From contig WGCV01000033.1 in NCBI GenBank assembly GCA_015493615.1, positions 1 to 63,313 of the forward strand: DNA of 63,313 nt, read 5' to 3'. A model generated the notes under the pieces. It saw only the letters and a program-made list of their open reading frames with translations. It did not search any database and was not told where the DNA came from. Position numbers and translations under genes: made by a program. This document shows, in pieces, positions 1-63,313 of the stretch (position 1 is its first letter; every line of letters starts with the position of its first letter). This DNA is from Melioribacteraceae bacterium. Lineage in GTDB: Bacteria > Bacteroidota > Ignavibacteria > Ignavibacteriales > Melioribacteraceae.

Positions 1-641
1 AACAATTAATCACAAATCAATAGCTCCGTAGGAGCGATACAAAAAAGACAATGTTTATCTCGTAAGAATCGATGTACCGCTCCCACGGAGCTAATAGATA
101 AAGGGACGCATACTTATTACCAAGATATCACTCCTACGGAGTTACTTCTCTTTTATATAATGTGATGAACAATCTCTTAGATATGTTGACGCGATACGTA
201 ACCAGTTAGTCTTAATATCTAATTCTACCAATGTTGGCATTCTTAAAGTCGCCGGAATAATCTCGCTATTAAGAACTGATGAAATGAAAAACCTCCGAAC
301 TTGTCCCGACTGCCTTTCGTTGGGATTTACCCCGCCGACATCCATTAGTAAAATCCTTTCAGAGATTATTCTTTTCAACTTTTCTCCCTTTTGGGTTCCG
401 GCTTGTCCGGGTTAGGTTTACAAAAAATAGAACACGGATGACACGGATTTGTCATCCGCCAAAGTTTACTCCGACCGATTTTTGGTTGGAGGCGGATTTT
501 CACGGATTTAGCGTTTATCATCCATATTCTCTTGTTGTCCCTTTTCTATTTTCCTTGAATAGTTCCTCATTAAAAACTCAACTTGACATAGAATAATATT
601 TTATACATTTTTCATTTATACCGAATAAAAAAAGAGGAAAA
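1..641. repeat. Gene-free left edge with short REP-like hairpins
   Basis: No convincing gene lies here. Three short dyads of one design, a 5-bp stem around a 3-nt loop, are at 23-35 (gctcc-gta-ggagc), 79-91 (gctcc-cac-ggagc) and 130-142 (actcc-tac-ggagt). Their even spacing suggests a REP-like cluster. A 25-bp block at 426-450 containing 'acacggatgacacggattt' recurs exactly at 58023-58047. Confidence 0.6.
582..611 (+). promoter_or_regulatory. Candidate Bacteroidota-type promoter for the thioesterase
   Basis: cTTG at 582-585, 18 bases, then TACATTTT at 604-611. This is close to the Bacteroidota consensus TTTG-N19-TAnnTTTG. The predicted transcript start would be about 20 bases before the ATG at 642. 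A purine-rich ribosome binding site (agagga) precedes that ATG. Confidence 0.45.
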
Positions 642-1052
642 ATGTATTCTGAATTTCAATCCGAAATAATTGTAAGACCCGACGACATCGATATGAACAA
701 TCACGTTCACTTTTCCAAATATCTCGATTATCTTCTTGCCGCGAGGTTCGATCAGATGAAGAAAGATTACAAAATGTCAATGGAAGAATTTTTAGAAAGA
801 GATATGACTTGGTTCGCCCGAAGCATTACAATAAATTTTAAGCGCCCTTTAACTCTGGGCGACACCGCAATTGTTAAAACCCAAATTACCGACTACGGAG
901 CCGCGTCGGTTTTTGTAAAGTACGCAATTTATAAAAAGGGAGCCGAAACCAAAGTCTGCGTTGACGGAACTTCCGAATTTGCGCTCCTATCGACAAAGAC
1001 GGGAAGACCGGTCAGAATTCCCGAAGACGTGCTGGAAAAATATTCGGTATAA
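642..1052 (+). CDS. Acyl-CoA thioesterase (4-hydroxybenzoyl-CoA thioesterase/YbgC hotdog fold)
   Basis: A 136-residue single hotdog domain, the normal length of the YbgC/FcbC family, which hydrolyses acyl-CoA thioesters in the cytoplasm. The family active-site segment is visible near the N-terminus (DIDMNNHVHFSKY, residues 15-27), with Asp17 at the catalytic position and the helix-starting NHV. The second half has the expected beta strands (ITINFKRPL, ASVFVKYAIY). The ATG is well placed behind an AGAGGA site. The gene stands alone: 156 bases separate it from the next gene. The exact acyl substrate cannot be read from the sequence. Confidence 0.85.
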   Translation: MYSEFQSEIIVRPDDIDMNNHVHFSKYLDYLLAARFDQMKKDYKMSMEEFLERDMTWFARSITINFKRPLTLGDTAIVKTQITDYGAASVFVKYAIYKKGAETKVCVDGTSEFALLSTKTGRPVRIPEDVLEKYSV

Positions 1053-1208
1053 CGAGGCGGAATCGGAACTTGCCCCGTTATACAACTGTAACAAGTTGAG
1101 TATGCCGCATAAATAATTACCCGTCCGATAAACTGACGACGGAAAGTAAAATTGCGCGCACTTAAAACAAATTAAAAAAATTATATAACTGAATTTTCCG
1201 GAGACAAA

Positions 1209-3683
1209 ATGAAATTAGTTAAACCCGAAGCGCCGAAAGAATTAAGCTGGAAAGACTTAAAATGGCAATGCAATTATAAGAATTTCAATTTTGAAACAAC
1301 CGATACAATCGACCCGGCAAGCGAGATAGTCGGGCAGGAACAAGCCCTGAACGCCTTGAAACTCGGGGTTGAACTCCGAAGTCAAGGTTATAATATTTTC
1401 ATTACCGGACTTTCGGGGACCGGAAAACTTACCACGATAAAAAGCACGCTGGAAAAAATTAAACCGCGTTGCGCAAAACTTAAAGACTTTGCCTATGTAA
1501 ATAATTTCGACGATCCCGATCAGCCGATTGTTTTGGAATTTAAAGCGGGAGTCGCCAAAAAGTTTAAGAAAGATATTCATAAAACGCTCAACTATCTGAA
1601 AAAGACAATCCCGAAAGCTTTGGAGAGCGAGCCGTTCGTCTCGAAGAAAAAACAGCTTGTGGATAAACTGAACGCCGATCAATTTAAGATTACGGAAAGT
1701 TTTGAAAAACGTCTGCGCGAGGATAATTTTACTCTCGGACAAATTCAAGTCGGCGAACAGCTCCGCCCCGAAATAATGGTAAACGGCAAAGATGGACCGA
1801 TGTACATTCATCAGGTTGAAGAGCTTGTAATAAACGGAAAAATAAGCGAAAAAGAATACAAGAAAATTTCGCACAAATATAACGAATACAAACACGAGCT
1901 TGGCGAAGTAATAAAAGAAGGATTTAAACTTACGGTCGAATTTCAGGAAGAGCTGAAAAAGTTGGAAAAGTCGGCGGTTCAGGCTATTATCGACGCCACG
2001 TTTGACGCGCTGATGAAAAACTATCCTGAGAAAAAAATCAAAAAGCACCTTGCCAAAATGAAGGAAACTATCGCGTTGAATCTCCACTTTTTCAAGGGGA
2101 ATGTTCCCGCCGATAACAGTGCGGACGACGAAGATATAACTCTTGATGATTACCTTAAAATTTACGATGTAAATATTATTCTCGACAACTCGCAGAAAAA
2201 AGATTGTCCCGTTATTGTGGAAACAACTCCGACTTACAATAACCTTTTCGGAACGATTGAAAAATACAGCGACGGAAACGGCGGGTGGTTTTCTGATTTT
2301 TCGAGAATAAAAGGAGGCTCTTTGCTTAAGGCAAACGGCGGGTATTTAATTCTGAACGCTCAGGATACCTTCACAGAATTTGCCGTTTGGAAAACGTTAA
2401 AACGAGTGCTTATATATGGAAAGCTGGAAATTCAGGATATTTATCAAGCCGTTAATTTTAGTCCGAGCGTTCTTAAGCCCGAACCTATTGAGGTTGACGT
2501 AAAAGTTATTTTTATCGGCAACAATTATATTTACTCGATTCTTTCCGATTACGAAAACGACTTCAATAAAATTTTTAAGGTCAAGGCGGAATTCGATTAC
2601 GAAATGAACAGAACCGAAGAAGCGTTAATCCAATACGCCGGAGTAATAAAAAAAATCATAACTTCGGAAAAACTTCTTCCGTTCGATAAAACTTCCGTTG
2701 GAGAAATAATTCAGTACGGCGCGCGGTATGTCGGAGAAAAGACTAAACTTACGACGCGTTTTTCCTTTATCGCCGATTTGCTGAGGGAATCATCCTACTG
2801 GGCGAAAAAAGAAAACAAGAAAATCGTAACCGCCGCCGAAGTTAAACGGGCTTATGACGAAATGCGCCGGCGTCATTCCCTTTATGAAAATAAAACTCAG
2901 GAAATGATTACAAAGGGAATAATCCTGATTGACACGGAAGGAGAACGCGTAGGACAAATAAACGGTTTGGCGGTTTACGAACTGAATCAATTTTCCTTCG
3001 GAAAGCCGACAAGAATTACGGCTTCGGTTTCGCTCGGCAACGGCAGCTTTATCAACGTTGAGCGTGAAGCCGGATTAAGCGGAAGCGCGCACAACAAAGC
3101 GGTGCTGATAATTTCCGGCTACTTCCGAGAACTTTTCGGGAAACGGCATCCTCTTTCATTTAACGCGAGCATTGTTTTTGAACAAGCTTACGGAAAGATA
3201 GATGGCGACAGCGCTTCGGTTACGGAAATTGCGGCGATAATTTCCGCAATATCCGAACTCCCGATTAAACAAAACTTAGCTATTACAGGCTCGATAAATC
3301 AAAAAGGAGATATTCAGCCGATCGGCGGAGTAAATGAAAAAGTAGAAGGATTTTACGACGTCTGCAAAGCAAAAGGATTAACAGGCGAGCAGGGCGTAAT
3401 TATTCCCGTACAGAACATTAACGATTTGATGTTGAAGGACGAAGTTGTAACCGCGGTGAAGAAAAAGAAATTCCATCTCTACTATGTAAGCCGAGTAGAA
3501 GAAGCGCTTGAAATATTATTCGGCGCAGCCGCCGGAAAGAGAACTGCTTCCGGAAAGTTTCAGGCAAACAGTATTTACGGTCTTGTGGAAAAACGCCTCG
3601 AAGAAATGTACAAAGCGTCAAGACCGCAACAGGCAAAGAAGAAAAAACCGGCAAATAAAAAAACGGAGAAAAAGAGTAAATGA
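1209..3683 (+). CDS. Lon-related ATP-dependent protease (AAA_32/LonC-like type)
   Basis: An 824-residue AAA+ protease of the Lon superfamily, probably cytoplasmic protein quality control. The N-terminal ATPase has Walker A GLSGTGK (residues 67-73, Lys73), split from the remaining AAA part by a long charged helical insert (about 120-290), as in the Lon-related AAA_32 group. The C-terminal protease domain carries the Ser-Lys dyad: Ser668 in GDSAS and Lys711 in GGVNEKVEG, 43 residues apart as in E. coli Lon. The tail is Lys-rich. A GGAG site lies just upstream of the ATG. The stop overlaps the pyruvate kinase start by 4 bases (ATGA), so the two are translationally coupled. This is not the classical Lon: the LonN substrate domain is absent. 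Confidence 0.9.
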   Translation: MKLVKPEAPKELSWKDLKWQCNYKNFNFETTDTIDPASEIVGQEQALNALKLGVELRSQGYNIFITGLSGTGKLTTIKSTLEKIKPRCAKLKDFAYVNNFDDPDQPIVLEFKAGVAKKFKKDIHKTLNYLKKTIPKALESEPFVSKKKQLVDKLNADQFKITESFEKRLREDNFTLGQIQVGEQLRPEIMVNGKDGPMYIHQVEELVINGKISEKEYKKISHKYNEYKHELGEVIKEGFKLTVEFQEELKKLEKSAVQAIIDATFDALMKNYPEKKIKKHLAKMKETIALNLHFFKGNVPADNSADDEDITLDDYLKIYDVNIILDNSQKKDCPVIVETTPTYNNLFGTIEKYSDGNGGWFSDFSRIKGGSLLKANGGYLILNAQDTFTEFAVWKTLKRVLIYGKLEIQDIYQAVNFSPSVLKPEPIEVDVKVIFIGNNYIYSILSDYENDFNKIFKVKAEFDYEMNRTEEALIQYAGVIKKIITSEKLLPFDKTSVGEIIQYGARYVGEKTKLTTRFSFIADLLRESSYWAKKENKKIVTAAEVKRAYDEMRRRHSLYENKTQEMITKGIILIDTEGERVGQINGLAVYELNQFSFGKPTRITASVSLGNGSFINVEREAGLSGSAHNKAVLIISGYFRELFGKRHPLSFNASIVFEQAYGKIDGDSASVTEIAAIISAISELPIKQNLAITGSINQKGDIQPIGGVNEKVEGFYDVCKAKGLTGEQGVIIPVQNINDLMLKDEVVTAVKKKKFHLYYVSRVEEALEILFGAAAGKRTASGKFQANSIYGLVEKRLEEMYKASRPQQAKKKKPANKKTEKKSK

Positions 3684-5119
3684 TAAAATCCGAAAAAGGA
3701 TATTTAACGCGCACTAAAATTTTGGCGACGCTCGGTCCCGCGTCCGATTCGCTTGAAACATTAGAAGAGCTAATCCATGCCGGCGTCGGCGCTTTTCGGC
3801 TCAACTTTTCGCACGGCGATTACGACTACTACGAAGCGCTCTTTAATAAAATAGAACAAGCGTGCAAAACCGCAAAAAAACCGATTGCAATTCTCGTAGA
3901 TTTACAAGGACCTAAAATCAGAATCGGCGAAGTTGAAGGAACCGTTACATTGGAAAAGGGAGCGGATTTTGAAATCACGACGGAAAATATATTGGGAAAC
4001 GCAGAGCGGGTTTCCACATCTTACAAACCGCTTCCCGAAGATGTAACTCCGGGAGAAATTATTTTAATTAACGACGGACTTGTAAAACTGCGCGTCGAGA
4101 AAATTGAAAAAAATTCGGTTTTCTGTAAAGTTCTCGAAGGCGGCGAAATCTCATCCAAGAAAGGATTAAATTTGCCCGGGACAAAATTGAGCATTCCTTC
4201 TATAACCGAAAAAGATTTCCGCGATTTGGAATTCGCTCTAAAACACCGCGTTGATTTCGTCGCGCTCTCGTTTGTCCGGAAAGCCGACGACATTCACCGC
4301 CTCCGCTCCTGGATGCTTGAACGGAACTTCAACAAACAGATAATCGCTAAAATCGAAAAACCGGAAGGCGTTGAAAACTTTGAACAGATTCTTGACGCGT
4401 CGGACGGAATAATGGTTGCACGCGGCGACTTGGGCGTTGAGCTTAACACGGAGCTTGTTCCGATTGTGCAGAAGAAAATAATTAAACGGTGCAACGCCGT
4501 CGGAAAGCTGGTGATAACGGCAACGCAGATGCTGGAATCGATGATTACAAACGCAATTCCCACAAGAGCCGAAGCGAGCGACGTCGCTAATGCGGTTGTT
4601 GACGGAACCGACGTTGTAATGTTGAGCGGAGAAACTTCGGTCGGGAAACATCCGGTTCTTACTGTTCAAACAATGCGGCATATTTTGGAAACCACCGAGC
4701 TGAATACTCCGAAGCTGAATAACCGCCGTTACGAAATACGGGACGATTTGGTTTCCAAGGTTTTTGAAAACACAAACAAAGCCGTCGTGGATGTGGCGGA
4801 TGAAATAGGCGCGAAAGCGATTGCCGTTTTTACCTACGCTGGACGCACGGCGGAATCGATTTCGAAGTACCGCCCTAAAGCTCCGGTTTTTGCGTTTTCC
4901 AACTCATTTTCCACTCTGAATTTTCTGAATCTCCGGTGGGGAGTAGAGCCGTATTTCCTTGATAACTTTTCCGAAGAAAACGAAGCTATTCACGAGGCGG
5001 TTAGTTTTCTGAAGGAACGGAAACTCGTAAAGCAAGGAGATTTGCTGCTGTTTACCGCGGCGGCTCCGTTATCCGAAAACGACAGACGAACCTGGATGCG
5101 CTTTTTGATTGTTAACTAA
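3680..5119 (+). CDS. pyk: Pyruvate kinase
   Basis: Glycolytic enzyme converting phosphoenolpyruvate and ADP to pyruvate and ATP. At 479 residues it has the normal bacterial length. Conserved blocks are clear: TKILATLGPAS near the N-terminus, RLNFSHG, DLQGPKIRIG, the active-site lysine signature IIAKIEKPEGVENF, GIMVARGDLGVE, and ITATQMLESM followed by PTRAEASDVANAV and MLSGETSVG. The C-terminal allosteric-type domain follows. The start codon sits inside the end of the Lon-like protease gene, so expression is likely coupled to it. No unusual substitution was seen. Confidence 0.97.
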   Translation: MIKSEKGYLTRTKILATLGPASDSLETLEELIHAGVGAFRLNFSHGDYDYYEALFNKIEQACKTAKKPIAILVDLQGPKIRIGEVEGTVTLEKGADFEITTENILGNAERVSTSYKPLPEDVTPGEIILINDGLVKLRVEKIEKNSVFCKVLEGGEISSKKGLNLPGTKLSIPSITEKDFRDLEFALKHRVDFVALSFVRKADDIHRLRSWMLERNFNKQIIAKIEKPEGVENFEQILDASDGIMVARGDLGVELNTELVPIVQKKIIKRCNAVGKLVITATQMLESMITNAIPTRAEASDVANAVVDGTDVVMLSGETSVGKHPVLTVQTMRHILETTELNTPKLNNRRYEIRDDLVSKVFENTNKAVVDVADEIGAKAIAVFTYAGRTAESISKYRPKAPVFAFSNSFSTLNFLNLRWGVEPYFLDNFSEENEAIHEAVSFLKERKLVKQGDLLLFTAAAPLSENDRRTWMRFLIVN

Positions 5120-5293
5120 ACTCAAAATAGTTTTAGAAAAACCTTCGAGGTTTTTAACATTCAGCAAATATTGAAAATTCATTTATTGTCTTATAAATAG
5201 CAAATTTCTAAATATAGCTGGTAACCTCGAAGGTTGATCAAATACTTAATTGCGAAAACCTATTTGATTTAAGTATCTAATCAACAATAAAAA
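5120..5293. repeat. Inverted pair of short hairpins
   Basis: Two 13-bp elements, aaccttcgaggtt (5140-5152) and its reverse complement aacctcgaaggtt (5223-5235), lie in the gap between pyk and the radical SAM gene. Each is itself a 5-bp stem with a 3-nt loop, the same design as the dyads at 23-142. They could pair with each other to form a long stem in the transcript. Confidence 0.6.
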
Positions 5294-6325
5294 ATGGATA
5301 TTGAGATGACCGAGTATAAAGAAGCAAAGTGGTGGAAGGAAGGCAAAAACGGAAAAATTATCTGTACCCTTTGCCCGCGTTACTGTGAACTTTGGGAAGG
5401 TCAAAAGGGCTTTTGCTACATCAGAGAAAACATAAACGGAAAACTTTACTCAACAGGTTACGGCAGACCGACCGGATTCGGACTTGACCCGATTGAGAAA
5501 AAACCCCTCTTTCATTTTCTTCCGGGGACTTCCGTTCTCAGTTTCGGAACGGCGGGCTGTAACCTCGGGTGCAAGTTTTGTCAAAACTGGACGATGAGCA
5601 AATCGAAACTCGAAGACGTTAACGCGCTTTACGCAACGCCGGAAGATGTCGTGAAATTAGCCATGCAATACAACGCGCCCTCGATAGCATACACATACAA
5701 CGACCCGACAATCTTCGGCGAATACGTTATCGATATTTCACGAATTGCGCGGGAAGCGGGAATCAGAAACGTTATGGTAACGGCGGGCTACATCGATAAA
5801 GAGGCGAGAAAAGATGTGTACAAATTTATCGACGCGGCAAATGTTGACCTTAAAGCATTCTCCGAAAATTTTTACGGAAAACTTACTCTCTCCCATATTG
5901 CTCCGGTTCTTGATACTTTAAGGTGGATTAAAAACGAGACCGATATTTGGCTTGAAATTACAACGCTTCTTATTCCCGGCGAAAACGATTCGGACGACGA
6001 GCTGAAAGCCATGGCGAACTGGATTGTCGAAAATCTCGGCGACGAAGTTCCTCTTCACTTTACCGCGTTTCATCCCGATTTTATGATGCGCGATAAAAGT
6101 CCCACGCCTCATTCCACCCTGATTAAAGCGAGAAAAACAGCTCTTAACGCCGGAATAAAATATTGCTACGTCGGCAATGTACATGATAACGAAGGGGAAA
6201 CAACTTACTGCCCGAACTGCGGAAAGCCCTTAATTCAACGGGATTGGCATTCGGTTTATGAAAACAATCTTGTTGCTGGAAAATGTCCGGTCTGCGGGAC
6301 GACTATTGCCGGAGTGTTTGAATAA
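5294..6325 (+). CDS. amrS: AmmeMemoRadiSam-system radical SAM enzyme (AmrS-like)
   Basis: A 343-residue radical SAM protein. The cluster motif is C-x3-C-x2-C (Cys89, Cys93, Cys96 in GCNLGCKFCQNW). The N-terminus has four more Cys (24, 27, 31, 41; CTLCPRYCELWEGQKGFC) and the C-terminus has a zinc-ribbon-like CPNC...CPVC. This arrangement is characteristic of AmrS, named for its frequent association with AMMECR1 and Memo proteins. No Memo or AMMECR1 gene lies in this window, so the partners would be elsewhere. The family's substrate is not firmly established. ATG at 5294 was chosen; an internal ATG at 5306 is possible. Confidence 0.88.
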   Translation: MDIEMTEYKEAKWWKEGKNGKIICTLCPRYCELWEGQKGFCYIRENINGKLYSTGYGRPTGFGLDPIEKKPLFHFLPGTSVLSFGTAGCNLGCKFCQNWTMSKSKLEDVNALYATPEDVVKLAMQYNAPSIAYTYNDPTIFGEYVIDISRIAREAGIRNVMVTAGYIDKEARKDVYKFIDAANVDLKAFSENFYGKLTLSHIAPVLDTLRWIKNETDIWLEITTLLIPGENDSDDELKAMANWIVENLGDEVPLHFTAFHPDFMMRDKSPTPHSTLIKARKTALNAGIKYCYVGNVHDNEGETTYCPNCGKPLIQRDWHSVYENNLVAGKCPVCGTTIAGVFE

Positions 6326-6361
6326 CCGAAAATTTGTTGTCCCGATTTCTTAAGGACATTG

Positions 6362-7459
6362 TTGAAAATTAAATTTATCTTAATGAAAATACATCAAACA
6401 TTAATCGATTTTATTTTAAAAGAATGGCTGGCGGTAGCTTCCGGCACGGGGTTGTTGCTGACTTCAATCTACGTTAAGCATTTTCCCGATTACTCGGCGC
6501 AGGAAATCCAAGTACTGTTTATTTTATTCTTTCTCTTTATTGTCGTTAACGGACTTCAGCAGAGCGGACTGATTTTACAAGTCGCCCGAAAAATAGAGCG
6601 CGGCAAAATGATTCCGTTAAAACTTGTAATGACTACGTTTTTTATTTCAATGATTGTTACAAATGATGTTTCTTTGATTGTAATGGTTCCGCTAACACTT
6701 AGTCTCACGGTTAACAGAAAAGATGTGATTGTTATTCTCGAAGCGCTTGCCGCGAACGCCGGTTCCGCCTTATCGCCGATTGGAAATCCGCAAAACTTAT
6801 TTATTTATTGGTACTACAAAATCGAACCCTTAACTTTCATCCAAACTATTGCCCCTTTTACAATTTTTTTCTTTTTGCTTTTAACCGGAATATCTCTTTT
6901 TCTCAGAACGAAAAAAAGTGTCGCAATAAATAACGGAAAAATTAAAATCAGCGGAAAAGCCTATATTTATTTGGCGTTATTGTTTTTTGTCCTGCTGACG
7001 GTTCTTCGAGTTTTGCCGATTGAGGCGGGAGTTGCGGTTCTTATTTACGCTCTTGTTTTCGACCGAAAAGCGTTATCGATTGATTACGCTCTTCTTCTCG
7101 TTTTCTTTTTCTTCTTTGGACTGACCGATAATCTAAAATTTATTCTTTCCTCTCAAATTTCAAACTCGGGACATATTTTTTTATTCTCCGCGCTGGCAAG
7201 TCAATTTATGAGTAACGTTCCGGCGGCTCTGACGTTCGCAAAGTTTACGCCGAATTGGGAAGCTCTCCTTTGGGGAGTTAACGCCGGCGGTTTCGGAAGT
7301 CTTTTCGGTTCGCTTGCGAATTTAATCGCTTATAAAATTTATGTTTCGCATAGCGGCGAAAAAAACATATCGACTTTTCTGCTGAAATTTTTAATTTTCG
7401 GCTATGCGGCGTTTATTCTTTCAATCGGGTTTTATTTTCTTTACGGAAACGGATTTTGA
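6362..7459 (+). CDS. SLC13/ArsB/NhaD-type ion transporter, inner membrane
   Basis: A hydrophobic protein of about 365 residues with roughly ten membrane segments. It has features of the ion-transporter superfamily holding ArsB, NhaD and SLC13 carriers: TNDVSLIVMVPLTL in the first half, followed by NAGSALSPIGNPQN, where the GNPQN turn is a family signature, and a second inverted-repeat half with SNVPAALTFAK and GANAGG-like GVNAGGFGSLFGSLANL. No ATG is near the domain start. TTG at 6362 is preferred because AAGGA lies 5 bases upstream; ATG at 6383 is the alternative. The transported ion cannot be told from sequence. Confidence 0.75.
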   Translation: MKIKFILMKIHQTLIDFILKEWLAVASGTGLLLTSIYVKHFPDYSAQEIQVLFILFFLFIVVNGLQQSGLILQVARKIERGKMIPLKLVMTTFFISMIVTNDVSLIVMVPLTLSLTVNRKDVIVILEALAANAGSALSPIGNPQNLFIYWYYKIEPLTFIQTIAPFTIFFFLLLTGISLFLRTKKSVAINNGKIKISGKAYIYLALLFFVLLTVLRVLPIEAGVAVLIYALVFDRKALSIDYALLLVFFFFFGLTDNLKFILSSQISNSGHIFLFSALASQFMSNVPAALTFAKFTPNWEALLWGVNAGGFGSLFGSLANLIAYKIYVSHSGEKNISTFLLKFLIFGYAAFILSIGFYFLYGNGF

Positions 7460-7562
7460 TGAACAGAAATTTTAATTAACTCAATCCTGTTTCACAAACA
7501 ACGAAGAAAACCTTTCGCGGGTATATTTGAATAATTTTTTACTTATCTTACAATGTCAGATT

Positions 7563-7594
7563 TTAACACAATTCCGGAAGGTTTGCGGTAGAAA
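7563..7594 (+). repeat. 32-bp direct repeat, left copy, flanking the restriction-modification cassette
   Basis: An exact 32-bp repeat with core 'attccggaaggtttgcggta'. The second copy is at 9643-9674. The right copy sits immediately upstream of the rimO ATG. The two copies bracket exactly the methylase and endonuclease genes, with 2080 bp between equivalent positions. Confidence 0.95.
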
Positions 7595-7617
7595 AAAAAT
7601 TAATAAAATTTATTACG

Positions 7618-8520
7618 ATGGATACAATAACTAAGAAAAAAAGAAAATCATCTTCTATCAATACAATTAAAGGGAAAAAATTAATTGCTTTTGGTTGGTA
7701 CGGCGGCAAATTTTCTCACTTAGATTGGCTATTACCTCTTTTGCCGGAAGCTCATCATTATTGTGAACCTTTTGCGGGATCCGGCGCAGTCCTTTTTAAT
7801 CGAAAACCTTCTCCTGTTGAAACATATAACGATTTAGACGGAGAAGTAGTAAACTTTTTTAAAGTCTTGAGGGAACATAAAAAAGAACTTTTGGAGATGA
7901 TCGCTTTAACTCCGTTTTCGAGAGAAGAATTCGCATTAGCATGTGAAATAAATAGTGATTTGCCTGAGATTGAACGAGCAAGGAGATTTTACGTACGCGC
8001 CAGACAAGTCAGGACAGGCTTAGCGCAGACCGCTTCAATCGGAAGATGGGCAAACTGTAAAAACACAAGTCGCTCCGGGATGAGCGGAGTAATAAGCCGT
8101 TATATTGGAGGTATTGAAAAACTTGAATTTATTGCGGAACGATTATTAAGAGTTCAAATAGAAAACAGACCGGCTATTGAAGTAATTAAATTATATGACA
8201 GTGAAACAACTTTATTCTATTGTGACCCTCCGTATATTCATTCAACACGAGGTGATTCGAATGCTTATGGCTTTGAAATGACGGACGAACAGCATATTGA
8301 ATTAGCCGAAACGTTAAATAATGTAAAAGGGAAAGTCGCAATTTCGAATTACGACTGCGAATTAATGAACAAATTATATCCTCAACCTAAATGGAAAAAA
8401 CATATAGAGACAAGCAAAACTATTCACAGTACAAAAGGCAAACGGCAGGAAGTTTTATGGACCAATTATGATATTAAGAATAATAATGATAATATTTCTT
8501 TATTCAATTTGGATTTTTAA
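7618..8520 (+). CDS. DNA adenine N6-methyltransferase (D12 class), modification enzyme
   Basis: A 300-residue MT-D12 (Dam/DpnM-like) methylase that transfers a methyl group from SAM to adenine N6. SAM-binding motif I is PFAGSG (residues 51-56), preceded by the class motif FGWYGGK (25-31). The catalytic motif is DPPY (203-206, CDPPYIHS). Its partner starts 2 bases after the stop, so it is the protective half of a restriction-modification operon. The pair is visibly richer in A+T and in AGA/ATA codons than the genes around it, which suits recent acquisition. The recognition sequence is not deducible. Confidence 0.92.
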   Translation: MDTITKKKRKSSSINTIKGKKLIAFGWYGGKFSHLDWLLPLLPEAHHYCEPFAGSGAVLFNRKPSPVETYNDLDGEVVNFFKVLREHKKELLEMIALTPFSREEFALACEINSDLPEIERARRFYVRARQVRTGLAQTASIGRWANCKNTSRSGMSGVISRYIGGIEKLEFIAERLLRVQIENRPAIEVIKLYDSETTLFYCDPPYIHSTRGDSNAYGFEMTDEQHIELAETLNNVKGKVAISNYDCELMNKLYPQPKWKKHIETSKTIHSTKGKRQEVLWTNYDIKNNNDNISLFNLDF

Positions 8521-8522
8521 CA

Positions 8523-9638
8523 ATGAATGATCTGATAAAAATATTATTTACTTTTGTCTCTGAAGCAGAAAAAAGTAAAAAACCGTTTATTGACGATAAC
8601 GAAATTATTGAAGACGTTAAAACTGTTTGCGGCAACATTAGAATTAAAGCTCCAATACGTTTTTTGCTTTCTTGCTGTGCCGCCAAAATTGACAATTCGA
8701 ATTACGATATTAGAAAACCATACACTGAAATTTCCGGAAAAGGAACTTTTTCGGGAAGAAGTTATGATGAAAAATTCATTCAAAAAATAATTGGATATTT
8801 TGACTTACCTTGTAACTCTACAACCGCTTTTTTAACGCCGGCATTTAGAAATAGAAATACAATAATGACTCCAGAAACCGTTCTACTCGGAAGAAATCCC
8901 GATTTATATAGAACCGCTCTTAAATTATTAGACTTAGTGAGTAAAGAAACTATAACCCCGGAACAATTATTTAAAGAAATAATACGTCAATTAGTGATAA
9001 TCCGTAATCAAAGTTCAGATAGAATAGAACAATTACTTAAGGGTCTTAAAGGGAATGATAAAGAAAGCTATTTGTCTTCAGAACAAATTGTTACTTTATT
9101 AACTCAACATCTAGCTTCTAAAAATTCCAGCCGATTACCCGTTTTGATTGTTGCCGCCGCTTATTTAACAGTCGGAGAGAAAATTGGAGAAAGAATAAAA
9201 TCTTTACATACTCATAACGCAGCCGATAAACAAACCGGAGCGTTAGGAGATATTGAAGTCGTTCTATCAAATGAAGAAAATGTAGTTACATGCTACGAAA
9301 TGAAAGAAAAACGAGTTACTCAATCCGATGTTGATATTGCTCTTAATAAAATTGTTTCATCCAATATAAAAATAGACAACTACATTTTCATTACAACAGA
9401 ACGCATTGAAAACGACGTTGAAGATTATGCTAAAAGTATTTATGATATTTCCGGTATTGAAATTGCAATTTTAGATTGCCTCGGTTTTATCAAGCACTTT
9501 TTACATTTCTTTCATAGAAAAAGAACGGTTTTTTTAGAAACATATCAAAGACTGGTTTTGTCCGAACCAAATTCGTCAGTAAATCAACCGTTGAAAGAAG
9601 CATTTTTGGCTTTACGACAAGCAATTGAAACCGATTAA
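8523..9638 (+). CDS. Type II restriction endonuclease, SacI-family-like
   Basis: A 371-residue protein directly behind an adenine methylase. I recognise the conserved blocks of the RE_SacI family: AAKIDNSNYDIRKPYTEI, SGRSYDEKFI, LTPAFRNRNT, NSSRLPVLIVAAAY and HNAADKQTGALGD. A PD-(D/E)xK-like core is visible: Asp243 (GALGDIE) and Glu259-x-Lys261 (CYEMKEK). Family membership comes from recalled motifs, not a search. SacI itself cuts GAGCTC; family members need not share that specificity. Length fits an intact gene with no frameshift. Confidence 0.8.
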   Translation: MNDLIKILFTFVSEAEKSKKPFIDDNEIIEDVKTVCGNIRIKAPIRFLLSCCAAKIDNSNYDIRKPYTEISGKGTFSGRSYDEKFIQKIIGYFDLPCNSTTAFLTPAFRNRNTIMTPETVLLGRNPDLYRTALKLLDLVSKETITPEQLFKEIIRQLVIIRNQSSDRIEQLLKGLKGNDKESYLSSEQIVTLLTQHLASKNSSRLPVLIVAAAYLTVGEKIGERIKSLHTHNAADKQTGALGDIEVVLSNEENVVTCYEMKEKRVTQSDVDIALNKIVSSNIKIDNYIFITTERIENDVEDYAKSIYDISGIEIAILDCLGFIKHFLHFFHRKRTVFLETYQRLVLSEPNSSVNQPLKEAFLALRQAIETD

Positions 9639-9642
9639 TAAA

Positions 9643-9674
9643 TTAACACAATTCCGGAAGGTTTGCGGTAGAAA
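9643..9674 (+). repeat. 32-bp direct repeat, right copy
   Basis: Identical to 7563-7594. It ends 3 bases before the rimO ATG at 9678 and contains the probable rimO ribosome-binding region (ggaagg). The ancestral locus probably had one copy as the rimO leader, and the insertion duplicated it. Confidence 0.95.
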
Positions 9675-9677
9675 TAA

Positions 9678-10973
9678 ATGAAAAAAAATAAAATAAATTT
9701 AATTACTCTCGGTTGTTCCAAAAACATTGTCGATTCCGAGAGAATATTGCGTCAGTTGGAAATTAACGAGTTCGACATTGTTAATTCTTCCGAAGAAGCC
9801 GACACCGTTATCATCAACACATGCGGATTTATCGAAGCGGCTAAGGAAGAATCGATAAACACTATTCTTCAAGCTATTGAAGCAAAAAAAGCGGGAAATC
9901 TTGAGAAAGTTCTTGTTGCCGGCTGTCTCTCGGAAAGATACAAAGAAGAACTGAGAGATGAGATTCCCGAAGTGGACGAATATTTCGGAGTTGAAAAATA
10001 TGAAGAAATTGTAACCAATCTCGGAGGAGAATTTAAATACGAGCTTCTCGGCGAGCGGGAACTCACAACTCCGAAACACTACGCTTATCTTAAAATTTCG
10101 GAGGGATGCGACAACCCCTGTTCTTTCTGCGCGATTCCGCTTATTCGCGGGGGATTCCGTTCCAAATCGATTAAAGAATTAACGGCGGAAGCCGAAAGCC
10201 TTGTGGCAAAAGGAGTAAAAGAACTTATTATTATCGGACAGGATACAACCGATTACGGAAAAGATATTTACGGCAAAAGAAATCTGCACGAGCTTCTCCG
10301 CGAGCTTTCCGAGATTGCCGGAATCGAATGGATTCGCCTCCTTTACGCTTATCCTTCTCATTTTCCCGATGAAGTAATTGAAGAAATTGCCCGAAACGGT
10401 AAAGTACTAAATTATCTCGACTTGCCGCTGCAGCACATTTCCGATAATGTGCTTAAGTCGATGCGGCGAGGAATCTCGGCAAAAACAGAGCGCGAGCTTG
10501 TCAATAGAATTCAGCGCGGCATTCCCGGATTAACTTTTCGCACAACTTTTATCGTAGGTTATCCCAACGAGACTGAAGCCGATTTTAACGAGCTTTACGA
10601 ATTTGTTAAAAACTCGGAATTTGACAGGGTGGGCGTTTTTACTTATTCGCAGGAAGATAACACTTACAGCTACGAACTCGGCGACCCTATACCGGAAGAG
10701 GTTAAGGAAGAACGAAAAGATGCGCTGATGGAACTTCAGAAGGAAATCTCGCTGAAGAAAAATAAAGGAATGGTAGGGAAAACTCTCCGCTGTATTGTTG
10801 ACGATATTGAAGGGAAATACTTTGTTGCCCGATCCGAAAAAGACGCTCCGGAAGTGGACGGAAACGTTTTGATTGAACCGGAAGATAACATGCTGAAAAT
10901 CGGAAACTTTTACAACGTGCAAATTGTAGATTTTAATGAATATGATTTATTCGGCAAAATAAAAAAGGCATAA
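9678..10973 (+). CDS. rimO: Ribosomal protein uS12 methylthiotransferase RimO
   Basis: Radical SAM enzyme that adds a methylthio group to the conserved aspartate of ribosomal protein S12. The 431 residues match the family. The N-terminal UPF0004 domain carries the second-cluster cysteines Cys13 (LGCSKN), Cys49 (INTCGF) and Cys83 (AGCLSE). The radical SAM triad is Cys144, Cys148, Cys151 (GCDNPCSFC). A TRAM domain closes the protein. LGCSKN and the S12-type C-terminus favour RimO over MiaB. It heads a four-gene operon with the next three genes (gaps of 3 and 2 bases, then a 20-base overlap). Its leader is one copy of the 32-bp repeat. Confidence 0.95.
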   Translation: MKKNKINLITLGCSKNIVDSERILRQLEINEFDIVNSSEEADTVIINTCGFIEAAKEESINTILQAIEAKKAGNLEKVLVAGCLSERYKEELRDEIPEVDEYFGVEKYEEIVTNLGGEFKYELLGERELTTPKHYAYLKISEGCDNPCSFCAIPLIRGGFRSKSIKELTAEAESLVAKGVKELIIIGQDTTDYGKDIYGKRNLHELLRELSEIAGIEWIRLLYAYPSHFPDEVIEEIARNGKVLNYLDLPLQHISDNVLKSMRRGISAKTERELVNRIQRGIPGLTFRTTFIVGYPNETEADFNELYEFVKNSEFDRVGVFTYSQEDNTYSYELGDPIPEEVKEERKDALMELQKEISLKKNKGMVGKTLRCIVDDIEGKYFVARSEKDAPEVDGNVLIEPEDNMLKIGNFYNVQIVDFNEYDLFGKIKKA

Positions 10974-10976
10974 CAA

Positions 10977-12272
10977 ATGCTGCGAACAAAAAACATCCGG
11001 CGAAGCGTTGTTTTTATTCTGTTTCTTTTCACCGTTTTTGTTTTCCCCCAGCAAAACAAAAACGGGAAGGGAGAATCGCCGAACGAAAACTTCCGGGTTT
11101 ACTTTGATATTATCAGCTTCAAAGGCAATCAGCCGGGGAAAACTGAAATTAAGGTTTTTCTTCAGGTTCCGTACAAAAGTTTATCCTTTATCAAAAAGGG
11201 GAAAAAGTTTTTCGGCGGATATTCCGTTGATATTCTCTTCTACGACAAAAAGGGAGAAAAACCGATATTTGAAAAAATCTGGAACGAGGAATTTTTTGTT
11301 AATAATTACAGACAAACCGAGTCGGGAAAATCCTACCACATAAGCTACCGCGCCATTTCAATGACTCCCGGAGAGTACGTTCTGAAAGGGAATATTCGGG
11401 ATAAATACTCGCCGAGCGACATTAATTTTAACGCAAAAGTCGGCGTCCGATATATTGATTCCACGTTCGGGATGAGCGACGTGATATTCACAAGCGGAGA
11501 AACCGGCGATAAAAATTCCCGCGTAATAATTCCCAATATTTCCAATATTGTAACAAGCAGCGATGATTCCGTGAACGTTTATTATCAGGTTTACAGCGAT
11601 AAGAAACGGGGAGCGATGGCAAGGTACAGAATTTACAGTAAGGAAGAGGACGAATCTTTTCTTGTCTCCGAATATTTGGATTTAAAGCCCGGTACCAACG
11701 ATGTTTTTTTTACAATCAAAGACGTTAAGTTTAAACTCGGCGGATATAATCTTACCGTGGAGTTGACCGCCGAAGATACCGCGCGCTCAATCAGCGTAAG
11801 CAAAAACTTTACTTCGATTATAAAATATTATCCCCGCTCGATAGTAAACTTAAATCAGGCGATAAAAGAAATGATTTACATCGCTCCTCCTTCGGTGGTT
11901 GATAATATCGAAGACGCTCCGAGCTACGGAGAAAAATTAAAACGTTTTAAAGAGTTTTGGAAATCGAAAGATCCTTCCCCTTCCACTCCGAGAAACGAGG
12001 TTTTAAACGAATATTACAGACGCGTAGAATATGCAAACCGGCATTTTAAGCACTATTTTCCCGGCTGGAAAACCGACATGGGAAAAGTTTACATCACGCT
12101 CGGACCGCCTCATCAAATAGACAGGCATCCTCTTGAACTCGGGACAAATCCCTATGAAATTTGGACTTACTTTGATCTTAACAGACAATTTGTTTTTTTA
12201 GATGAAACCGGCTTCGGAGATTATCGTTTAATAACGCCTCTTTACGGAGACTGGTATAAATACAGGCAATAA
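10977..12272 (+). CDS. GWxTD-domain secreted protein
   Basis: A 431-residue protein with an N-terminal signal peptide (hydrophobic VVFILFLFTVFVF, then PQQ). The C-terminal quarter has the motif after which the GWxTD domain is named (GWKTDMGKVYITLGPP), followed by YEIWTYFDLNR and a conserved Phe/Tyr-rich tail. The domain is common in Bacteroidota, Ignavibacteria and related phyla; its function is not known. The central part is beta-rich and probably periplasmic. It lies 3 bases after rimO and 2 bases before the sugar kinase. Confidence 0.82.
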   Translation: MLRTKNIRRSVVFILFLFTVFVFPQQNKNGKGESPNENFRVYFDIISFKGNQPGKTEIKVFLQVPYKSLSFIKKGKKFFGGYSVDILFYDKKGEKPIFEKIWNEEFFVNNYRQTESGKSYHISYRAISMTPGEYVLKGNIRDKYSPSDINFNAKVGVRYIDSTFGMSDVIFTSGETGDKNSRVIIPNISNIVTSSDDSVNVYYQVYSDKKRGAMARYRIYSKEEDESFLVSEYLDLKPGTNDVFFTIKDVKFKLGGYNLTVELTAEDTARSISVSKNFTSIIKYYPRSIVNLNQAIKEMIYIAPPSVVDNIEDAPSYGEKLKRFKEFWKSKDPSPSTPRNEVLNEYYRRVEYANRHFKHYFPGWKTDMGKVYITLGPPHQIDRHPLELGTNPYEIWTYFDLNRQFVFLDETGFGDYRLITPLYGDWYKYRQ

Positions 12273-12274
12273 AC

Positions 12275-13240
12275 ATGGTACTTAATATTACGCTTAATCC
12301 GTTGTTGGAAAAACGTTATCGCACGGATAAAATTGAACTCGGTAAAACACACAGAATTACGGAAGAGAACTTTGCCGTCGGGGGAAAAGGAATAAACATC
12401 AGCCGGCAGTTGGATAAACTGGGAATGGGGAATCTTTCCATTTTCCCACTTGGCGGACACGCGGGAAAAATTTACCGGCGCGAAATTGAAAAAGAAAAAA
12501 TTAACTTTTCCGCTATTTCCGTAAAAGCCGATATGCGTTTCGGGACTGTTGTCGTAGAGGACGAAAACCGGGTAACGTCTTTCGTCGAGAGCGGAAATCC
12601 CCTTTCGGACGAGGATATCAAAAAAATCGAAGATAAGATTGAAAAGATGATTGAAAACGCTTCGGTCGCCGTTTTTGCCGGAAGCGTTCCCAACAAGGAA
12701 GCCGCCGAAATTATCCGCAGCGGAATTGAAAAAGGGAACCGGCTTGATAAAATTACGGTTTTGGATACTTACGGCGAACATCTTGAAAAATGCCTTTCCG
12801 CCGCCCCGATGATAGTTCATAACAATATTGACGAGGTGAGAAAATCGCTCAACCTCCCGCTGAAATCAGAAGGAGAGATTGCCGATTTCTTAAAATCCGT
12901 TTATGAAAAAGGAGTAAAAATTGCCGCGCTCACCGATGGGGAAAATCCCGCTTATGCAATGAAGTTCGGTTATCTCTACAAAATTTATCCTCCCGAGATA
13001 ACAGAAGCGGATTCGACCGGAAGCGGCGATTCCTTTCTCGCGGGATTAATTTACGGTTTGGAAAACGACTTGGTTTTTACGGAAATTTTAAAGATTGCCG
13101 CCGCTCTCGGTTCGGCTAACGCCTCCAAACTTTCCGTTGCTTCCGTTGAAAAAGCGGAGATGAATTCTCTATTAAACTCTGTTAAAATTGAAGAGCTTGG
13201 CGATAAAATGAAAGTTTTCGATGATTCTCCGCGGTACTGA
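12275..13240 (+). CDS. PfkB-family hexose kinase (1-phosphofructokinase-like)
   Basis: A 321-residue ribokinase-fold sugar kinase, probably phosphorylating a hexose phosphate in the cytoplasm. PfkB signature 1 region is VGGKGINISRQL (about residues 35-46). Signature 2 is ADSTGSGDSFLAGL with catalytic Asp252. The N-terminus (MVLNITLNPLLEKRY) is of the 1-phosphofructokinase/tagatose-6-phosphate kinase type (TLNPxxD-like). GSG replaces the usual GAG in the anion hole, a conservative change. No PTS or sugar transport gene is next to it, so the true substrate is open. Its 3' end overlaps the next gene by 20 bases. Confidence 0.85.
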   Translation: MVLNITLNPLLEKRYRTDKIELGKTHRITEENFAVGGKGINISRQLDKLGMGNLSIFPLGGHAGKIYRREIEKEKINFSAISVKADMRFGTVVVEDENRVTSFVESGNPLSDEDIKKIEDKIEKMIENASVAVFAGSVPNKEAAEIIRSGIEKGNRLDKITVLDTYGEHLEKCLSAAPMIVHNNIDEVRKSLNLPLKSEGEIADFLKSVYEKGVKIAALTDGENPAYAMKFGYLYKIYPPEITEADSTGSGDSFLAGLIYGLENDLVFTEILKIAAALGSANASKLSVASVEKAEMNSLLNSVKIEELGDKMKVFDDSPRY

Positions 13241-14996
13241 CAAAACGCGTTTTTCTTCCGGATTAAAACTCCTCTTGGTTCTACTGATTTTTCCGGCAAT
13301 AACTCTTTACGCTCAAACAAAAGTAAGTCTTAAAATCTCCGGAGGCAAAAATTTCACGCAGTCCGATTTTAGAAAGTGGGCGAATTTAAGTACTCTGAAT
13401 ATAAAATCAGAATCCGCAGCCGATTCAATAAAAAAAAGAATTATCTTAAACCTTAAAGAAAACGGCTGTTTTTTCCCTTCGGTTAAAATAGATTCGCTCA
13501 AGTTTGACAAAGATTCCGCTTCGGCGCAAATTTACTTGAACGTCAACGAAGGAAAAACCGCTTATCTTACTTCGATTGTTTTAACTGCGCCGGATAGTCT
13601 CGATTCGGCTTTTGTTTATTCACGGTTATCCGAAACGGTCAACGCCGTTTTTATTCCCAAATTGTTCGAAGCCGAGCTAAACGGCATTCTTGACGAATAC
13701 GGCGAACGGGGATTTCCCTTCGCGCAATTCCGGATTCTTAACATTTCTTTTTCGGATAGCGATAAAGTCAGAATTTATCTCAAGTTTGAGCCGGGCGTTC
13801 CCGCCGTAATCGATAAAATTGAAATCTCGGGAAACGACAAGACAAAGGATTACGTTATCGAAAGAAATATCAGAATAAAGCGCGGGGAAAAATACTCCGA
13901 AAGTAAAATTAAGCGGATTCCCGAAGCGCTTAAAAGACTCGACTTTTTCAAATCCGTTAGCAAGCCCGAGTTCTATTTCGATTCCCGAAAACGAGGCGTT
14001 TTGTCCGTCAAGGTGGTTGAAAAATCAACCAATTATTTTGACGGAATTGTCGGCTATATTCCCAAAGCGGGAAAACGGAACGGATATTTTACGGGTTCGG
14101 TTAAAATTAATCTTAGGAATCTTTTCGGTACGGAAAGGGCTTTCGGCTTCAAATGGGAAAAAACAGACGAACGCTCGCAATACTTCGAGGTCGGTTATCT
14201 CGAGCCGTGGATTTTCGGTCTGCCTGTAAATGTTTCTGGAAAGATAACCCAAAAAACGCAGGATACAACTTACATTAAAAGGAATTACTCCCTAAAGTTA
14301 AATTATCTCGCGACCGAAAATCTATCGGCGGGACTGGTTTATTCCTACGGCGAAACAATTCCGACGGGAGACACAAGCAAGTTTACGGTTTATCATTCCT
14401 CTTTTTCAACCAGCGGTTTGGAGTTCCTTTACGATAACCGCGACGATTACTATGTTCCCACAAAGGGATTTTACGTCAGTTTGGGATTCCGTTTCAGCAG
14501 AAAAACAATTCTCGGTCCGGCAAAATTTGTTAGTCCGGGAAAGCCCGGAAATGAAAATTATTTTAAAGGAGAAGCGGCAGCCGGAATTTACCTTTCCCCT
14601 TTCAGTCGGAATGTGATTGCGCTGGCGTTTCATTACAAGGAAATTAAAGGTACAAATTTGGAAGTAAGCGACCTTTACCGATTCGGAGGAACAAATACAT
14701 TGCGCGGATTCAGATTCGAGCAATTTCTCGGAAATAAAATCGGCTGGACAAATTTTGAATACCGGTACCTTTTAAGCGCCGACACTTACGGTTTTTTATT
14801 CCTTGACGGCGGATATTATTACAATTCAATTTTGAAAAATGAGAACAACTCTGACTGCCGGAAACTAACCTACGGTTACGGTTTGGGATTAAATTTTGCA
14901 ACCGGTTTGGGAAACATGAAGATAAGTTTTGCGCTCGGCGAAGGAGATTCTTTTTCAGAGGGGAAAATACATTTTGGAATTGTAAACAGATTTTAA
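13221..14996 (+). CDS. Omp85/BamA-superfamily outer membrane protein with POTRA domains
   Basis: A 591-residue outer membrane protein. After a signal peptide (LLLVLLIFPAITLYAQ) come POTRA-like segments, about residues 35-260 (for example VIDKIEISGNDKTKDYVIERNIRIKRGEKY), and then a beta-barrel of alternating aromatic strands ending in a terminal Phe (GIVNRF), the usual BAM recognition end. The FRFGGTNTLRGF-like segment near 490 (YRFGGTNTLRGFRFEQF) is the Omp85 barrel-loop RGF signature. It is shorter than housekeeping BamA (about 800), so a TamA-like or accessory role is likely. It overlaps the kinase gene, so it is in the rimO operon. Confidence 0.85.
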   Translation: MILRGTDKTRFSSGLKLLLVLLIFPAITLYAQTKVSLKISGGKNFTQSDFRKWANLSTLNIKSESAADSIKKRIILNLKENGCFFPSVKIDSLKFDKDSASAQIYLNVNEGKTAYLTSIVLTAPDSLDSAFVYSRLSETVNAVFIPKLFEAELNGILDEYGERGFPFAQFRILNISFSDSDKVRIYLKFEPGVPAVIDKIEISGNDKTKDYVIERNIRIKRGEKYSESKIKRIPEALKRLDFFKSVSKPEFYFDSRKRGVLSVKVVEKSTNYFDGIVGYIPKAGKRNGYFTGSVKINLRNLFGTERAFGFKWEKTDERSQYFEVGYLEPWIFGLPVNVSGKITQKTQDTTYIKRNYSLKLNYLATENLSAGLVYSYGETIPTGDTSKFTVYHSSFSTSGLEFLYDNRDDYYVPTKGFYVSLGFRFSRKTILGPAKFVSPGKPGNENYFKGEAAAGIYLSPFSRNVIALAFHYKEIKGTNLEVSDLYRFGGTNTLRGFRFEQFLGNKIGWTNFEYRYLLSADTYGFLFLDGGYYYNSILKNENNSDCRKLTYGYGLGLNFATGLGNMKISFALGEGDSFSEGKIHFGIVNRF

Positions 14997-15000
14997 GAGA

Positions 15001-15172
15001 CTTTTGCATAACCTAAATGTGTCATATTGTGTCCGCCAATCCGCCAAGGCGGAGGAGGAGTGGGAGCCGTCCGAAATATCTCTAAATTCGGTACTATTAC
15101 CGGTTTTGAGATTCTTCTCCCGCTCCGCCTTGGCGGAGGATCAGAATGACAAATTTCGGGGTTCTTCAAAGC
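15001..15172. repeat. MITE-like interspersed element, copy A
   Basis: A long copy of a family with terminal inverted repeats (tttgcataacc ... ggttatgcaaa) and an internal short hairpin (tccgccttggcgga). The left end is intact and the right end has drifted (gttcttcaaagc). Other copies: 16534-16682, 45598-45739, 46386-46453, 51729-51823. No open frame of its own. It begins 4 bases after the Omp85 stop codon. Confidence 0.8.
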
Positions 15173-15285
15173 TTTCTTTAAGAACATTACGGCATTGCCC
15201 TAACAAAACCATCCCGGCGCCTGACTTAAACCCAAAATTGTCATTAGAGTATAAATTTCCAGCGCCCCCCAATTATGAATTTAGA

Positions 15286-15391
15286 GCTATGTTTGTTTTT
15301 TCGCAGATTACAAGCAATCTACGCTACAAAAAACGTTTTGTTATTCGAGTTTTTAGATCGAAAAAATTTTTCTAATTACAATTTTAGGGTA
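15286..15391. repeat. Second repeat family ('aatctacgctac' type), copy 1
   Basis: About 100 bp with the core 'caagcaatctacgctacaaa', flanked by tcgcagatt and ttttgttattc. A close copy is at 24247-24335. Core fragments occur near 46590 and, inverted, near 62145. Non-coding. Confidence 0.7.
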
Positions 15392-15416
15392 AACATTAGA
15401 TTGTTTTGGTAAAAAA

Positions 15417-15442
15417 TGCAACAATTTATCTGCAATGTTGCA
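15417..15442. promoter_or_regulatory. Upstream dyad, candidate enhancer-binding site
   Basis: Inverted repeat tgcaaca (15417-15423) and tgttgca (15436-15442) with 12 bases between. A third half-site, ttgcaaca, is at about 15508-15515. Its centre is about 115 bases before the predicted sigma-54 start, the usual distance for an NtrC-type activator. Confidence 0.45.
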
Positions 15443-15521
15443 AAATTGAAACATTTAAAATTACAAGTGTTGTGTTTTTGCCACACCCAGTTAAAAAAAA
15501 GTGAAATTTGCAACATTTTTT

Positions 15522-15536
15522 TGGCACATCATTTGT
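15522..15536 (+). promoter_or_regulatory. Candidate sigma-54 promoter
   Basis: TGGCAC-ATCAT-TTGT matches the sigma-54 consensus TGGCAC-N5-TTGC with exact spacing and one mismatch in the -12 element. The predicted start is near 15547. No protein gene of normal length lies downstream on this strand before the convergent dsrE2 gene. Confidence 0.5.
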
Positions 15537-15546
15537 TTGTAATAGA

Positions 15547-15671
15547 ACGAGTTGAGATTAGTAAATAGTCGTTAAGTGTGAAGTGATTAGGGGGTTTTTA
15601 ATGCAGAAAAGGGTTGTGCGGGGGCGCAACCCTTAGCTGTTTTAAAGAACTATCTTCTGCAATCTGTTTTT
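15547..15671 (+). ncRNA. Possible short sigma-54-driven transcript with stable hairpin and 11-codon ORF
   Basis: Downstream of the sigma-54-like promoter, a purine run (taggggg) precedes ATG at 15601, which opens an 11-codon frame ending TAG at 15636. That frame lies almost entirely in a strong hairpin: aagggttgtgc (15609-15619) pairs with gcgcaaccctt (15624-15634). An outer stem tgcagaa (15602-15608) / ttctgca (15655-15661) encloses it. On the minus strand the inner hairpin is followed by ttttct, so it may instead terminate the sulfur operon, or serve both strands. Transcript, peptide and function are inference. Confidence 0.35.
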
Positions 15672-15706
15672 AAGTTCCACAAAAATTTCTATTCAACTGA
15701 AATTAA

Positions 15707-16174
15707 TTAAGTGAATATAATTTCTCCTCCGGCGGACATCTCATAAAATTGCCCGACAGTTATAATGTCGTCAACTTGTTCGCAAAAATCTTCCTTTTTC
15801 AGATGAAACATCTCTACCGTGGCTTTGCATCCGTATATTTCACATCCGGTGTCGTGAATCATTTCTATAAATTCCCGAACCGGAGGGATGTCAAGTTTAT
15901 CCATCTCTTTCTGCATCATTTTAGTTGCCATTGCGCTCATTCCGGGCAATATTCCTAAAAGCGTAGGCATGTGCATACCGGGATTGCCCACGGTTGCCAC
16001 CTTAATTTTATCCATTCTTTTATTAATAACCGCATCCAGACCAAAAAAAGTAAAAAACAGATTTGCTTCAATCCCTTCCATTCTTGCGCCGTTTGCCATA
16101 ATCAGTCCGGGATAAATGCCTTCCAAAGAGCCTTTGGAAATTACAATTGAAACTTTTTTTAATTCTTCTGACAT
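15707..16174 (-). CDS. DsrE/DsrF/DrsH-like sulfur-handling protein (DsrE2 type)
   Basis: A 155-residue protein of the DsrE superfamily, whose members carry sulfane sulfur on cysteine. It has the family pattern of an N-terminal Rossmann-like strand (VSIVISKG), LFFTFFGLDAV, and a Cys-bearing segment GCEIYGCKATVEMF with two Cys near residue 115-120. Long Met-rich helices in the middle (GMHMPTLLGILPGMSAMATKMM) are typical of the membrane-associated DsrE2 subgroup. It is last in a minus-strand operon with DsrC/TusE and an SQR-like flavoprotein, so a role in persulfide transfer is likely. Confidence 0.85.
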   Translation of the reverse strand: MSEELKKVSIVISKGSLEGIYPGLIMANGARMEGIEANLFFTFFGLDAVINKRMDKIKVATVGNPGMHMPTLLGILPGMSAMATKMMQKEMDKLDIPPVREFIEMIHDTGCEIYGCKATVEMFHLKKEDFCEQVDDIITVGQFYEMSAGGEIIFT

Positions 16175-16189
16175 TTTATTTTCTCCTTT

Positions 16190-16504
16190 TTATACACAGG
16201 ATTTCGGTTTAGATAAACCGGCTATTTTAGCCGCTTTTTTGGCGGGTCCGCCGGGGAACAAGGAATAAAGCTCTTTTGTATCTACGCCGCTTTGTTTTGT
16301 CAGTTTTCTGATGGAAGGCGCATCGCCGGTTTCTTCATATACTTTACGCATAAATTCGATTACCTGCCAATGTTTTTCCGTAAGCTCTATTCCTTCGGAT
16401 TTAGCTATCTCGACGGCTACTTCTTTATTCCAGTCAGAAAGGTTTACCAAACAACCGTCGCTATCGACTTCAATTTGTTTTCCAAGAATTTCTACTGTTG
16501 CCAT
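16190..16504 (-). CDS. tusE: TusE/DsrC/DsvC-family sulfur relay protein with a single C-terminal Cys
   Basis: A 104-residue DsrC-family protein: MATVEILGKQIEVD..., NLSDWNKEVAVEIAK, LTEKHWQVIEFMR, SIRKLTK, SLFPGGPAKKAAKIAGLSKP and Cys at the penultimate position (103). True DsrC has a second Cys 11 residues earlier (ACKIAG); here that position, 92, is Ala. It is therefore TusE-like and should not form the DsrC trisulfide. The ATG at 16504 is chosen because AGGAGA lies 8 bases upstream; the open frame continues to 16684 only because it reads into the repeat element. Fourth gene of the sulfur operon. Confidence 0.9.
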   Translation of the reverse strand: MATVEILGKQIEVDSDGCLVNLSDWNKEVAVEIAKSEGIELTEKHWQVIEFMRKVYEETGDAPSIRKLTKQSGVDTKELYSLFPGGPAKKAAKIAGLSKPKSCV

Positions 16505-16533
16505 TTTTATTTCTCCTATTTTTCTTCTAGTAA

Positions 16534-16682
16534 CCTTTGCATAACCTAAATTTGTCATATTGAGGACGGTGGAAGCCGTCCGAAATATCTCTAAATTCGG
16601 TGTAATTACCAGTTTTGAGATTCTTCTCCCGCTCCGCCGTGGCGGAGGATCAGAATGACAAATAAATTGGGTTATGCAAAGC
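16534..16682. repeat. MITE-like interspersed element, copy B, inside the sulfur operon
   Basis: The best-preserved copy, 149 bp. The ends are cctttgcataacc and gggttatgcaaagc, near-perfect inverted repeats. The internal tccgccgtggcgga hairpin is present. It separates DUF1641 from tusE in an otherwise tightly packed operon. Confidence 0.85.
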
Positions 16683-16688
16683 ATTCTT

Positions 16689-17348
16689 CTATATGTTTTG
16701 TGAAAACGTTTTTAATATTTTAAGAGTCATCGCCAAGCCGCGCTTTGTTTCTTTTGAATTTAACTCTTTCATTAAATCAAACATTGAAACATTTTTATCA
16801 ATATTTATATTTTTAATTGTAGAAAGCGTTGTATTTATTTTTTCCAGTATTTCAGGGTCGGTAAGATTTTTTAAGGTTCGCACAATTAAAGCTGAATTAT
16901 CGGCAAGCGCTTTAACATCGTCAACGGCAAATGTTGTAACAACATTATCCAAAGCGCGGTTCAATTCCCTTATAAAATCAAAATACCCTTTTCTGTCAAA
17001 CTCATCCAGTTTGTTCATAGTATCTATTGAAAGTTGACGAGAAATAGGACCGAAGTCCTGGACGAACCCTCTGATACTTTCAATTTGTTCAAGCGATTTA
17101 GAAATATTATTTACGTTCCTCAACAACTTTTTGAAAAGGAAAAGAATATCTCCCGTTTGAATACTGTCGTGAACTTCTTCCAACTCGTCCACGGCGGTTT
17201 CATAAACGTCCTTTCCGACTCGCATTAAATCGTCTTTTAAATCTTCGCTTTCCCTTCTGTTTTTTTTCTGAAGTTCTATTTCCTCAAGAATAATATCCAG
17301 CTTGGAATTTATCGTATTAATCTGTTCTTGAATATTTTTTTCTTCCAT
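16689..17348 (-). CDS. DUF1641 domain protein
   Basis: A 219-residue soluble, mostly helical protein with a coiled-coil-like N-terminus (residues 1-45, rich in Glu, Lys and Ile/Leu heptads) and a DUF1641-type C-terminal half (FDFIRELNRALDNV, LKNLTDPEILEKINTTL, MFDLMKELNSKETKRGLAMTLKILK). The family is often next to SQR-like flavoproteins or formate dehydrogenase accessory genes; its function is unknown. Start is 2 bases after the SQR-like stop, so it is in the same transcript. Confidence 0.8.
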   Translation of the reverse strand: MEEKNIQEQINTINSKLDIILEEIELQKKNRRESEDLKDDLMRVGKDVYETAVDELEEVHDSIQTGDILFLFKKLLRNVNNISKSLEQIESIRGFVQDFGPISRQLSIDTMNKLDEFDRKGYFDFIRELNRALDNVVTTFAVDDVKALADNSALIVRTLKNLTDPEILEKINTTLSTIKNINIDKNVSMFDLMKELNSKETKRGLAMTLKILKTFSQNI

Positions 17349-17350
17349 TG

Positions 17351-18580
17351 TTATACCCTCTTACCTGCCATTGTCATATGCGATTCGATCGGAAGTTCCA
17401 AACCTTTAAGCAGCTGGTTCCAATACATCCAACGAAACATTATTTTTCCGTAATGATTCATTTTAGTTTCTTCGAGTAATGAAAAGGGTCCTATTCCGGG
17501 AAGCGGAAATTTTCCGGGCAACGGCTCTGTCGTATAGTTAAAATCGATCAAAACGCCCTTACCGAAACCGCTTTCGATAAAGCAATTGGCGTGTCCGTCG
17601 AATTTTGCTCGGGGCTTTCTTCCATCAATAACATCCAGAAAATTTTCCGTTAAGATTTCCGATTCAAAATGAGCGACCGAGCCGGCTTTTGAACTTGGCA
17701 AGTTTGTCGCGTCGCCAATTACGAAAATATTATCGTAACCTTCAGCCATCAATGTTTCTTTATCTGTTGGGACAAAGTTAAGTTCGTCTCCTAGACCGCT
17801 TCTTGCAATCACTTCATCGCCCATGTTAGTCGGTATTGAAACCAGAACGTCAAAGTTAACCTCTTTTTCGTCCCACGAAATTATCTTTTTATTCTCGTTG
17901 TCAACTTTGGCAATCGAAAAATCGGGAATAAGATTAATGTTTTTCTTTTCAAGAAAATCACCCAGCACGGACGAAGCGCGAGGTTTTGTAAACGCTCCCG
18001 ACAAAGGAGTAACAAAATGTATATTCACCTTGTCGCGAATTCCTCTTTCGGTAAAATACCAGTCCGCTAGAAAAACAAACTCAAGCGGAGCAACGGGACA
18101 TTTTATCGGCATCTCGGCAATATTTAAAACCATATCGCCACCTTCCCAATATTTAAAATAATTTGCCAAAGCAAGCGCGCCTTCAATTGTGTAAAAATCG
18201 AATACTTCTTTATGCCACAATTTACCTTTTAATCCTTCCGTTTCCTCCGGATTAATTTTTGTTCCGGTTGCAATTATTAAATAGTCATAAGGCAAAACCG
18301 AGCCGTTTTCCAGCAGGACTCTGTTTTTATCCGCCTCTATTTTTGAAATTTGAGACATAACAACATCAACGCCATTTGGGAAAAAATCCCGCTTTGGTTT
18401 TATCACATCTTTCTTATTGTAAATACCAAATGGAATAAAAAGGAATCCCGGTTGATAATAATGAGTTTCGTACATATCAACTATTGTAATATTCCATTCA
18501 CTCTTATCCAGGATGCCCCTTAGTTTGTTTAACATTAAGGTTCCGGCTGTTCCGGCGCCTAGAATAACTAATTTTTTCAT
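17351..18580 (-). CDS. Sulfide:quinone oxidoreductase-like FAD/NAD(P)-binding protein
   Basis: A 409-residue flavoprotein. The N-terminal FAD dinucleotide motif is LVILGAGTAG. Other landmarks are DYLIIATGTKINPEE, KCPVAPLEFVFLADWYF with Cys161, FVIGDATNLPSSKAGSVAHFE and GHANCFIES with Cys333. Only these two Cys are present; classical SQR uses three. The Cys161 region (CPVAP) is that of the persulfide-forming Cys in SQR and flavocytochrome c. It probably oxidises sulfide or another low-molecular-weight persulfide at the membrane. The amphipathic C-terminus (KIMFRWMYWNQLLKGLELP) would anchor it. Second gene of the operon, 6 bases after the MerR-type gene. Confidence 0.85.
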   Translation of the reverse strand: MKKLVILGAGTAGTLMLNKLRGILDKSEWNITIVDMYETHYYQPGFLFIPFGIYNKKDVIKPKRDFFPNGVDVVMSQISKIEADKNRVLLENGSVLPYDYLIIATGTKINPEETEGLKGKLWHKEVFDFYTIEGALALANYFKYWEGGDMVLNIAEMPIKCPVAPLEFVFLADWYFTERGIRDKVNIHFVTPLSGAFTKPRASSVLGDFLEKKNINLIPDFSIAKVDNENKKIISWDEKEVNFDVLVSIPTNMGDEVIARSGLGDELNFVPTDKETLMAEGYDNIFVIGDATNLPSSKAGSVAHFESEILTENFLDVIDGRKPRAKFDGHANCFIESGFGKGVLIDFNYTTEPLPGKFPLPGIGPFSLLEETKMNHYGKIMFRWMYWNQLLKGLELPIESHMTMAGKRV

Positions 18581-18586
18581 ATCGTT

Positions 18587-19021
18587 TTATCCTTTATTTG
18601 GGGGTAAAAGTTCTTTGAGTTTATCTTTGATTGAACCGCAGTGCATAAATGACTGGTAAACTTCACATTCTCTGCAATCACGGTCTCTGCATGTATTGTT
18701 TTTATGTTCAAAAACCCAGCAGGGTTTTGAGTAACTTACAAACGCCTGACAATTTTCCCTGTCTTTTTCGGTGCATTTAATGATAGCCCAACAGGGAATA
18801 AGGGAAAGAACCCGGCGAATTGCTTCAAGTCCGAGTTTGTGTTCATTGATTGTTTCGCGGATACAACGAATTCTGTCAATGTCCCTGTCGCTGTATCTTC
18901 TTTGGTTGCTCTCTTTTTTAAAAGGAATGATTAGTCCTTCGCGTTCATACATTCTTAATGTGTGAATTGATATTCCGGATAATTCCGCTGCGACGCTGAT
19001 TGTGTATTTTGGTTTGTCCAT
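18587..19021 (-). CDS. HspR-like MerR-family regulator with Cys-rich two-CW-like domain
   Basis: A 144-residue regulator. Residues 7-75 are a MerR winged helix very like HspR (YTISVAAELSGISIHTLRMY, then NQRRYSDRDIDRIRCI). The remainder has eight Cys (77, 83, 91, 101, 111, 116, 119, 128), including two CW pairs (77-78, 101-102) and CRDRDCREC, which resembles the two-CW domain. This part probably binds a metal or iron-sulfur cluster or senses sulfane sulfur (inference). It is the first gene of the sulfur operon, with a dyad 16 bases upstream of its ATG, so it is likely autoregulated and controls the operon. Confidence 0.82.
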   Translation of the reverse strand: MDKPKYTISVAAELSGISIHTLRMYEREGLIIPFKKESNQRRYSDRDIDRIRCIRETINEHKLGLEAIRRVLSLIPCWAIIKCTEKDRENCQAFVSYSKPCWVFEHKNNTCRDRDCRECEVYQSFMHCGSIKDKLKELLPPNKG

Positions 19022-19036
19022 TTTTTAATCCTTAAA

Positions 19037-19058
19037 GTTGATACTACTCACTATCAAC
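19037..19058 (-). promoter_or_regulatory. Operator-like dyad upstream of the sulfur operon
   Basis: gttgata-N8-tatcaac, perfect 7-bp arms. The layout resembles the HAIR element bound by HspR (7-bp arms around a similar spacer). It is adjacent to an HspR-like gene start, so autoregulation is the simplest reading. Confidence 0.6.
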
Positions 19059-19282
19059 ATTTCTTACACTCAAAACTAATAATTATATTTTTTAAATCCA
19101 ACATCTTTTTTCGGATTTTCAGGTATTAATATCTTTCGTGCTGATATTTTTCTTTGAACTTAGAGAAAAAAGGGTGGAAAATCATGAAAAAAAAGAATAA
19201 ATAGGTTAAAATTTTTAAAATTTCTCCGACTATTAATATAAAAATTAACAAAATAAAATAATTATCCGGAGGAGAAAGAATA

Positions 19283-19933
19283 ATGAAAAAACTTCTAACA
19301 ATTTTGTTTTCTTTAACTATAGTCTTACATGCCGGAATCGGAGTCGGCGTATCGCAAGAAAGCCCGACACCGGTTGAATTATCATCATTTAGCGCCTCTG
19401 TAAAAGAAAATACCGTTTTGTTAAATTGGACAACGGCAACCGAAGTTAATAACTACGGATTTCAAGTGCAAAAAAAAAAGGTTAATGACGAAGGTAATTG
19501 GGACCTCCTTGGTTTTGTTCAAGGGCACGGCAACAGTAATTCGCCTAAGAATTATTCCTTTATAGATGACAATCCGATTAACGGTAATATTGCTTATCGC
19601 TTAAAACAAATTGACACCGATGGCAAATTTAAATACTCAACAATTATTGAATTAAAATTCAATCTGCCTCAAAAGTATATTTTAAAACAAAATTATCCGA
19701 ACCCTTTCAACCCGACAACGATTATAAGCTACTCAATTCCCAAAGAATCGCATGTTTCGTTAATAATATATGATATGTTGGGAAGGAATGTGGCTACATT
19801 GGTCAACGAAAGACAAAGCGAAGGAAGCTACAAAGTAAATTTCGACGCATCTCAATTAAGCGCCGGCATATATTTTTACAAAATAAACGCGGGCGAATTT
19901 ACTTCAATTAAAAAAATGTTATTACTCAAGTAA
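19283..19933 (+). CDS. Small secreted protein with T9SS type A sorting domain
   Basis: A 216-residue exported protein. A signal peptide (residues 1-24, ending near GVSQ) is followed by a fibronectin-like beta domain (PVELSSFSASVKENTVLLNW...) and the C-terminal T9SS sorting domain from about residue 130: QNYPNPFNPTTIISYSIP, VSLIIYDMLGRNVATLV, GIYFYKINAGEF and the terminal KMLLLK. It should be carried across the outer membrane by the type IX system and anchored or released at the surface. A strong AGGAG site precedes the ATG. Function unknown; 16 bases separate it from the FISUMP gene. Confidence 0.85.
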   Translation: MKKLLTILFSLTIVLHAGIGVGVSQESPTPVELSSFSASVKENTVLLNWTTATEVNNYGFQVQKKKVNDEGNWDLLGFVQGHGNSNSPKNYSFIDDNPINGNIAYRLKQIDTDGKFKYSTIIELKFNLPQKYILKQNYPNPFNPTTIISYSIPKESHVSLIIYDMLGRNVATLVNERQSEGSYKVNFDASQLSAGIYFYKINAGEFTSIKKMLLLK

Positions 19934-19949
19934 GAAGGGGGATTATTAA

Positions 19950-20936
19950 ATGAAAATGATAAAAGTTGTTTTGTTGTTAATGTTTTTTGTTTTTACTTCA
20001 ACTCAAATTTATTCGCAGGAAACAAATCCGGTGGTAGATAATGTATCGTTCACTTACGATGGTTCAAATATAACCGTAACTTACGACATAAGCGACGCTG
20101 AACAAACAAGCGTTAATGTAAGAGTGTTTATTTCCGAGGATAGCGGAGTAAGTTGGGACGACTCAACAAACGCCGCAACGAGCGGAACGGGAAGCGTAAC
20201 AGTATCTTCAAGCGCTTCTTCCAAAACAATAGTTTTGCCGTATAGCGGCTCGGCTACTTCGCTAATGGTTAAAGTTCTCGCCGACGACGAAACCGCCGGA
20301 GGTTCGCCTTGTTCCGGAATTGAAAAAGTTTATTATGAAGGAGGTCCAAATAGCGATGCGGGAGGCGCTTATTACACAACAATCCAAATTGGCGACCAAT
20401 GCTGGCTGAAAGAGAATTTAGATGTAGGAACAATGATTAACAGTTCCACCGGCGGAACAAATGGCGACGGGGCGCAAACAGATAACAGTACGATTGAAAA
20501 ATATTGCTATAATAACGACGCAAACAATTGCACAACTTACGGCGGTTTATACCAATGGGACGAAGCGATGCAGTATGTATCGACGGAAGGAGCGCAAGGA
20601 ATTTGTCCTTCGGGCTGGCATATACCGTCAAAATCAGAATTTGAAACTTTAATAAGCTATGTAAATAGTCAATCGGTAAAATTTGTTGATGAAAACGAAA
20701 CAATGAGCGGATATACGCCGACAAATACAAGCGGATTCTCGGCTCTTTTTGGAGGGCTTTGGCAAGATTATAATACAAGCTTTACTGGATTTGAAATTTA
20801 CGAAAACTTTTGGACTTCCACACTATATATTTCGGGTAGACCTTATTTGGAGTCCGTTTATTATGGCTCAAATTTTTTTTCCGAAGGTATTGGTTATAAT
20901 CCTGATGGTTATAGCATTCGCTGTTTGAAGGATTAA
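19950..20936 (+). CDS. Secreted FISUMP-domain protein
   Basis: A 328-residue exported protein. The signal peptide (VVLLLMFFVFTSTQIYSQ) is followed by a beta domain with repeated Thr/Ser stretches (about 24-115) and a C-terminal FISUMP domain (Fibrobacter succinogenes major paralogous domain), about 130-328: YYTTIQIGDQCWLKENLDVG, LYQWDEAM, GICPSGWHIPSKSEFETL, FWTSTLY and SIRCLKD. The Cys residues probably form disulfides. Such proteins are surface proteins of unknown role. It is followed by a clear terminator. Confidence 0.88.
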   Translation: MKMIKVVLLLMFFVFTSTQIYSQETNPVVDNVSFTYDGSNITVTYDISDAEQTSVNVRVFISEDSGVSWDDSTNAATSGTGSVTVSSSASSKTIVLPYSGSATSLMVKVLADDETAGGSPCSGIEKVYYEGGPNSDAGGAYYTTIQIGDQCWLKENLDVGTMINSSTGGTNGDGAQTDNSTIEKYCYNNDANNCTTYGGLYQWDEAMQYVSTEGAQGICPSGWHIPSKSEFETLISYVNSQSVKFVDENETMSGYTPTNTSGFSALFGGLWQDYNTSFTGFEIYENFWTSTLYISGRPYLESVYYGSNFFSEGIGYNPDGYSIRCLKD

Positions 20937-20964
20937 AAATTTTTGTAATGAATTAATTATGAAT

Positions 20965-21007
20965 GGCTGAATGAAATTTGCTAATGTTTTTCATTCAGCC
21001 GTTTTTG
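20965..21007 (+). terminator. Rho-independent terminator
   Basis: ggctgaatgaaa (20965-20976) pairs perfectly with tttcattcagcc (20989-21000), followed by gttttt. Ends the 19283-20936 pair. Confidence 0.9.
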
Positions 21008-21088
21008 TTGAAAAACTTTAATTTGTAAAATACAAAAAATGGTTTTATATGTATAATTACTATTTGTGTAATAAATAGATATTTCATT

Positions 21089-22435
21089 ATGAATAAATTG
21101 GCGCTTTTAATTATTTCGACATTGTTTTTGTGGCTTAACATTTTTGCACAAAATGTTACCATCTATATTGAAAACGCGCCTCGAAAAGCGGCAATGTTTG
21201 AATTAGAAGGTGAAAAGGCAAGCGAAATTGATTCTCTGTTGTCAGAAAATAACGCTTTCTCTTTTTCAATGAAAAACTTTCATTCCGGAATCTATCGTCT
21301 AAGTTTTGACCGAATCCATTCTCTCAGTTTTGTTTACGACGGTTCTGATGTGAAAATAAAAACGGATTTTAAGAATTTGTTTGATAGCTTAAAGGTGATT
21401 AATTCGGAAAGCAATAAACTTTATTACGATTTTATTAAACTTAATAAATCATTTAAAACCAAGACGGAACTATTGAATGTTATTTTACAGCATTATCCCC
21501 AAAACGATGAATTTTATGACAAAGCATTAAGGAAATATGAAGAACTCCAATACAAATATTCATATTTTGCGAATGTAACCGCCCAAAAAGAACAGGGGGC
21601 GTTTATTGCAAGGTATATTCGCTCTTCCCAACTTCCTGTGGTTGACGGTAAATTGCCGTTTGAAGAACAGATAAAATATCTTAAAGCGCACGCCTTGGAT
21701 TATGTTAATTTTAGCGATGAAGAACTAACCTACTCGGATTGTTTTACAAACAAAACAATTGAATATTTAACATATTACAGAAATCCGCAATTACCGAAAC
21801 CTCTTCTGGAAAAAGAATTCATGAACGCAGTGGATACATTGTTAAACAAAGCTAAAGTAAATACAATTGTTTATCAACAGATTACAGAGTATTTAATTGA
21901 TGGTTTCAGAAAATTTGGTTTTGACAAGATAATTAACTACATAATTGATAATTATGTAATCGCCGATGATTTATGCTTAGATGAAAAGCTTGAACATTCA
22001 ATTCAAAATAGAATAGAACAAGCCAGGAAATTAAAAGTTGGGAGCATTGCGCCCAATATAGTTTTACCCGATACAAGCGGTAAAGCAATCGATTTGAGTA
22101 AATTAAATTCGGAAAAAACTCTAATAATATTTTATGCGAGCTGGTGCCCGCATTGTAAGAAAATTGTTCCGCAAATCGCTAATCTTTACAAAGCGCAAAA
22201 AAAGAAAAATATTGAAGCGCTTGCGGTAGCTTTGGACAAGAATCGTCAAGATTGGATAAAATTCATAAAAGATAATAATCTGAACTGGCTTAATGTTTCC
22301 GATTTAAGTGGTTGGAAAGGTAAAGCCGCTAAAGATTATCTTATTTACGCTACTCCGACTATGTTTATAGTAGATAAAAATAGAAAGATAATAGCAAAAC
22401 CATTCGGAATTACCGACTTGAAAAAATGGTTTTAA
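21089..22435 (+). CDS. TlpA-like thiol:disulfide oxidoreductase with N-terminal DUF4369-like domain
   Basis: A 448-residue exported protein with a signal peptide (residues 1-20). The N-terminal beta domain (NVTIYIENAPRKAAMFELEG...) resembles the DUF4369 part of Bacteroidota TlpA proteins, a helical middle follows, and a thioredoxin fold starts near residue 315 (GSIAPNIVLPDTSGKAIDL). The redox motif is WCPHC (Trp352-Cys356), with the cis-Pro region YATPTMFIVDK. It probably reduces or transfers disulfides in the periplasm, for example for cytochrome or metal-protein maturation. Confidence 0.85.
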   Translation: MNKLALLIISTLFLWLNIFAQNVTIYIENAPRKAAMFELEGEKASEIDSLLSENNAFSFSMKNFHSGIYRLSFDRIHSLSFVYDGSDVKIKTDFKNLFDSLKVINSESNKLYYDFIKLNKSFKTKTELLNVILQHYPQNDEFYDKALRKYEELQYKYSYFANVTAQKEQGAFIARYIRSSQLPVVDGKLPFEEQIKYLKAHALDYVNFSDEELTYSDCFTNKTIEYLTYYRNPQLPKPLLEKEFMNAVDTLLNKAKVNTIVYQQITEYLIDGFRKFGFDKIINYIIDNYVIADDLCLDEKLEHSIQNRIEQARKLKVGSIAPNIVLPDTSGKAIDLSKLNSEKTLIIFYASWCPHCKKIVPQIANLYKAQKKKNIEALAVALDKNRQDWIKFIKDNNLNWLNVSDLSGWKGKAAKDYLIYATPTMFIVDKNRKIIAKPFGITDLKKWF

Positions 22436-22570
22436 TTATCGTTAAACCAGTCTGTAAATGAAGATTAACCTATTTAATAAGACGAAATACATTTTTTGCC
22501 GACAATTAAAAGCGCTTGCCATAATCATACATTAAGCTGTTTTTTTCTTATATTTAAAGAAAAACTATTG

Positions 22571-23149
22571 ATGAATATGACAAAACTTTACATCAAAAAC
22601 ATGGTTTGCCCGCGCTGCGTAAAAACCGTGCGTGAGGAGCTTGAAAAATTAAATCTGACTCCGGTTAATGTTACTCTCGGCGAAGCCGAACTTCTAGAGC
22701 CGCCGGAAAAACTCGACTTCGATTTAATCAACGCCGTTCTTAAAAACGAGGGATTTGAACTGCTTGAAGATTCAAACAGTAAAATTGTGGAAGCAATTAA
22801 AACAGAGATTATAAAAGTAATTCAGAACTATGATGAGTTTGACTTGGAAAATATTCTTTTCTCTAAATTTTTAAGCGATAAGTTGGGAAAAGATTATCCT
22901 TCACTCAGCTCTCTTTTTTCAAAAGTGGAAAGCGTTACAATAGAGCAATTTGTTATTCTTCAAAAAATTGAAAAGGTTAAAGAACTTCTGACCTACAAGG
23001 AAATGAACCTAAGCGAAATTGCCTATTCTCTCGGCTACAGTTCGGTTCAACATCTTTCGCGTCAATTCAAACAAATAACCGGCATGACTGCAACCCGTTT
23101 CATGAAAGAATCGCAACAAAGAAGAAAAAGCATTGATAAATTATCTTGA
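22571..23149 (+). CDS. HMA-like metal domain fused to an AraC-type HTH (transcriptional regulator)
   Basis: A 192-residue regulator. The N-terminal 70 residues form a heavy-metal-associated fold with MVCPRC (Met11-Cys16 region; CxxC) and the beta-alpha-beta pattern of HMA domains. The C-terminal 90 residues are an AraC helix-turn-helix pair (NLSEIAYSLGYSSVQHLSRQFKQITGMTATRFM). The fusion suggests direct sensing of Cu or another soft metal. It lies upstream of the efflux island, which it may control. The ATG at 22571 is preferred; the frame is open back to a TTG at 22496 but that region shows no ribosome site. Confidence 0.82.
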   Translation: MNMTKLYIKNMVCPRCVKTVREELEKLNLTPVNVTLGEAELLEPPEKLDFDLINAVLKNEGFELLEDSNSKIVEAIKTEIIKVIQNYDEFDLENILFSKFLSDKLGKDYPSLSSLFSKVESVTIEQFVILQKIEKVKELLTYKEMNLSEIAYSLGYSSVQHLSRQFKQITGMTATRFMKESQQRRKSIDKLS

Positions 23150-23298
23150 GTTTTGTGTAAAAAAATTAATGCATATTACCGCTTCAAAGTTCAAACTCTC
23201 CAAATATTAAAAATTGCTAATTTTTAGGAAAAAGGTCATCATTTAGCTCTTTCAATAAAAAATATAGTTATTTTTGGATAACTAAAAAGGGTTAGAAA

Positions 23299-23931
23299 AT
23301 GAATGAGCATATAATTTCCAAGGGACTTGAAATTTGGACGCTTCAAACGCTTCTGAACATCTCCATAATTTTCGGAATGTTCTCTTTAGGATTTATAATC
23401 ATCCGAAAATATTACGATTCTCTTCAAAATTATTTATCTCTGCGCGTATCAATCGAAGTGTGGGAGCTTTTTACGATTGTAATTGCCGATTTATTTTTAA
23501 CGATTACGGTGATTATCGGGTTCCTGGTGTTAAACCCCGATATTATGGCGGATATTAAAGTTGCCGTTCCTTTCGTTCCGGCGGCGACGGTTCTTTTTGC
23601 TGCCGGGTTAGTAATCAGACTTTTTTATGATGGGCACAAGCCGCACGGCAAAAGTTTTCGCTCTTCAACATGGCTGATATTCCTTGCAAACTTATTAAAC
23701 ATTATCGGATTTTCATTTATAATGGAAGCTCCTGGAAAAGAATATTTGGAATATCACCCCAGCCCATTTTGGGAATTTCTCAAAACGAACTTCCGTTCGA
23801 ACTCCGTCCCAAACGGAATTGAGATGGCGCAAATATCGTTCTATATTTTCTTCCCCATTCTACTGATTATTTTTGTAATCGGCTTCAGCCGCTTCATGAA
23901 AAATTTAGCGAAAAGTGAGTCCGCAAAATAA
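23299..23931 (+). CDS. Inner-membrane protein of unknown function paired with a ferredoxin
   Basis: Not recognised. A 210-residue protein with about five membrane segments (near residues 15-35, 57-80, 90-108, 126-143, 177-198). His residues occur in DGHKPHGK and YHPSPFW on predicted loops; they could bind a cofactor, but no known motif is complete. The ferredoxin ATG follows its stop codon with no gap, so both are translated together. The pair would suit a small membrane electron-transfer unit (inference). Confidence 0.7.
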   Translation: MNEHIISKGLEIWTLQTLLNISIIFGMFSLGFIIIRKYYDSLQNYLSLRVSIEVWELFTIVIADLFLTITVIIGFLVLNPDIMADIKVAVPFVPAATVLFAAGLVIRLFYDGHKPHGKSFRSSTWLIFLANLLNIIGFSFIMEAPGKEYLEYHPSPFWEFLKTNFRSNSVPNGIEMAQISFYIFFPILLIIFVIGFSRFMKNLAKSESAK

Positions 23932-24174
23932 ATGAATTACCTTTGGCGATTGATTGGTGAAAACTGCACGGGATGCGGAATTTGCCGCGACGTATGCAGC
24001 GAACACGCTATTAAAATGTCCCGCGCTATGGCTTATCCCGAGCCGATTCCGGGTAAGTGCACCGGCTGCCTCGATTGCGTTACGCAATGCCCGTTTGAAG
24101 CGATTGAAGTTACGCCGCTAAATAACTACAGCAATCAAACCGAGAATGAACCTAAAATTGTCAGTTGGAGATAA
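23932..24174 (+). CDS. 2[4Fe-4S] ferredoxin
   Basis: An 80-residue bacterial-type ferredoxin with two cluster motifs: CTGCGICRDVC (near residue 13) and CTGCLDCVTQCP (near 43). The second motif is followed by the usual FEAIEV. The 14-residue C-terminal extension is polar. The ATG comes directly after the stop of the membrane protein gene. It should carry electrons for, or from, that membrane partner. Confidence 0.92.
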   Translation: MNYLWRLIGENCTGCGICRDVCSEHAIKMSRAMAYPEPIPGKCTGCLDCVTQCPFEAIEVTPLNNYSNQTENEPKIVSWR

Positions 24175-24246
24175 ATTTCTAATGACCGCTGTTAGGAGGA
24201 AAGCAGGCTAATTTATAGATGAACAGCGTCAAAATGTTAATTTAGG

Positions 24247-24335
24247 GTTATGCTTGTTTTTCGCAGATTGCAAGCAATCTACGCTACAAAAAACATTTTG
24301 TTATTCAAATTTTTTCTAATGACAATTTCGGGATT
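24247..24335. repeat. 'aatctacgctac' repeat family, copy 2
   Basis: Matches 15286-15391 over tcgcagatt, 'caagcaatctacgctacaaa' and ttttgttattc. It occupies most of the 280-base gap before the metal island. No gene seen in that gap. Confidence 0.7.
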
Positions 24336-24454
24336 AGTTTGATTAATCGCCCTATTTTCTTCGATTTCCCCCAAGCAAAATTATGCAAAAACTTTCATTA
24401 ATTATGTAACGCTATTTTTTTGTTTCTCTCTATTTTACGTTTGGAAAATTAGAG

Positions 24455-24913
24455 ATGTTAAAGAAGAGAAAACATATCGTATTCAAAAAAGCAATAACGC
24501 TGTTAATGGCTGTTTACTTTTTGTCTCTGCCGGTTTTATCGGCGGTTGAAGTAAACACATGCACTTCGGCTTGCCCGATGTTTAATTCCGAAAGTTCGGA
24601 ATTAGTACTGAATCCGTTGGCTTTAATGACACACACCCGGACTTGCAAAATGGATATGAAAAATATGTCTTCTTCCGCAAAAGGCACTCAGCACACCGCG
24701 GCTTCATGTAAAAACATTTCCGTTGATCCTTTTGCCGCTACAATGAAAACTTTTTCTAACGATTTAGTCTCCGTTCCGGAAGTACCGGCGGCAGTTGTTT
24801 CATATAAAACGATTTCCAATTTTGGGAAATCGGCAGTAGAGTTCTCCCACGCCTCAGGCAACCGTTTTGTTTCTTCACGGGAAACAAAACTTTCCACAGT
24901 CCTCCTTATTTAG
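24455..24913 (+). CDS. Small exported Cys/Met-containing protein ahead of the efflux operon
   Basis: A 152-residue protein with a clear signal peptide (residues 12-30, AITLLMAVYFLSLPVLSAVE). The mature part has five Cys (CTSACP, RTCKMDMKNM, ASCKN) mixed with Met and His, a composition fit for binding soft metals. No family recognised. It is 182 bases before the TolC-like gene. A periplasmic metal-binding role is inferred from composition and place. Confidence 0.6.
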   Translation: MLKKRKHIVFKKAITLLMAVYFLSLPVLSAVEVNTCTSACPMFNSESSELVLNPLALMTHTRTCKMDMKNMSSSAKGTQHTAASCKNISVDPFAATMKTFSNDLVSVPEVPAAVVSYKTISNFGKSAVEFSHASGNRFVSSRETKLSTVLLI

Positions 24914-25095
24914 ATCTTAATTTTGATAAAAGCCCTTTGTTCGTTCGATTCTGATAAAATCACTGCATAAATTTTTTTAGAAATCTTAAACCGGTTTCTA
25001 ACGATTAAACAGAAATAAATCGACATAGCAAAGTTTATAAGTAAAAAATCAAAATATATAAATAAGTAGTTAAACATTAACTTTCAGAGGAAACA

Positions 25096-26379
25096 ATGAA
25101 ATCAAAAATCAGTTTTGCGGTAATCATGTTTGCGATTCTATTTTCGCAGCTTGCAGTTGCCCAATCTACCGATTACCGTTTACAATCTTTAGTGAAAGAG
25201 GCGGTTAAAAAAAGCCCCAAAATAAGAATGCTGCAATCAAAATTTGAAGCGGCAAAAGCCGAGATTGAGATTGGGACAAATCTTCCCGATCCGGTACTTA
25301 CTTTGGGAATAGCGAATTTTCCTACAAACTCGTTTTCTTTTACGCAAGAGCCGATGACAGGAAAGATTATCGGACTAAGTCAGAAAGTTCCTTTCCCGGG
25401 AGCTTTAAGCGCCGCGTCGGATGTGAAATCCGTTGATACATTAATTGTACGACAGGAAATCGCGGACTTGAAAAACAAAATCAAAAGCGAAGTATCCGAC
25501 TTATATTTTAAACTTCAGTTAAAGAGAAAAGAAATTTCCCTTGCGAACAGAAGTCTTTCGCTGTTGAATCAAATCTCAAACGTCGTTAAAAGAAAGTACG
25601 AAGTCGGAACCGCGGGATTGCAGAACATCATCAGCGTTGAGGTTCAGATGACGCGCGTAAAAGATAAAATTGAAGTTCTGAAAGGAAGCGAAAAATCTAT
25701 TCTTGCTCAAATTAACGCTTACCTTCTTAAAAAAGAGGACTCCGCAATCGCAACATCGCCGATAGAAAAAATCGGCAATATTAATGTTAATACGGAATCC
25801 CTGCTTTCGCTGGCGGCAAAAAACAGACCGGCGTTAAAGAGCATCGAACTGTTAAAAAGCAAAGCCGGATTAATGGAAAAACAAGCCGAATATTCCTTTT
25901 ATCCGAACTTCAAATTCGGCGTGCAATATACTCAGCGCGATTACAACGGAATAACGGGAAAAAACTACAACGATTTGGTTTCGTTTGTAGTGGGCGTTAC
26001 TCTTCCGATTAATTACGGCGGAAATAAAACATCCAAAGTTGAAAAAACGAAGTATCTGCAAAAACTTTACGGCGAACAGCTCAACGCTTCCCTGCAGATA
26101 CTGCAACAATCTTTCGGCAAAATCAACGCCAAGCTTTCAGAGTTGGAAAAAAGAGAAACTCTGATTGTCTCGTCGCTCCTTCCACAAGCGGAGGAAGCGT
26201 ACAAATCCTCTATTGCCGATTACCAGGTCGGTAAAATCGATTTCGCCAACGTTATTAAGGCGGAGAACGACATAATAAAAATTAACGCCGAGCTGGCAAA
26301 AATCAGAACGGATTATCAAACGCAAATTACAAAATTGGAATTCCTATCCGGCTCTGATTTTAATAATTTTTCAAAATAA
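25096..26379 (+). CDS. cusC: TolC-family outer membrane factor of a metal efflux system (CusC-like)
   Basis: A 427-residue outer membrane efflux protein. A signal peptide (FAVIMFAILFSQLAVAQ) is followed by the repeated coiled-coil/barrel pattern of two OEP domains (KSPKIRMLQSKFEAAKAEIEIGTNLPDPVL... and NRPALKSIELLKSKAGLMEKQAEYSFYPNFKFGVQYTQRD). The region PDPVLTLGIANFP with Met/Phe near residue 65-80 is typical of metal RND partners. AGAGGAAAC precedes the ATG. It is the first gene of the cusCBA set, 21 bases before cusB. Confidence 0.9.
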   Translation: MKSKISFAVIMFAILFSQLAVAQSTDYRLQSLVKEAVKKSPKIRMLQSKFEAAKAEIEIGTNLPDPVLTLGIANFPTNSFSFTQEPMTGKIIGLSQKVPFPGALSAASDVKSVDTLIVRQEIADLKNKIKSEVSDLYFKLQLKRKEISLANRSLSLLNQISNVVKRKYEVGTAGLQNIISVEVQMTRVKDKIEVLKGSEKSILAQINAYLLKKEDSAIATSPIEKIGNINVNTESLLSLAAKNRPALKSIELLKSKAGLMEKQAEYSFYPNFKFGVQYTQRDYNGITGKNYNDLVSFVVGVTLPINYGGNKTSKVEKTKYLQKLYGEQLNASLQILQQSFGKINAKLSELEKRETLIVSSLLPQAEEAYKSSIADYQVGKIDFANVIKAENDIIKINAELAKIRTDYQTQITKLEFLSGSDFNNFSK

Positions 26380-26400
26380 CGATTTACGGAGAATAATAAG

Positions 26401-27936
26401 ATGAATAACAGATTTATTACTTACACAATTTTAATTATAATAGGCGCATTAATCGGCGGCGGCGGATATTATTTACTGACAAACGGAAATTCTTCAGCGT
26501 CGAGCAAAAGCGCAACGGCTTCCGCCGACAAAAGTTCAAACGGCAAGAAAGTCCTTTACTGGCGCGCGCCGATGAACCCCAAAGAAATTTATAACCACCC
26601 GGGAAAATCGAACATGGGAATGGATCTTGTTCCGGTGTATGCGGATGATTCCGGCGAGAGCGGCGTGGTTTCAATCAGCCCCGTTATGATGCAGAATATG
26701 AATGTTAAAATCGCAACCGTTAAAAGCGGTAAGTTACAGCCCGAAGTTTTCACAAACGGAATTCTTCAGGCGGACGAACAGCGGGAGTATGTTGCAACGA
26801 CAAAAATATCGGGATGGATTGACAAACTTTACATAAACTACACCGGACAAAAAGTAAGAAAGGGAGATAAACTGATTAGAATTTATTCGCCCGAACTTGT
26901 TGCGGCTCAGGAAGAATTCCTTACCGCGCTTTCATACGACAACGCGGTTAACAAAGAAAGCAACAATTCCATATTGATAAATAACGCGATACGAAAACTT
27001 CAGTTGTTTGACGTTACCGACGCGGAAATTCAGCGCTTAAGAGAAACGCGCAAAGTTACAAAATATGTTACTCTTTACTCGCCGATTTCCGGAACCGTAA
27101 TATTCAAAGGGGTTGAAGAAGGCGCAAAAATAAACCGTGGAACGCCTCTGCTGAAAGTCGCCGATTTAAGCAACTTGTGGATACTTGCCGACATTTACGA
27201 ATACGAAGCAAGCAAAATCAAGTTGGGATTAGACGCAAAAGTAACTTTCGATTATCTGCCCGGAAAAGTTTATCATGGAAAAATATCATTTATTTATCCT
27301 ACTGTAGATACGAAAACCAGAACCTTAAAAGTACGATTGGATTTGCCGAACAAAAACGGCGATTTGAAGCCGGGAATGTTTGCCAATGTTGATATAAAAA
27401 CTAAAAGCGACGGCGTATTTCCACTTGTTCCCGAGCAGGCTGTTCTCAGAACCGGAAGAGAAAACACCGTTATTATCGCTCTCGGAGGCGGGAAATTCAA
27501 ACCCGCGGAAATTGAACTCGGCGAATACGCGGACGGCTATTACCAAGTCCTTAAAGGTCTTACGGCAAATACAAAGATTGTAACTTCGGGACAGTTCCTG
27601 ATTGATTCGGAATCAAACCTTCGGTCGTCGGTAGAGATGTTTAACGGAGCCGATAATGAAAAAGAAAAACCGAAAGATATGAAAAACATGGATATGAGCA
27701 AGAAAAATGCCGCCGGCGCTGAAAAGAAAGTAAAATCCGAGTTGGTAAGAGAAGGCGTTATTGATGTTGAAGCCATTGATGTAAACAAAGACGGAAAACT
27801 TTATCAAGATGTTATGGACTGGAATGTTATCTCGGATAAGCCCGGCAAATGCCCGCTTTGCGGAATGACTCTTCAGGAAATGTCTATTGAACAAGTTAAA
27901 AAGAATCTTAAAAAAAATGGTTTTAAATATAAATAG
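26401..27936 (+). CDS. cusB: RND efflux periplasmic adaptor (CusB-like) with metal-binding domains at both ends
   Basis: A 511-residue adaptor. An N-terminal membrane anchor (residues 6-26) is followed by a heavy-metal-binding domain (YWRAPMNPKEIYNHPGKSNM, then GMDLVPVY, about 52-80). The standard adaptor core follows: barrel-sandwich (GWIDKLYINYTGQKVRKG), coiled coil (YSPELVAAQEEFL), beta barrel and membrane-proximal domain. The last 60 residues (27741-27936) are an added module: DVNKDG EF-hand-like loop, then NVISDKPGKCPLCGM. The same module recurs in the proteins at 31799 and 45803. It should deliver Cu(I)/Ag(I) or other divalent metals to the pump. Confidence 0.92.
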   Translation: MNNRFITYTILIIIGALIGGGGYYLLTNGNSSASSKSATASADKSSNGKKVLYWRAPMNPKEIYNHPGKSNMGMDLVPVYADDSGESGVVSISPVMMQNMNVKIATVKSGKLQPEVFTNGILQADEQREYVATTKISGWIDKLYINYTGQKVRKGDKLIRIYSPELVAAQEEFLTALSYDNAVNKESNNSILINNAIRKLQLFDVTDAEIQRLRETRKVTKYVTLYSPISGTVIFKGVEEGAKINRGTPLLKVADLSNLWILADIYEYEASKIKLGLDAKVTFDYLPGKVYHGKISFIYPTVDTKTRTLKVRLDLPNKNGDLKPGMFANVDIKTKSDGVFPLVPEQAVLRTGRENTVIIALGGGKFKPAEIELGEYADGYYQVLKGLTANTKIVTSGQFLIDSESNLRSSVEMFNGADNEKEKPKDMKNMDMSKKNAAGAEKKVKSELVREGVIDVEAIDVNKDGKLYQDVMDWNVISDKPGKCPLCGMTLQEMSIEQVKKNLKKNGFKYK

Positions 27937-28023
27937 TACGCTGATTAATTATGATTATTTATGATCGGCGCTGATCATAACCAATCATAAGAATCTGCGT
28001 GCCATTAAACGGAGAAATGAATT

Positions 28024-31000
28024 ATGGTACCAACTGAAAATCAAAAAGACGGATTAATCGCAAAAACGATTGAATGGTCTATTAATAATAAAATTCTGGT
28101 TATAATATTAACCTTGGCGTTAATATTCGCGGGTATTTGGTCTATTAAAAATACCGCGATTGACGCTATACCTGACTTAAGCGACGTTCAGGTAATTATC
28201 TTCACTAAATATTCGGGACAAGGTCCCCAAATAGTTGAAGATCAAGTAACATATCCTTTAACTACAAAAATGCTTTCAGTCCCGGGCGCTATTGACGTCC
28301 GCGGTTATTCGTTTTTCGGCTTCTCGATGGTTTATATTATTTTCGAGGACGGCACCGACTTATACTGGGCGCGAAGCAGGGTTCTGGAATATCTAAGCTC
28401 AATGCAAAGTCAGCTTCCGAAAGGAGTTTCGCCGGAGTTAGGACCCGACGCCACCGGACTCGGCTGGGTTTACGAGTATGTTCTCAAATCGAAAAAACGC
28501 TCGCTTGCCGAGCTCCGCTCAATACAGGACTGGTTTTTACGATATGAATTAACCGCGGTCCCCGGCGTTGCGGAAGTTGCAAGTCTCGGTGGATTTGTAA
28601 AACAGTACCAAGTAAATGTTGATCCGATAAAACTTGCTTCGTATAACATCCCTCTTAAAAAAATTAAGATGGCTATTAAGAACAGCAACAACGATGTCGG
28701 CGGAAAACTAATAGAGATGGGCGAAAAAGAATTTATGGTTCGCGGTCTCGGTTATATCAAAAGCAAAAAAGATTTGGAATCAATCGCTATCGGCGTGAAC
28801 AAAGCTACCGGAACTCCCGTTTACCTCAGGGACGTAGCCAATATTGATATTGGTCCCGAGATTCGTCGCGGACTTGCCGACTGGAACGGAGAAGGGGAAG
28901 TTGTCGGAGGCATCGTAATACAGCGCTTCGGCGAAAACGGATTAAAGGTAATCGAAGGCGTTAAGGAAAAATTAGACGAACTTAAAAAATCTCTTCCTCC
29001 CGATGTTGAAATTGTAACCGCTTACGACAGGTCTCACTTAATCGAGCAGGCGGTGGAAAATCTTAACGATAAGCTGCTTGAAGAAATTATTGTTGTTTCA
29101 CTCATAATCTTCCTCTTTCTTCTTCACTTCAGAAGTTCGCTCGTTGCAATCGTTACGCTTCCCACGGCGGTTCTCGGAGCTTTAATTATCATGAAAATTC
29201 AGGGAATTAACGCCAACATCATGTCGCTCGGAGGAATTGCAATCGCTATCGGGGCGATGGTAGATGCGGCGATAATAATGGTTGAAAATACGCAGTCGCA
29301 TGTGCTGCACAATCAGCTGAAACCGAAAGCGGAACAGAAACCTCACTGGGCGGTTGTTCTGCAGGCTTCAAAAGAAGTAGGTCCTTCGATTTTCTTCTCG
29401 CTGCTTGTTATAGTCGTTTCGTTTCTGCCGGTGTTTACTCTGGAGCAGCAGGAAGGACGATTATTCAAACCTCTTGCCTACACAAAATCATATTCTATGG
29501 CGGTCGGAGCAATATTGGCGATAACGATTGTTCCCGTTCTTATGGGATATTTTATTCGCGGTAAAATGAAAAAGGAAGAGGATAATCCCGTAACAAAATT
29601 CTTGATGAATATATATCATCCTATTGTTGATTTTGTAATGAAACAAAAATGGGCTGTGCTTGCCGCTTCGGTTCTTATAGTTGCCGCAACATATTTCCCC
29701 TTTAAGAAACTCGGTTCGGAATTTATGCCACCGTTGTACGAAGGCGATTTGCTATATATGCCGACAACGCTTCCCGGCATTTCGATAACAAAAGCGAGAG
29801 AAATATTACAGCAAACCGATAAAATAATTAAAACATTTCCAGAAGTCGAATCGGTATTGGGAAAAGTAGGACGGGCGGAAACGGCAACAGACCCGGCGCC
29901 CCTTTCAATGATTGAAACGACTATAAGACTTAAACCTATGGATCAATGGCCAGAAGGCATGACGCCGCAAAAACTGATTAACCAAATGGACGCGGCAATT
30001 AAGATACCCGGACTGACAAACGCTTGGACAATGCCGATTAAAACTAGGATTGACATGCTTTCAACGGGAATTAAAACTCCTGTCGGAATTAAAATTGCCG
30101 GTCCGGACTTAAATGTTCTCGAGAAAATTGGGAAGGAAATTGAACAGGTAACGAAAAAAATACCGGGAACACGGTCGGTTTACGCCGAACGCGCCGCCGG
30201 AGGAAACTATGTGGATTTCGATATTGACAGAAACGAAATCGCCCGCTACGGCTTGACCGTGGGCGATGTTCAGGACGTCTTTATGTCTGCTGTCGGCGGA
30301 ATGAACATAACCAAGACGATTGAAGGACTGGAGCGTTACCCGGTAAACTTACGATACCAGCGGGATTACAGAAACAGTCTTGAAGATTTAAAACGCGTTC
30401 TGGTTCCTCTTCCGAAAGGGGGAAATATTCCGTTAAAACAGCTTGGAACAATCTCGGTTAAAAAAGGTCCGCCGGTTATTAAATCTGAAGATTCGCGCCC
30501 GAACGCGTGGGTTTACATTGACATTGAAGGCTCGGATGTCGGCTCCTATGTTGAACAAGCGCAGAAAATAATAAATGAAAAAATAACTCTCCCTCCGGGA
30601 TATTCATTAATCTGGAGCGGTCAGTACGAGTATATGGAAAGAGCCGCTAAAAAATTGGCAATAGTTATTCCGGTAACATTGTTGCTGGTTATCCTGCTTC
30701 TTTATTTCAACACAAAGTCGTTTGTAAAAACAGGAATCATTTTGCTTGCTCTTCCGTTTTCAATGGTCGGGGCAATTTGGTACCTCTACTTTGCAGGTTT
30801 CCACATGAGCGTCGCCGTCTGGGTGGGCATTATCGCTCTTCTCGGAGTGAGCGCCGAAACCGGAGTTGTGATGCTTCTCTACTTGGATATCGCTTATGAA
30901 AACTGGCTAAAACAAGGAAAAATGAAAAATCTCCATGATTTACGGGAAGCCATTTTTGACGGCGCCGTTAAGCGTATCCGTCCTAAAATGATGACAGTTT

Positions 31001-31227
31001 TGGTCCTCTTTTTCGGATTGCTCCCGATTTTAATAGGCAGCGGAGCCGGAAGCGACGTGATGAAACGAATTGCCGCGCCGATGGCAGGCGGTATTTTCAC
31101 AAGTTTGATTATGGAATTAACGATTTTTCCCGCGCTGTTCTACATAATCAAAGGGAGAAAATTCAAGAAAGATGAAAGCGAAAATGCTCAAACAGAAGAG
31201 AATAATCATAATCTTGAAAAGGCATAA
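28024..31227 (+). CDS. cusA: Heavy-metal RND efflux pump (CusA/CzcA family)
   Basis: A 1067-residue inner-membrane proton/metal antiporter with 12 membrane segments and two large periplasmic loops. Family blocks: IEWSINNKILVIILT at the N-terminus, NTAIDAIPDLSDVQVIIFTKYSGQGPQIVEDQVTYPL (in part), GGIAIAIGAMVDAAIIMVEN in TM4 and MPIKTRIDMLSTGIKTPVGIKI in the pore domain. The Met residues around MPIKTRIDM suit Cu(I)/Ag(I) (CusA type), while the TM4 region lets a CzcA assignment stay open. It is 87 bases after cusB. The tail is acidic and Asn-rich. Confidence 0.93.
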   Translation: MVPTENQKDGLIAKTIEWSINNKILVIILTLALIFAGIWSIKNTAIDAIPDLSDVQVIIFTKYSGQGPQIVEDQVTYPLTTKMLSVPGAIDVRGYSFFGFSMVYIIFEDGTDLYWARSRVLEYLSSMQSQLPKGVSPELGPDATGLGWVYEYVLKSKKRSLAELRSIQDWFLRYELTAVPGVAEVASLGGFVKQYQVNVDPIKLASYNIPLKKIKMAIKNSNNDVGGKLIEMGEKEFMVRGLGYIKSKKDLESIAIGVNKATGTPVYLRDVANIDIGPEIRRGLADWNGEGEVVGGIVIQRFGENGLKVIEGVKEKLDELKKSLPPDVEIVTAYDRSHLIEQAVENLNDKLLEEIIVVSLIIFLFLLHFRSSLVAIVTLPTAVLGALIIMKIQGINANIMSLGGIAIAIGAMVDAAIIMVENTQSHVLHNQLKPKAEQKPHWAVVLQASKEVGPSIFFSLLVIVVSFLPVFTLEQQEGRLFKPLAYTKSYSMAVGAILAITIVPVLMGYFIRGKMKKEEDNPVTKFLMNIYHPIVDFVMKQKWAVLAASVLIVAATYFPFKKLGSEFMPPLYEGDLLYMPTTLPGISITKAREILQQTDKIIKTFPEVESVLGKVGRAETATDPAPLSMIETTIRLKPMDQWPEGMTPQKLINQMDAAIKIPGLTNAWTMPIKTRIDMLSTGIKTPVGIKIAGPDLNVLEKIGKEIEQVTKKIPGTRSVYAERAAGGNYVDFDIDRNEIARYGLTVGDVQDVFMSAVGGMNITKTIEGLERYPVNLRYQRDYRNSLEDLKRVLVPLPKGGNIPLKQLGTISVKKGPPVIKSEDSRPNAWVYIDIEGSDVGSYVEQAQKIINEKITLPPGYSLIWSGQYEYMERAAKKLAIVIPVTLLLVILLLYFNTKSFVKTGIILLALPFSMVGAIWYLYFAGFHMSVAVWVGIIALLGVSAETGVVMLLYLDIAYENWLKQGKMKNLHDLREAIFDGAVKRIRPKMMTVLVLFFGLLPILIGSGAGSDVMKRIAAPMAGGIFTSLIMELTIFPALFYIIKGRKFKKDESENAQTEENNHNLEKA

Positions 31228-31229
31228 AA

Positions 31230-31328
31230 ATGGGATTTTTAATTCTTATCGGATTGGCGGCTGTTGTTGTTTTCTTTATGGTCAGACGCGTAAATAAAAT
31301 AAATAAAGGGAAAAGCTGCTGCAAGTAG
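31230..31328 (+). CDS. 32-residue single-span membrane peptide ending in Cys-Cys
   Basis: A short frame starting 2 bases after the cusA stop. It is one hydrophobic segment (residues 2-17), then a basic stretch RRVNKINKGKS and a terminal CCK. Immediate coupling to cusA, the membrane span and the vicinal Cys suggest a small accessory subunit of the pump or a metal-relay peptide. This is inference; no family is recognised. Confidence 0.5.
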   Translation: MGFLILIGLAAVVVFFMVRRVNKINKGKSCCK

Positions 31329-31359
31329 GGCTTTTCCCTAAAATAAAAAGGAGTAAAGT

Positions 31360-31695
31360 ATGAAAGAAATCAAAGCATACATAAGACACGAAAAAGCTGA
31401 AATAGTTATCCGGAAGCTGGAAGAAGCGGGTATATCCGGTATGACCGTTCTTGATGCAAACGCTCTGGCAAACTGGGCGGACGAAGTCTCTTTCAGTTAC
31501 TCGATTAAATATGTTCAAAAATATTCAAGCGTGGTTAAAATCGAATTAATCTGTAACAAAGAGCAGCTTGATACGCTTGTTAACGTGATTGCAAAATACG
31601 GACATACAGGACAAAGCGGCGACGGCTGGATTTTTGTTTCCGACATCGAAAAAGCGGTACGGATTAAAACAGGCGAAATAAATGTTATTAAATAA
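31360..31695 (+). CDS. PII-like (GlnB superfamily) protein of a metal efflux operon
   Basis: A 111-residue PII fold: MKEIKAYIRHEKAEIVIRKLEEAGISGMTV at the start and the second half GHTGQSGDGWIFVSDIEKAV, then RIKTGEI, a close match to the GDGKIFV...RTGE end of PII. The T-loop region (NALANWADEVSFSYSIKYVQKYSS) is unlike nitrogen-regulatory PII and lacks the uridylylation Tyr context. PII-like proteins of this kind are found with CusA/CzcA pumps and presumably sense metal or nucleotide. It follows a good AAAGGAG site. Confidence 0.85.
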   Translation: MKEIKAYIRHEKAEIVIRKLEEAGISGMTVLDANALANWADEVSFSYSIKYVQKYSSVVKIELICNKEQLDTLVNVIAKYGHTGQSGDGWIFVSDIEKAVRIKTGEINVIK

Positions 31696-31710
31696 GAAAG
31701 GAAAAATTAA

Positions 31711-31740
31711 GCTGTCGCAGATAATTCTTCGACAGCCATT
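31711..31740 (+). terminator. Weak terminator or attenuator hairpin
   Basis: gctgtcg (31711-31717) pairs with cgacagc (31730-31736), followed by a short attttccc. Lies after the PII-like gene; may only reduce read-through. Confidence 0.4.
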
Positions 31741-31798
31741 TTCCCAAATTACAACGGACAATACATAAAGTAAATATTATAAAAAAAGGAGATACAAA

Positions 31799-32194
31799 AT
31801 GAAACTTAAAAAATTATTGATTGCCGCAATGGCAATATTGTTTATCGCAAATATAACTCCGGCTCAAACTCATCCGGATTCAACCAAAGCCGGGGAGCAT
31901 ATGATGATGAAAAACGGCAAAGGAATGATGAATCAAAATCAGAATGGTATGATGAATCATGATAAAAGTATGACCGGCGGGAAAAAAATGGCGAATAAAA
32001 TAGTACGCAAAGGCGTAATCAATGTTAAGGCAATCGATAAAAACAAAGACGGCAAAGTTTTCCAGGATGTAATGGACTGGAATGTAATTTCCGATAAACC
32101 GGGTAAATGCCCTCTTTGCGGAATGACTTTAAAAGAAGTTACCGTAAAGCAAGCCGTGAAAAATCTTAAAGCTCACGGTTACAAAACAAAATAA
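31799..32194 (+). CDS. Small exported protein with Met-rich linker and CusB-type C-terminal metal module
   Basis: A 131-residue protein: signal peptide (1-23), a Met/His/Asn-rich linker (MMMKNGKGMMNQNQNGMMNH, about 34-53), then a 65-residue module almost identical to the CusB C-terminus (DKNKDGKVFQDVMDWNVISD, then KPGKCPLCGM). The module looks like the HMBD family with an EF-hand-like loop in front. It may be a free periplasmic chaperone that mimics or feeds the adaptor, as CusF does elsewhere (inference). A ggagat site precedes the ATG. Confidence 0.75.
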   Translation: MKLKKLLIAAMAILFIANITPAQTHPDSTKAGEHMMMKNGKGMMNQNQNGMMNHDKSMTGGKKMANKIVRKGVINVKAIDKNKDGKVFQDVMDWNVISDKPGKCPLCGMTLKEVTVKQAVKNLKAHGYKTK

Positions 32195-32202
32195 GAATAT
32201 TG

Positions 32203-32233
32203 CAATTCTCCGCTTATCAAGAGCGGAGGATTG
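32203..32233 (+). terminator. Stem-loop between small periplasmic genes
   Basis: caattctccgct (32203-32214) pairs with agcggaggattg (32222-32233) with one G-T pair and a 7-base loop. No real T run follows, so it may be an RNA-stability hairpin rather than a terminator. Confidence 0.45.
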
Positions 32234-32308
32234 ATTTAAATTAAATGACATCTTTTACACAAAAATTTTTATGGAACAATCAACTAACAACAACAAACGG
32301 AGTTAAAA

Positions 32309-32920
32309 ATGAAAACGTTAAAAATCAATCTCACAGCGGCATTAGCCATATTACTTACACTGTTTTTTTCCGTCACGGCAACTAACGCCCAAAGCGGAAA
32401 TATGAATCAAAACAATCAAAATATGATGCAGAGAAACATGCAGAACATGCAGCAGATGACAGAACACATGAACCAAATGAACACACAAATGCAGGATATG
32501 ATGCAGAGAATGAATCAATATATGCAGTCGAACCAGAATCAAAATATGCAAAATAACCGACAGCGCATGATAGATAGGCAAAATATGATGAATAACAATA
32601 ACAGCCAAATGATGAACAACCGGGGAAACAATCAGCAACATATGATGAACAACGGAAACATGATGCATGGAAACAACGGACAGATGATGAATAATCAACA
32701 AGACATTATGCAAAACATGGAACAGATGTCGCAAAATATGAACGGAATGCTCAAACAGATGAAGACGATGATGCAAAACAAAGAAATGATGCAAAACCCC
32801 GAATTGATGAAAGATATGGACGACATGATGAAAAATATGAAGAACGTTATGGACAACTATGATAAGATGCTTCAAAAACTTGAGAACAAAACCAACAATC
32901 AAATTAAACAATCAAAGTAA
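32309..32920 (+). CDS. Exported Met/Asn/Gln-rich protein, probable metal sponge
   Basis: A 203-residue protein with a signal peptide (1-27). The rest is low-complexity: 43 Met in 203 residues, arranged as MM pairs and MxxM, with very many Asn and Gln and a few His (QQHMMNN, MMHGNN). No domain is recognised; the last 60 residues are more helical (MLKQMKTMMQNKEMMQNPEL). Met-rich periplasmic proteins often bind Cu(I). Position inside the island supports a copper-buffering role (inference). A cggagtt site precedes the ATG. Confidence 0.7.
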   Translation: MKTLKINLTAALAILLTLFFSVTATNAQSGNMNQNNQNMMQRNMQNMQQMTEHMNQMNTQMQDMMQRMNQYMQSNQNQNMQNNRQRMIDRQNMMNNNNSQMMNNRGNNQQHMMNNGNMMHGNNGQMMNNQQDIMQNMEQMSQNMNGMLKQMKTMMQNKEMMQNPELMKDMDDMMKNMKNVMDNYDKMLQKLENKTNNQIKQSK

Positions 32921-32925
32921 ATTAT

Positions 32926-33714
32926 ATGAACTTCTTAAATCCCTTTAAAATATTATTAGCCGTTATCCTGATTTCAATAACTGTTTCAGGTCAAAGCAAA
33001 TGGTATGCAAACTCATCTTTGTAGATTGTCGGTTCCGAATTTCAGGATGGCGGCAAACATAACTCGTTTTTCTTTTATAACGGCGTCAGATATCAAACCG
33101 GTAATTATTATCTGAGTTTGAGCGTACCGGTTATTTTCGGAAGTAAAAACACATTTACTCAATTTGAAAATTCCTTCATGCCGAACGACGACGAACATAT
33201 GTCCGACAACGGCGGAATGAGAAATTTAAGCGTCGGTTTCGGAGATATTTACCTGAACGGAAGTTTCAGCTTAGTTAAAGAATCTTCGGTCATACCAAAT
33301 ATCTCTCTCGACGGCTACGTGAAATTTCCCACGGCTTCAGGCAATCTCGGAGTAGGCACCGGCGCTTATGATTACCAAATCGCATTCGGACTTAAAAAAT
33401 ATATCAACCGTTTTTCTTTTTTCGGACAATTCGGTTACCTCTTTTTAGGAAAAATTGCCGGCGCCGAAACTATTAATCCTTTTACATTCAGCGTCGGCGT
33501 TGGGTACGCTTTCGGTTACGGGGAACACTCAGTTCTATTGGCTTACGATTCCTACTCTACGATTATACAGGGAGCGGCGTCGCCCCGCCAATTGGCATTG
33601 GGATATAACTACATGATCCGCAGAGGATTATTTCTTACAACAATTCTCTCCGCCGGACTTAACAGCTCAACCTCCGATTACACTTTCTCCGGCGGGCTGA
33701 ATTTTGAATTGTAA
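32926..33714 (+). pseudogene. Outer-membrane beta-barrel gene interrupted by an in-frame TAG
   Basis: From ATG at 32926 the frame encodes a signal peptide (residues 1-22), then SKWYANSSL and a TAG at 33022-33024. The same frame continues without a break for 229 codons to 33714, encoding amphipathic strands (IVGSEFQDGG, SLSVPVIFGSKNTF, GYVKFPTASGNLGVGTGAYD, GYAFGYGEHSVLL) and ending NFEL. Without the stop it would be a 262-residue transporter-like barrel resembling the phenol-degradation MetA family. A single C-to-T change from CAG would make this stop. It could be a recent loss, a sequencing error, or suppressed in vivo. Confidence 0.75.
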
Positions 33715-33734
33715 TTCATTTATTTGGAGAAACT

Positions 33735-34346
33735 ATGTATATAAATAAAATTATATTGGCGTTACTGCTCGGGATAACCGTAATGTTTGCGCACGGAAAA
33801 CATAAAAAACCGGCGCAAAAATTAGACACGGTAACGGTCGTCGGAAAAGACACAATCGCAATTAACGGAATTGCAGTAAATAAAGCATTGATTCACAACC
33901 AAACAACTTCCGAAACGACGCTCGCGGAACAAGAGGAAATCGAAGAAGGGAAAGAAGTAACTTTCGGAGCCGTTTTTGAGCACATGCACAATAAGTTAAT
34001 TCATTTTCCTATTGCGCTTACTATTGTCGCTCTGCTGCTGATGGCTATAGGATATAAGGATAACAAATATCTTGCAGCCGTTAAAATAATCGTTCCGTTT
34101 GCGGCATTCGTTACAATTTTTACCGTACTTGCCGGGCTGTCCCAAGCCGCCCCCTTTGAAGGGACCGCAATGTACGGACTTGTAGAAACACATGAAATAT
34201 TAGGTTTCAGCGTTTTGCTTTCACTAATAATCTGGTCTGTTTCTTTATATGTAAAAAAACTAAATAAATTTATTTACTTATTTGCCGTTTTAACTTTCAT
34301 CCTTGTTTCGATAACAGGGTTTTACGGCGGAATAATCGCACATTAA
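33735..34346 (+). CDS. DUF2231 membrane protein
   Basis: A 203-residue protein. A short exported N-terminal part (signal-like 1-20, HGKHKKP, then a periplasmic stretch to about 85) is followed by the DUF2231 domain: HNKLIHFPIALTIVALLLMA and three further membrane segments, with HEILGF in the middle. DUF2231 proteins often sit next to metal-efflux or heme-related genes; function is unknown. The conserved His residues (HMHNKLIHFP) could bind metal or heme. A ttggaga site precedes the ATG. Confidence 0.8.
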   Translation: MYINKIILALLLGITVMFAHGKHKKPAQKLDTVTVVGKDTIAINGIAVNKALIHNQTTSETTLAEQEEIEEGKEVTFGAVFEHMHNKLIHFPIALTIVALLLMAIGYKDNKYLAAVKIIVPFAAFVTIFTVLAGLSQAAPFEGTAMYGLVETHEILGFSVLLSLIIWSVSLYVKKLNKFIYLFAVLTFILVSITGFYGGIIAH

Positions 34347-34363
34347 TTTAAGGAGAAAACAAA

Positions 34364-34564
34364 ATGATGGGTGGAATGGGTTACGGATGGTTCTTTTGGA
34401 TAATTATCGTAGTGATAGCTATCTGGGGAATTCTCCAATTTACCAACAAAAATCAACCGTATAATAATCAAACTGCGGAAACGCCTTTGGATATTTTGAA
34501 AAAAAGATATGCAAAAGGTGAAATAACTAAAGAACAATTCGAAGAAATGAAAAGAAATCTTTAG
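34364..34564 (+). CDS. Small SHOCT-domain membrane protein
   Basis: A 66-residue protein: one membrane span (YGWFFWIIIVVIAIWGILQF) and a C-terminal SHOCT motif (PLDILKKRYAKGEITKEQFEEMK), a short oligomerisation helix pair. Such proteins are usual companions of copper P-type ATPases and may help assemble membrane complexes. It lies 17 bases after DUF2231 and 30 before copB with good AAGGAG sites. Confidence 0.85.
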   Translation: MMGGMGYGWFFWIIIVVIAIWGILQFTNKNQPYNNQTAETPLDILKKRYAKGEITKEQFEEMKRNL

Positions 34565-34594
34565 TTCATAAATAAAATTAAGAAAGGCAAGAAA

Positions 34595-36670
34595 ATGGAA
34601 AATCACAAAGAACATAATCACTCCGAGATGAGCGGTCACAATCACGAAGAGCATACTCATCATGCCGAGCATGGAGGCAAACATCAAAACCACGGCTCGC
34701 ATGATGAACATAAAGGACATGCAAATCATCACCAGCATATGATTGCTGATTTCAGAAAACGTTTCTGGATTTCTCTTGCCGTTTCCGTCCCTATTCTTTT
34801 TCTATCTCCGCTGATTCAAAACTTTCTCGGTATCAGTTCGACTTTACAGTTCAACGGAGATAAATACTTTGCATTTATTCTTTCAACGTTTGTTTTTTTC
34901 TATGGAAGCTATCCTTTTCTTAAAGGAATGGCTGACGAATTAAAGAAAAAACAACCGGGAATGATGACGCTTATTGCCGTTGCAATTAGCGTCGCTTACT
35001 TTTACAGTTCGGCTGTTGTCTTCGGGTTAGAAGGCAAAGTTTTTTTCTGGGAGTTGGCGACGTTAATTGATATAATGCTGGTAGGACATTGGATAGAAAT
35101 GAAATCCGTAATGGGCGCTTCCAAAGCGCTTGAGGAATTGGCAAAACTGATGCCTTCCGACGCGCATTTACTATCCGAAGATGGATCCGTTGTTGACGTT
35201 CCTCTTTCCGATTTAAAATCCGGGGACAAAGTACTTGTAAAACCTGGAGAAAAAATTCCGGCTGACGGCGTTGCCGTTAAAGGACAAAGCTCCGTTAACG
35301 AATCAATGCTTACGGGAGAATCGAAACCTGTTTCTAAAAAGGAGGGAGATAAAGTTATCGGCGGCGGAATAAACGGCGAGGGGTCGTTGGTTATAAAAGT
35401 AGAACGAACCGGAAAAGACTCGTTCCTTTCACAAGTTATTGATTTGGTTAAGGAAGCGCAGGAAAGCAAATCGAAAACTCAGGATTTGGCAAACCGCGCA
35501 GCGTTTTGGTTAACGATAATCGCTATTCTCGGTGGCGCCGTTACAATGTTTATCTGGCTTGCGGTTATGAACCAAAGTCTTTCGTTTGCTCTTGAAAGAA
35601 CGGTAACGGTTATGGTAATTACTTGTCCGCATGCGCTGGGACTTGCGGTGCCTCTTGTAGTTGCAGTATCAACTGCGATTTCAGCGTCAAAAGGATTGCT
35701 GATTCGCAACCGCGGCGCTTTTGAAAAAGCGAGAAACTTAAACGCCGTAATTTTTGATAAAACCGGAACTTTAACCAAAGGGGAATTCGGCGTTACCGAT
35801 ATTATTTCGTTCGACAACAACTTTTCGCAGGACGATATTTTAACTCTCGCGGCTTCGGTTGAAAGATACAGCGAACATCCGATAGCGCAGGGAATTTATA
35901 AAAGCGCTAAAGATTCTTCGGAGGCAGCCGAGTTTATCGCCGTTCCCGGAAAAGGAGCCGAAGCTATTGTTGACGGTAAGAAAGTCGGAGTTTTCAGCCC
36001 CGGTTATTTACGCGAAAAAAATATCTTACCAAAAAATGAACAAATTGACACATTATCTTCTCAAGGCAAAACTGTCGTGTATGTTCTTGTTGACGAACAA
36101 CTTATCGGCTCAATTGCACTTGCAGACATTATCCGCGAAGAATCGAAAGAAGCGATTGCCGAATTTAAGAAATTAGGAATTAAGACAATCATGCTTACCG
36201 GGGATAATGAAAAAGTAGCGAAATATGTTGCCGATCAACTCGGACTTGACAGGTACGTTGCGGAAGTTCTTCCCGACGGAAAAGCTAAAACAGTAAAGGA
36301 AATCCAAAGCGAAGGATTCGTTGTTGCAATGACAGGCGACGGAGTAAACGACGCTCCCGCGCTTGCGCAAGCCGATGTTGGGATTGCAATAGGCGCCGGA
36401 ACTGATGTTGCCGTTGAAACCGCAGATATAGTGTTGGTTAAAAGTAATCCTCTCGATGTTCTTTCGATAATTAAACTTGCGAAAGCGACTTACAAAAAAA
36501 TGGTCGAGAATTTAATTTGGGCAACCGGATACAACCTTTTTGCCATTCCCCTTGCAGCTGGTGTGCTTTACAGTTGGGGAATTTTACTAAGTCCCGCCGC
36601 AGGAGCCGCTTTAATGTCGCTCAGTACGGTTATCGTCGCAATTAATGCGCGAAGACTGAAAATAGATTAA
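34595..36670 (+). CDS. copB: CopB-type heavy-metal P1B-ATPase
   Basis: A 691-residue copper/silver export ATPase. The N-terminus is His-rich (17 His in the first 48 residues) and replaces the HMA domains of CopA. The TM6 metal site is CPH (Cys344-Pro345-His346, [12 protein letters not shown]), diagnostic of the P1B-3 (CopB) class. Phosphorylation site DKTGT (Asp388), TGES actuator loop and [20 protein letters not shown] hinge are intact. It should move Cu(II) or Cu(I)/Ag(I) out of the cytoplasm. DUF302 and NDH-2-like genes follow at once, so they form an operon. Confidence 0.95.
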
Positions 36671-36691
36671 AAATAAAAACGGAGAAAAATC

Positions 36692-37075
36692 ATGTCTTAC
36701 TATTTCACAAAAACTTTGAACGCCTCGATGGACGAAGCGTTGGAAAAAGTCTCTGAAGCCCTAAAAACAGAGGGGTTCGGAGTAGTTACTGATTTTGACA
36801 TCAGTAATGCGTTCAAAAACAAATTAGGTCTTGATTACAAGCCGTATAGAATTCTCGGAGCTTGTAATCCCCCTTTTGCCAAGAAGACTTTGGCGATTGA
36901 CGATAAAATCGGCGTTCTGCTTCCATGTAATGTAATCCTTCAGGAACAAGAAGATGGGATTGAAGTTACCGCAATTGATCCTGCTGCGGCTTTAGGCGCG
37001 GTAAACAATCCTACCATTTCCGAGATTGCAGAAGAAATTAGCGCAAAATTAAAAAACGTAATTAATTCACTGTAA
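36692..37075 (+). CDS. DUF302 domain protein
   Basis: A 127-residue cytoplasmic protein with the DUF302 pattern: YYFTKTLNASMDEALEKVSEALKTEGFGVVTDFDI, YRILGACNPPFAKKTLAIDDKIGVLLPCNVIL and a C-terminal helix. Two Cys (GACNPP, LLPCNV) lie on neighbouring strands. The family is frequent near metal and sulfur genes; its role is not known. It is 21 bases after copB and 6 before the flavoprotein gene. Confidence 0.9.
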   Translation: MSYYFTKTLNASMDEALEKVSEALKTEGFGVVTDFDISNAFKNKLGLDYKPYRILGACNPPFAKKTLAIDDKIGVLLPCNVILQEQEDGIEVTAIDPAAALGAVNNPTISEIAEEISAKLKNVINSL

Positions 37076-37081
37076 AATTTC

Positions 37082-38356
37082 GTGAGAGGAAAGAGACAGC
37101 ATATTATAATCATAGGCGCGGGATTCGGCGGATTATATGCCGCGAAGGAACTTCTGCGCGGATCGGGTAATTTCGAAATAACAATTGTTGATTCGCGCAA
37201 CTATCACCTGTTTCAGCCGCTTCTTTATCAAGTGGCTGCGGCTCAGCTTGCGCCGGAAGATATCGCTTATCCCATACGGGAAATATTCTCTAAAAACAAA
37301 AACGTTACCGTTTTAAAAGAGAAAGTATCTTCGGTGAATCCGGACGCGAAATGTATAAACGTTGAATGCGGTAAATTATATTATGACAAGCTCATCTTGT
37401 CCGTCGGCGTCGTTCCCGAGTACTTCGGGAACGACAACTGGCGGTCAATAGCGACACCTCTTAAAACATTGGAAGACGCCTTAAGTATCAGAAGAAAAAT
37501 ATTAAACGTTTTTGAACGTGCGGAAGCCGAAATGCTTCATCCTTGCAGCGAAAGTCCTTTAAACTTTGTTATTATCGGAGGAGGACCTACCGGAATTGAG
37601 TTATCCGGAGCATTAGCCGAACTGAGCCGTTACACGCTTAAAAACGAATTTAGAAATATTAAACCGGAAAGAGCAAAAATATTTTTGATTGAAGCCGGTA
37701 AAAATATTCTTCCGGGGTTCTCTCCTAAACTTCAGAATGCGGCTGTTAAGTCCTTAAACAAGCTTGGGATAACCGTCAAGACGAATTCGAGAGTTATAAA
37801 TATTGATAGAGCCGGAGTTGAAATTTTTAATGAAGGCAAAACCGAAAAAATTGAAAGCGTGGTTGTGCTGTGGGCGGCGGGAGTAAAAGCAAATTTCAAG
37901 AAAAATATTTTCGCCGAAGAACATAAAATTAATTTTGATAAAAAGGGAAGAGTGCTAGTCGCACAAAACTTAACTATTCCGAAATATAACGACGTTTATG
38001 TAGTCGGAGATTTTGCATCTATTGCCGCAAGCGACGGCAAACCGTTGCCGGGAACAGCTCCGGTCGCAATGCAACAGGGAATTTACGCGGCAAAACATAT
38101 AAAAGGCAATTCCCGCAAAGAATTTAACTACCGCAACAAAGGAAGTCTAGCCGTGATAGGGCGCAACTCGGCAGTCGCAGATTTTACTATATTACATGTT
38201 AGCGGATTTATCGCGTGGATACTTTGGGTATTTGTTCACATCGGATATTTAATCGGTTTCAACAATCGAGTTTTTGTATTATTGAAGTGGGCTTGGAACT
38301 ACTTCAAGAAAAAATCAACCTCCCGAATTATTTATCGTAGCAATTCCAATTCGTAA
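37082..38356 (+). CDS. Type II NADH dehydrogenase-like FAD flavoprotein
   Basis: A 424-residue pyridine nucleotide-disulfide oxidoreductase of the NDH-2 family: FAD motif IIIIGAGFGGLYAAKEL, DSRNYHLFQPLLYQVAAAQL (characteristic of NDH-2), NAD motif VIIGGGPTGIELSGALAEL, VVLWAAGVKAN and VVGDFASI. The C-terminal hydrophobic segment (FIAWILWVFVHIGYLIGF) binds the membrane. It passes electrons from NADH to quinone. GTG start, 6 bases after DUF302, with no good alternative. Its place behind a copper ATPase suggests a link with copper stress, since NDH-2 enzymes can reduce Cu(II). Confidence 0.88.
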   Translation: MRGKRQHIIIIGAGFGGLYAAKELLRGSGNFEITIVDSRNYHLFQPLLYQVAAAQLAPEDIAYPIREIFSKNKNVTVLKEKVSSVNPDAKCINVECGKLYYDKLILSVGVVPEYFGNDNWRSIATPLKTLEDALSIRRKILNVFERAEAEMLHPCSESPLNFVIIGGGPTGIELSGALAELSRYTLKNEFRNIKPERAKIFLIEAGKNILPGFSPKLQNAAVKSLNKLGITVKTNSRVINIDRAGVEIFNEGKTEKIESVVVLWAAGVKANFKKNIFAEEHKINFDKKGRVLVAQNLTIPKYNDVYVVGDFASIAASDGKPLPGTAPVAMQQGIYAAKHIKGNSRKEFNYRNKGSLAVIGRNSAVADFTILHVSGFIAWILWVFVHIGYLIGFNNRVFVLLKWAWNYFKKKSTSRIIYRSNSNS

Positions 38357-38413
38357 ACAATAATCACAGAAAATTTTAATGAAAAAACAAATCATAGAAA
38401 AAAGGAGTGTAAA

Positions 38414-40162
38414 ATGAGACACATTATCGCCTTACTCATGCTCGGGATTACAAGCTCTGTTTTTGCCCAAAACCAGCTGCTTATTCCCGATACGTTAAGC
38501 GGAACTACGCTTAACCTTAATCTACAATATGGGACTTTTGAGTTTTATCCGGGAGTGCAAACCGAGACGATGGGAGCAAACGGAAACATACTCGGCCCTA
38601 CATTAATAATGAATTCCGGTGAATTTGTTGATATATATGTAAATAATAATATCAACGACACTACAACAATCCATTGGCACGGAATGCACGTTTCAGCCGA
38701 AAACGATGGTGGACCGCATACTACCATTGCGCCGGGTGAAACTTGGAACCCGAGTTTTACGGTACTTGACAAAGCGGGAACTTACTGGTATCATCCTCAT
38801 CTGCACAGAAAAACAAACCTGCACGTTTCAAAAGGAATAGCCGGCTTTATTATTGTTCGCGACACGGAAGAAGCCGCTTTGGAATTGCCCCGCAAATACG
38901 GAGTTGACGATTTTCCTCTTGTTATTCAAACAAAAACTTTCGACACCGAAAAAGAAATTGTCGTTCCTTCAAATGCCGATTCCGTAGTTATGGTCAACGC
39001 CACAAGAAACGCCGAGCTGCAAGTTCCAGCGCAAGTAGTACGATTTCGTCTTCTCAACGGTTCATCTCAAAGGGTTTTTAACGTGGGATTGAGCGGCAAC
39101 AAGCCCTTTTTCCAGATCGCCTCCGATGGCGGCTTGCTCGAAAACCCGGTTGAATTAACGCGCCTTCAGCTTTCTCCCGGCGAAAGAGCAGAAATTCTTG
39201 TTGATTTTGCCGACGCGGAACTCGGAGATATAGTTTACTTGATGAGCTACGCTTCGGAATTCCCGAACGGAATTTACGGCGCAGTTTATCCCGGAATGAG
39301 CGCTATACAGACGCTGAACAACTACAATCCCAATCCGATAAACGGCGCGGATTTTAATCTGATGCAATTTAAGGTTGTAAATCAAACATCAAGTCCGGTA
39401 ACAACCGTTCCGGCAAACCTTGTTCCCGTAACGCCTTTAACGGAAAACGACGCGGATACAACAAGGAACCTGACACTAAATCCCGTGCAGATGGGACCAA
39501 ACGTATTGAACGGCGAGTTTTTAATAAATAACACATCGTTTGATATGGATGTTATTAATTACACGATTCCGTTAAACAACACTGAAATTTGGTCGATTAC
39601 AAACCAATCTCCTATTGCTCATCCGTTTCATATTCATGATGTGCAGTTTTACATATTGGACAGAAACGGCGTTCCCCCTGCGCCGAGCGAAGCCGGACGA
39701 AAAGACGTAGTGATTATCAAACCTCAGGAAACCGTTCGCTTTATTACAAAGTTTGAAGATTTTGCAGACGACCCCGTTCCTTACATGTATCATTGTCATA
39801 TGCTGACTCACGAAGATGGTGGAATGATGGGACAATTTTCCGTTGTAACGATTACGGGAATAAACGACGAATCAACCGCGACGGAAAAATTCGAGCTGTC
39901 GCAAAATTATCCGAATCCCTTTAACCCTTCAACCGTTATAAACTACAGTTTACCGAAAGCCGTAAACGTTTCAATTTCTGTTTACAACTTAATCGGACAG
40001 AAAATTGCCACGCTTGTTAATAATGAATATCATGAAGCGGGAAACTACAGCGTATCATTTAATTCCGACGCAGTAAGTTCGCCCGTTCCAAGCGGCGTTT
40101 ACTTTTATTCTATAAACGCCGGCGGATTTTCATCCACGAAAAAAATGCTTCTTTTAAAATAA
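38414..40162 (+). CDS. Multicopper oxidase with T9SS type A sorting domain
   Basis: A 582-residue exported enzyme. The signal peptide (HIIALLMLGITSSVFAQ) is followed by three cupredoxin domains. Copper ligands are visible: HWHGMH (from His87), WYHPHLH, HPFHIHD and YHCHMLTHEDGGMMG, the last with the type 1 Cys. The last 90 residues are a T9SS sorting domain (QNYPNPFNPSTVINYSLP to KMLLLK). Family members such as CueO oxidise Cu(I) to less toxic Cu(II). Here the enzyme should act at the cell surface. A ggagtg site precedes the ATG. Last gene before a terminator. Confidence 0.93.
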   Translation: MRHIIALLMLGITSSVFAQNQLLIPDTLSGTTLNLNLQYGTFEFYPGVQTETMGANGNILGPTLIMNSGEFVDIYVNNNINDTTTIHWHGMHVSAENDGGPHTTIAPGETWNPSFTVLDKAGTYWYHPHLHRKTNLHVSKGIAGFIIVRDTEEAALELPRKYGVDDFPLVIQTKTFDTEKEIVVPSNADSVVMVNATRNAELQVPAQVVRFRLLNGSSQRVFNVGLSGNKPFFQIASDGGLLENPVELTRLQLSPGERAEILVDFADAELGDIVYLMSYASEFPNGIYGAVYPGMSAIQTLNNYNPNPINGADFNLMQFKVVNQTSSPVTTVPANLVPVTPLTENDADTTRNLTLNPVQMGPNVLNGEFLINNTSFDMDVINYTIPLNNTEIWSITNQSPIAHPFHIHDVQFYILDRNGVPPAPSEAGRKDVVIIKPQETVRFITKFEDFADDPVPYMYHCHMLTHEDGGMMGQFSVVTITGINDESTATEKFELSQNYPNPFNPSTVINYSLPKAVNVSISVYNLIGQKIATLVNNEYHEAGNYSVSFNSDAVSSPVPSGVYFYSINAGGFSSTKKMLLLK

Positions 40163-40171
40163 TACTTATAG

Positions 40172-40222
40172 AGCTTTGAACGATTTACGGAGTGTTTTAT
40201 AAATTGTTCAAAGCTTTTTTTA
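40172..40222 (+). terminator. Rho-independent terminator
   Basis: agctttgaac (40172-40181) pairs with gttcaaagct (40206-40215), followed by a T run. Ends the copper operon before the mer operon. Confidence 0.85.
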
Positions 40223-40293
40223 TTCTCCCTTTTGCCGTTTTTTTTGAAATTACTCCTCCGTAAAAACGACTATAAAATTTTATGCGTTTTTTA

Positions 40294-40328
40294 CTTGACT
40301 CCGTAGCATACTACAGCCCGTATATTTG
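40294..40328 (+). promoter_or_regulatory. MerR-type promoter/operator of the mer operon
   Basis: CTTGACT at 40294-40300, an imperfect dyad ccgtag/ctacag (40301-40306, 40311-40316), then TATATTTG at 40321-40328, which matches the Bacteroidota -7 element TAnnTTTG. The spacing between TTGACT and TATATT is 20 bases, longer than the usual 17, as expected for MerR-controlled promoters. merR starts 27 bases later. Confidence 0.65.
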
Positions 40329-40354
40329 TATTAGTAATAAAAGGATTTTAGAAA

Positions 40355-40753
40355 ATGAAAAATTTAACAGTCGGTCGGCTATCTCGAACCGTAGGAATAA
40401 ACGTGGAAACAGTCCGCTACTACGAAAATATCGGTTTAATGCCCAAGCCGGAACGGAAGGAATCCGGTTACAGGATTTATTCGGACTCGGATGTGGAAAG
40501 ACTGAGGTTTATTAAGAACTCCAAACTTCTTGGATTTACATTAAAAGAAATAAAAGAGCTTCTTCTTTTAAGAATTGATGAAGACACAACATGTGACGAT
40601 TTAAAGGAAAAAGCAGAGAGGAAGATAGAAGAGGTAAATTTAAAAATTGAAGAATTAAAAAAAATCAAACGGGCTTTGGAAAAATTAGCACAGCAATGCC
40701 ATGTTAACGCGCCCAAAAGCGAGTGCCCGATTTTAGAGAATCTTGAAAAATAA
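40355..40753 (+). CDS. merR: Mercury-responsive MerR regulator
   Basis: A 132-residue MerR protein. Residues 4-70 are the winged helix (LTVGRLSRTVGINVETVRYY). The Hg(II) ligands are Cys80, Cys115 and Cys124; the spacings of 35 and 9 are identical to those of Tn21/Tn501 MerR (82, 117, 126), with the matching CHVNAPKSECPI end. It should repress merR-merA-merTP and untwist the overlong promoter when Hg(II) binds. The stop is 10 bases before the merA ATG. Confidence 0.93.
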   Translation: MKNLTVGRLSRTVGINVETVRYYENIGLMPKPERKESGYRIYSDSDVERLRFIKNSKLLGFTLKEIKELLLLRIDEDTTCDDLKEKAERKIEEVNLKIEELKKIKRALEKLAQQCHVNAPKSECPILENLEK

Positions 40754-40763
40754 GAAGTTTAAA

Positions 40764-42446
40764 ATGAGAATAAAACGAGTAAAATACTCAATATCGGGAA
40801 TGACGTGCGACGGCTGCGCCCGGACAATTGAGAAGGCGCTAAGCGGCACAGATGGAATATTAAAAGAATACGTGAGCTTTGTGAAAGGCGTAGGGGAATT
40901 TGAAATTGACGAAGATATAATAACCAAAGAAAAAGTCGCCGAATTAATTAATTCAACTCACTACAAAGTAGTCGAGAAAATTAAGAGCGGGGAGAAAAAT
41001 TTTTCGGGTAAAAGCACAACGGAATCGACTACTGAAAATCATTCCGGCGATTTTGATTATGATTTGATAATTATAGGCGGCGGTTCGGCGGCTTTCGCAG
41101 CGGCTATAAAAGCAAGCTCGTTGCTTAAAACGGTTTTGATGATTAACGACGGACTTCCAATCGGCGGGTCGTGCGTAAACGTCGGCTGCGTCCCTTCAAA
41201 AACTTTAATCAGAAATGCCGAGCAATTTTATTATTCTAATCATCCTAATTTTTCCGGAATTATTCCGGGAAATAACCGCTTAAATTTTAAGGAATCTATA
41301 CGACAGAAAAAAGAATTGGTTAGCAGTTTAAGGAAGGAAAAATATATTGACGTTTTAAAGGACGATTCAAATGTAACAATCATAGAAGGAAGAGCCGAGT
41401 TGTTGAAAAACAGAACGGTTACTGTAAATGGAAAAATTTTTACTTCAAAGAAAATTCTTCTCTCAACCGGTTCCTCTACCTTTATTCCCGATATACCCGG
41501 ACTTAACGATGTTAACTATTTAACAAATGTTTCTCTTTACGATTTGGAAGAAATGCCCGAACATCTGCTAATAATCGGCGGACGGTATATTGCTCTTGAA
41601 AATACGCAGCTTTTTGCGAGACTTGGCGCAAAGGTTACAATACTGCAACGGTCAAACAGAATAATTCCCGAAGAAACAGATGACGTTAGCGATGAACTTT
41701 CAAAGTATCTGTCCGCCGAAAACATTGAAATTAAAACGGGAGTTAAGATTAAATCGATTAAAGAAAAAACCGGCAAAATAATAGTAGTCTCTGACATAAA
41801 AGGAAAACCGGAGACCATAGAAGGAAGTCATCTTTTTGTTGCTGCGGGAAGAAAAGGAAACTCCGGAAATTTCGTCAAAGCCGGAGTTGAGACTTTCGGA
41901 AACGGTTTTGTTAAAACGGATGAATTTTTACAGACAAACATTCCCGATATTTATGCCGCCGGAGATATTACGGGAGAATATTTATTTGTTTATTCCGCCT
42001 CATACGAGGGCGCGCTTGCTGTCGAAAACATGTTTGGCGATAAAAAACGTCCTAAAGATTATTCGGTTTTTCCATGGGTTATTTTTACCGACCCGCAAAT
42101 CGCCGGAGTGGGAATGAATGAAAAACAAGCCGCTGAAAACAATATTGAATTTGATGTTTCAACTATCTTTTTGAAAGACATTCCGCGAGCGCTCGCCGCG
42201 CGAAACAAAAAAGGATTTATTAAATTGCTCCGCGATAGAAATAGCGACAAATTAATAGGCGCAAGAATTGTAGCTTCGGAAGGCTCCGAATTATTAATGG
42301 AAATCTCTTTGGCAATTAAATACGGGATAACCGCCGAAGAATTAAAAAATCTGTTTCATCCGTATTTAACGCTTTCCGAAGGCGTTAAGCTCGCCGCGAT
42401 TGGTTTTGATACGGACGTCCGCAAGCTTTCGTGTTGTGCGGTTTAA
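40764..42446 (+). CDS. merA: Mercuric reductase with N-terminal HMA domain
   Basis: A 560-residue flavoenzyme that reduces Hg(II) to Hg(0) with NADPH. An N-terminal HMA domain (GMTCDGC, Cys15/Cys18) is followed by the disulfide reductase fold: FAD motif DLIIIGGGSAAFAAAIKA, redox pair Cys137/Cys142 (GGSCVNVGCVPSKTL), NAD-binding half with IIGGRYIALENTQLFARLG and the C-terminal dimer domain. The vicinal Cys557-Cys558 near the end (KLSCCAV) is the Hg delivery pair specific to MerA. ATG at 40764 is preferred to a TTG at 40743 that lies inside merR. Confidence 0.95.
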   Translation: MRIKRVKYSISGMTCDGCARTIEKALSGTDGILKEYVSFVKGVGEFEIDEDIITKEKVAELINSTHYKVVEKIKSGEKNFSGKSTTESTTENHSGDFDYDLIIIGGGSAAFAAAIKASSLLKTVLMINDGLPIGGSCVNVGCVPSKTLIRNAEQFYYSNHPNFSGIIPGNNRLNFKESIRQKKELVSSLRKEKYIDVLKDDSNVTIIEGRAELLKNRTVTVNGKIFTSKKILLSTGSSTFIPDIPGLNDVNYLTNVSLYDLEEMPEHLLIIGGRYIALENTQLFARLGAKVTILQRSNRIIPEETDDVSDELSKYLSAENIEIKTGVKIKSIKEKTGKIIVVSDIKGKPETIEGSHLFVAAGRKGNSGNFVKAGVETFGNGFVKTDEFLQTNIPDIYAAGDITGEYLFVYSASYEGALAVENMFGDKKRPKDYSVFPWVIFTDPQIAGVGMNEKQAAENNIEFDVSTIFLKDIPRALAARNKKGFIKLLRDRNSDKLIGARIVASEGSELLMEISLAIKYGITAEELKNLFHPYLTLSEGVKLAAIGFDTDVRKLSCCAV

Positions 42447-42464
42447 TTAAAAACAGTGACTAAA

Positions 42465-43064
42465 ATGAAAAAAGAGAAAACAAATAAAAAATTAATTATT
42501 ACCGGAATTATTGCTGCTATCTCGGCTTCGCTCTGCTGTATTGCTCCTTTGTTAGCTTTGATTGCAGGAGTAAGCGGATTGGCGTCTGCTTTTACTTGGG
42601 TAGAACCGCTTAGACCTTACTTAATAGGGTTAACTTTATTAACGCTCGGCTACGCGTGGCGCCGACAATTAAAAACGAGAAAAGAAATTGAATGCGACTG
42701 CGAAGCGGATGATAACCCCTCTTTTTTTCATTCAAAAACATTTTTAGGAATAACTACGATATTTGTAATTTTAATGCTCGCATTCCCTTACTATAATTCG
42801 TCTCTGTTTGAGTCCGATTCAAATATTTCTAAATTTACAGAAGCAAATTTAACAACAGCCAATTTGCAATTTGAGGGAATGACATGTAAAGGATGTGAAT
42901 CAAGCATAGCTAATTATGCAAAAGATGCAGGGGCTAAATCAGTTGAATCAAATTACACTACAGGAAAAGCAATCATTAAATACAATAAAACCAAAACTAA
43001 TATTGATTCAATCGTTGCCAATATTGAATTGCTCGGATATAAATTGAAAACCAAGAAGCATTAG
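42465..43064 (+). CDS. merT: MerTP, mercuric ion transporter fused to MerP
   Basis: A 199-residue fusion. The MerT part has three membrane segments; the vicinal Cys24-Cys25 in the first (SASLCCIAPLLAL) match the MerT site. A loop after the second has CDC (ECDCE). The last 75 residues are a MerP-like HMA domain (FEGMTCKGCESSI), placed outside the membrane. It brings Hg(II) into the cell for MerA. ATG at 42465 is preferred to GTG at 42456. It ends the merRA(TP) operon. Confidence 0.9.
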   Translation: MKKEKTNKKLIITGIIAAISASLCCIAPLLALIAGVSGLASAFTWVEPLRPYLIGLTLLTLGYAWRRQLKTRKEIECDCEADDNPSFFHSKTFLGITTIFVILMLAFPYYNSSLFESDSNISKFTEANLTTANLQFEGMTCKGCESSIANYAKDAGAKSVESNYTTGKAIIKYNKTKTNIDSIVANIELLGYKLKTKKH

Positions 43065-43100
43065 AAAACCTTTCCAATAAAATACATCACAATATTTATC

Positions 43101-43123
43101 AGTGTCAAATAGCCGACACTTTT
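43101..43123 (+). terminator. Weak terminator after merTP
   Basis: agtgtc (43101-43106) and gacact (43115-43120) with an 8-base loop and a short T tail. Confidence 0.4.
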
Positions 43124-43184
43124 ACGCCTCATACTTCTCTAATTTGGAACTGCAAAATTATTATTAATCCAAAAGGAGAAAAAA

Positions 43185-45398
43185 ATGAAAAAACTATATT
43201 TTACAATTTTTGCTTTGTTATTTGCAATGTCAATTTACGGACAAGTGCGAATAACCAACACATCCAATTATCTGACGGCGGATCAAATGCTGCTGGCAAA
43301 TGAAATTAATGAAAGCGGCGAACCATTTGCCGAGGCGCTCGGATACAATCTGGACGATTTAGATCCTTTCACAGCTTACGCGCCGGACTCGATTTCATAT
43401 ACTCTCGGAATAAACAACTACGAATATTCCCGCTATCAACTTGGAACAATTGTATCCCGTTCAGGTATGGGATTGCATATGATATGGGCTCCAATTATCG
43501 GACAAATGGCGGCAATGGAAACAGACCCTAACTTTGACGGAAGTTTTACCGGCTCTCCCAACGGCTATAACGAAGACGATGAAATAATGAAAAACATTAT
43601 GCACTTCGGAATGCTTGCCAATCAAACTCCGCCGCAAAACGCATGGCCTCAGTTCGGTGAATTTATTGAAGGCGATCCCCATCTCCCACAGGCTGTTGCA
43701 TCAAACTTTACAACGGATTTTTCTTCTCTGCGCTGGGACAGAACCCAAATGGTTAAGCAGTTGAATCCCGCCGCAATGGGACAAACATTAATGAAACAAT
43801 ATTTGTGGGCGCAGGATATGCTTGGCGCATTCCATGATCAGAATGATGAAGGCATTGAACCTGACGGGACCAACTCTCCCGATTCTTCCGGCAGTCCTAA
43901 TTTTGACCCGAACAACAATATTTTTTACGGCGGAGATAATCTTGACGGATTTATCGGGCAAGTTCTTACAGCTGAAGGAATTAATAAAGTTAAATTCATT
44001 ATTTCATCTCTCGCTTATGACGGCTCCACGCTCGGAATGGTTGATCCCATGACTTACAATCCGGCTAACGGACTAAAATATTTCCCTCATAAAATTTCCG
44101 TTTCAGAAGAGATGGTTTCATCAACAATGCCTCCCAAGCCTGTTTCTTTTTCGGTAGTTGACGATAAAAGTTATCTTTGGGATCAATTTTCCTTAATCTG
44201 GGGAACACTTCATTTTACCGATATGATGGATCCGTCAAATAATTCCTCTTCGGCACATTTTGCATATCACACAGTATTTGACGGAAATCCGTTTCCCGCT
44301 CCAATGTCGCAAACCGGCGTCCCCGGTCCTTACGATTTGATGAAAGGCGCAAGTATGGTGATTTTCCAAAATATAATGGCAATGCATTTTAATTCAACTC
44401 AAGGTTCGTTTGATGATAAAGCATGGCTGGATAACGGACAGCTTGTGCAGAGCGGAATAATCTCAACTGTAAATGCCGGATACATTATTGTCGGATTATC
44501 TTCAGTTATTGATGAGTTTACCGGGATGCCTTTGGCTACCATGGCGAATGATGCGCTTGTTGCGCAGGCGGATTTTATCATGAATTCGCTCCACAAAGGA
44601 AATGGAGAATATGCAAATTCCTTCGATTTTAACAACGGCGCAGACGACGAACCGACGGAAGTAATCTCGCAGGCAGCTGCTATCAGAGGACTTTATGCGG
44701 CATATTCGGTAACGAACAATGTTAATTATTTGAACGCCGCCAATAACGCCTATGCATTTTTTATTAATAACTTTTATATTTCCGGAAAACATGCTTTCAG
44801 AACCACATTGAATGAAGATGTTGCGGTTTACTCTCCCCGCATTATTGCAATTATTGCGGGAGCGCTCAGAGAAGCGTCGCTTGTTGGCGGTAATTCCGAA
44901 TCCCCATTAATTTACACGAGATTCTTCCTCAACGTCGGCAATGCGATGCAGCTTTCCGAAGCCGCTCCTACAGGCGAAACAGGCTCAGATTCCGACGGCG
45001 ACGGAATTCCCTTTATTCCGGAACAACCTGACAGACTTCCTCCGGTATTCGCTTCGGAAGCAACATTAGCTTTAATTACGGGAGTTACCGATTTGGGCGA
45101 AGAACTGCCGACTAAATATGAATTAACACAAAATTATCCTAATCCGTTCAACCCGACAACGACAATAAATTATGCTATTGCAAGGAACGAAGCGACTAAG
45201 CAAACTGATGAATTATCCGTAAAACTTACAATATTCGATATTCTCGGACGCAAAGTAGCGACGCTCGTAAACAAAAAACAAGCTTCAGGTAATTACTCTG
45301 TTAAATTTGATGCAAGCCTGCTCGGCAGCGGAATTTACTTCTACACATTAAGAGCCGGAGATTTTACCTCTACAAGAAAAATGATATTGATGAAATAA
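43185..45398 (+). CDS. Large exported protein with T9SS type A sorting domain, mer-adjacent
   Basis: A 737-residue protein. Signal peptide (1-19), then a large helical region with long conserved-looking segments (GMGLHMIWAPIIGQMAAME, LRWDRTQMVKQLNPAAMGQ) that resembles an alpha/alpha toroid, for which I do not recognise a family. An Asp-rich SDSDGDGIPFIPE loop could bind calcium. The T9SS domain occupies about the last 85 residues (QNYPNPFNPTTTINYAI to KMILMK). That domain contains an extra piece (ARNEATKQ) translated from an interspersed repeat. A strong AAGGAG site precedes the ATG. Its link to mercury is by position only. Confidence 0.8.
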   Translation: MKKLYFTIFALLFAMSIYGQVRITNTSNYLTADQMLLANEINESGEPFAEALGYNLDDLDPFTAYAPDSISYTLGINNYEYSRYQLGTIVSRSGMGLHMIWAPIIGQMAAMETDPNFDGSFTGSPNGYNEDDEIMKNIMHFGMLANQTPPQNAWPQFGEFIEGDPHLPQAVASNFTTDFSSLRWDRTQMVKQLNPAAMGQTLMKQYLWAQDMLGAFHDQNDEGIEPDGTNSPDSSGSPNFDPNNNIFYGGDNLDGFIGQVLTAEGINKVKFIISSLAYDGSTLGMVDPMTYNPANGLKYFPHKISVSEEMVSSTMPPKPVSFSVVDDKSYLWDQFSLIWGTLHFTDMMDPSNNSSSAHFAYHTVFDGNPFPAPMSQTGVPGPYDLMKGASMVIFQNIMAMHFNSTQGSFDDKAWLDNGQLVQSGIISTVNAGYIIVGLSSVIDEFTGMPLATMANDALVAQADFIMNSLHKGNGEYANSFDFNNGADDEPTEVISQAAAIRGLYAAYSVTNNVNYLNAANNAYAFFINNFYISGKHAFRTTLNEDVAVYSPRIIAIIAGALREASLVGGNSESPLIYTRFFLNVGNAMQLSEAAPTGETGSDSDGDGIPFIPEQPDRLPPVFASEATLALITGVTDLGEELPTKYELTQNYPNPFNPTTTINYAIARNEATKQTDELSVKLTIFDILGRKVATLVNKKQASGNYSVKFDASLLGSGIYFYTLRAGDFTSTRKMILMK
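45175..45212 (+). repeat. Interspersed repeat fragment inside a coding region
   Basis: The segment attgcaaggaacgaagcgac and its following taagcaaa closely resembles the repeat at 62073-62105 (attacgaggagcgaagcgac, then aaagtaatct). It is in frame and adds ARNEATKQ between two strands of the sorting domain. Confidence 0.65.
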
Positions 45399-45410
45399 CG
45401 GTAACAGGAT

Positions 45411-45448
45411 AAATAAGGCGGTTTGAAAAAACCGCTTTATTTCCTTTT
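45411..45448 (+). terminator. Rho-independent terminator
   Basis: aaataaggcggttt (45411-45424) pairs with aaaccgctttattt (45429-45442), GAAA loop, then cctttttg. Confidence 0.85.
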
Positions 45449-45548
45449 TGGGAGTAGTTACAAATTATCAACAACAAAACTTTAAGATAAAATTACGCTT
45501 AAATCATTGACGAATTAAAAAGGATGGTTTGTCAAAATATTTTAACAT

Positions 45549-45566
45549 CTGTCAAATATTTGACAG
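45549..45566. promoter_or_regulatory. Perfect 18-bp palindrome, possible operator
   Basis: ctgtcaaatatttgacag, symmetric about 45557/45558. A related half (tgtcaaaatatt) lies just upstream near 45530. It may be a regulator site for the gene at 45803, now separated from it by a repeat element. Confidence 0.45.
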
Positions 45567-45597
45567 ATAAATAAAACCGGAAGAATTATTATTAGAA

Positions 45598-45739
45598 GGC
45601 TTTGCATAATCCCGAAATTTGTCATTCTGATCCCGCCTTGGCGGGAGAAGAATCTCAAAACTGGTAATAGTACCGAATTTAGAGATATTTCGGACGGCTC
45701 TCACCGTCCTCAATATGACAATTTTAGGTTTTGCAAAGG
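45598..45739. repeat. MITE-like interspersed element, copy C (inverted orientation)
   Basis: Ends ggctttgcataatcc and ggttttgcaaagg; internal cccgccttggcggg hairpin. Orientation is opposite to copies A and B. It lies about 65 bases upstream of the gene at 45803. Confidence 0.8.
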
Positions 45740-45802
45740 TCTCTATTAAAATAAAGATTAGTAAAACTTTAATCTCTTAATCAAAAAAAATGGAGTAGTT
45801 AA

Positions 45803-46318
45803 ATGAAAACATCAATAAAAATATCTGCAATAATAATGGCGGCACTTTTCTTTTTCTCCGCTTCAACTTTTGCTCAGGAACACAACCACATGAAAAACAT
45901 GGAAAAGAAAGGAAAGAAAACTCAAATTAACGCCAAACAGTTTGATAAAAACAAGGACGGTAAAGTATATCAGTGTTCAATGTGCTCTGATGAAATTTCC
46001 GACAAGCCGGGAACATGTCCTAATTGCGGAATGGAGTTCAAAGAAGTTTCCGTTGAAAAAGCCAACGCCAATCTGACAAAATATAAAGCAAAGATGAAAG
46101 GTATGAAAAAAGGCGAACACAACATGAAAGGTATGATGAAAGGAATGGGACACGAGCACGAAATGAAATCCGGCGCGAAAACTGCCGACTTGAGCAAATA
46201 CGATAAAAACCATGACGGATACGTTTACAAATGCGACAATAATTGCGGCTTGCCAAGCGATTCCCCCGGGAAATGCGAAAAATGCGGAGCCGATTTACAT
46301 AAAGTGAAAGTTAAATAA
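45803..46318 (+). CDS. Exported protein with two heavy-metal-binding modules
   Basis: A 171-residue protein. After a signal peptide (1-24) come two modules. Module 1 (about 37-85): DKNKDGKVYQCSMCSDEISD, then KPGTCPNCGM, with four Cys. Module 2 (about 133-171): DKNHDGYVYKCDNNCGLPSD, then CEKCGADL. They are joined by a Met/Lys/His-rich linker (MKGMKKGEHNMKGMMKGMGH). The HMBD pattern CxxC...CPxCGM is complete here, unlike in the CusB-type copies. A periplasmic metal-binding role is likely. A strong terminator follows. Confidence 0.8.
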   Translation: MKTSIKISAIIMAALFFFSASTFAQEHNHMKNMEKKGKKTQINAKQFDKNKDGKVYQCSMCSDEISDKPGTCPNCGMEFKEVSVEKANANLTKYKAKMKGMKKGEHNMKGMMKGMGHEHEMKSGAKTADLSKYDKNHDGYVYKCDNNCGLPSDSPGKCEKCGADLHKVKVK

Positions 46319-46342
46319 TTATTTAACTCCTCCGGAATTACA

Positions 46343-46378
46343 AAAGGGAATGAAAGTAACTTTTCATTCCCTTTTTTT
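46343..46378 (+). terminator. Rho-independent terminator
   Basis: aaagggaatgaaa (46343-46355) pairs perfectly with tttcattcccttt (46362-46374), then a T run. Marks the end of the metal island. Confidence 0.95.
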
Positions 46379-46385
46379 CTTGAAA

Positions 46386-46453
46386 CCTTTGCATAATCTA
46401 TAATTGTCATATTGAGTCCGCCCTGGCGGAGGATCGGAATAACAAATTTAGGT
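46386..46453. repeat. MITE-like interspersed element, copy D (truncated)
   Basis: Left end cctttgcataatc and the central tccgccctggcgga hairpin are kept; the right inverted repeat is missing. Confidence 0.65.
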
Positions 46454-46768
46454 TTATTTTGTGGCGCGGATTGATTAGCGATTCCCGAAGCATGAGGGAT
46501 GAGAGGTCAATCTGCGAGGGTTTGTGTAAAAAACAGCCAACGCAGATTTACCATTCTCCCGCTTCCCGCGGAAGATTTTAGTAATCTACGCTACGGAAAC
46601 GCTTCTGCTATTGCTGAAAAATTTCCCTCTCAATTCGCCAAAGCGGATTCCATAGGAAGGGGAATTTTCATGTCCGCCGAAGCGGACAAAACAATTCTTC
46701 ATTCTTAATTTAACCGAACCGGCAGTCCGCTTCGCTCACTTACTTCAACTATGTTGAAAACGAGGAAA
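46454..46768. other. Gene-free repeat mosaic after the metal island
   Basis: Contains pieces of the 'aatctacgctac' family near 46590 and palindromic stretches such as cgcttcccgcgg and tccgccgaagcgga. No reading frame with coding character seen on either strand. Confidence 0.6.
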
Positions 46769-47668
46769 CTATTCAAAAAACAACTTGGAGCTTAAATATT
46801 TTTCTCCTCTGTCCGGAAAAATCACAACGATTCTTCCGCTTTCAATTTCTTTAGCTGTTTCCCATGCGGCAAGCATTGCGGCTCCGCTGCTCATGCCTAC
46901 GAATATTCCTTCTTCCTTAACTATTTTTCTTGTCATCTCAAATGCGGCTTCTGTTTCAATCATTACTTTTTTATCAATCAAGGATTCATCGTAAATCGCG
47001 GGAACTATTGCTTCTTCCATATTTTTCAACCCTTGAATGTAGTGCCCCTTAACCGGATGAGCTTCAACCACTTTTACGTTCGGATTATTCTCTTTCAGTC
47101 CTTTTCCTACCCCCATTATTGTTCCCGAAGTTCCGATTGCCGAGACAAAATAATCAAGTTTTCCGTTTGTCTGTTTCCAGATTTCTTCGGCTGTCGTTTT
47201 GTAATGCGCAAGTTTGTTGTATTTATTTGAAAATTGGTCCGGCATAAAATATTTTTCCGGATTTTTTTCATACAGCTCGCGAGCTTTTAAGATTGCCGCA
47301 TCCGTTCCTTTTTCACTGTCGGTTAAAACAACTTTTGCACCGAAAGCTTTAATCATTTTTACTCGCTCAATCGACACAAGATTGCTCATTACAATTTCAA
47401 CAGAATAACCTTTAACGGCCCCTATCATCGCAAGTCCTATTCCGGTGTTTCCGGAAGTTGCTTCCAGAATTGTTTTATCCTTAGTCAAAACTCCTTCCGC
47501 TTCGGCTTGCTCAACCATTTTAAGCGCAATTCTATCTTTGATGCTTCCGGTCGGATTTTTACCTTCAAGCTTAGCCAAAATCTCCACATTCGGATTCGGA
47601 TTAAGATTATTTATTTTAACAAGAGGAGTTCCGCCTATTGTTTGTAGTACGTTTTCATATATTGTCAT
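46769..47668 (-). CDS. cysM: Cysteine synthase family protein (CysM-like)
   Basis: A 299-residue PLP enzyme that makes cysteine from O-acetylserine (or a similar acceptor) and sulfide or thiosulfate. Landmarks: TIGGTPLVKINNL, the PLP lysine in NPTGSIKDR (about residue 44), the substrate loop EATSGNTGIGLA and the phosphate loop GTSGTIMG. The short length (299) and GSIKDR context favour the CysM subgroup over CysK, though this is not certain. The DUF971 gene ends 2 bases before its start on the same strand. Confidence 0.88.
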   Translation of the reverse strand: MTIYENVLQTIGGTPLVKINNLNPNPNVEILAKLEGKNPTGSIKDRIALKMVEQAEAEGVLTKDKTILEATSGNTGIGLAMIGAVKGYSVEIVMSNLVSIERVKMIKAFGAKVVLTDSEKGTDAAILKARELYEKNPEKYFMPDQFSNKYNKLAHYKTTAEEIWKQTNGKLDYFVSAIGTSGTIMGVGKGLKENNPNVKVVEAHPVKGHYIQGLKNMEEAIVPAIYDESLIDKKVMIETEAAFEMTRKIVKEEGIFVGMSSGAAMLAAWETAKEIESGRIVVIFPDRGEKYLSSKLFFE

Positions 47669-47669
47669 T

Positions 47670-48005
47670 TTATTCCGTCTCTTTCTTTCTTGCTTCCGCT
47701 AGCATTTTTCCCCATTCAAGCAAAAGTTCGTATGAATAAATTCCGTATCCGTAACCATCTTTCCACGTTATCTGAATGGCGTAATTTCCCGCGACTTCAA
47801 TGTTTTTTATTTCATACTTTCCTTCCTTGTCGGGACCTTGGGGAGGGGGTGGAATCGTCTTCCACAAAATATGTTCCCCTTTGTTATTCGCGTCGGGAGA
47901 TTCGTCCCGCAAATATCGCAGCGGGTATTCATAAGTGTTTCCATCTTCCCAAGTGATCAAGAGTTCTTCTTTCTCTTTATTCAATTCTATTTTTATCGGT
48001 TTCAT
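47670..48005 (-). CDS. DUF971 (GBBH-like N-terminal domain) protein
   Basis: A 111-residue small beta protein with the DUF971 pattern: LLITWEDGNTYEYPLRYLRDESPDA, EIKNIEVAGNYAIQITWKDGYGYGIYSYELLLEW. The domain is the N-terminal zinc-containing module of gamma-butyrobetaine hydroxylase, but here lacks the Cys ligands. Stand-alone copies are often near iron-sulfur or Mrp genes; role unknown. Cotranscribed with the cysteine synthase. Confidence 0.88.
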   Translation of the reverse strand: MKPIKIELNKEKEELLITWEDGNTYEYPLRYLRDESPDANNKGEHILWKTIPPPPQGPDKEGKYEIKNIEVAGNYAIQITWKDGYGYGIYSYELLLEWGKMLAEARKKETE

Positions 48006-48017
48006 TTTTTTCCTTTC

Positions 48018-50126
48018 TTAATATTTGGGAGTAATTCCCATGTTGTAAAACATAAATGAATATATATCAGTGTAGAGCGAAATTGTTTTCTTAACGTTGG
48101 TTCCGGCTCCGTGACCGACCTTTGTTTCAATGCGAATCAGCGTCGGATTCGGTCCGGCGTTATCTTCCTGCAATGTTGCCGCATACTTAAAAGAGTGCGC
48201 CGGAAATACGCGGTCGTCGTGATCGGCAGTAGTAACCATTATTGCAGGATATTTAACTCCCTTCTTCAAATTATGAAGCGGAGAAATTTTATAAAGATAT
48301 TTAAATTCTTTTTTGTTGTCGCTCGAACCGTATTCCGGCACCCAAGCCCAGCCGATTGTAAACTTTTGAAATCTCAGCAAATCCATAACTCCCACCATCG
48401 GGAAAGCTACCTTTGCCAAATCGGGACGCTGGTTGATAATCACTCCCATTAAAAGTCCGCCGTTGGAGCCGCCCATTATCGCTAATTTTTCGTGCGAAGT
48501 ATATCCTTTTTTTATGAGATATTCTCCCGCCGCGATAAAATCGTCGTAGGCGTTTTGGCGTTTTTCTTTCATTGCGGCTTTGTGCCACTTTTCGCCGTAT
48601 TCGCCGCCGCCCCGTATATTTGCCATTGCGTAAACTCCGCCGTTTTCAAGAAGGGGAATGCGCGTAACGGAAAATCTCGGCGTCAGCGAAATATTAAATC
48701 CTCCGTATGCGTAAAGCAGCGTCGGATTGTTTCCGTCTAATTTCAATCCTTTTTTGTAGGTAATAAAAAGAGGCACCCTTGTTCCATCTTTACTTTTATA
48801 AAATACTTGCTTCGTTTCGTAATCCTCCGGATTGAACTTCACATTCGATTTTCTGAACAACTCGGAACTGTTTTTCTCAACATTGTATTTGTAGATTGTG
48901 GGGGGATAAGTAAACGAAGTGAATGTGTAAAAAACTTCCTTGTCGTTTTTCTGTCCCGAAAAACCGCTTGCGGTTCCGATGCCGGGCAACTTTACTTCCG
49001 CTATCTTTTTTCCATCCGTATTAAACAAATAGACTTTTGTATTCGCATCTTTCAAATACGAAACTATCAATTTGTTATCGACAAACGAAACGCTTCTAAT
49101 CGGATTTTCGGTTTCATTTATAATTGTTTTCCAATTTTTCTTTTCAGGATGCGTCGGATCAATTAATACGATTTTGTAATTCGGCGCTTTAAAATTTGTC
49201 TCCACCAAAAACTTATCGCCGATATTATCGATAAAAGAATATTGAGCTTCCAATTTATTGATTAGAGGTTTTATTTTTCCGTTATCTTTTGATAAATCTT
49301 TATAGTAAAGCAAATTGTAATCGGACGACCCTTCCCAGCCGCTGATAATCAAATATTTTTCATCTTCGGTTACGCTTGCGTCAAATCCGCGTCTCGGATT
49401 TTTCTTATCCTGCATTACCAATTTATCTTCGCTTTGCGGAGTACCGACTTTGTGATAATAAAGCTTCTGATATTCATTCTGCGCCTTTAACGCTTCCCCT
49501 TTTTTCGGAGCGTCGTAACGGCTGTAGAAAAACCCATCCTTGTACCACGCCATTCCCGAAAACTTAACCCAAGTAAGATGATCGCTAAGTTTTTTCCTTG
49601 TTGCGACTTCCATTACAAAAACGTCTCTCCAGTCGGAACCCCCTTTCGATATTGAGTAAGAAGCATATTTAGTATCGTGCGAAAATGACAATCCGGCAAG
49701 ACTTACGGAAGCGTCTTTTGAAAATTTATTCGGGTCGAGAAAAACTTCCGGCGTTCCTTTTATTCCTTTTTGATAATAAACCACGCTGTAGTTCTGCAAT
49801 CCGTCGTTTTTCGAAAAGAAATAATAATCGCCGTGCTTTGCCGGAGCGGAAAAACGTTCGTAATTAAATAGTTCGGTTAAGCGTTTTTTAATTTTATTAC
49901 GAAAAGGAATTTTACTTAAATATTCCTCGGTTAATTTATTTTCCTCTTCCACCCATTTTTTTGTTTCGGGAGAATTGACATCCTCCATCCACCTGTACGG
50001 ATCGGCAACTTTCGTCCCGAAATAATTATCAACTACATTCCCTTTATGCGGTTTCGGGTAATTTAATTTTGTCTGCGCCAATGCAAACATATTTAACGTT
50101 AAAATTAAAATCAGAAGCTTTTTCAT
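48018..50126 (-). CDS. Prolyl oligopeptidase family serine peptidase (S9A)
   Basis: A 702-residue exported peptidase cleaving after proline in short peptides. The signal peptide (1-17, ending LAQ) is followed by the N-terminal PKPHKGNVVDNYFGTKVADPYRWMED, a seven-bladed propeller and the C-terminal alpha/beta hydrolase. The catalytic residues are Ser in GGSNGG, Asp in DHDDRVFP and His in GHGAG. LYAYGGFNIS is the S9A oxyanion region. 12 bases separate it from the DUF971 gene. Predicted in the periplasm. Confidence 0.94.
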   Translation of the reverse strand: MKKLLILILTLNMFALAQTKLNYPKPHKGNVVDNYFGTKVADPYRWMEDVNSPETKKWVEEENKLTEEYLSKIPFRNKIKKRLTELFNYERFSAPAKHGDYYFFSKNDGLQNYSVVYYQKGIKGTPEVFLDPNKFSKDASVSLAGLSFSHDTKYASYSISKGGSDWRDVFVMEVATRKKLSDHLTWVKFSGMAWYKDGFFYSRYDAPKKGEALKAQNEYQKLYYHKVGTPQSEDKLVMQDKKNPRRGFDASVTEDEKYLIISGWEGSSDYNLLYYKDLSKDNGKIKPLINKLEAQYSFIDNIGDKFLVETNFKAPNYKIVLIDPTHPEKKNWKTIINETENPIRSVSFVDNKLIVSYLKDANTKVYLFNTDGKKIAEVKLPGIGTASGFSGQKNDKEVFYTFTSFTYPPTIYKYNVEKNSSELFRKSNVKFNPEDYETKQVFYKSKDGTRVPLFITYKKGLKLDGNNPTLLYAYGGFNISLTPRFSVTRIPLLENGGVYAMANIRGGGEYGEKWHKAAMKEKRQNAYDDFIAAGEYLIKKGYTSHEKLAIMGGSNGGLLMGVIINQRPDLAKVAFPMVGVMDLLRFQKFTIGWAWVPEYGSSDNKKEFKYLYKISPLHNLKKGVKYPAIMVTTADHDDRVFPAHSFKYAATLQEDNAGPNPTLIRIETKVGHGAGTNVKKTISLYTDIYSFMFYNMGITPKY

Positions 50127-50179
50127 TTCTTTTCCTCTTTTATTGAGATATATAAAATCTATTTGGTATTTTGACGAAC

Positions 50180-50653
50180 TTACTTTTTCATTGTTTCAGG
50201 CATTTGCACCGCTACAACTTTTCCCCGCGCGGTAACTTCTCCGTTAGCCGAAACGGTAATCTCCGTTATAACTTTTTTCCCTTTCTGCTCAATTACTTTT
50301 CCTCTCAGCTCCAGCTCAACGCCAAGCGGTGTCGGCTTCAGATAATCGACTTCGAGATGAGCCGTTACAAAGCGAAACGGCGGCATGGAATCGTAACTGC
50401 GATTTTCCTTTTTAAAAGCCGCAATAGCAGCCGTTCCCGTTCCGTGACAATCAATAATGGAGGCGATTAATCCGCCGTAAACATAGCCGGGAATCGCGGT
50501 ATGATACGGTTCGGGAATAAAATGCGCGACGGTTTCATCCCCTTCCGAATAACTTCGCAGATGATGTCCGTGGTCGTTTAATCTTCCGCATCCGTAGCAA
50601 TAGCTTACGTCATCGGGGTAAAAGTCCTGTACAGCTAAATCTTTAAAATCCAT
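50180..50653 (-). CDS. PaaI-family hotdog thioesterase
   Basis: A 157-residue 4HBT-fold protein: a Cys-containing head (SYCYGCGRLNDHGHHLR), then GYVYGGLIASIIDCHGTGTA, the hotdog active-site helix with the usual GG, and the strand HLEVDYLKPTPLG. It should hydrolyse an acyl-CoA of unknown type. The N-terminal CYGCG with the following His is typical of a subgroup. A candidate TATATTTG promoter lies just upstream. Confidence 0.85.
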   Translation of the reverse strand: MDFKDLAVQDFYPDDVSYCYGCGRLNDHGHHLRSYSEGDETVAHFIPEPYHTAIPGYVYGGLIASIIDCHGTGTAAIAAFKKENRSYDSMPPFRFVTAHLEVDYLKPTPLGVELELRGKVIEQKGKKVITEITVSANGEVTARGKVVAVQMPETMKK

Positions 50654-50688
50654 ACTCTTTCTTCCAAAATTTTATTTATTTTTACAAT

Positions 50689-50719
50689 CAAATATAACTT
50701 TATAATATTTTTCATTAAA
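50689..50719 (-). promoter_or_regulatory. Bacteroidota-type promoter for the thioesterase
   Basis: On the minus strand: TTTA (50719-50716), 19 bases, TATATTTG (50696-50689), an exact TAnnTTTG -7 element 36 bases before the ATG. Confidence 0.55.
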
Positions 50720-50732
50720 CAGAAAAAATATA

Positions 50733-51344
50733 ATGAGCAAAATAAAAGTTATTGTGTCTGATTTGGGGAATGTGCTGATTCCATTTGATTACGCTCCTCT
50801 CATAAAGAAACTTAATTCATACAAAGCGGGACTTGGAGAAAAGTTCGGCAAACTTTATATGGAAAATTACGACGTTCATCGTTCGTTTGAGAAGGGAGAA
50901 TTACCGGAAGATGATTTTTTAAAAATTATGTTGGATTGGACAGAGAATTTAGTTTCCCAAAAGGATTTTATTGAAATATATTCAAAAATATTCACAGAGA
51001 ATAAAGACGTAACCTCTCTGCTTCCTAAGCTAAAAAAAAACTACAAACTTATTCTTCTTTCCAACACAAACTCAATTCATCAAAAATACGGCTGGCAAAA
51101 CTACGAGTTCCTAAAATATTTTGACAAACTCATTCTTTCGCATGAAGTCGGCTTTGCGAAGCCGGAAAAAGGAATTTACAAAGCGGCGGAAAATTTCACC
51201 AAACTCCCAGGAGAAGCGCATCTTTTTATTGACGATATTGAAGAATATGTTGATGCAGCAAAATCTTTGGGCTGGGATGGAATAGTTTTTAAAGATGCGG
51301 AAAGTTTGAAAAGAAGTTTAACCGGGAAAGGAATTATTTTTTAG
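50733..51344 (+). CDS. HAD-superfamily hydrolase (class IA, YihX-like)
   Basis: A 203-residue phosphatase-like protein. HAD motifs: I, VSDLGNVLIPF (nucleophile Asp10; the +2 position is Gly, as in the YihX subgroup); II, LILLSNTN; III, Lys in FAKPEKGIY; IV, LFIDDIEE. A helical cap lies between I and II. It probably dephosphorylates a sugar phosphate. The last 11 bases overlap the hicA remnant on the other strand. Confidence 0.9.
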   Translation: MSKIKVIVSDLGNVLIPFDYAPLIKKLNSYKAGLGEKFGKLYMENYDVHRSFEKGELPEDDFLKIMLDWTENLVSQKDFIEIYSKIFTENKDVTSLLPKLKKNYKLILLSNTNSIHQKYGWQNYEFLKYFDKLILSHEVGFAKPEKGIYKAAENFTKLPGEAHLFIDDIEEYVDAAKSLGWDGIVFKDAESLKRSLTGKGIIF

Positions 51345-51530
51345 CTGAATCTTTATCCAGCAGAACCAACAAAGATTTTACTATTTTAGGATGCAGCGTT
51401 TTGCCTCTGTGAAATGGGATTACAAACCTATCTTTATTTGGCTGCCTTTATTTCTTAGAGGTTTAAATTCGGCTTTCAAAAGCATTTTTTCAGCTTCTTC
51501 CGGCGTTAATCTTGGAAATTTAGGCAACAT
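51334..51530 (-). pseudogene. hicA: hicA toxin remnant, frameshifted
   Basis: From ATG at 51530 the frame reads MLPKFPRLTPEEAEKMLLKA, then FKPLRNKGSQ, the HicA N-terminus, and stops early after GSQIKIGL. A second frame continues with RFVIPFHRGKTLHPKIVKSLL, the HicA C-terminus, ending at 51334. About ten bases seem lost near the GSH motif, including the catalytic His region. The toxin should be inactive. It overlaps the end of hicB, as in normal hicBA pairs. Confidence 0.75.
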
Positions 51531-51753
51531 TTACCTCAACAGAAGCTGTAATAATTTCTTGAGCAAAGTAATCTTCTCTCTCTTCCGGGGATAAAACTTC
51601 AAGATATAACTCAACAGCTTCTTTAATATTTTCTATAGTTTCGTCAAGAGTATCGCCTTGAGAGTGACAACCTGTTAAATCCGGACAAAACGCATAATAT
51701 CCGTTTTTATCCTTTTCAATAATAGAGACCTTTGCACAACCTAAATTTGTCAT
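51520..51753 (-). CDS. hicB: HicB-family antitoxin with 5' end replaced by a repeat element
   Basis: The C-terminal 70 residues are a normal HicB: VSIIEKDKNGYYAFCPDLTG, CHSQGDTLDETIENIKEAVE and LYLEVLSPEEREDYF. Its native first few codons are missing; the MITE-like element at 51729-51823 joins at that point. An ATG at 51753 inside the element is in frame and gives MTNLGCAK as a new N-terminus (77 residues in all). HicB should bind the HicA toxin and its own promoter, but its promoter is now also replaced. Confidence 0.7.
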   Translation of the reverse strand: MTNLGCAKVSIIEKDKNGYYAFCPDLTGCHSQGDTLDETIENIKEAVELYLEVLSPEEREDYFAQEIITASVEVNVA

Positions 51754-51823
51754 ATTGAGTCCGTCAATCCGCCAATCCGCCAAAGCGGGATCAGAATGAC
51801 ATTTTACGGGGTTATGCAAAGCC
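51729..51823. repeat. MITE-like interspersed element, copy E, at the hicB 5' end
   Basis: A short copy, 95 bp. Ends cctttgcacaacc and ggttatgcaaagcc. Internal hairpin shortened (ccgccaaagcggg). Confidence 0.8.
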
Positions 51824-51891
51824 TTCTAATAATATTAACTCTCATTTTATCCTTCTCTTATTGTTAATGAGTCCATTAAAGAAAGGTCTAA

Positions 51892-51995
51892 AAACCGTTG
51901 AAACGGTTTCAATGTACAATAGGCATTGTATTAACCCACGACTTAAGTCGTGGGTTAGCAATAACTTAGAGAAATCAGTAACCGCTTCAGCGGTT
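51892..51995. repeat. Cluster of three palindromes
   Basis: aaaccgtt-ga-aacggttt (51892-51909), a perfect 26-bp palindrome with core cccacgacttaagtcgtggg (51932-51957), and aaccgc-ttca-gcggtt (51980-51995). They fill the gap between the hicB element and rsmG. REP-like; the central one could also terminate rsmG transcription (minus strand). Confidence 0.7.
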
Positions 51996-52059
51996 TATAA
52001 ATTATTGAATTTGCAGATAATCACGTTTCTTAAGTGGGAAGGAAGATTAATTAAAAACT

Positions 52060-52740
52060 CTACCTTGATAACTCAACAAGAACCAGTTTTTTATCTTTTT
52101 CGTTTCTCGGATTAGTCGGTTTGTAAGCAAGCTCAATAAAAGTGATTTTCTTAATATGGGAGTTATATTTTAACTTTGCAGTTTCAATTTCTCTCGATAA
52201 ATCTCCGCCTTTAATCGTCATCAAATAGGCTTTCTTTTTAGCGAGAGGCAGAGCGTATCTGAAAAGAATAACCAGCGGAACTGTTCCGCGAGTTACTACC
52301 AAATCAAAACTCTCTTTATATTTTTCTACGAACTCTTCATTCTCAACGCGGTAATTTTCAGGAGTAACATTGCCGAGTTTTAACTTTTGAACAAACTCGT
52401 CAACGGCATTAATTTTTTTGGATGTAGAATCGACCAAAACACCTTTGAGGGAAGAATTCATAATTGCAAGAGGAATTCCGGGCAAACCTCCGCCGGTGCC
52501 GATATCAAGGAAAGTTGAAACTTTTTCCGGAATGAAGCGGGAAATATATGCTGAAATAAAAATATGATTCTCGATAATGTTTTTGATATCACGGCGCGAA
52601 ATGAGATTAACCTCCTGATTTTTTTCAGTAAGCAAATCGGCAAAATGCGCCAATCTTTCAAGCTGAAATATTTCCGGACTTAAACTGTTTTCCCAAAAGA
52701 ATGATTTTAGTTCTCCTAAATATTTTTCCTGTCTATCCAC
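52060..52740 (-). CDS. rsmG: 16S rRNA (guanine527-N7)-methyltransferase RsmG
   Basis: A 226-residue SAM methyltransferase that modifies G527 of 16S rRNA. The N-terminal helix bundle (ERLAHFADLLTEKNQEVNLISRRD) is followed by the SAM site FLDIGTGGGLPGIPLAIM and RGTVPLVILFRYALPL. Lies 16 bases after mnmG on the same strand, the classic gidA-gidB arrangement found near replication origins. Confidence 0.95.
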   Translation of the reverse strand: MDRQEKYLGELKSFFWENSLSPEIFQLERLAHFADLLTEKNQEVNLISRRDIKNIIENHIFISAYISRFIPEKVSTFLDIGTGGGLPGIPLAIMNSSLKGVLVDSTSKKINAVDEFVQKLKLGNVTPENYRVENEEFVEKYKESFDLVVTRGTVPLVILFRYALPLAKKKAYLMTIKGGDLSREIETAKLKYNSHIKKITFIELAYKPTNPRNEKDKKLVLVELSR

Positions 52741-52756
52741 TGCATATTCCTTTAAA

Positions 52757-54619
52757 TTAATGTTTTAAATATACTAATAAAACCGAAATATCGGAAGGGG
52801 AGACGCCTGAAATTCTGGACGCCTGCCCGAGCGTTCGCGGCTTTATTTTGTTCAATTTTTCCCTGGCTTCCATCGAAATTGTGTTCACCGACAAATAATC
52901 AAAGTCGAGAGGAATTGGAATTTCCTCATGTTTATTCATCTTTTCTACTAATTCACGCTGCTTTTTAATGTAACCTTCATACTTTAGTTCGATTTCCACC
53001 TTTTCCAATATTTCCTCTTTTACCTCTGTATCGAGTTTCAAGTTCAATTCCGCAACCAGCTCCGTAACTTTTATCTCCGGTCTTTTCGATAATTTGGCAA
53101 GAGTTTCAGAATTTTCAAGCGGCGAAGAACCTTTACGAATCAATAAATCATTAACCTCTTTCGGCTTAACTTTTTTCTCGTTAAAGAAAGAAATTAGTCC
53201 GCGCAAGGTTTGCATATCATCCTGAAACTCTTTAAACTCCTCCTCTGAAATCAATCCGTAACGGCGTCCGAATTTCATCAATCTTTCTTTTGAATTATCC
53301 TGACGCAAAAGCAATCTATGCTCGGCTCGCGAAGTAAACATTCTGTACGGCTCGTTTGTGGATTTGTTGACCAAATCGTCGATCAACACTCCAATATAAG
53401 CGTCCGTCCGTTTTAAAACAAACTCCGGCATACCGAGAATTTTAGCCGCCGCGTTAATTCCGGCAACAATTCCTTGTCCCGCCGCTTCTTCATAGCCCGA
53501 AGTTCCGTTGACCTGTCCCGCAAGGTAAAGTCCTTTTACTCTTTTCGTTTCAAGCGTTAAATCCACCTGATAAGGAGGGAAAAAATCATATTCAACGGCG
53601 TAACCCGGTCGCGCCATTACAACATCTTCCAAACCGCGAATTTTTTTCATCGCCCGCAACTGAACATCCGCGGGAAGCGACGAGGAAAACCCGTTAAGGT
53701 ACATCTGATCGGAATCCAATCCTTCAGGCTCAAGAAAGAGTTGATGTTTCGGTTTATCGGAAAAACGCACTATTTTATCTTCGATGGAAGGACAATATCT
53801 CGGTCCCGCCCCATCAATTAATCCGGTAAACATAGGAGAAAAGCTGAAACCGACTTCCAGCTCCTTGTGACTTTCCTCGTTTGTATAGAGCAAATAACAA
53901 CTTTTTTGAGGAAGAAAAGGAAAATTAGTCGTATCGGTTCTAAAAGAAAAAGGTTTGGCGTCTTCGTCGCCGGGCTGCTCTTCCAAAACATCAAAATTTA
54001 TAGATTCAGTAAGAAGACGAGGCGGAGTTCCGGTTTTAAGTCGCGCCGTTTCAAATCCGAGTTTCACTAAAGATTCAGTAATACCAACTGCGGCTTCTTC
54101 CCCATATCTTCCGCCAACGCTCGGAGTTAAGCCGGTGTACATCACTCCATTTAAAAAAGTACCGGCTGATATAACAATTGCTTTACATTTATATTCATTT
54201 CCCTTCTGTGTCGAAATCCCCACAACTTTATTATTCTCGGTTAAAATATCAGTTGCGATATCTTCAATTATTTCGAGATTAGGAGTCTTCTCTACAAACT
54301 TAACCGCTTCTTCGGAGTAGAGTTTTCTGTCGGATTGACATCTGCCCGCCCAAACAGCGGGCCCTTTCGATTTGTGCAAAGTCCGGAATTGTATTCCCGA
54401 CAAATCGGCAATCTGCCCCATAACTCCGCCGAGAACGTCTATTTCGTGAACCAAATGCCCTTTTGCGCTGCCGCCTATTGCGGGATTGCATGAAAGTCTG
54501 CCGATTCCTTCCTTTTCCATCGTAATCAAAGCGACGGAAACACCCATTTTAGCAGCCGAAATTGCAGCTTCAATTCCCGCGTGCCCGCCGCCGACAACTA
54601 TTACATCGTATTCTAGCAT
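52757..54619 (-). CDS. mnmG: tRNA uridine-5-carboxymethylaminomethyl synthesis enzyme MnmG
   Basis: A 620-residue flavoprotein that, with MnmE, makes cmnm5U34 in the wobble position of tRNAs. FAD motif [12 protein letters not shown], then [27 protein letters not shown] (a family block), [38 protein letters not shown] and the C-terminal helical domain ([22 protein letters not shown]). Full length; no oddity seen. MnmE is the next gene upstream, 506 bases away, with parS-like sites between. Confidence 0.97.
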
Positions 54620-54654
54620 CTATTTTCCAAACTTAACTTCTAATTTGCTATTTA

Positions 54655-54670
54655 TGTTTCACGTGAAACT
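54655..54670. other. parS-like centromere site 1
   Basis: tGTTTCACGTGAAACt. The 14-bp core GTTTCACGTGAAAC is the perfect palindrome bound by chromosomal ParB in most bacteria. Confidence 0.9.
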
Positions 54671-54733
54671 TTATTAATTAATAATTATTTTAGTTTAATG
54701 TATCTGTTTTAATTTTCTACTCTTCATAAAAGA

Positions 54734-54749
54734 AGTTTCACGTGAAACT
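54734..54749. other. parS-like centromere site 2
   Basis: aGTTTCACGTGAAACt, the same perfect 14-bp core, 79 bp from site 1. Confidence 0.9.
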
Positions 54750-55125
54750 ATCATTATAATAATGATGAATTAAGAATAAAAATACATTGTCCACCTTAGA
54801 CGGATTGAGAGCGAACGAAATGAACGTGGCTATCACCGGAATACAACCTTACCCGTTAAACCTTTTTAGAACATTCAGCAACAGCGTGTTTTCCGGCAAA
54901 AATTCCCCTTCCCATGGAAGGGGTGGCGACGCTTTAGCGGCGTCGGGGTAGGGGCTTTGCCTGAAAATTCAGCAAAATGTGAGAAAACCGGCATCTTTCC
55001 ACACCCCGTCTTCCGACTTCTCCCGACAAGTCGGGATTCGTCGGAATCCCCCCCTCTGTCCAGAGGGGAATTTTTAAACCACGAACAAAGAACAAAATCC
55101 TTTCAATTCTTAATTCTTCATAAAG

Positions 55126-56490
55126 TCATTTTCCAATACAGAATTTATCAAAAATATTATTCAACATATCGTCAGTTGTTACAACTCCGATTATTTCATT
55201 CAAAGCTTCAAGAGCAGACCTAATATCGAGCGCAACAAACTCTTGAGAAAATCCTTTTGAAATTGTCTTTTTTGCTGATTCCAACGCTTCCTTAGAACTT
55301 TTAAGAGCGTTAAAGTGCCTTAAATTTGAAACAATTGCTGTCTTTTCTGTATAGGACTTTGAATCAATCGCTCTACTCTTCATAATTTGAAATAACTCTT
55401 TAATTCCTTTTCCCGTTTTTGCGGAAATATTTAAATCCGCAGGGAATGCGCTTCTCTCAACTAAATCGCTCTTATTTGCGACAACAATTATTTTATCCTT
55501 TTTCTTGATTTCCAAAAGCGATTCGTAAACATCTATGTCCAAGCCGATTGTTGAATCATTAAGAAAAATCACAAAATCAGATTGCTCAATCGCTTCACGG
55601 CTTCGCAGAACCCCTTCCTTCTCTATATCGTCAGCTGTCTCGCGGATTCCCGCCGTATCAAATAGTCTGAAAAGATAGCCGTCGATTTTTATCTCTTCTC
55701 TAATCACATCTCGCGTTGTTCCGGGAGTTTCACTTACAATTGCGCGGGATTCTTTCAGCAAGTAATTCAAAAGAGACGATTTCCCGACATTCGGTTTTCC
55801 GACAATCGCAACGTTTACTCCGTCGCGGATTATTCTTCCGAAATCGTATGTTTCAAGCAATTCGTCTATCTCTGAAACAACGCCGTTCAGCTTGGATACA
55901 ATTTTCTCATCGGGAATAAACTCCAAATCTTCTTCGGCAAAATCAAGTTCCAATTCCTCAAGCGAGATAATATCAATCAAACTTTCTCTTAAAGAATTTA
56001 CCTTTTTTGAAAGCGCTCCGTTCAGCTGATTTCTTGCCCCGCGCAACGACGCCTCCGTCCGAGCCGAAATAATTTCCGCGACGGCTTCCGCCTGCGCCAA
56101 GTCGATTCGTCCGTTCAAAAATGCCCGCTTGGTAAACTCCCCCGGCTCGGCTAATCTCGCTCCGGCGAAAACAAGCTCGCCCAAAATTTTTTCAACAATC
56201 AACGGATTGCCGTGTGTGCTTATTTCAACGGAGTCCTCACCGGTGTATGAATGCGGTTCTTTAAATACCGAAACCAAAACATCATCAATAATCTTATTAT
56301 TTTTATCTAATATTTTTCCGTAATGAATTGTATTAGCAGGAGCTTCGGAGAGTAATATTTTACCTCTGAATATTTTATCGGCGACCAACGCGCAGCCTTC
56401 TCCGCTCAGCCGGATAACGGAAACAGCTCCTTCGCCGGGCGGCGTTGCCAAAGCCGTAATTATATCTTCGGAAAAAATTTGATTCTGCAT
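55126..56490 (-). CDS. mnmE: tRNA modification GTPase MnmE
   Basis: A 454-residue GTPase, partner of MnmG. The N-terminal folate-binding domain (DIITALATPPGEGAVSVIRLSG) is followed by a helical domain and an embedded G domain with GKPNVGKSSL (G1), TTRD (G2), DTAG (G3) and NKSD (G4). The C-terminal CIGK (last four residues) contains the catalytic Cys. All hallmarks are intact. Confidence 0.97.
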   Translation of the reverse strand: MQNQIFSEDIITALATPPGEGAVSVIRLSGEGCALVADKIFRGKILLSEAPANTIHYGKILDKNNKIIDDVLVSVFKEPHSYTGEDSVEISTHGNPLIVEKILGELVFAGARLAEPGEFTKRAFLNGRIDLAQAEAVAEIISARTEASLRGARNQLNGALSKKVNSLRESLIDIISLEELELDFAEEDLEFIPDEKIVSKLNGVVSEIDELLETYDFGRIIRDGVNVAIVGKPNVGKSSLLNYLLKESRAIVSETPGTTRDVIREEIKIDGYLFRLFDTAGIRETADDIEKEGVLRSREAIEQSDFVIFLNDSTIGLDIDVYESLLEIKKKDKIIVVANKSDLVERSAFPADLNISAKTGKGIKELFQIMKSRAIDSKSYTEKTAIVSNLRHFNALKSSKEALESAKKTISKGFSQEFVALDIRSALEALNEIIGVVTTDDMLNNIFDKFCIGK

Positions 56491-57014
56491 GATTTTTTCG
56501 GGAAATCTCTATAGTTTCGTTAAACTTAGTAATATACGGATTTTTATGCTTATTTTCCACAACAAAATTAGAACAAATATGGCGCGAATTACGAAAAATC
56601 GTGGTGTGGCTCAGCCTAGGCGGACTCCTCAATATTCAACCTTAGCGGTTAAACCGCTGTTGAACATTCGGAAACTGCGTGTTTTCCTTTGAGATTGCTT
56701 CCCCCCGCATTATACGGACGGCGCTAAAAACACGCCGTTCGCCGTGGCGGATTGCAAAAGAATTGTGAAGAAACAAAAAAACAAGCGTCATTGCGAGACA
56801 ATCCGCAATAGTGGATTGTCGTGGCAATCTCCTAAATTTTTAACCTCAGCAGTTAATCCGCTGTTGAACATTCAGCAATAGAGTGTTTTCTAGTGAGTCC
56901 GCCAAGGCGATCATGACAGAATCGTGGCGATAAATCGGTACTTTTTTTAATCTTTTCATGAAAAAGATTTTTCCATTATATTTATAATTATTTACAACAA
57001 TCATAATTTGTCGA
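56491..57014. repeat. Gene-free region with tandem 'gttgaacattc' repeats
   Basis: Two diverged copies of about 50 bp, near 56638-56690 and 56840-56893, share ccgctgttgaacattc and gtgttttc. A third partial copy is near 54862-54900. Also a fragment of the MITE-like family near 56895 and pieces of the 'cattgcgag' family near 56795. No coding character seen. Confidence 0.6.
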
Positions 57015-57956
57015 ATGAAATTACTTTCACCAACGAAAGAAAATTTACAAACCGCCGCAAAGGCAATAAAATCGGGACTTCTCGTTGCTTTCCCGACGGA
57101 AACTGTTTACGGACTGGGAGCTGACGGATTTAACCCAACCGCAGTTGCCAAAATATTCGAAGTAAAAAGACGCCCCGAATTTCAATCGCTGTCGCTGATG
57201 CTTCCGGACAAATCTTACATAAAGGAAGTCGCAGAGCTTGATAACAAAAAAGCTATTTACCTAATTGAAAAATTTCTTCCAGGACCTCTGACGCTTGTTC
57301 TTCCCAAAAAGAAATCGGTGCCCGACATTGTAACCGGCGGAAAAGCTACGGTCGGAATACGGATTCCCGAAAACCGTATTGCGCTTAATTTACTGCATCT
57401 CGCCGGTATTCCGGTCGCCGCGCCAAGCGCAAATCTTTATGGAAAGTTAAGTCCGACATCCGCCGAACATGTTGCAGAACAGTTTGGGGAAAGCGTTGAT
57501 TTTATTATCGACGGCGGCGAAACTCGCTTGGGTTTGGAGTCAACAATAATTGAAGTTGTGAATAATAAGTTTACGCTTCTTCGAAACGGCGGAATTCCGG
57601 TTGAAGAAATTGAAAAAGCAATTGATGAAAAAATTATACCGGCTCAAACAAAATCCGCAAAGAAAAATCCGGCTTTAAATAAAATTAAAACCGCGTTTAT
57701 CGACAAAGTAAACTTGGATAATATCGAGAGAGAAAAAACGGGGCTTCTTTTATTTACAGAGAAAAATATCTACGGAAATTTTGCAGTCGTAAAATCACTT
57801 TCCGGAAAAGGCAATTTGGAAGAAGCTGCGGTTAATTTATTTGCCGCTCTCCGTTCGTTTGAAAAAGAAGATATCGATTTGTTGCTATTTGAAAAAATCC
57901 CGCAAAAAGGATTAGGCAGAGCTATTATGGATAGATTAAGAAAGATAACCGGGTAA
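57015..57956 (+). CDS. tsaC: L-threonylcarbamoyladenylate synthase (TsaC/Sua5 family)
   Basis: A 313-residue enzyme that forms threonylcarbamoyl-AMP for t6A37 in ANN-decoding tRNAs. The YrdC domain has GLLVAFPTETVYGLGADGFN, KIFEVKRRPEFQSLSLML, LPGPLTLVL, VGIRIPEN and VAAPSANLYGKLSPT. A C-terminal Sua5-type domain (about 215-313, ending GLGRAIMDRLRKI) puts it with the long form rather than short TsaC. Stands alone. Confidence 0.93.
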   Translation: MKLLSPTKENLQTAAKAIKSGLLVAFPTETVYGLGADGFNPTAVAKIFEVKRRPEFQSLSLMLPDKSYIKEVAELDNKKAIYLIEKFLPGPLTLVLPKKKSVPDIVTGGKATVGIRIPENRIALNLLHLAGIPVAAPSANLYGKLSPTSAEHVAEQFGESVDFIIDGGETRLGLESTIIEVVNNKFTLLRNGGIPVEEIEKAIDEKIIPAQTKSAKKNPALNKIKTAFIDKVNLDNIEREKTGLLLFTEKNIYGNFAVVKSLSGKGNLEEAAVNLFAALRSFEKEDIDLLLFEKIPQKGLGRAIMDRLRKITG

Positions 57957-58022
57957 AAAAATGTTAGAGTGAAGAGGAAAGGGAAGTGACGAATTAAAAT
58001 ATTCGTGCATTCGCGGCTAAAG

Positions 58023-58047
58023 AATAGAACACGGATGACACGGATTT
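58023..58047 (+). repeat. 25-bp repeat, second copy
   Basis: Exact match to 426-450 (core 'acacggatgacacggattt'). Confidence 0.8.
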
Positions 58048-58119
58048 ATTATGATATACACTGAAAAAAAACAGTTATGCAAAACCTGCTAAAAATGAAC
58101 ATATTTTCAAAATTCTCTT

Positions 58120-58150
58120 TTTATCTTCTCGCCTAATATATTTATATTTG
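58120..58150 (+). promoter_or_regulatory. Bacteroidota-type promoter for the amidase operon
   Basis: TTTA (58120-58123), 19 bases, TATATTTG (58143-58150), an exact TAnnTTTG element 32 bases before the GTG. Same layout as at 50689-50719. Confidence 0.55.
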
Positions 58151-58182
58151 TTAATTCTCAAAATGACGTTGAAAAATTAATT

Positions 58183-59760
58183 GTGAATCTGAAAAAATTA
58201 CTTTTATTAATTATTATTTTTACTGCCGTTTTATCGGCGCAAACCAAAACCGAACTGACAATTCGCTCCGGAAAAACAGCTAACAAAATTACGGCGGATA
58301 AACATGGAGAACTCATTTTTCTCTCCGCTGAAAAATTTGCGTCAGCCGTTAACGCCGGATATTATTTTAATGATAAAACCGGCAAAGCGGAAATCAAATT
58401 CCCGCGATTCTCTCTTACTTTTACAGGCTGGAATCAGTTTGTTGTTTTAAGGAAAAGAAACGGCAACAGTTGGAGCGTTTACCAAATTCCCGTTTCAGCC
58501 AAACTGCGCGGGAAAGATATCCTTTTTCCTCTCCAGTACTCTCTGAAATTATTGTCGCGCGCGGCTGAAAGAAAAATCGAGTTTAACAAAAAGAAAAATA
58601 TTCTGACTTTCGGCAAAAAAGAAATAATCAATAACGAGAAAAAACCCCGAAGCAATATTCCGGAAATAGTAAACGATCGTTCCCCTTACGACATATACGG
58701 AATATCTATCGAAGAAAAAACAAACGGCACTTTAATCCGGCTGAAATCAAACCGTTTTATCCGCAACGTCAGAAGCAACATTATCGGCGGCAAACTGATA
58801 ATCTTTTTCCCCGCCGGAATTACTATAAATCCCAAAATAGGAAAAACAATAAACACTCACGGCTTTGTCCGAAAAGTAAATGTTAAAACAGTTGGTTCGA
58901 ATTCACAGCTTGAGTTTTCATTAAAGCAAGGATACAAATCGTCCGAAGCGTTTAACGATGTCGATTCCCCCGACCTGTTAATAACAATCCAAAATCAAAA
59001 TCTGAACAGCTTCAGCGACAAACTTAATAAAGAAAAGAAAAAGTGGCGATTGGACACAATTGTAATCGACGCCGGACACGGCGGAAAAGACAACGGAACT
59101 TCCGGGCTGTACGGAACAAGGGAAAAAAAGATTAATCTGGCAATTGCTTTAAAACTCGGAAAGCTGATTAAGAAAAATCTTAAAGGAGTTAAAGTTGTTT
59201 ATACGAGAAAGACGGATAAATTTATCGAGCTTGACAAACGCGGACAAATAGCAAACGAAAACCACGGCGACCTTTTTATTTCGATTCACTGCAACTCAAC
59301 AATTAAAAAACCGAGTCCCGCACGCGGCTTTGAGGTTTATCTTCTTCGCCCCGGCAAAACAAAAGAAGCCATTAGAATTGCAGAATTTGAAAACAGCGTA
59401 ATAAACATGGAAAATCATCCGGAAAAATATAAAAAGCTGACGGATGAGAATTTTATTCTCGTAACAATGAAAAACTCCGCGAATATGCGTTACTCCGAAC
59501 GCTTCTCAGACATCTTAAACTCTACGTGGAAATCGGAGGTTGGCATTCCTTCGCGCGGCGTAAAGCAGGCGGGATTTATAGTTCTTATCGGAGCTTCGAT
59601 GCCGAGCGTTTTAATCGAAACCGGATATCTTTCAAACCGGCAGGACGCCAAATACTTAAAATCGAAACGGGGTCAGAATCGCATCGCGCATGCAATATTC
59701 GACGCAATTCGTAAATACAAAGTTTACTACGACAAAATGTTTGAAAATATTAAAAAATAA
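58183..59760 (+). CDS. N-acetylmuramoyl-L-alanine amidase (Amidase_3)
   Basis: A 525-residue exported cell-wall hydrolase. The signal peptide (1-18, ending LSAQ) is followed by an AMIN-like N-terminal domain, then Amidase_3 from about 290: TIVIDAGHGGKDNGT (Zn His), TREKKINLAIALKLG, FISIHCNS (Zn His) and PSVLIETGYLSN (catalytic Glu). It splits peptidoglycan stem peptides during division. GTG start, the only one consistent with a signal peptide. The cytochrome gene follows 37 bases later. Confidence 0.9.
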   Translation: MNLKKLLLLIIIFTAVLSAQTKTELTIRSGKTANKITADKHGELIFLSAEKFASAVNAGYYFNDKTGKAEIKFPRFSLTFTGWNQFVVLRKRNGNSWSVYQIPVSAKLRGKDILFPLQYSLKLLSRAAERKIEFNKKKNILTFGKKEIINNEKKPRSNIPEIVNDRSPYDIYGISIEEKTNGTLIRLKSNRFIRNVRSNIIGGKLIIFFPAGITINPKIGKTINTHGFVRKVNVKTVGSNSQLEFSLKQGYKSSEAFNDVDSPDLLITIQNQNLNSFSDKLNKEKKKWRLDTIVIDAGHGGKDNGTSGLYGTREKKINLAIALKLGKLIKKNLKGVKVVYTRKTDKFIELDKRGQIANENHGDLFISIHCNSTIKKPSPARGFEVYLLRPGKTKEAIRIAEFENSVINMENHPEKYKKLTDENFILVTMKNSANMRYSERFSDILNSTWKSEVGIPSRGVKQAGFIVLIGASMPSVLIETGYLSNRQDAKYLKSKRGQNRIAHAIFDAIRKYKVYYDKMFENIKK

Positions 59761-59797
59761 AATCTTATTTTAAATTCATCAGAAAACGGAGATAAAA

Positions 59798-60211
59798 ATG
59801 ACAAACGCACAAAAATGGGTTCTCCTTTTTTTCGCCCTCTTTATTGTGTTCCTTGTAATTACATATATGTCGAATAAAGAAGAAGAAACTTATTCGAAAA
59901 ATTATAATCAGGAAAACGCGACCTCCGCTCAAGACAGCGAAACGGGATTATCAATATATAAAAGCGCGGGATGCGCTTCGTGCCACGGAGAACAGCTTGC
60001 GGGAACCGACGACGGTCCGGCGCTTTTTAAATTATCTGAAAAATGGTCGAAAAAGGAACTTATTAACTTTTTGCGAAATCCGAATGATTTTTCAAAAGAT
60101 GATAGAATTGCAAAGTACAAGGAGAAATTCGGCAATTCCTTTATGCCGAGCTTCAACACAATTGACGCAAAAAAATTAGGTAAATTAGCGGAGTATTTGT
60201 TATCAAAATAA
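59798..60211 (+). CDS. Membrane-anchored class I cytochrome c
   Basis: A 137-residue protein: one N-terminal membrane span (residues 8-24), a polar linker, then a monoheme cytochrome c with CASCH (Cys59, Cys62, His63) and a probable Met ligand in SFMPSF. The fold runs from LSIYKSAGC to the C-terminal helix KKLGKLAEYLL. It carries electrons on the periplasmic face. Its stop overlaps the ATG of the sigma-54 activator by one base, an unusual partner. Confidence 0.92.
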   Translation: MTNAQKWVLLFFALFIVFLVITYMSNKEEETYSKNYNQENATSAQDSETGLSIYKSAGCASCHGEQLAGTDDGPALFKLSEKWSKKELINFLRNPNDFSKDDRIAKYKEKFGNSFMPSFNTIDAKKLGKLAEYLLSK

Positions 60212-61335
60212 TGTCGAAAAAAGAGTTGCAGATTCGCGCCGGAATCGTGGGAAAATCCAAAGCGATAAACGACCTGCTTGACGTTGTTATACAGGTTGCC
60301 CCATCCGACGTAACCGTTTTGCTGCAAGGGGAAAGCGGCGTAGGCAAGGAAGTATTTGCGCGCGCTATTCATCTTGCCAGCAAACGTGCGGATAAGAAAA
60401 TGGTAAGCGTAAACTGCGGCGCAATTCCCGAATCCCTTTTGGAAAGCGAACTCTTCGGGCATGTTAAAGGTTCATATACAGGCGCGGTTAACGACAGAAA
60501 AGGTTACTTCGAAATCGCCAACGGAGGAACTCTTTTCCTCGATGAAATTGCCGAGATGCCTTTAATGACGCAGGTTAAGCTGCTGCGAGTGCTCGAAACT
60601 CACGAGTTCATGCGGATCGGTTCGGAAAAAGTAACAAAAGTTGACGTTAGAATTATCGCGGCGGCAAATAAAGACCTGCAGCGCGAGGTTGAGAAAAAAA
60701 ACTTTCGCAGCGATTTGTTTTTCAGATTAAAAGCCGTTACCCTTTACATTCCTCCCTTGCGTGAACGTAAGGAAGATATTATTCCTCTTGCCGAACACTT
60801 TATGTTGGAGTTCGCCGAAAAAAATAAAACCCGCGTTCCCACTATTTCAACAGACGGCTACAACGCTCTTTTTGATTATGATTGGCCCGGAAATATTCGT
60901 GAACTGAAAAATGTTATTGAATCTGCGATTGCATTAAGCCGCAACGGTACGCTCCATGCGGAAGATTTCCAAATGCATTTTTCCCGCCCCGCTGTGGAAA
61001 GTCCCAATTTAAACCTTCCCGTTCATACCGGAAAATCAGCAGAGGAGCTTGACCGCGAATTAATTTACCGCGCTTTAATCGAGATAAAAAAAGATTTGAA
61101 CGAGCTGAAAGAATTAGCTTACAACGCGCGTGAAAAAGGCGATTCGGGAGCTTCCGGTTTTTCAGAAAACGGAGTGGATGAAATTATCCCGATTGACGAA
61201 CTGGAACGGAGAGCTATCGAAAATGCTTTAATAAAAACAAGGTGGAACAAACGGAAAGCCGCCAAACTGCTGGGTATTAACGAACGAACTTTTTACAGAA
61301 AACTGAAAGATTATGATATTAACCCGTACAATTAA
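60211..61335 (+). CDS. Sigma-54-dependent transcriptional activator without sensor domain
   Basis: A 374-residue enhancer-binding protein. It begins at once with the AAA+ domain: Walker A GESGVGKE (40-47), the sigma-54 contact loop GSYTGA (87-92) in place of GAFTGA, Walker B GGTLFLDEI (105-113), and FRSDLFFRL, then LPPLRERKEDI-like (IPPLRERKEDI). A Fis-type HTH ends it (KRKAAKLLGINERTFYRKLKDY). No receiver or GAF domain, so activity must be set by another protein or by level. A candidate sigma-54 promoter lies at 15522. Confidence 0.92.
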   Translation: MSKKELQIRAGIVGKSKAINDLLDVVIQVAPSDVTVLLQGESGVGKEVFARAIHLASKRADKKMVSVNCGAIPESLLESELFGHVKGSYTGAVNDRKGYFEIANGGTLFLDEIAEMPLMTQVKLLRVLETHEFMRIGSEKVTKVDVRIIAAANKDLQREVEKKNFRSDLFFRLKAVTLYIPPLRERKEDIIPLAEHFMLEFAEKNKTRVPTISTDGYNALFDYDWPGNIRELKNVIESAIALSRNGTLHAEDFQMHFSRPAVESPNLNLPVHTGKSAEELDRELIYRALIEIKKDLNELKELAYNAREKGDSGASGFSENGVDEIIPIDELERRAIENALIKTRWNKRKAAKLLGINERTFYRKLKDYDINPYN

Positions 61336-61828
61336 ATATATTGTTCTTCTTTTTGCCGGCGCATTAATTATTGCCGGATGCAGCTACTCCTTTACCGGCG
61401 CGGCTTTGCCGCCTCATATCAAGACGATTTACATTCAGCCCTTTAATGATAAATCCGCCTCGGGGGAACCTTTTTTAAGCGACAATTTAACAAACGAGCT
61501 TATTTCTCTTTTTGTCGATGACGGGAACCTGACGCTTGTTACGGGAGATAACGCCGATTCCAAACTAAGCGGAACAATCTCACAACTAACCGACAGAGCC
61601 GAAACAATTACCGGACAAGATATTACAGCCCGCAAAGTTACGATTAAGGTTAAAGCGGTTTACAGAGACTTGGTAAAACGGAAGAAGGTTTTTGAGAAAA
61701 CCTTTTCGGCGTTCAGCAATTACGACAACAACGCTTCCGATATTACTCAAGCCCGCAACGACGCCATAAACGAAGCGCTGAATCAAATAGCAGAGGATAT
61801 TACTTTGGCGGTAATTGCGAGGTGGTAA
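61313..61828 (+). CDS. lptE: LPS-assembly lipoprotein LptE
   Basis: A 171-residue lipoprotein with lipobox AGC (Cys23), then SYSFTGAALPPHIKTIYIQPF, the LptE start in the FCB group, and the later NDAINEALNQIAEDI. It plugs the LptD barrel that inserts LPS in the outer membrane. The gene overlaps the end of the activator gene by 23 bases. Confidence 0.88.
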   Translation: MILTRTIKYIVLLFAGALIIAGCSYSFTGAALPPHIKTIYIQPFNDKSASGEPFLSDNLTNELISLFVDDGNLTLVTGDNADSKLSGTISQLTDRAETITGQDITARKVTIKVKAVYRDLVKRKKVFEKTFSAFSNYDNNASDITQARNDAINEALNQIAEDITLAVIARW

Positions 61829-62733
61829 AATAAAACTATTCGCGTAAATGTAATATCATTGCGGATCCCGAATCCCGATGCGGGATGTGGCAATCTCACC
61901 GAATAAAATACTAATGCCAAATATTCGAATACGGTTTAACGGCTAAAGCTGAATTTTCAAGAGATTGTCCAAACGGAAGAGCAAGAGAAAACGTAAAACG
62001 CGAGACGTAAAAAGTAAACTCCAACTTTATATTGTCATTCCAAACGGAGCGAAGACGAACAGCGCCGGCTCGTCATTACGAGGAGCGAAGCGACAAAGTA
62101 ATCTCACTAGAAAACAATCCAATACTAAATATTCAAAAACGGTTTATTGTAGCGTGGATTGCTTAGTCCTTCCGCATTCTGCGGAAGGGCGGGCAACCTG
62201 CGCAAGTTAGTGTACACAGTCCGCCGCCGCGGAAACCGTTTGCAAGCTCGCTAATCTCTAACTTATGCAGACTGTTCTACATTGTTTGTGTGATTTCTAT
62301 GCCATCGAATACCATTTCTTTGATATATTAACGGCAAAACCGGAAAATTTAATTTTTTAAAAATCCGCTTGATTTAAGGGTGAAAATTTTCTAATTTATT
62401 TCACAAATACGAGGTTTTTAATGGGCGTCGCCGAATAAAAAAAGTGTAATGCTTCAGTTGAAAAAATGATTGAAATAAAAATAAATAACAAACATAGAAC
62501 CGTTTTAAATTATAATATGTTTATGCTAGAAGTGGTTTTGCATAACTTTAAAGAATTTTATCTAGAAATAAGAACTGCGAAGTTAATATATTCCCTTGTT
62601 TTGCTCATTTATAGATAAAATTATACAGTTAATAATAATCATTATCTTTTCAACCAAAATTGAATTTAAAATAATATAAGTCAAAGTTTTTCTAAAAAAT
62701 TCTTGATATATATATATAATTATAATTGATTAA
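61829..62733. repeat. Gene-free repeat mosaic
   Basis: A 'cattgcgaggagcgaagcga' family member at 62073-62105; inverted 'gtagcgtggatt' near 62145; hairpins such as ccttccgcattctgcggaagg (62168-62188 region). From about 62290 on the DNA is A+T-rich with no repeats or coding signal that I can see. Confidence 0.6.
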
Positions 62734-63313
62734 ATGAAAAAGTTTTTAATTTTATTATTTTTGCTTCTTTTACTTCAAGGATGTTCTAAAAAAAATGGGA
62801 TTGTTATTGGATATTCCCTACCTGGTATTCCAATAGTTTTGGAAGTTTCTAAAAATGGAGTAAATATATCATTTAATAACAGAGTATTTACACCTATTGG
62901 TTCCTTTGCTATTTCAATGTCACTCAAAAATATTATAAAGGACTTTGACCGGCACGCAACATATATAGAGATATACAACAAAAAGGATAATAATAAAATT
63001 GTTTTCAAATTAACAGATATAGGTGAATCACTTGAAATTAATACAGAATATAAGACGCAGATAAAAGTAATAAATTATAAATATTATTCGCGCGTAATTA
63101 TTAATTCCGAAGAAATAAGCAATTTTATACATATTGAACCAGAAGTTGATCCAAAGCCAAAATTTCCAGAATCACCAATTCAATATTTTGTTTTATGTAA
63201 ATCGGTACATGTTGATTGGAGTATACGTAATTTTTGGGATCTAATTCAAAATATTATATATGCTATTTTTTTTATCATCATATTTATATTGGATTTACTC
63301 ATAATTATTATAT
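62734..63313 (+). CDS. Lipoprotein of unknown function, cut by the window end
   Basis: An open frame from ATG at 62734 to the last base, at least 193 residues, with no stop. It starts with a lipoprotein signal (LLFLLLLLQGC, lipid-modified Cys17), a beta-rich periplasmic part and a hydrophobic stretch near the window end (IIYAIFFIIIFILDLLIIII). Base composition is clearly more A+T-rich than the housekeeping genes, so it may be acquired. No family recognised. Confidence 0.7.
   Translation, partial: MKKFLILLFLLLLLQGCSKKNGIVIGYSLPGIPIVLEVSKNGVNISFNNRVFTPIGSFAISMSLKNIIKDFDRHATYIEIYNKKDNNKIVFKLTDIGESLEINTEYKTQIKVINYKYYSRVIINSEEISNFIHIEPEVDPKPKFPESPIQYFVLCKSVHVDWSIRNFWDLIQNIIYAIFFIIIFILDLLIIII

What the first reader, a model, noticed from the sequence alone, without database searches (positions are those of the whole stretch)
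7563..9674. Restriction-modification cassette bracketed by perfect 32-bp direct repeats, right copy forming the rimO leader
The repeats are identical and enclose exactly the methylase and endonuclease genes, with almost nothing else. No transposase, integrase or tRNA is present. Restriction-modification genes are known to insert with long target duplications; this has the form of such an event. The age appears small because the repeats have not diverged.
Basis: partly seen in the sequence, partly recalled or inferred. Interest (0 to 1): 0.62.

Follow-up and report, generated by a model that had tools for sequence, protein, structure and literature searches.

The report
Restriction-modification cassette duplicating rimO leader
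Two DNA-defence genes sit between the likely promoter of a housekeeping gene (rimO) and the gene itself, with the 32-base leader copied on both sides, and a sister species shows the same place without the insert.

Summary
Perfect 32-bp direct repeats (7563-7594, 9643-9674) occur only there in the host genome and enclose a D12-class methyltransferase and a SacI-family endonuclease. This fits insertion with a 32-bp target duplication.

The duplicated piece looks like the rimO leader: it begins about where a conserved promoter-like site would start transcription and ends 3 bp before the ATG. A related cassette in class-mate G296 also lies between direct repeats (52 bp, 94%); 6 of 8 loci examined show none.

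Recent age is not supported. The leader is constrained (61 of 61 bases identical to the sister; fourfold sites differ by 21%). The SacI site GAGCTC is about tenfold avoided in this genome and in the cassette-less sister, less so in two congeners sampled thinly, so loss in the sister stays open.

New member of a known kind (insertion with long target duplication); what makes the duplication is inferred.

The parts
7563..7594 (+). left copy of the 32-bp direct repeat (rimO leader, now ahead of the methyltransferase gene)
   Evidence: left flank continuous with the single copy of L034
9643..9674 (+). right copy of the 32-bp direct repeat, leader of rimO
   Evidence: right flank continuous with the single copy of L034
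7618..8520 (+). M: D12-class N6-adenine DNA methyltransferase, 300 aa
   Evidence: PF02086 2.1e-27; PADLOC MTase_II 9.4e-60; below the NCBIfam dam cut-off (86.2 of 114.85 bits); CDPPY and F-x-GS invariant in 7 aligned sequences, window included
8523..9638 (+). R: SacI-family restriction endonuclease, 371 aa, with invariant D243, E245, E259, K261 (GD-x-E ... E-x-K)
   Evidence: PF09566 1.1e-6, above cut-off; invariant residues in 7 aligned sequences, window included; no NCBIfam, PADLOC or solved-structure match
9678..10973 (+). rimO, ribosomal protein S12 methylthiotransferase
   Evidence: TIGR01125 4.2e-156
7528..7562 (+). left flank outside the repeat, identical to the region upstream of rimO in the cassette-free sister; with 7563-7588 it makes 61 identical bases
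7527..7554 (+). promoter-like site TTGAAT-16-TACAAT (candidate rimO promoter, now ahead of M-R-rimO)
   Evidence: consensus hits in the region not above chance: 13 found, 9.4 expected, sd 3.3; support is its conservation in L034, where the first hexamer reads CTGAAT
7595..7617 (+). 23-bp inner left junction between repeat and M start codon
   Evidence: weak similarity to the first codons of rimO not significant
9639..9642 (+). 4-bp inner right junction between R stop codon and right repeat

Best explanation
A foreign two-gene Type II restriction-modification cassette (adenine methyltransferase then SacI-family endonuclease) became inserted in the leader of rimO with a 32-bp target duplication. 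Shown: an occupied/empty pair with exact junctions; the repeat unique in the genome; foreign codon composition; no mobility gene in the cassette and no terminal inverted repeat. Inferred: M and R, and at least partly rimO behind them, are transcribed from the original rimO promoter, because the repeat equals the predicted transcribed leader. The insert therefore splits promoter from gene yet leaves a leader copy before both M and rimO. The duplication most likely arose without an encoded transposase: the cassette was captured at a staggered break or gap of about 32 nt in the leader, and the gaps were filled in, in the manner of the 'insertion with long target duplication' described for other restriction-modification genes. 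Recombination between the two copies could remove the cassette cleanly and restore the promoter-leader-rimO order.
For: Empty site: joining the window flanks through one repeat gives the L034 sequence, 61/61 bases identical across the left junction and leader, and continuous into rimO. Repeat unique in genome; no second copy of the cassette. R not found in the 96 other relatives searched; M and PF09566 not found in the four congeners. Third-position G+C 0.29 (M) and 0.22 (R) against 0.40-0.50 in six neighbours. Relatives of the pair also lie on Nostoc, Calothrix, Aeromonas and Comamonas plasmids. A related cassette (R 56% identical) in G296 lies between 52-bp, 94% direct repeats found nowhere else in that draft genome, the right copy ahead of a nucleotidyltransferase gene.
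Against: Only one occupied/empty pair. The G296 case has no empty relative among 58 other genomes, its repeats are imperfect, and they lie about 130-145 bp before the genes rather than directly before them. 6 of 8 loci of the cassette family examined have no exact flanking repeat of 16 bp or more within about 2.5 kb, so the duplication is not a constant feature. A promoter-like site (TTGAAA-16-CACAAT, 9625-9652) overlaps the right repeat and others lie in the cassette, and one + strand terminator-like site lies in M (7772-7789), all at chance level; so rimO may have its own start, and transcription is not measured. Avoidance of GAGCTC in the sister suggests the system may be older than the split, making L034 possibly a derived (excised) state. 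G004 is 85% complete and many of its short contigs are masked, so a cassette elsewhere in it is not excluded. The genomes compared are draft assemblies.
Confidence: 0.68

Rival explanations
1. The cassette was inserted in the common ancestor of G000 and G004 and later lost cleanly in G004 by recombination between the 32-bp repeats, so that the empty site is derived. The original event is still an insertion with duplication; only the direction of the last change differs.
For: GAGCTC, the SacI site (recalled), is avoided about tenfold in both G000 (40 observed, about 371 expected) and the cassette-less G004 (32, about 342), against ratios 0.65 and 0.47 in two congeners. PMC4687349 (abstract and passages seen) reports that avoidance without the system can be the trace of a lost one. 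The leader is constrained, so identical repeats do not demand youth.
Against: The specificity of this endonuclease is not known; another GAGCTC system could have left the trace. GTCGAC and GTATAC are equally avoided in the G000 sample. The congener ratios rest on samples with only 2.4 and 2.1 expected sites, and in G003 the reversed control CTCGAG is as low (0.54) as GAGCTC (0.47). Cassette composition is far from ameliorated. The G004 expectation rests on 10 unmasked of 30 stretches.
Confidence: 0.4
2. Campbell-type integration: a circular molecule carrying M, R and a 32-bp stretch identical to the rimO leader recombined with the chromosome, by homologous recombination or by a recombinase acting in trans.
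For: Would give the same product (two direct repeats, exact empty site).
Against: The 32 bp occur nowhere else in the genome; no recombinase among the 14 window proteins scanned; the repeat is the host's own constrained leader, so a donor would have to carry it already. Repeats at the G296 cassette have a different sequence.
Confidence: 0.2
3. Ordinary transposition by a transposase in trans with a 32-bp target-site duplication.
For: Direct repeats flank the unit.
Against: No terminal inverted repeats: the longest exact inverted match between the two end regions is 9 bp, against longest direct matches averaging 8.8 in shuffled regions; the longest imperfect pair listed (7578-7614 with 9692-9728, 70% complementary) does not coincide with the cassette ends. 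Length and sequence of the repeats differ between this cassette and its G296 relative (32 bp perfect, 52 bp at 94%).
Confidence: 0.07
4. Assembly artefact or chance repeat.
For: The genomes compared are draft assemblies; a shared 32-mer can misjoin contigs.
Against: Expected chance matches 0. A misjoin would still need real molecules in which the leader abuts M and R abuts the leader.
Confidence: 0.03

Closest known systems
Insertion with long target duplication of restriction-modification genes (Nobusato et al. 2000, Gene 259:99; Furuta et al. 2010, NAR 38:2428; neither was read; known here from passages of PMC3874152, PMC3031569, PMC1643837, PMC4978471)
   Same: Restriction-modification unit flanked by direct repeats of the target, one copy in a relative without the unit, moving unlinked to a known mobile element.
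   Different: The duplication is 32 bp rather than 'in the order of 100 bp' (PMC3874152 passage), and it looks like the leader of the downstream gene; the host is of the Melioribacteraceae; the endonuclease is of the SacI family.
Restriction-modification units with short target duplication and imperfect terminal inverted repeats (described in a passage of PMC3874152)
   Same: A mobile restriction-modification unit without a linked mobility gene.
   Different: No terminal inverted repeats found here.
SacI-family restriction-modification pairs on Nostoc, Calothrix, Aeromonas and Comamonas plasmids (L121-L125)
   Same: Same gene pair and order; for L121-L124 R is 50-53% and M 63-64% identical; L125 has the same protein accessions as L124.
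   Different: Plasmid-borne, no exact flanking direct repeats of 16 bp or more within about 2.5 kb.

Membership tests
insertion with long target duplication (restriction-modification) | restriction-modification genes bracketed by direct repeats | tested here: met
   32/32 identical, unique in the genome
insertion with long target duplication (restriction-modification) | related genome with a single repeat copy and no insert, flanks continuous | tested here: met
   L034/G004
insertion with long target duplication (restriction-modification) | no linked transposase/integrase and no terminal inverted repeats | tested here: met
   (14 window proteins scanned, not all)
insertion with long target duplication (restriction-modification) | duplication long (about 100 bp in the review passage seen) | tested here: inconclusive
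   32 bp; possible extension into rimO codons not significant (102 of 2000 shuffles, 10 of 216 controls as good)
Type II restriction-modification system, SacI family | SacI-family endonuclease beside a DNA methyltransferase | tested here: met
   PF09566 29.2 bits, cut-off 19.3; PF02086 96.9 bits, cut-off 22
Type II restriction-modification system, SacI family | recognition of GAGCTC (site recalled) | tested here: inconclusive
   GAGCTC 40 observed against about 371 expected in G000, but equally avoided in cassette-less G004
Type II restriction-modification system, SacI family | enzymatic activity of R and M | not testable with these tools
   only conserved residues seen
transposon with terminal inverted repeats | inverted repeats at the ends | tested here: not met
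   longest exact inverted match 9 bp, at shuffle level

The most novel reading that the evidence does not exclude
SacI-family M-R pairs are minimal, transposase-free mobile units that settle in gene leaders. By duplicating the leader they take over the host promoter while leaving the downstream gene a leader of its own, and the same repeats allow clean, scarless excision. G000/G004 and the independent G296 cassette would then be two instances of one leader-duplicating insertion route.
Probability: 0.2. Interest if true: 0.65.

Novelty: new member of a known kind. Interest (0 to 1): 0.42.

Why it matters
How restriction-modification genes move without a transposase is an old open question. This gives a compact occupied/empty pair with exact junctions and a functional reading of the target duplication: the copied segment looks like the leader, so the insertion is tolerated and the cassette gains a promoter. 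The shared avoidance of the SacI site in a sister without the cassette also offers a way to ask whether clean excision through the repeats really happens.

Tried and rejected
Longer original duplication: the 23 bp after the left repeat resemble the first codons of rimO, but 102 of 2000 dinucleotide shuffles and 10 of 216 AT-matched controls score as well; not claimed. Terminal inverted repeats: none. RNA family in the region 7400-9900: no match reached a family's gathering score; two weak hits, neither in the repeats. A phage or viral carrier of R: no match in phages; 10 pattern stretches but no relative in viral contigs, a search for close relatives only. A second copy of the cassette in the genome: none. 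An empty site for the G296 cassette: none in 58 other genomes, 9 of which gave only matches of about 25-40 bases. Solved structure for R: none.

Avoidance figures: those for G004, G001 and G003 were wrong because some stretches read only N; they were repeated without them (20 of 30 G004 stretches, 1 of 4 for G001 and 1 of 4 for G003 dropped as masked). Whether the whole-genome counts include masked contigs is unknown. Raw counts GAGCTC: CTCGAG are G000 40:234, G004 32:130, G001 77:168, G003 51:143, G002 50:86. Ratios of observed to expected for the control CTCGAG are 0.86, 0.59, 1.07 and 0.54 for G000, G004, G001 and G003. The Fisher tests (G004 against three congeners p = 0.006; G000 against them p = 1.6e-7; G000 against G004 p = 0.18) use raw counts and ignore shared ancestry. 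G002 has no expectation because no stretch was sampled.

Papers: Nobusato 2000 was not looked up and Furuta 2010 is not held. Of PMC3031569, PMC3874152, PMC1643837, PMC4978471, PMC2614495, PMC12707154 and PMC4687349 I saw only passages found by term; in PMC2614495 and PMC12707154 only reference-list lines. The listings (titles and abstract starts) show no paper on this arrangement in Melioribacter; 'Ignavibacteria' was not a search term, and most subscription journals are not held.

Full report
WHAT IS THERE. The window lies in a 3.15-Mb draft genome (67 contigs, 96.8% complete); the best rimO match in named genomes is a Melioribacteraceae bacterium. The 32-bp sequence at 7563-7594 recurs without a mismatch at 9643-9674. 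Allowing three mismatches, no further copy exists in the window (none expected) or in the genome. Between the copies are 23 bp, a 300-aa D12-class adenine methyltransferase gene, 2 bp, a 371-aa SacI-family endonuclease gene and 4 bp. The right copy ends 3 bp before the ATG of rimO. CDPPY and F-x-GS in M, and GD-x-E ... E-x-K in R, are invariant in the seven sequences aligned for each, window included; that these are catalytic motifs is recalled. The cassette is G+C-poor at third positions (0.29 and 0.22, against 0.40-0.50 in six neighbouring genes).

THE EMPTY SITE. Of 58 genomes searched with the rimO region, 53 match, this genome included. One congener, G004, is 94% identical over the region and starts matching exactly at the right repeat; its contig number and coordinates agree with L034 (JALWEC010000446.1). 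Reading L034 upstream, one copy of the leader follows the same left flank as the window's left copy and runs straight into rimO. Joining the window flanks through a single copy reproduces L034: 61 of 61 bases identical from 7528 through the first 26 bases of the repeat, then 2 differences in the last 6 bases of the repeat and 1 in the 3 bases before the ATG, then rimO. In 24 other loci whose upstream region was printed, G001 and G003 among them, I see no copy of the leader by eye, so L034 is the only empty site. The endonuclease was not found in 96 other relatives. In overlapping draws it occurs in 7 of 293 other genomes of the class at E<=0.001 and 1 of 394 others of the phylum at E<=1e-20. 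The methyltransferase and PF09566 were not found in the four congeners, two of which are 77% and 85% complete.

WHAT THE DUPLICATED PIECE IS. A promoter-like pair TTGAAT-16-TACAAT at 7527-7554 precedes the left repeat. Such pairs are not more frequent here than by chance (13 found, 9.4 expected), but this one is conserved in L034 apart from one base. A start about 7 bases downstream, near 7561, would make the repeat the transcribed leader. While rimO differs at 35 of 166 fourfold sites, the 61 bases are unchanged, so the segment appears to be under selection. The cassette has thus separated promoter and gene by 2,080 bp, put the rimO promoter and leader before M, and left a leader copy before rimO. 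No terminator-like site lies between R and rimO, so read-through into rimO is likely. Against sole dependence on it, a promoter-like pair at 9625-9652 overlaps the right repeat, and a + strand terminator-like site lies inside M at 7772-7789 (both kinds at chance frequency).

A SECOND CASE. The related cassette in G296 (same class, another family; R 56% identical) lies between direct repeats of 52 bp at 94%, followed by a more diverged collinear stretch (46 of 60 identical). These repeats were found twice in that 77% complete genome and are unlike the rimO leader. The left copy ends about 130 bp before M, and the right copy about 145 bp before the next gene, a nucleotidyltransferase. No relative with an empty site was found in 58 other genomes. 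Five plasmid loci (L124 and L125 with identical flank matches) and G123 have no exact flanking repeat of 16 bp or more within about 2.5 kb. So 2 of the 8 loci examined, the window included, show it.

AGE AND DIRECTION. Identical repeats were read as youth. At the fourfold rate, zero differences would have probability 0.0004 for an insertion as old as the split; at the leader's own rate (2 of 32) it is 0.135. The leader is constrained, so I take the second figure as the fairer one. GAGCTC, the SacI site (recalled), is counted 40 times in G000 and 32 in G004, against about 371 and 342 expected from 5-mer and 4-mer counts in sampled stretches (ratios 0.11 and 0.09; 19.3 and 9.9 sites expected in the samples). 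Congeners G001 and G003 give 0.65 and 0.47, but from samples with only 2.4 and 2.1 expected sites, and in G003 the reversed control CTCGAG is as low (0.54). GTCGAC and GTATAC are as strongly avoided in the G000 sample. If the avoidance is the mark of this system, it acted before G000 and G004 split, and G004 lost it, perhaps by recombination between the repeats. Avoidance without the system as a trace of loss has been described (PMC4687349, abstract and passages). I leave gain and loss open, about 60 to 40.

MECHANISM. What is shown is an insertion allele with an exact 32-bp duplication, no mobility gene in the cassette, no tRNA and no terminal inverted repeat. The making of the duplication is inferred: capture at a staggered break or gap with fill-in is most likely to me; integration of a circle carrying the same 32 bp is possible; a transposase in trans is unlikely. 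[quoted passage not shown]). PMC3874152 gives lengths in the order of 100 bp, and a second class with short duplications and inverted repeats. At 32 bp without inverted repeats I place the present case nearer the first class.

VERDICT. It is a new member of a known kind, with an instructive detail (leader duplication) that may recur in one related cassette.

Noticed in passing
L132 (G364) about 1399-1710: A relic of the same gene pair: the first codons of an M-like gene run into the last 68 codons of R (69% identical), as after an internal deletion that removed most of both genes (the M part was read by eye).
   Followed up: partly
genome G000, 163-kb sample: GTCGAC (1 observed, 12.4 expected) and GTATAC (1, 8.9) are as strongly avoided as GAGCTC (2, 19.3), suggesting other present or past restriction systems.
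   Followed up: no
window 14976-15154, 16509-16663, 46361-46420, 51704-51763: A dispersed repeat family (60-95 nt, up to 94% identical); a nearby window piece at 15278-15388 is similar to L034 1626-1735.
   Followed up: no
G000:C27:601-1425: A second D12-class methyltransferase relative (34% identical) with one in-frame stop, near a contig end.
   Followed up: no
window 6359-7527 against L034 1-2338: Upstream of the conserved promoter stretch the two species show no alignment to each other: a citrate-transporter-family gene precedes rimO in the window, not in L034.
   Followed up: partly
window 15707-19021, minus strand: DsrE-like, DsrC-like, DUF1641, pyridine-nucleotide oxidoreductase and MerR-type genes in a row.
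   Followed up: no
L124, L125: The same gene pair sits on small mobilizable Aeromonas and Comamonas plasmids; the Aeromonas stretch also holds a class 1 integron integrase and resistance genes.
   Followed up: no
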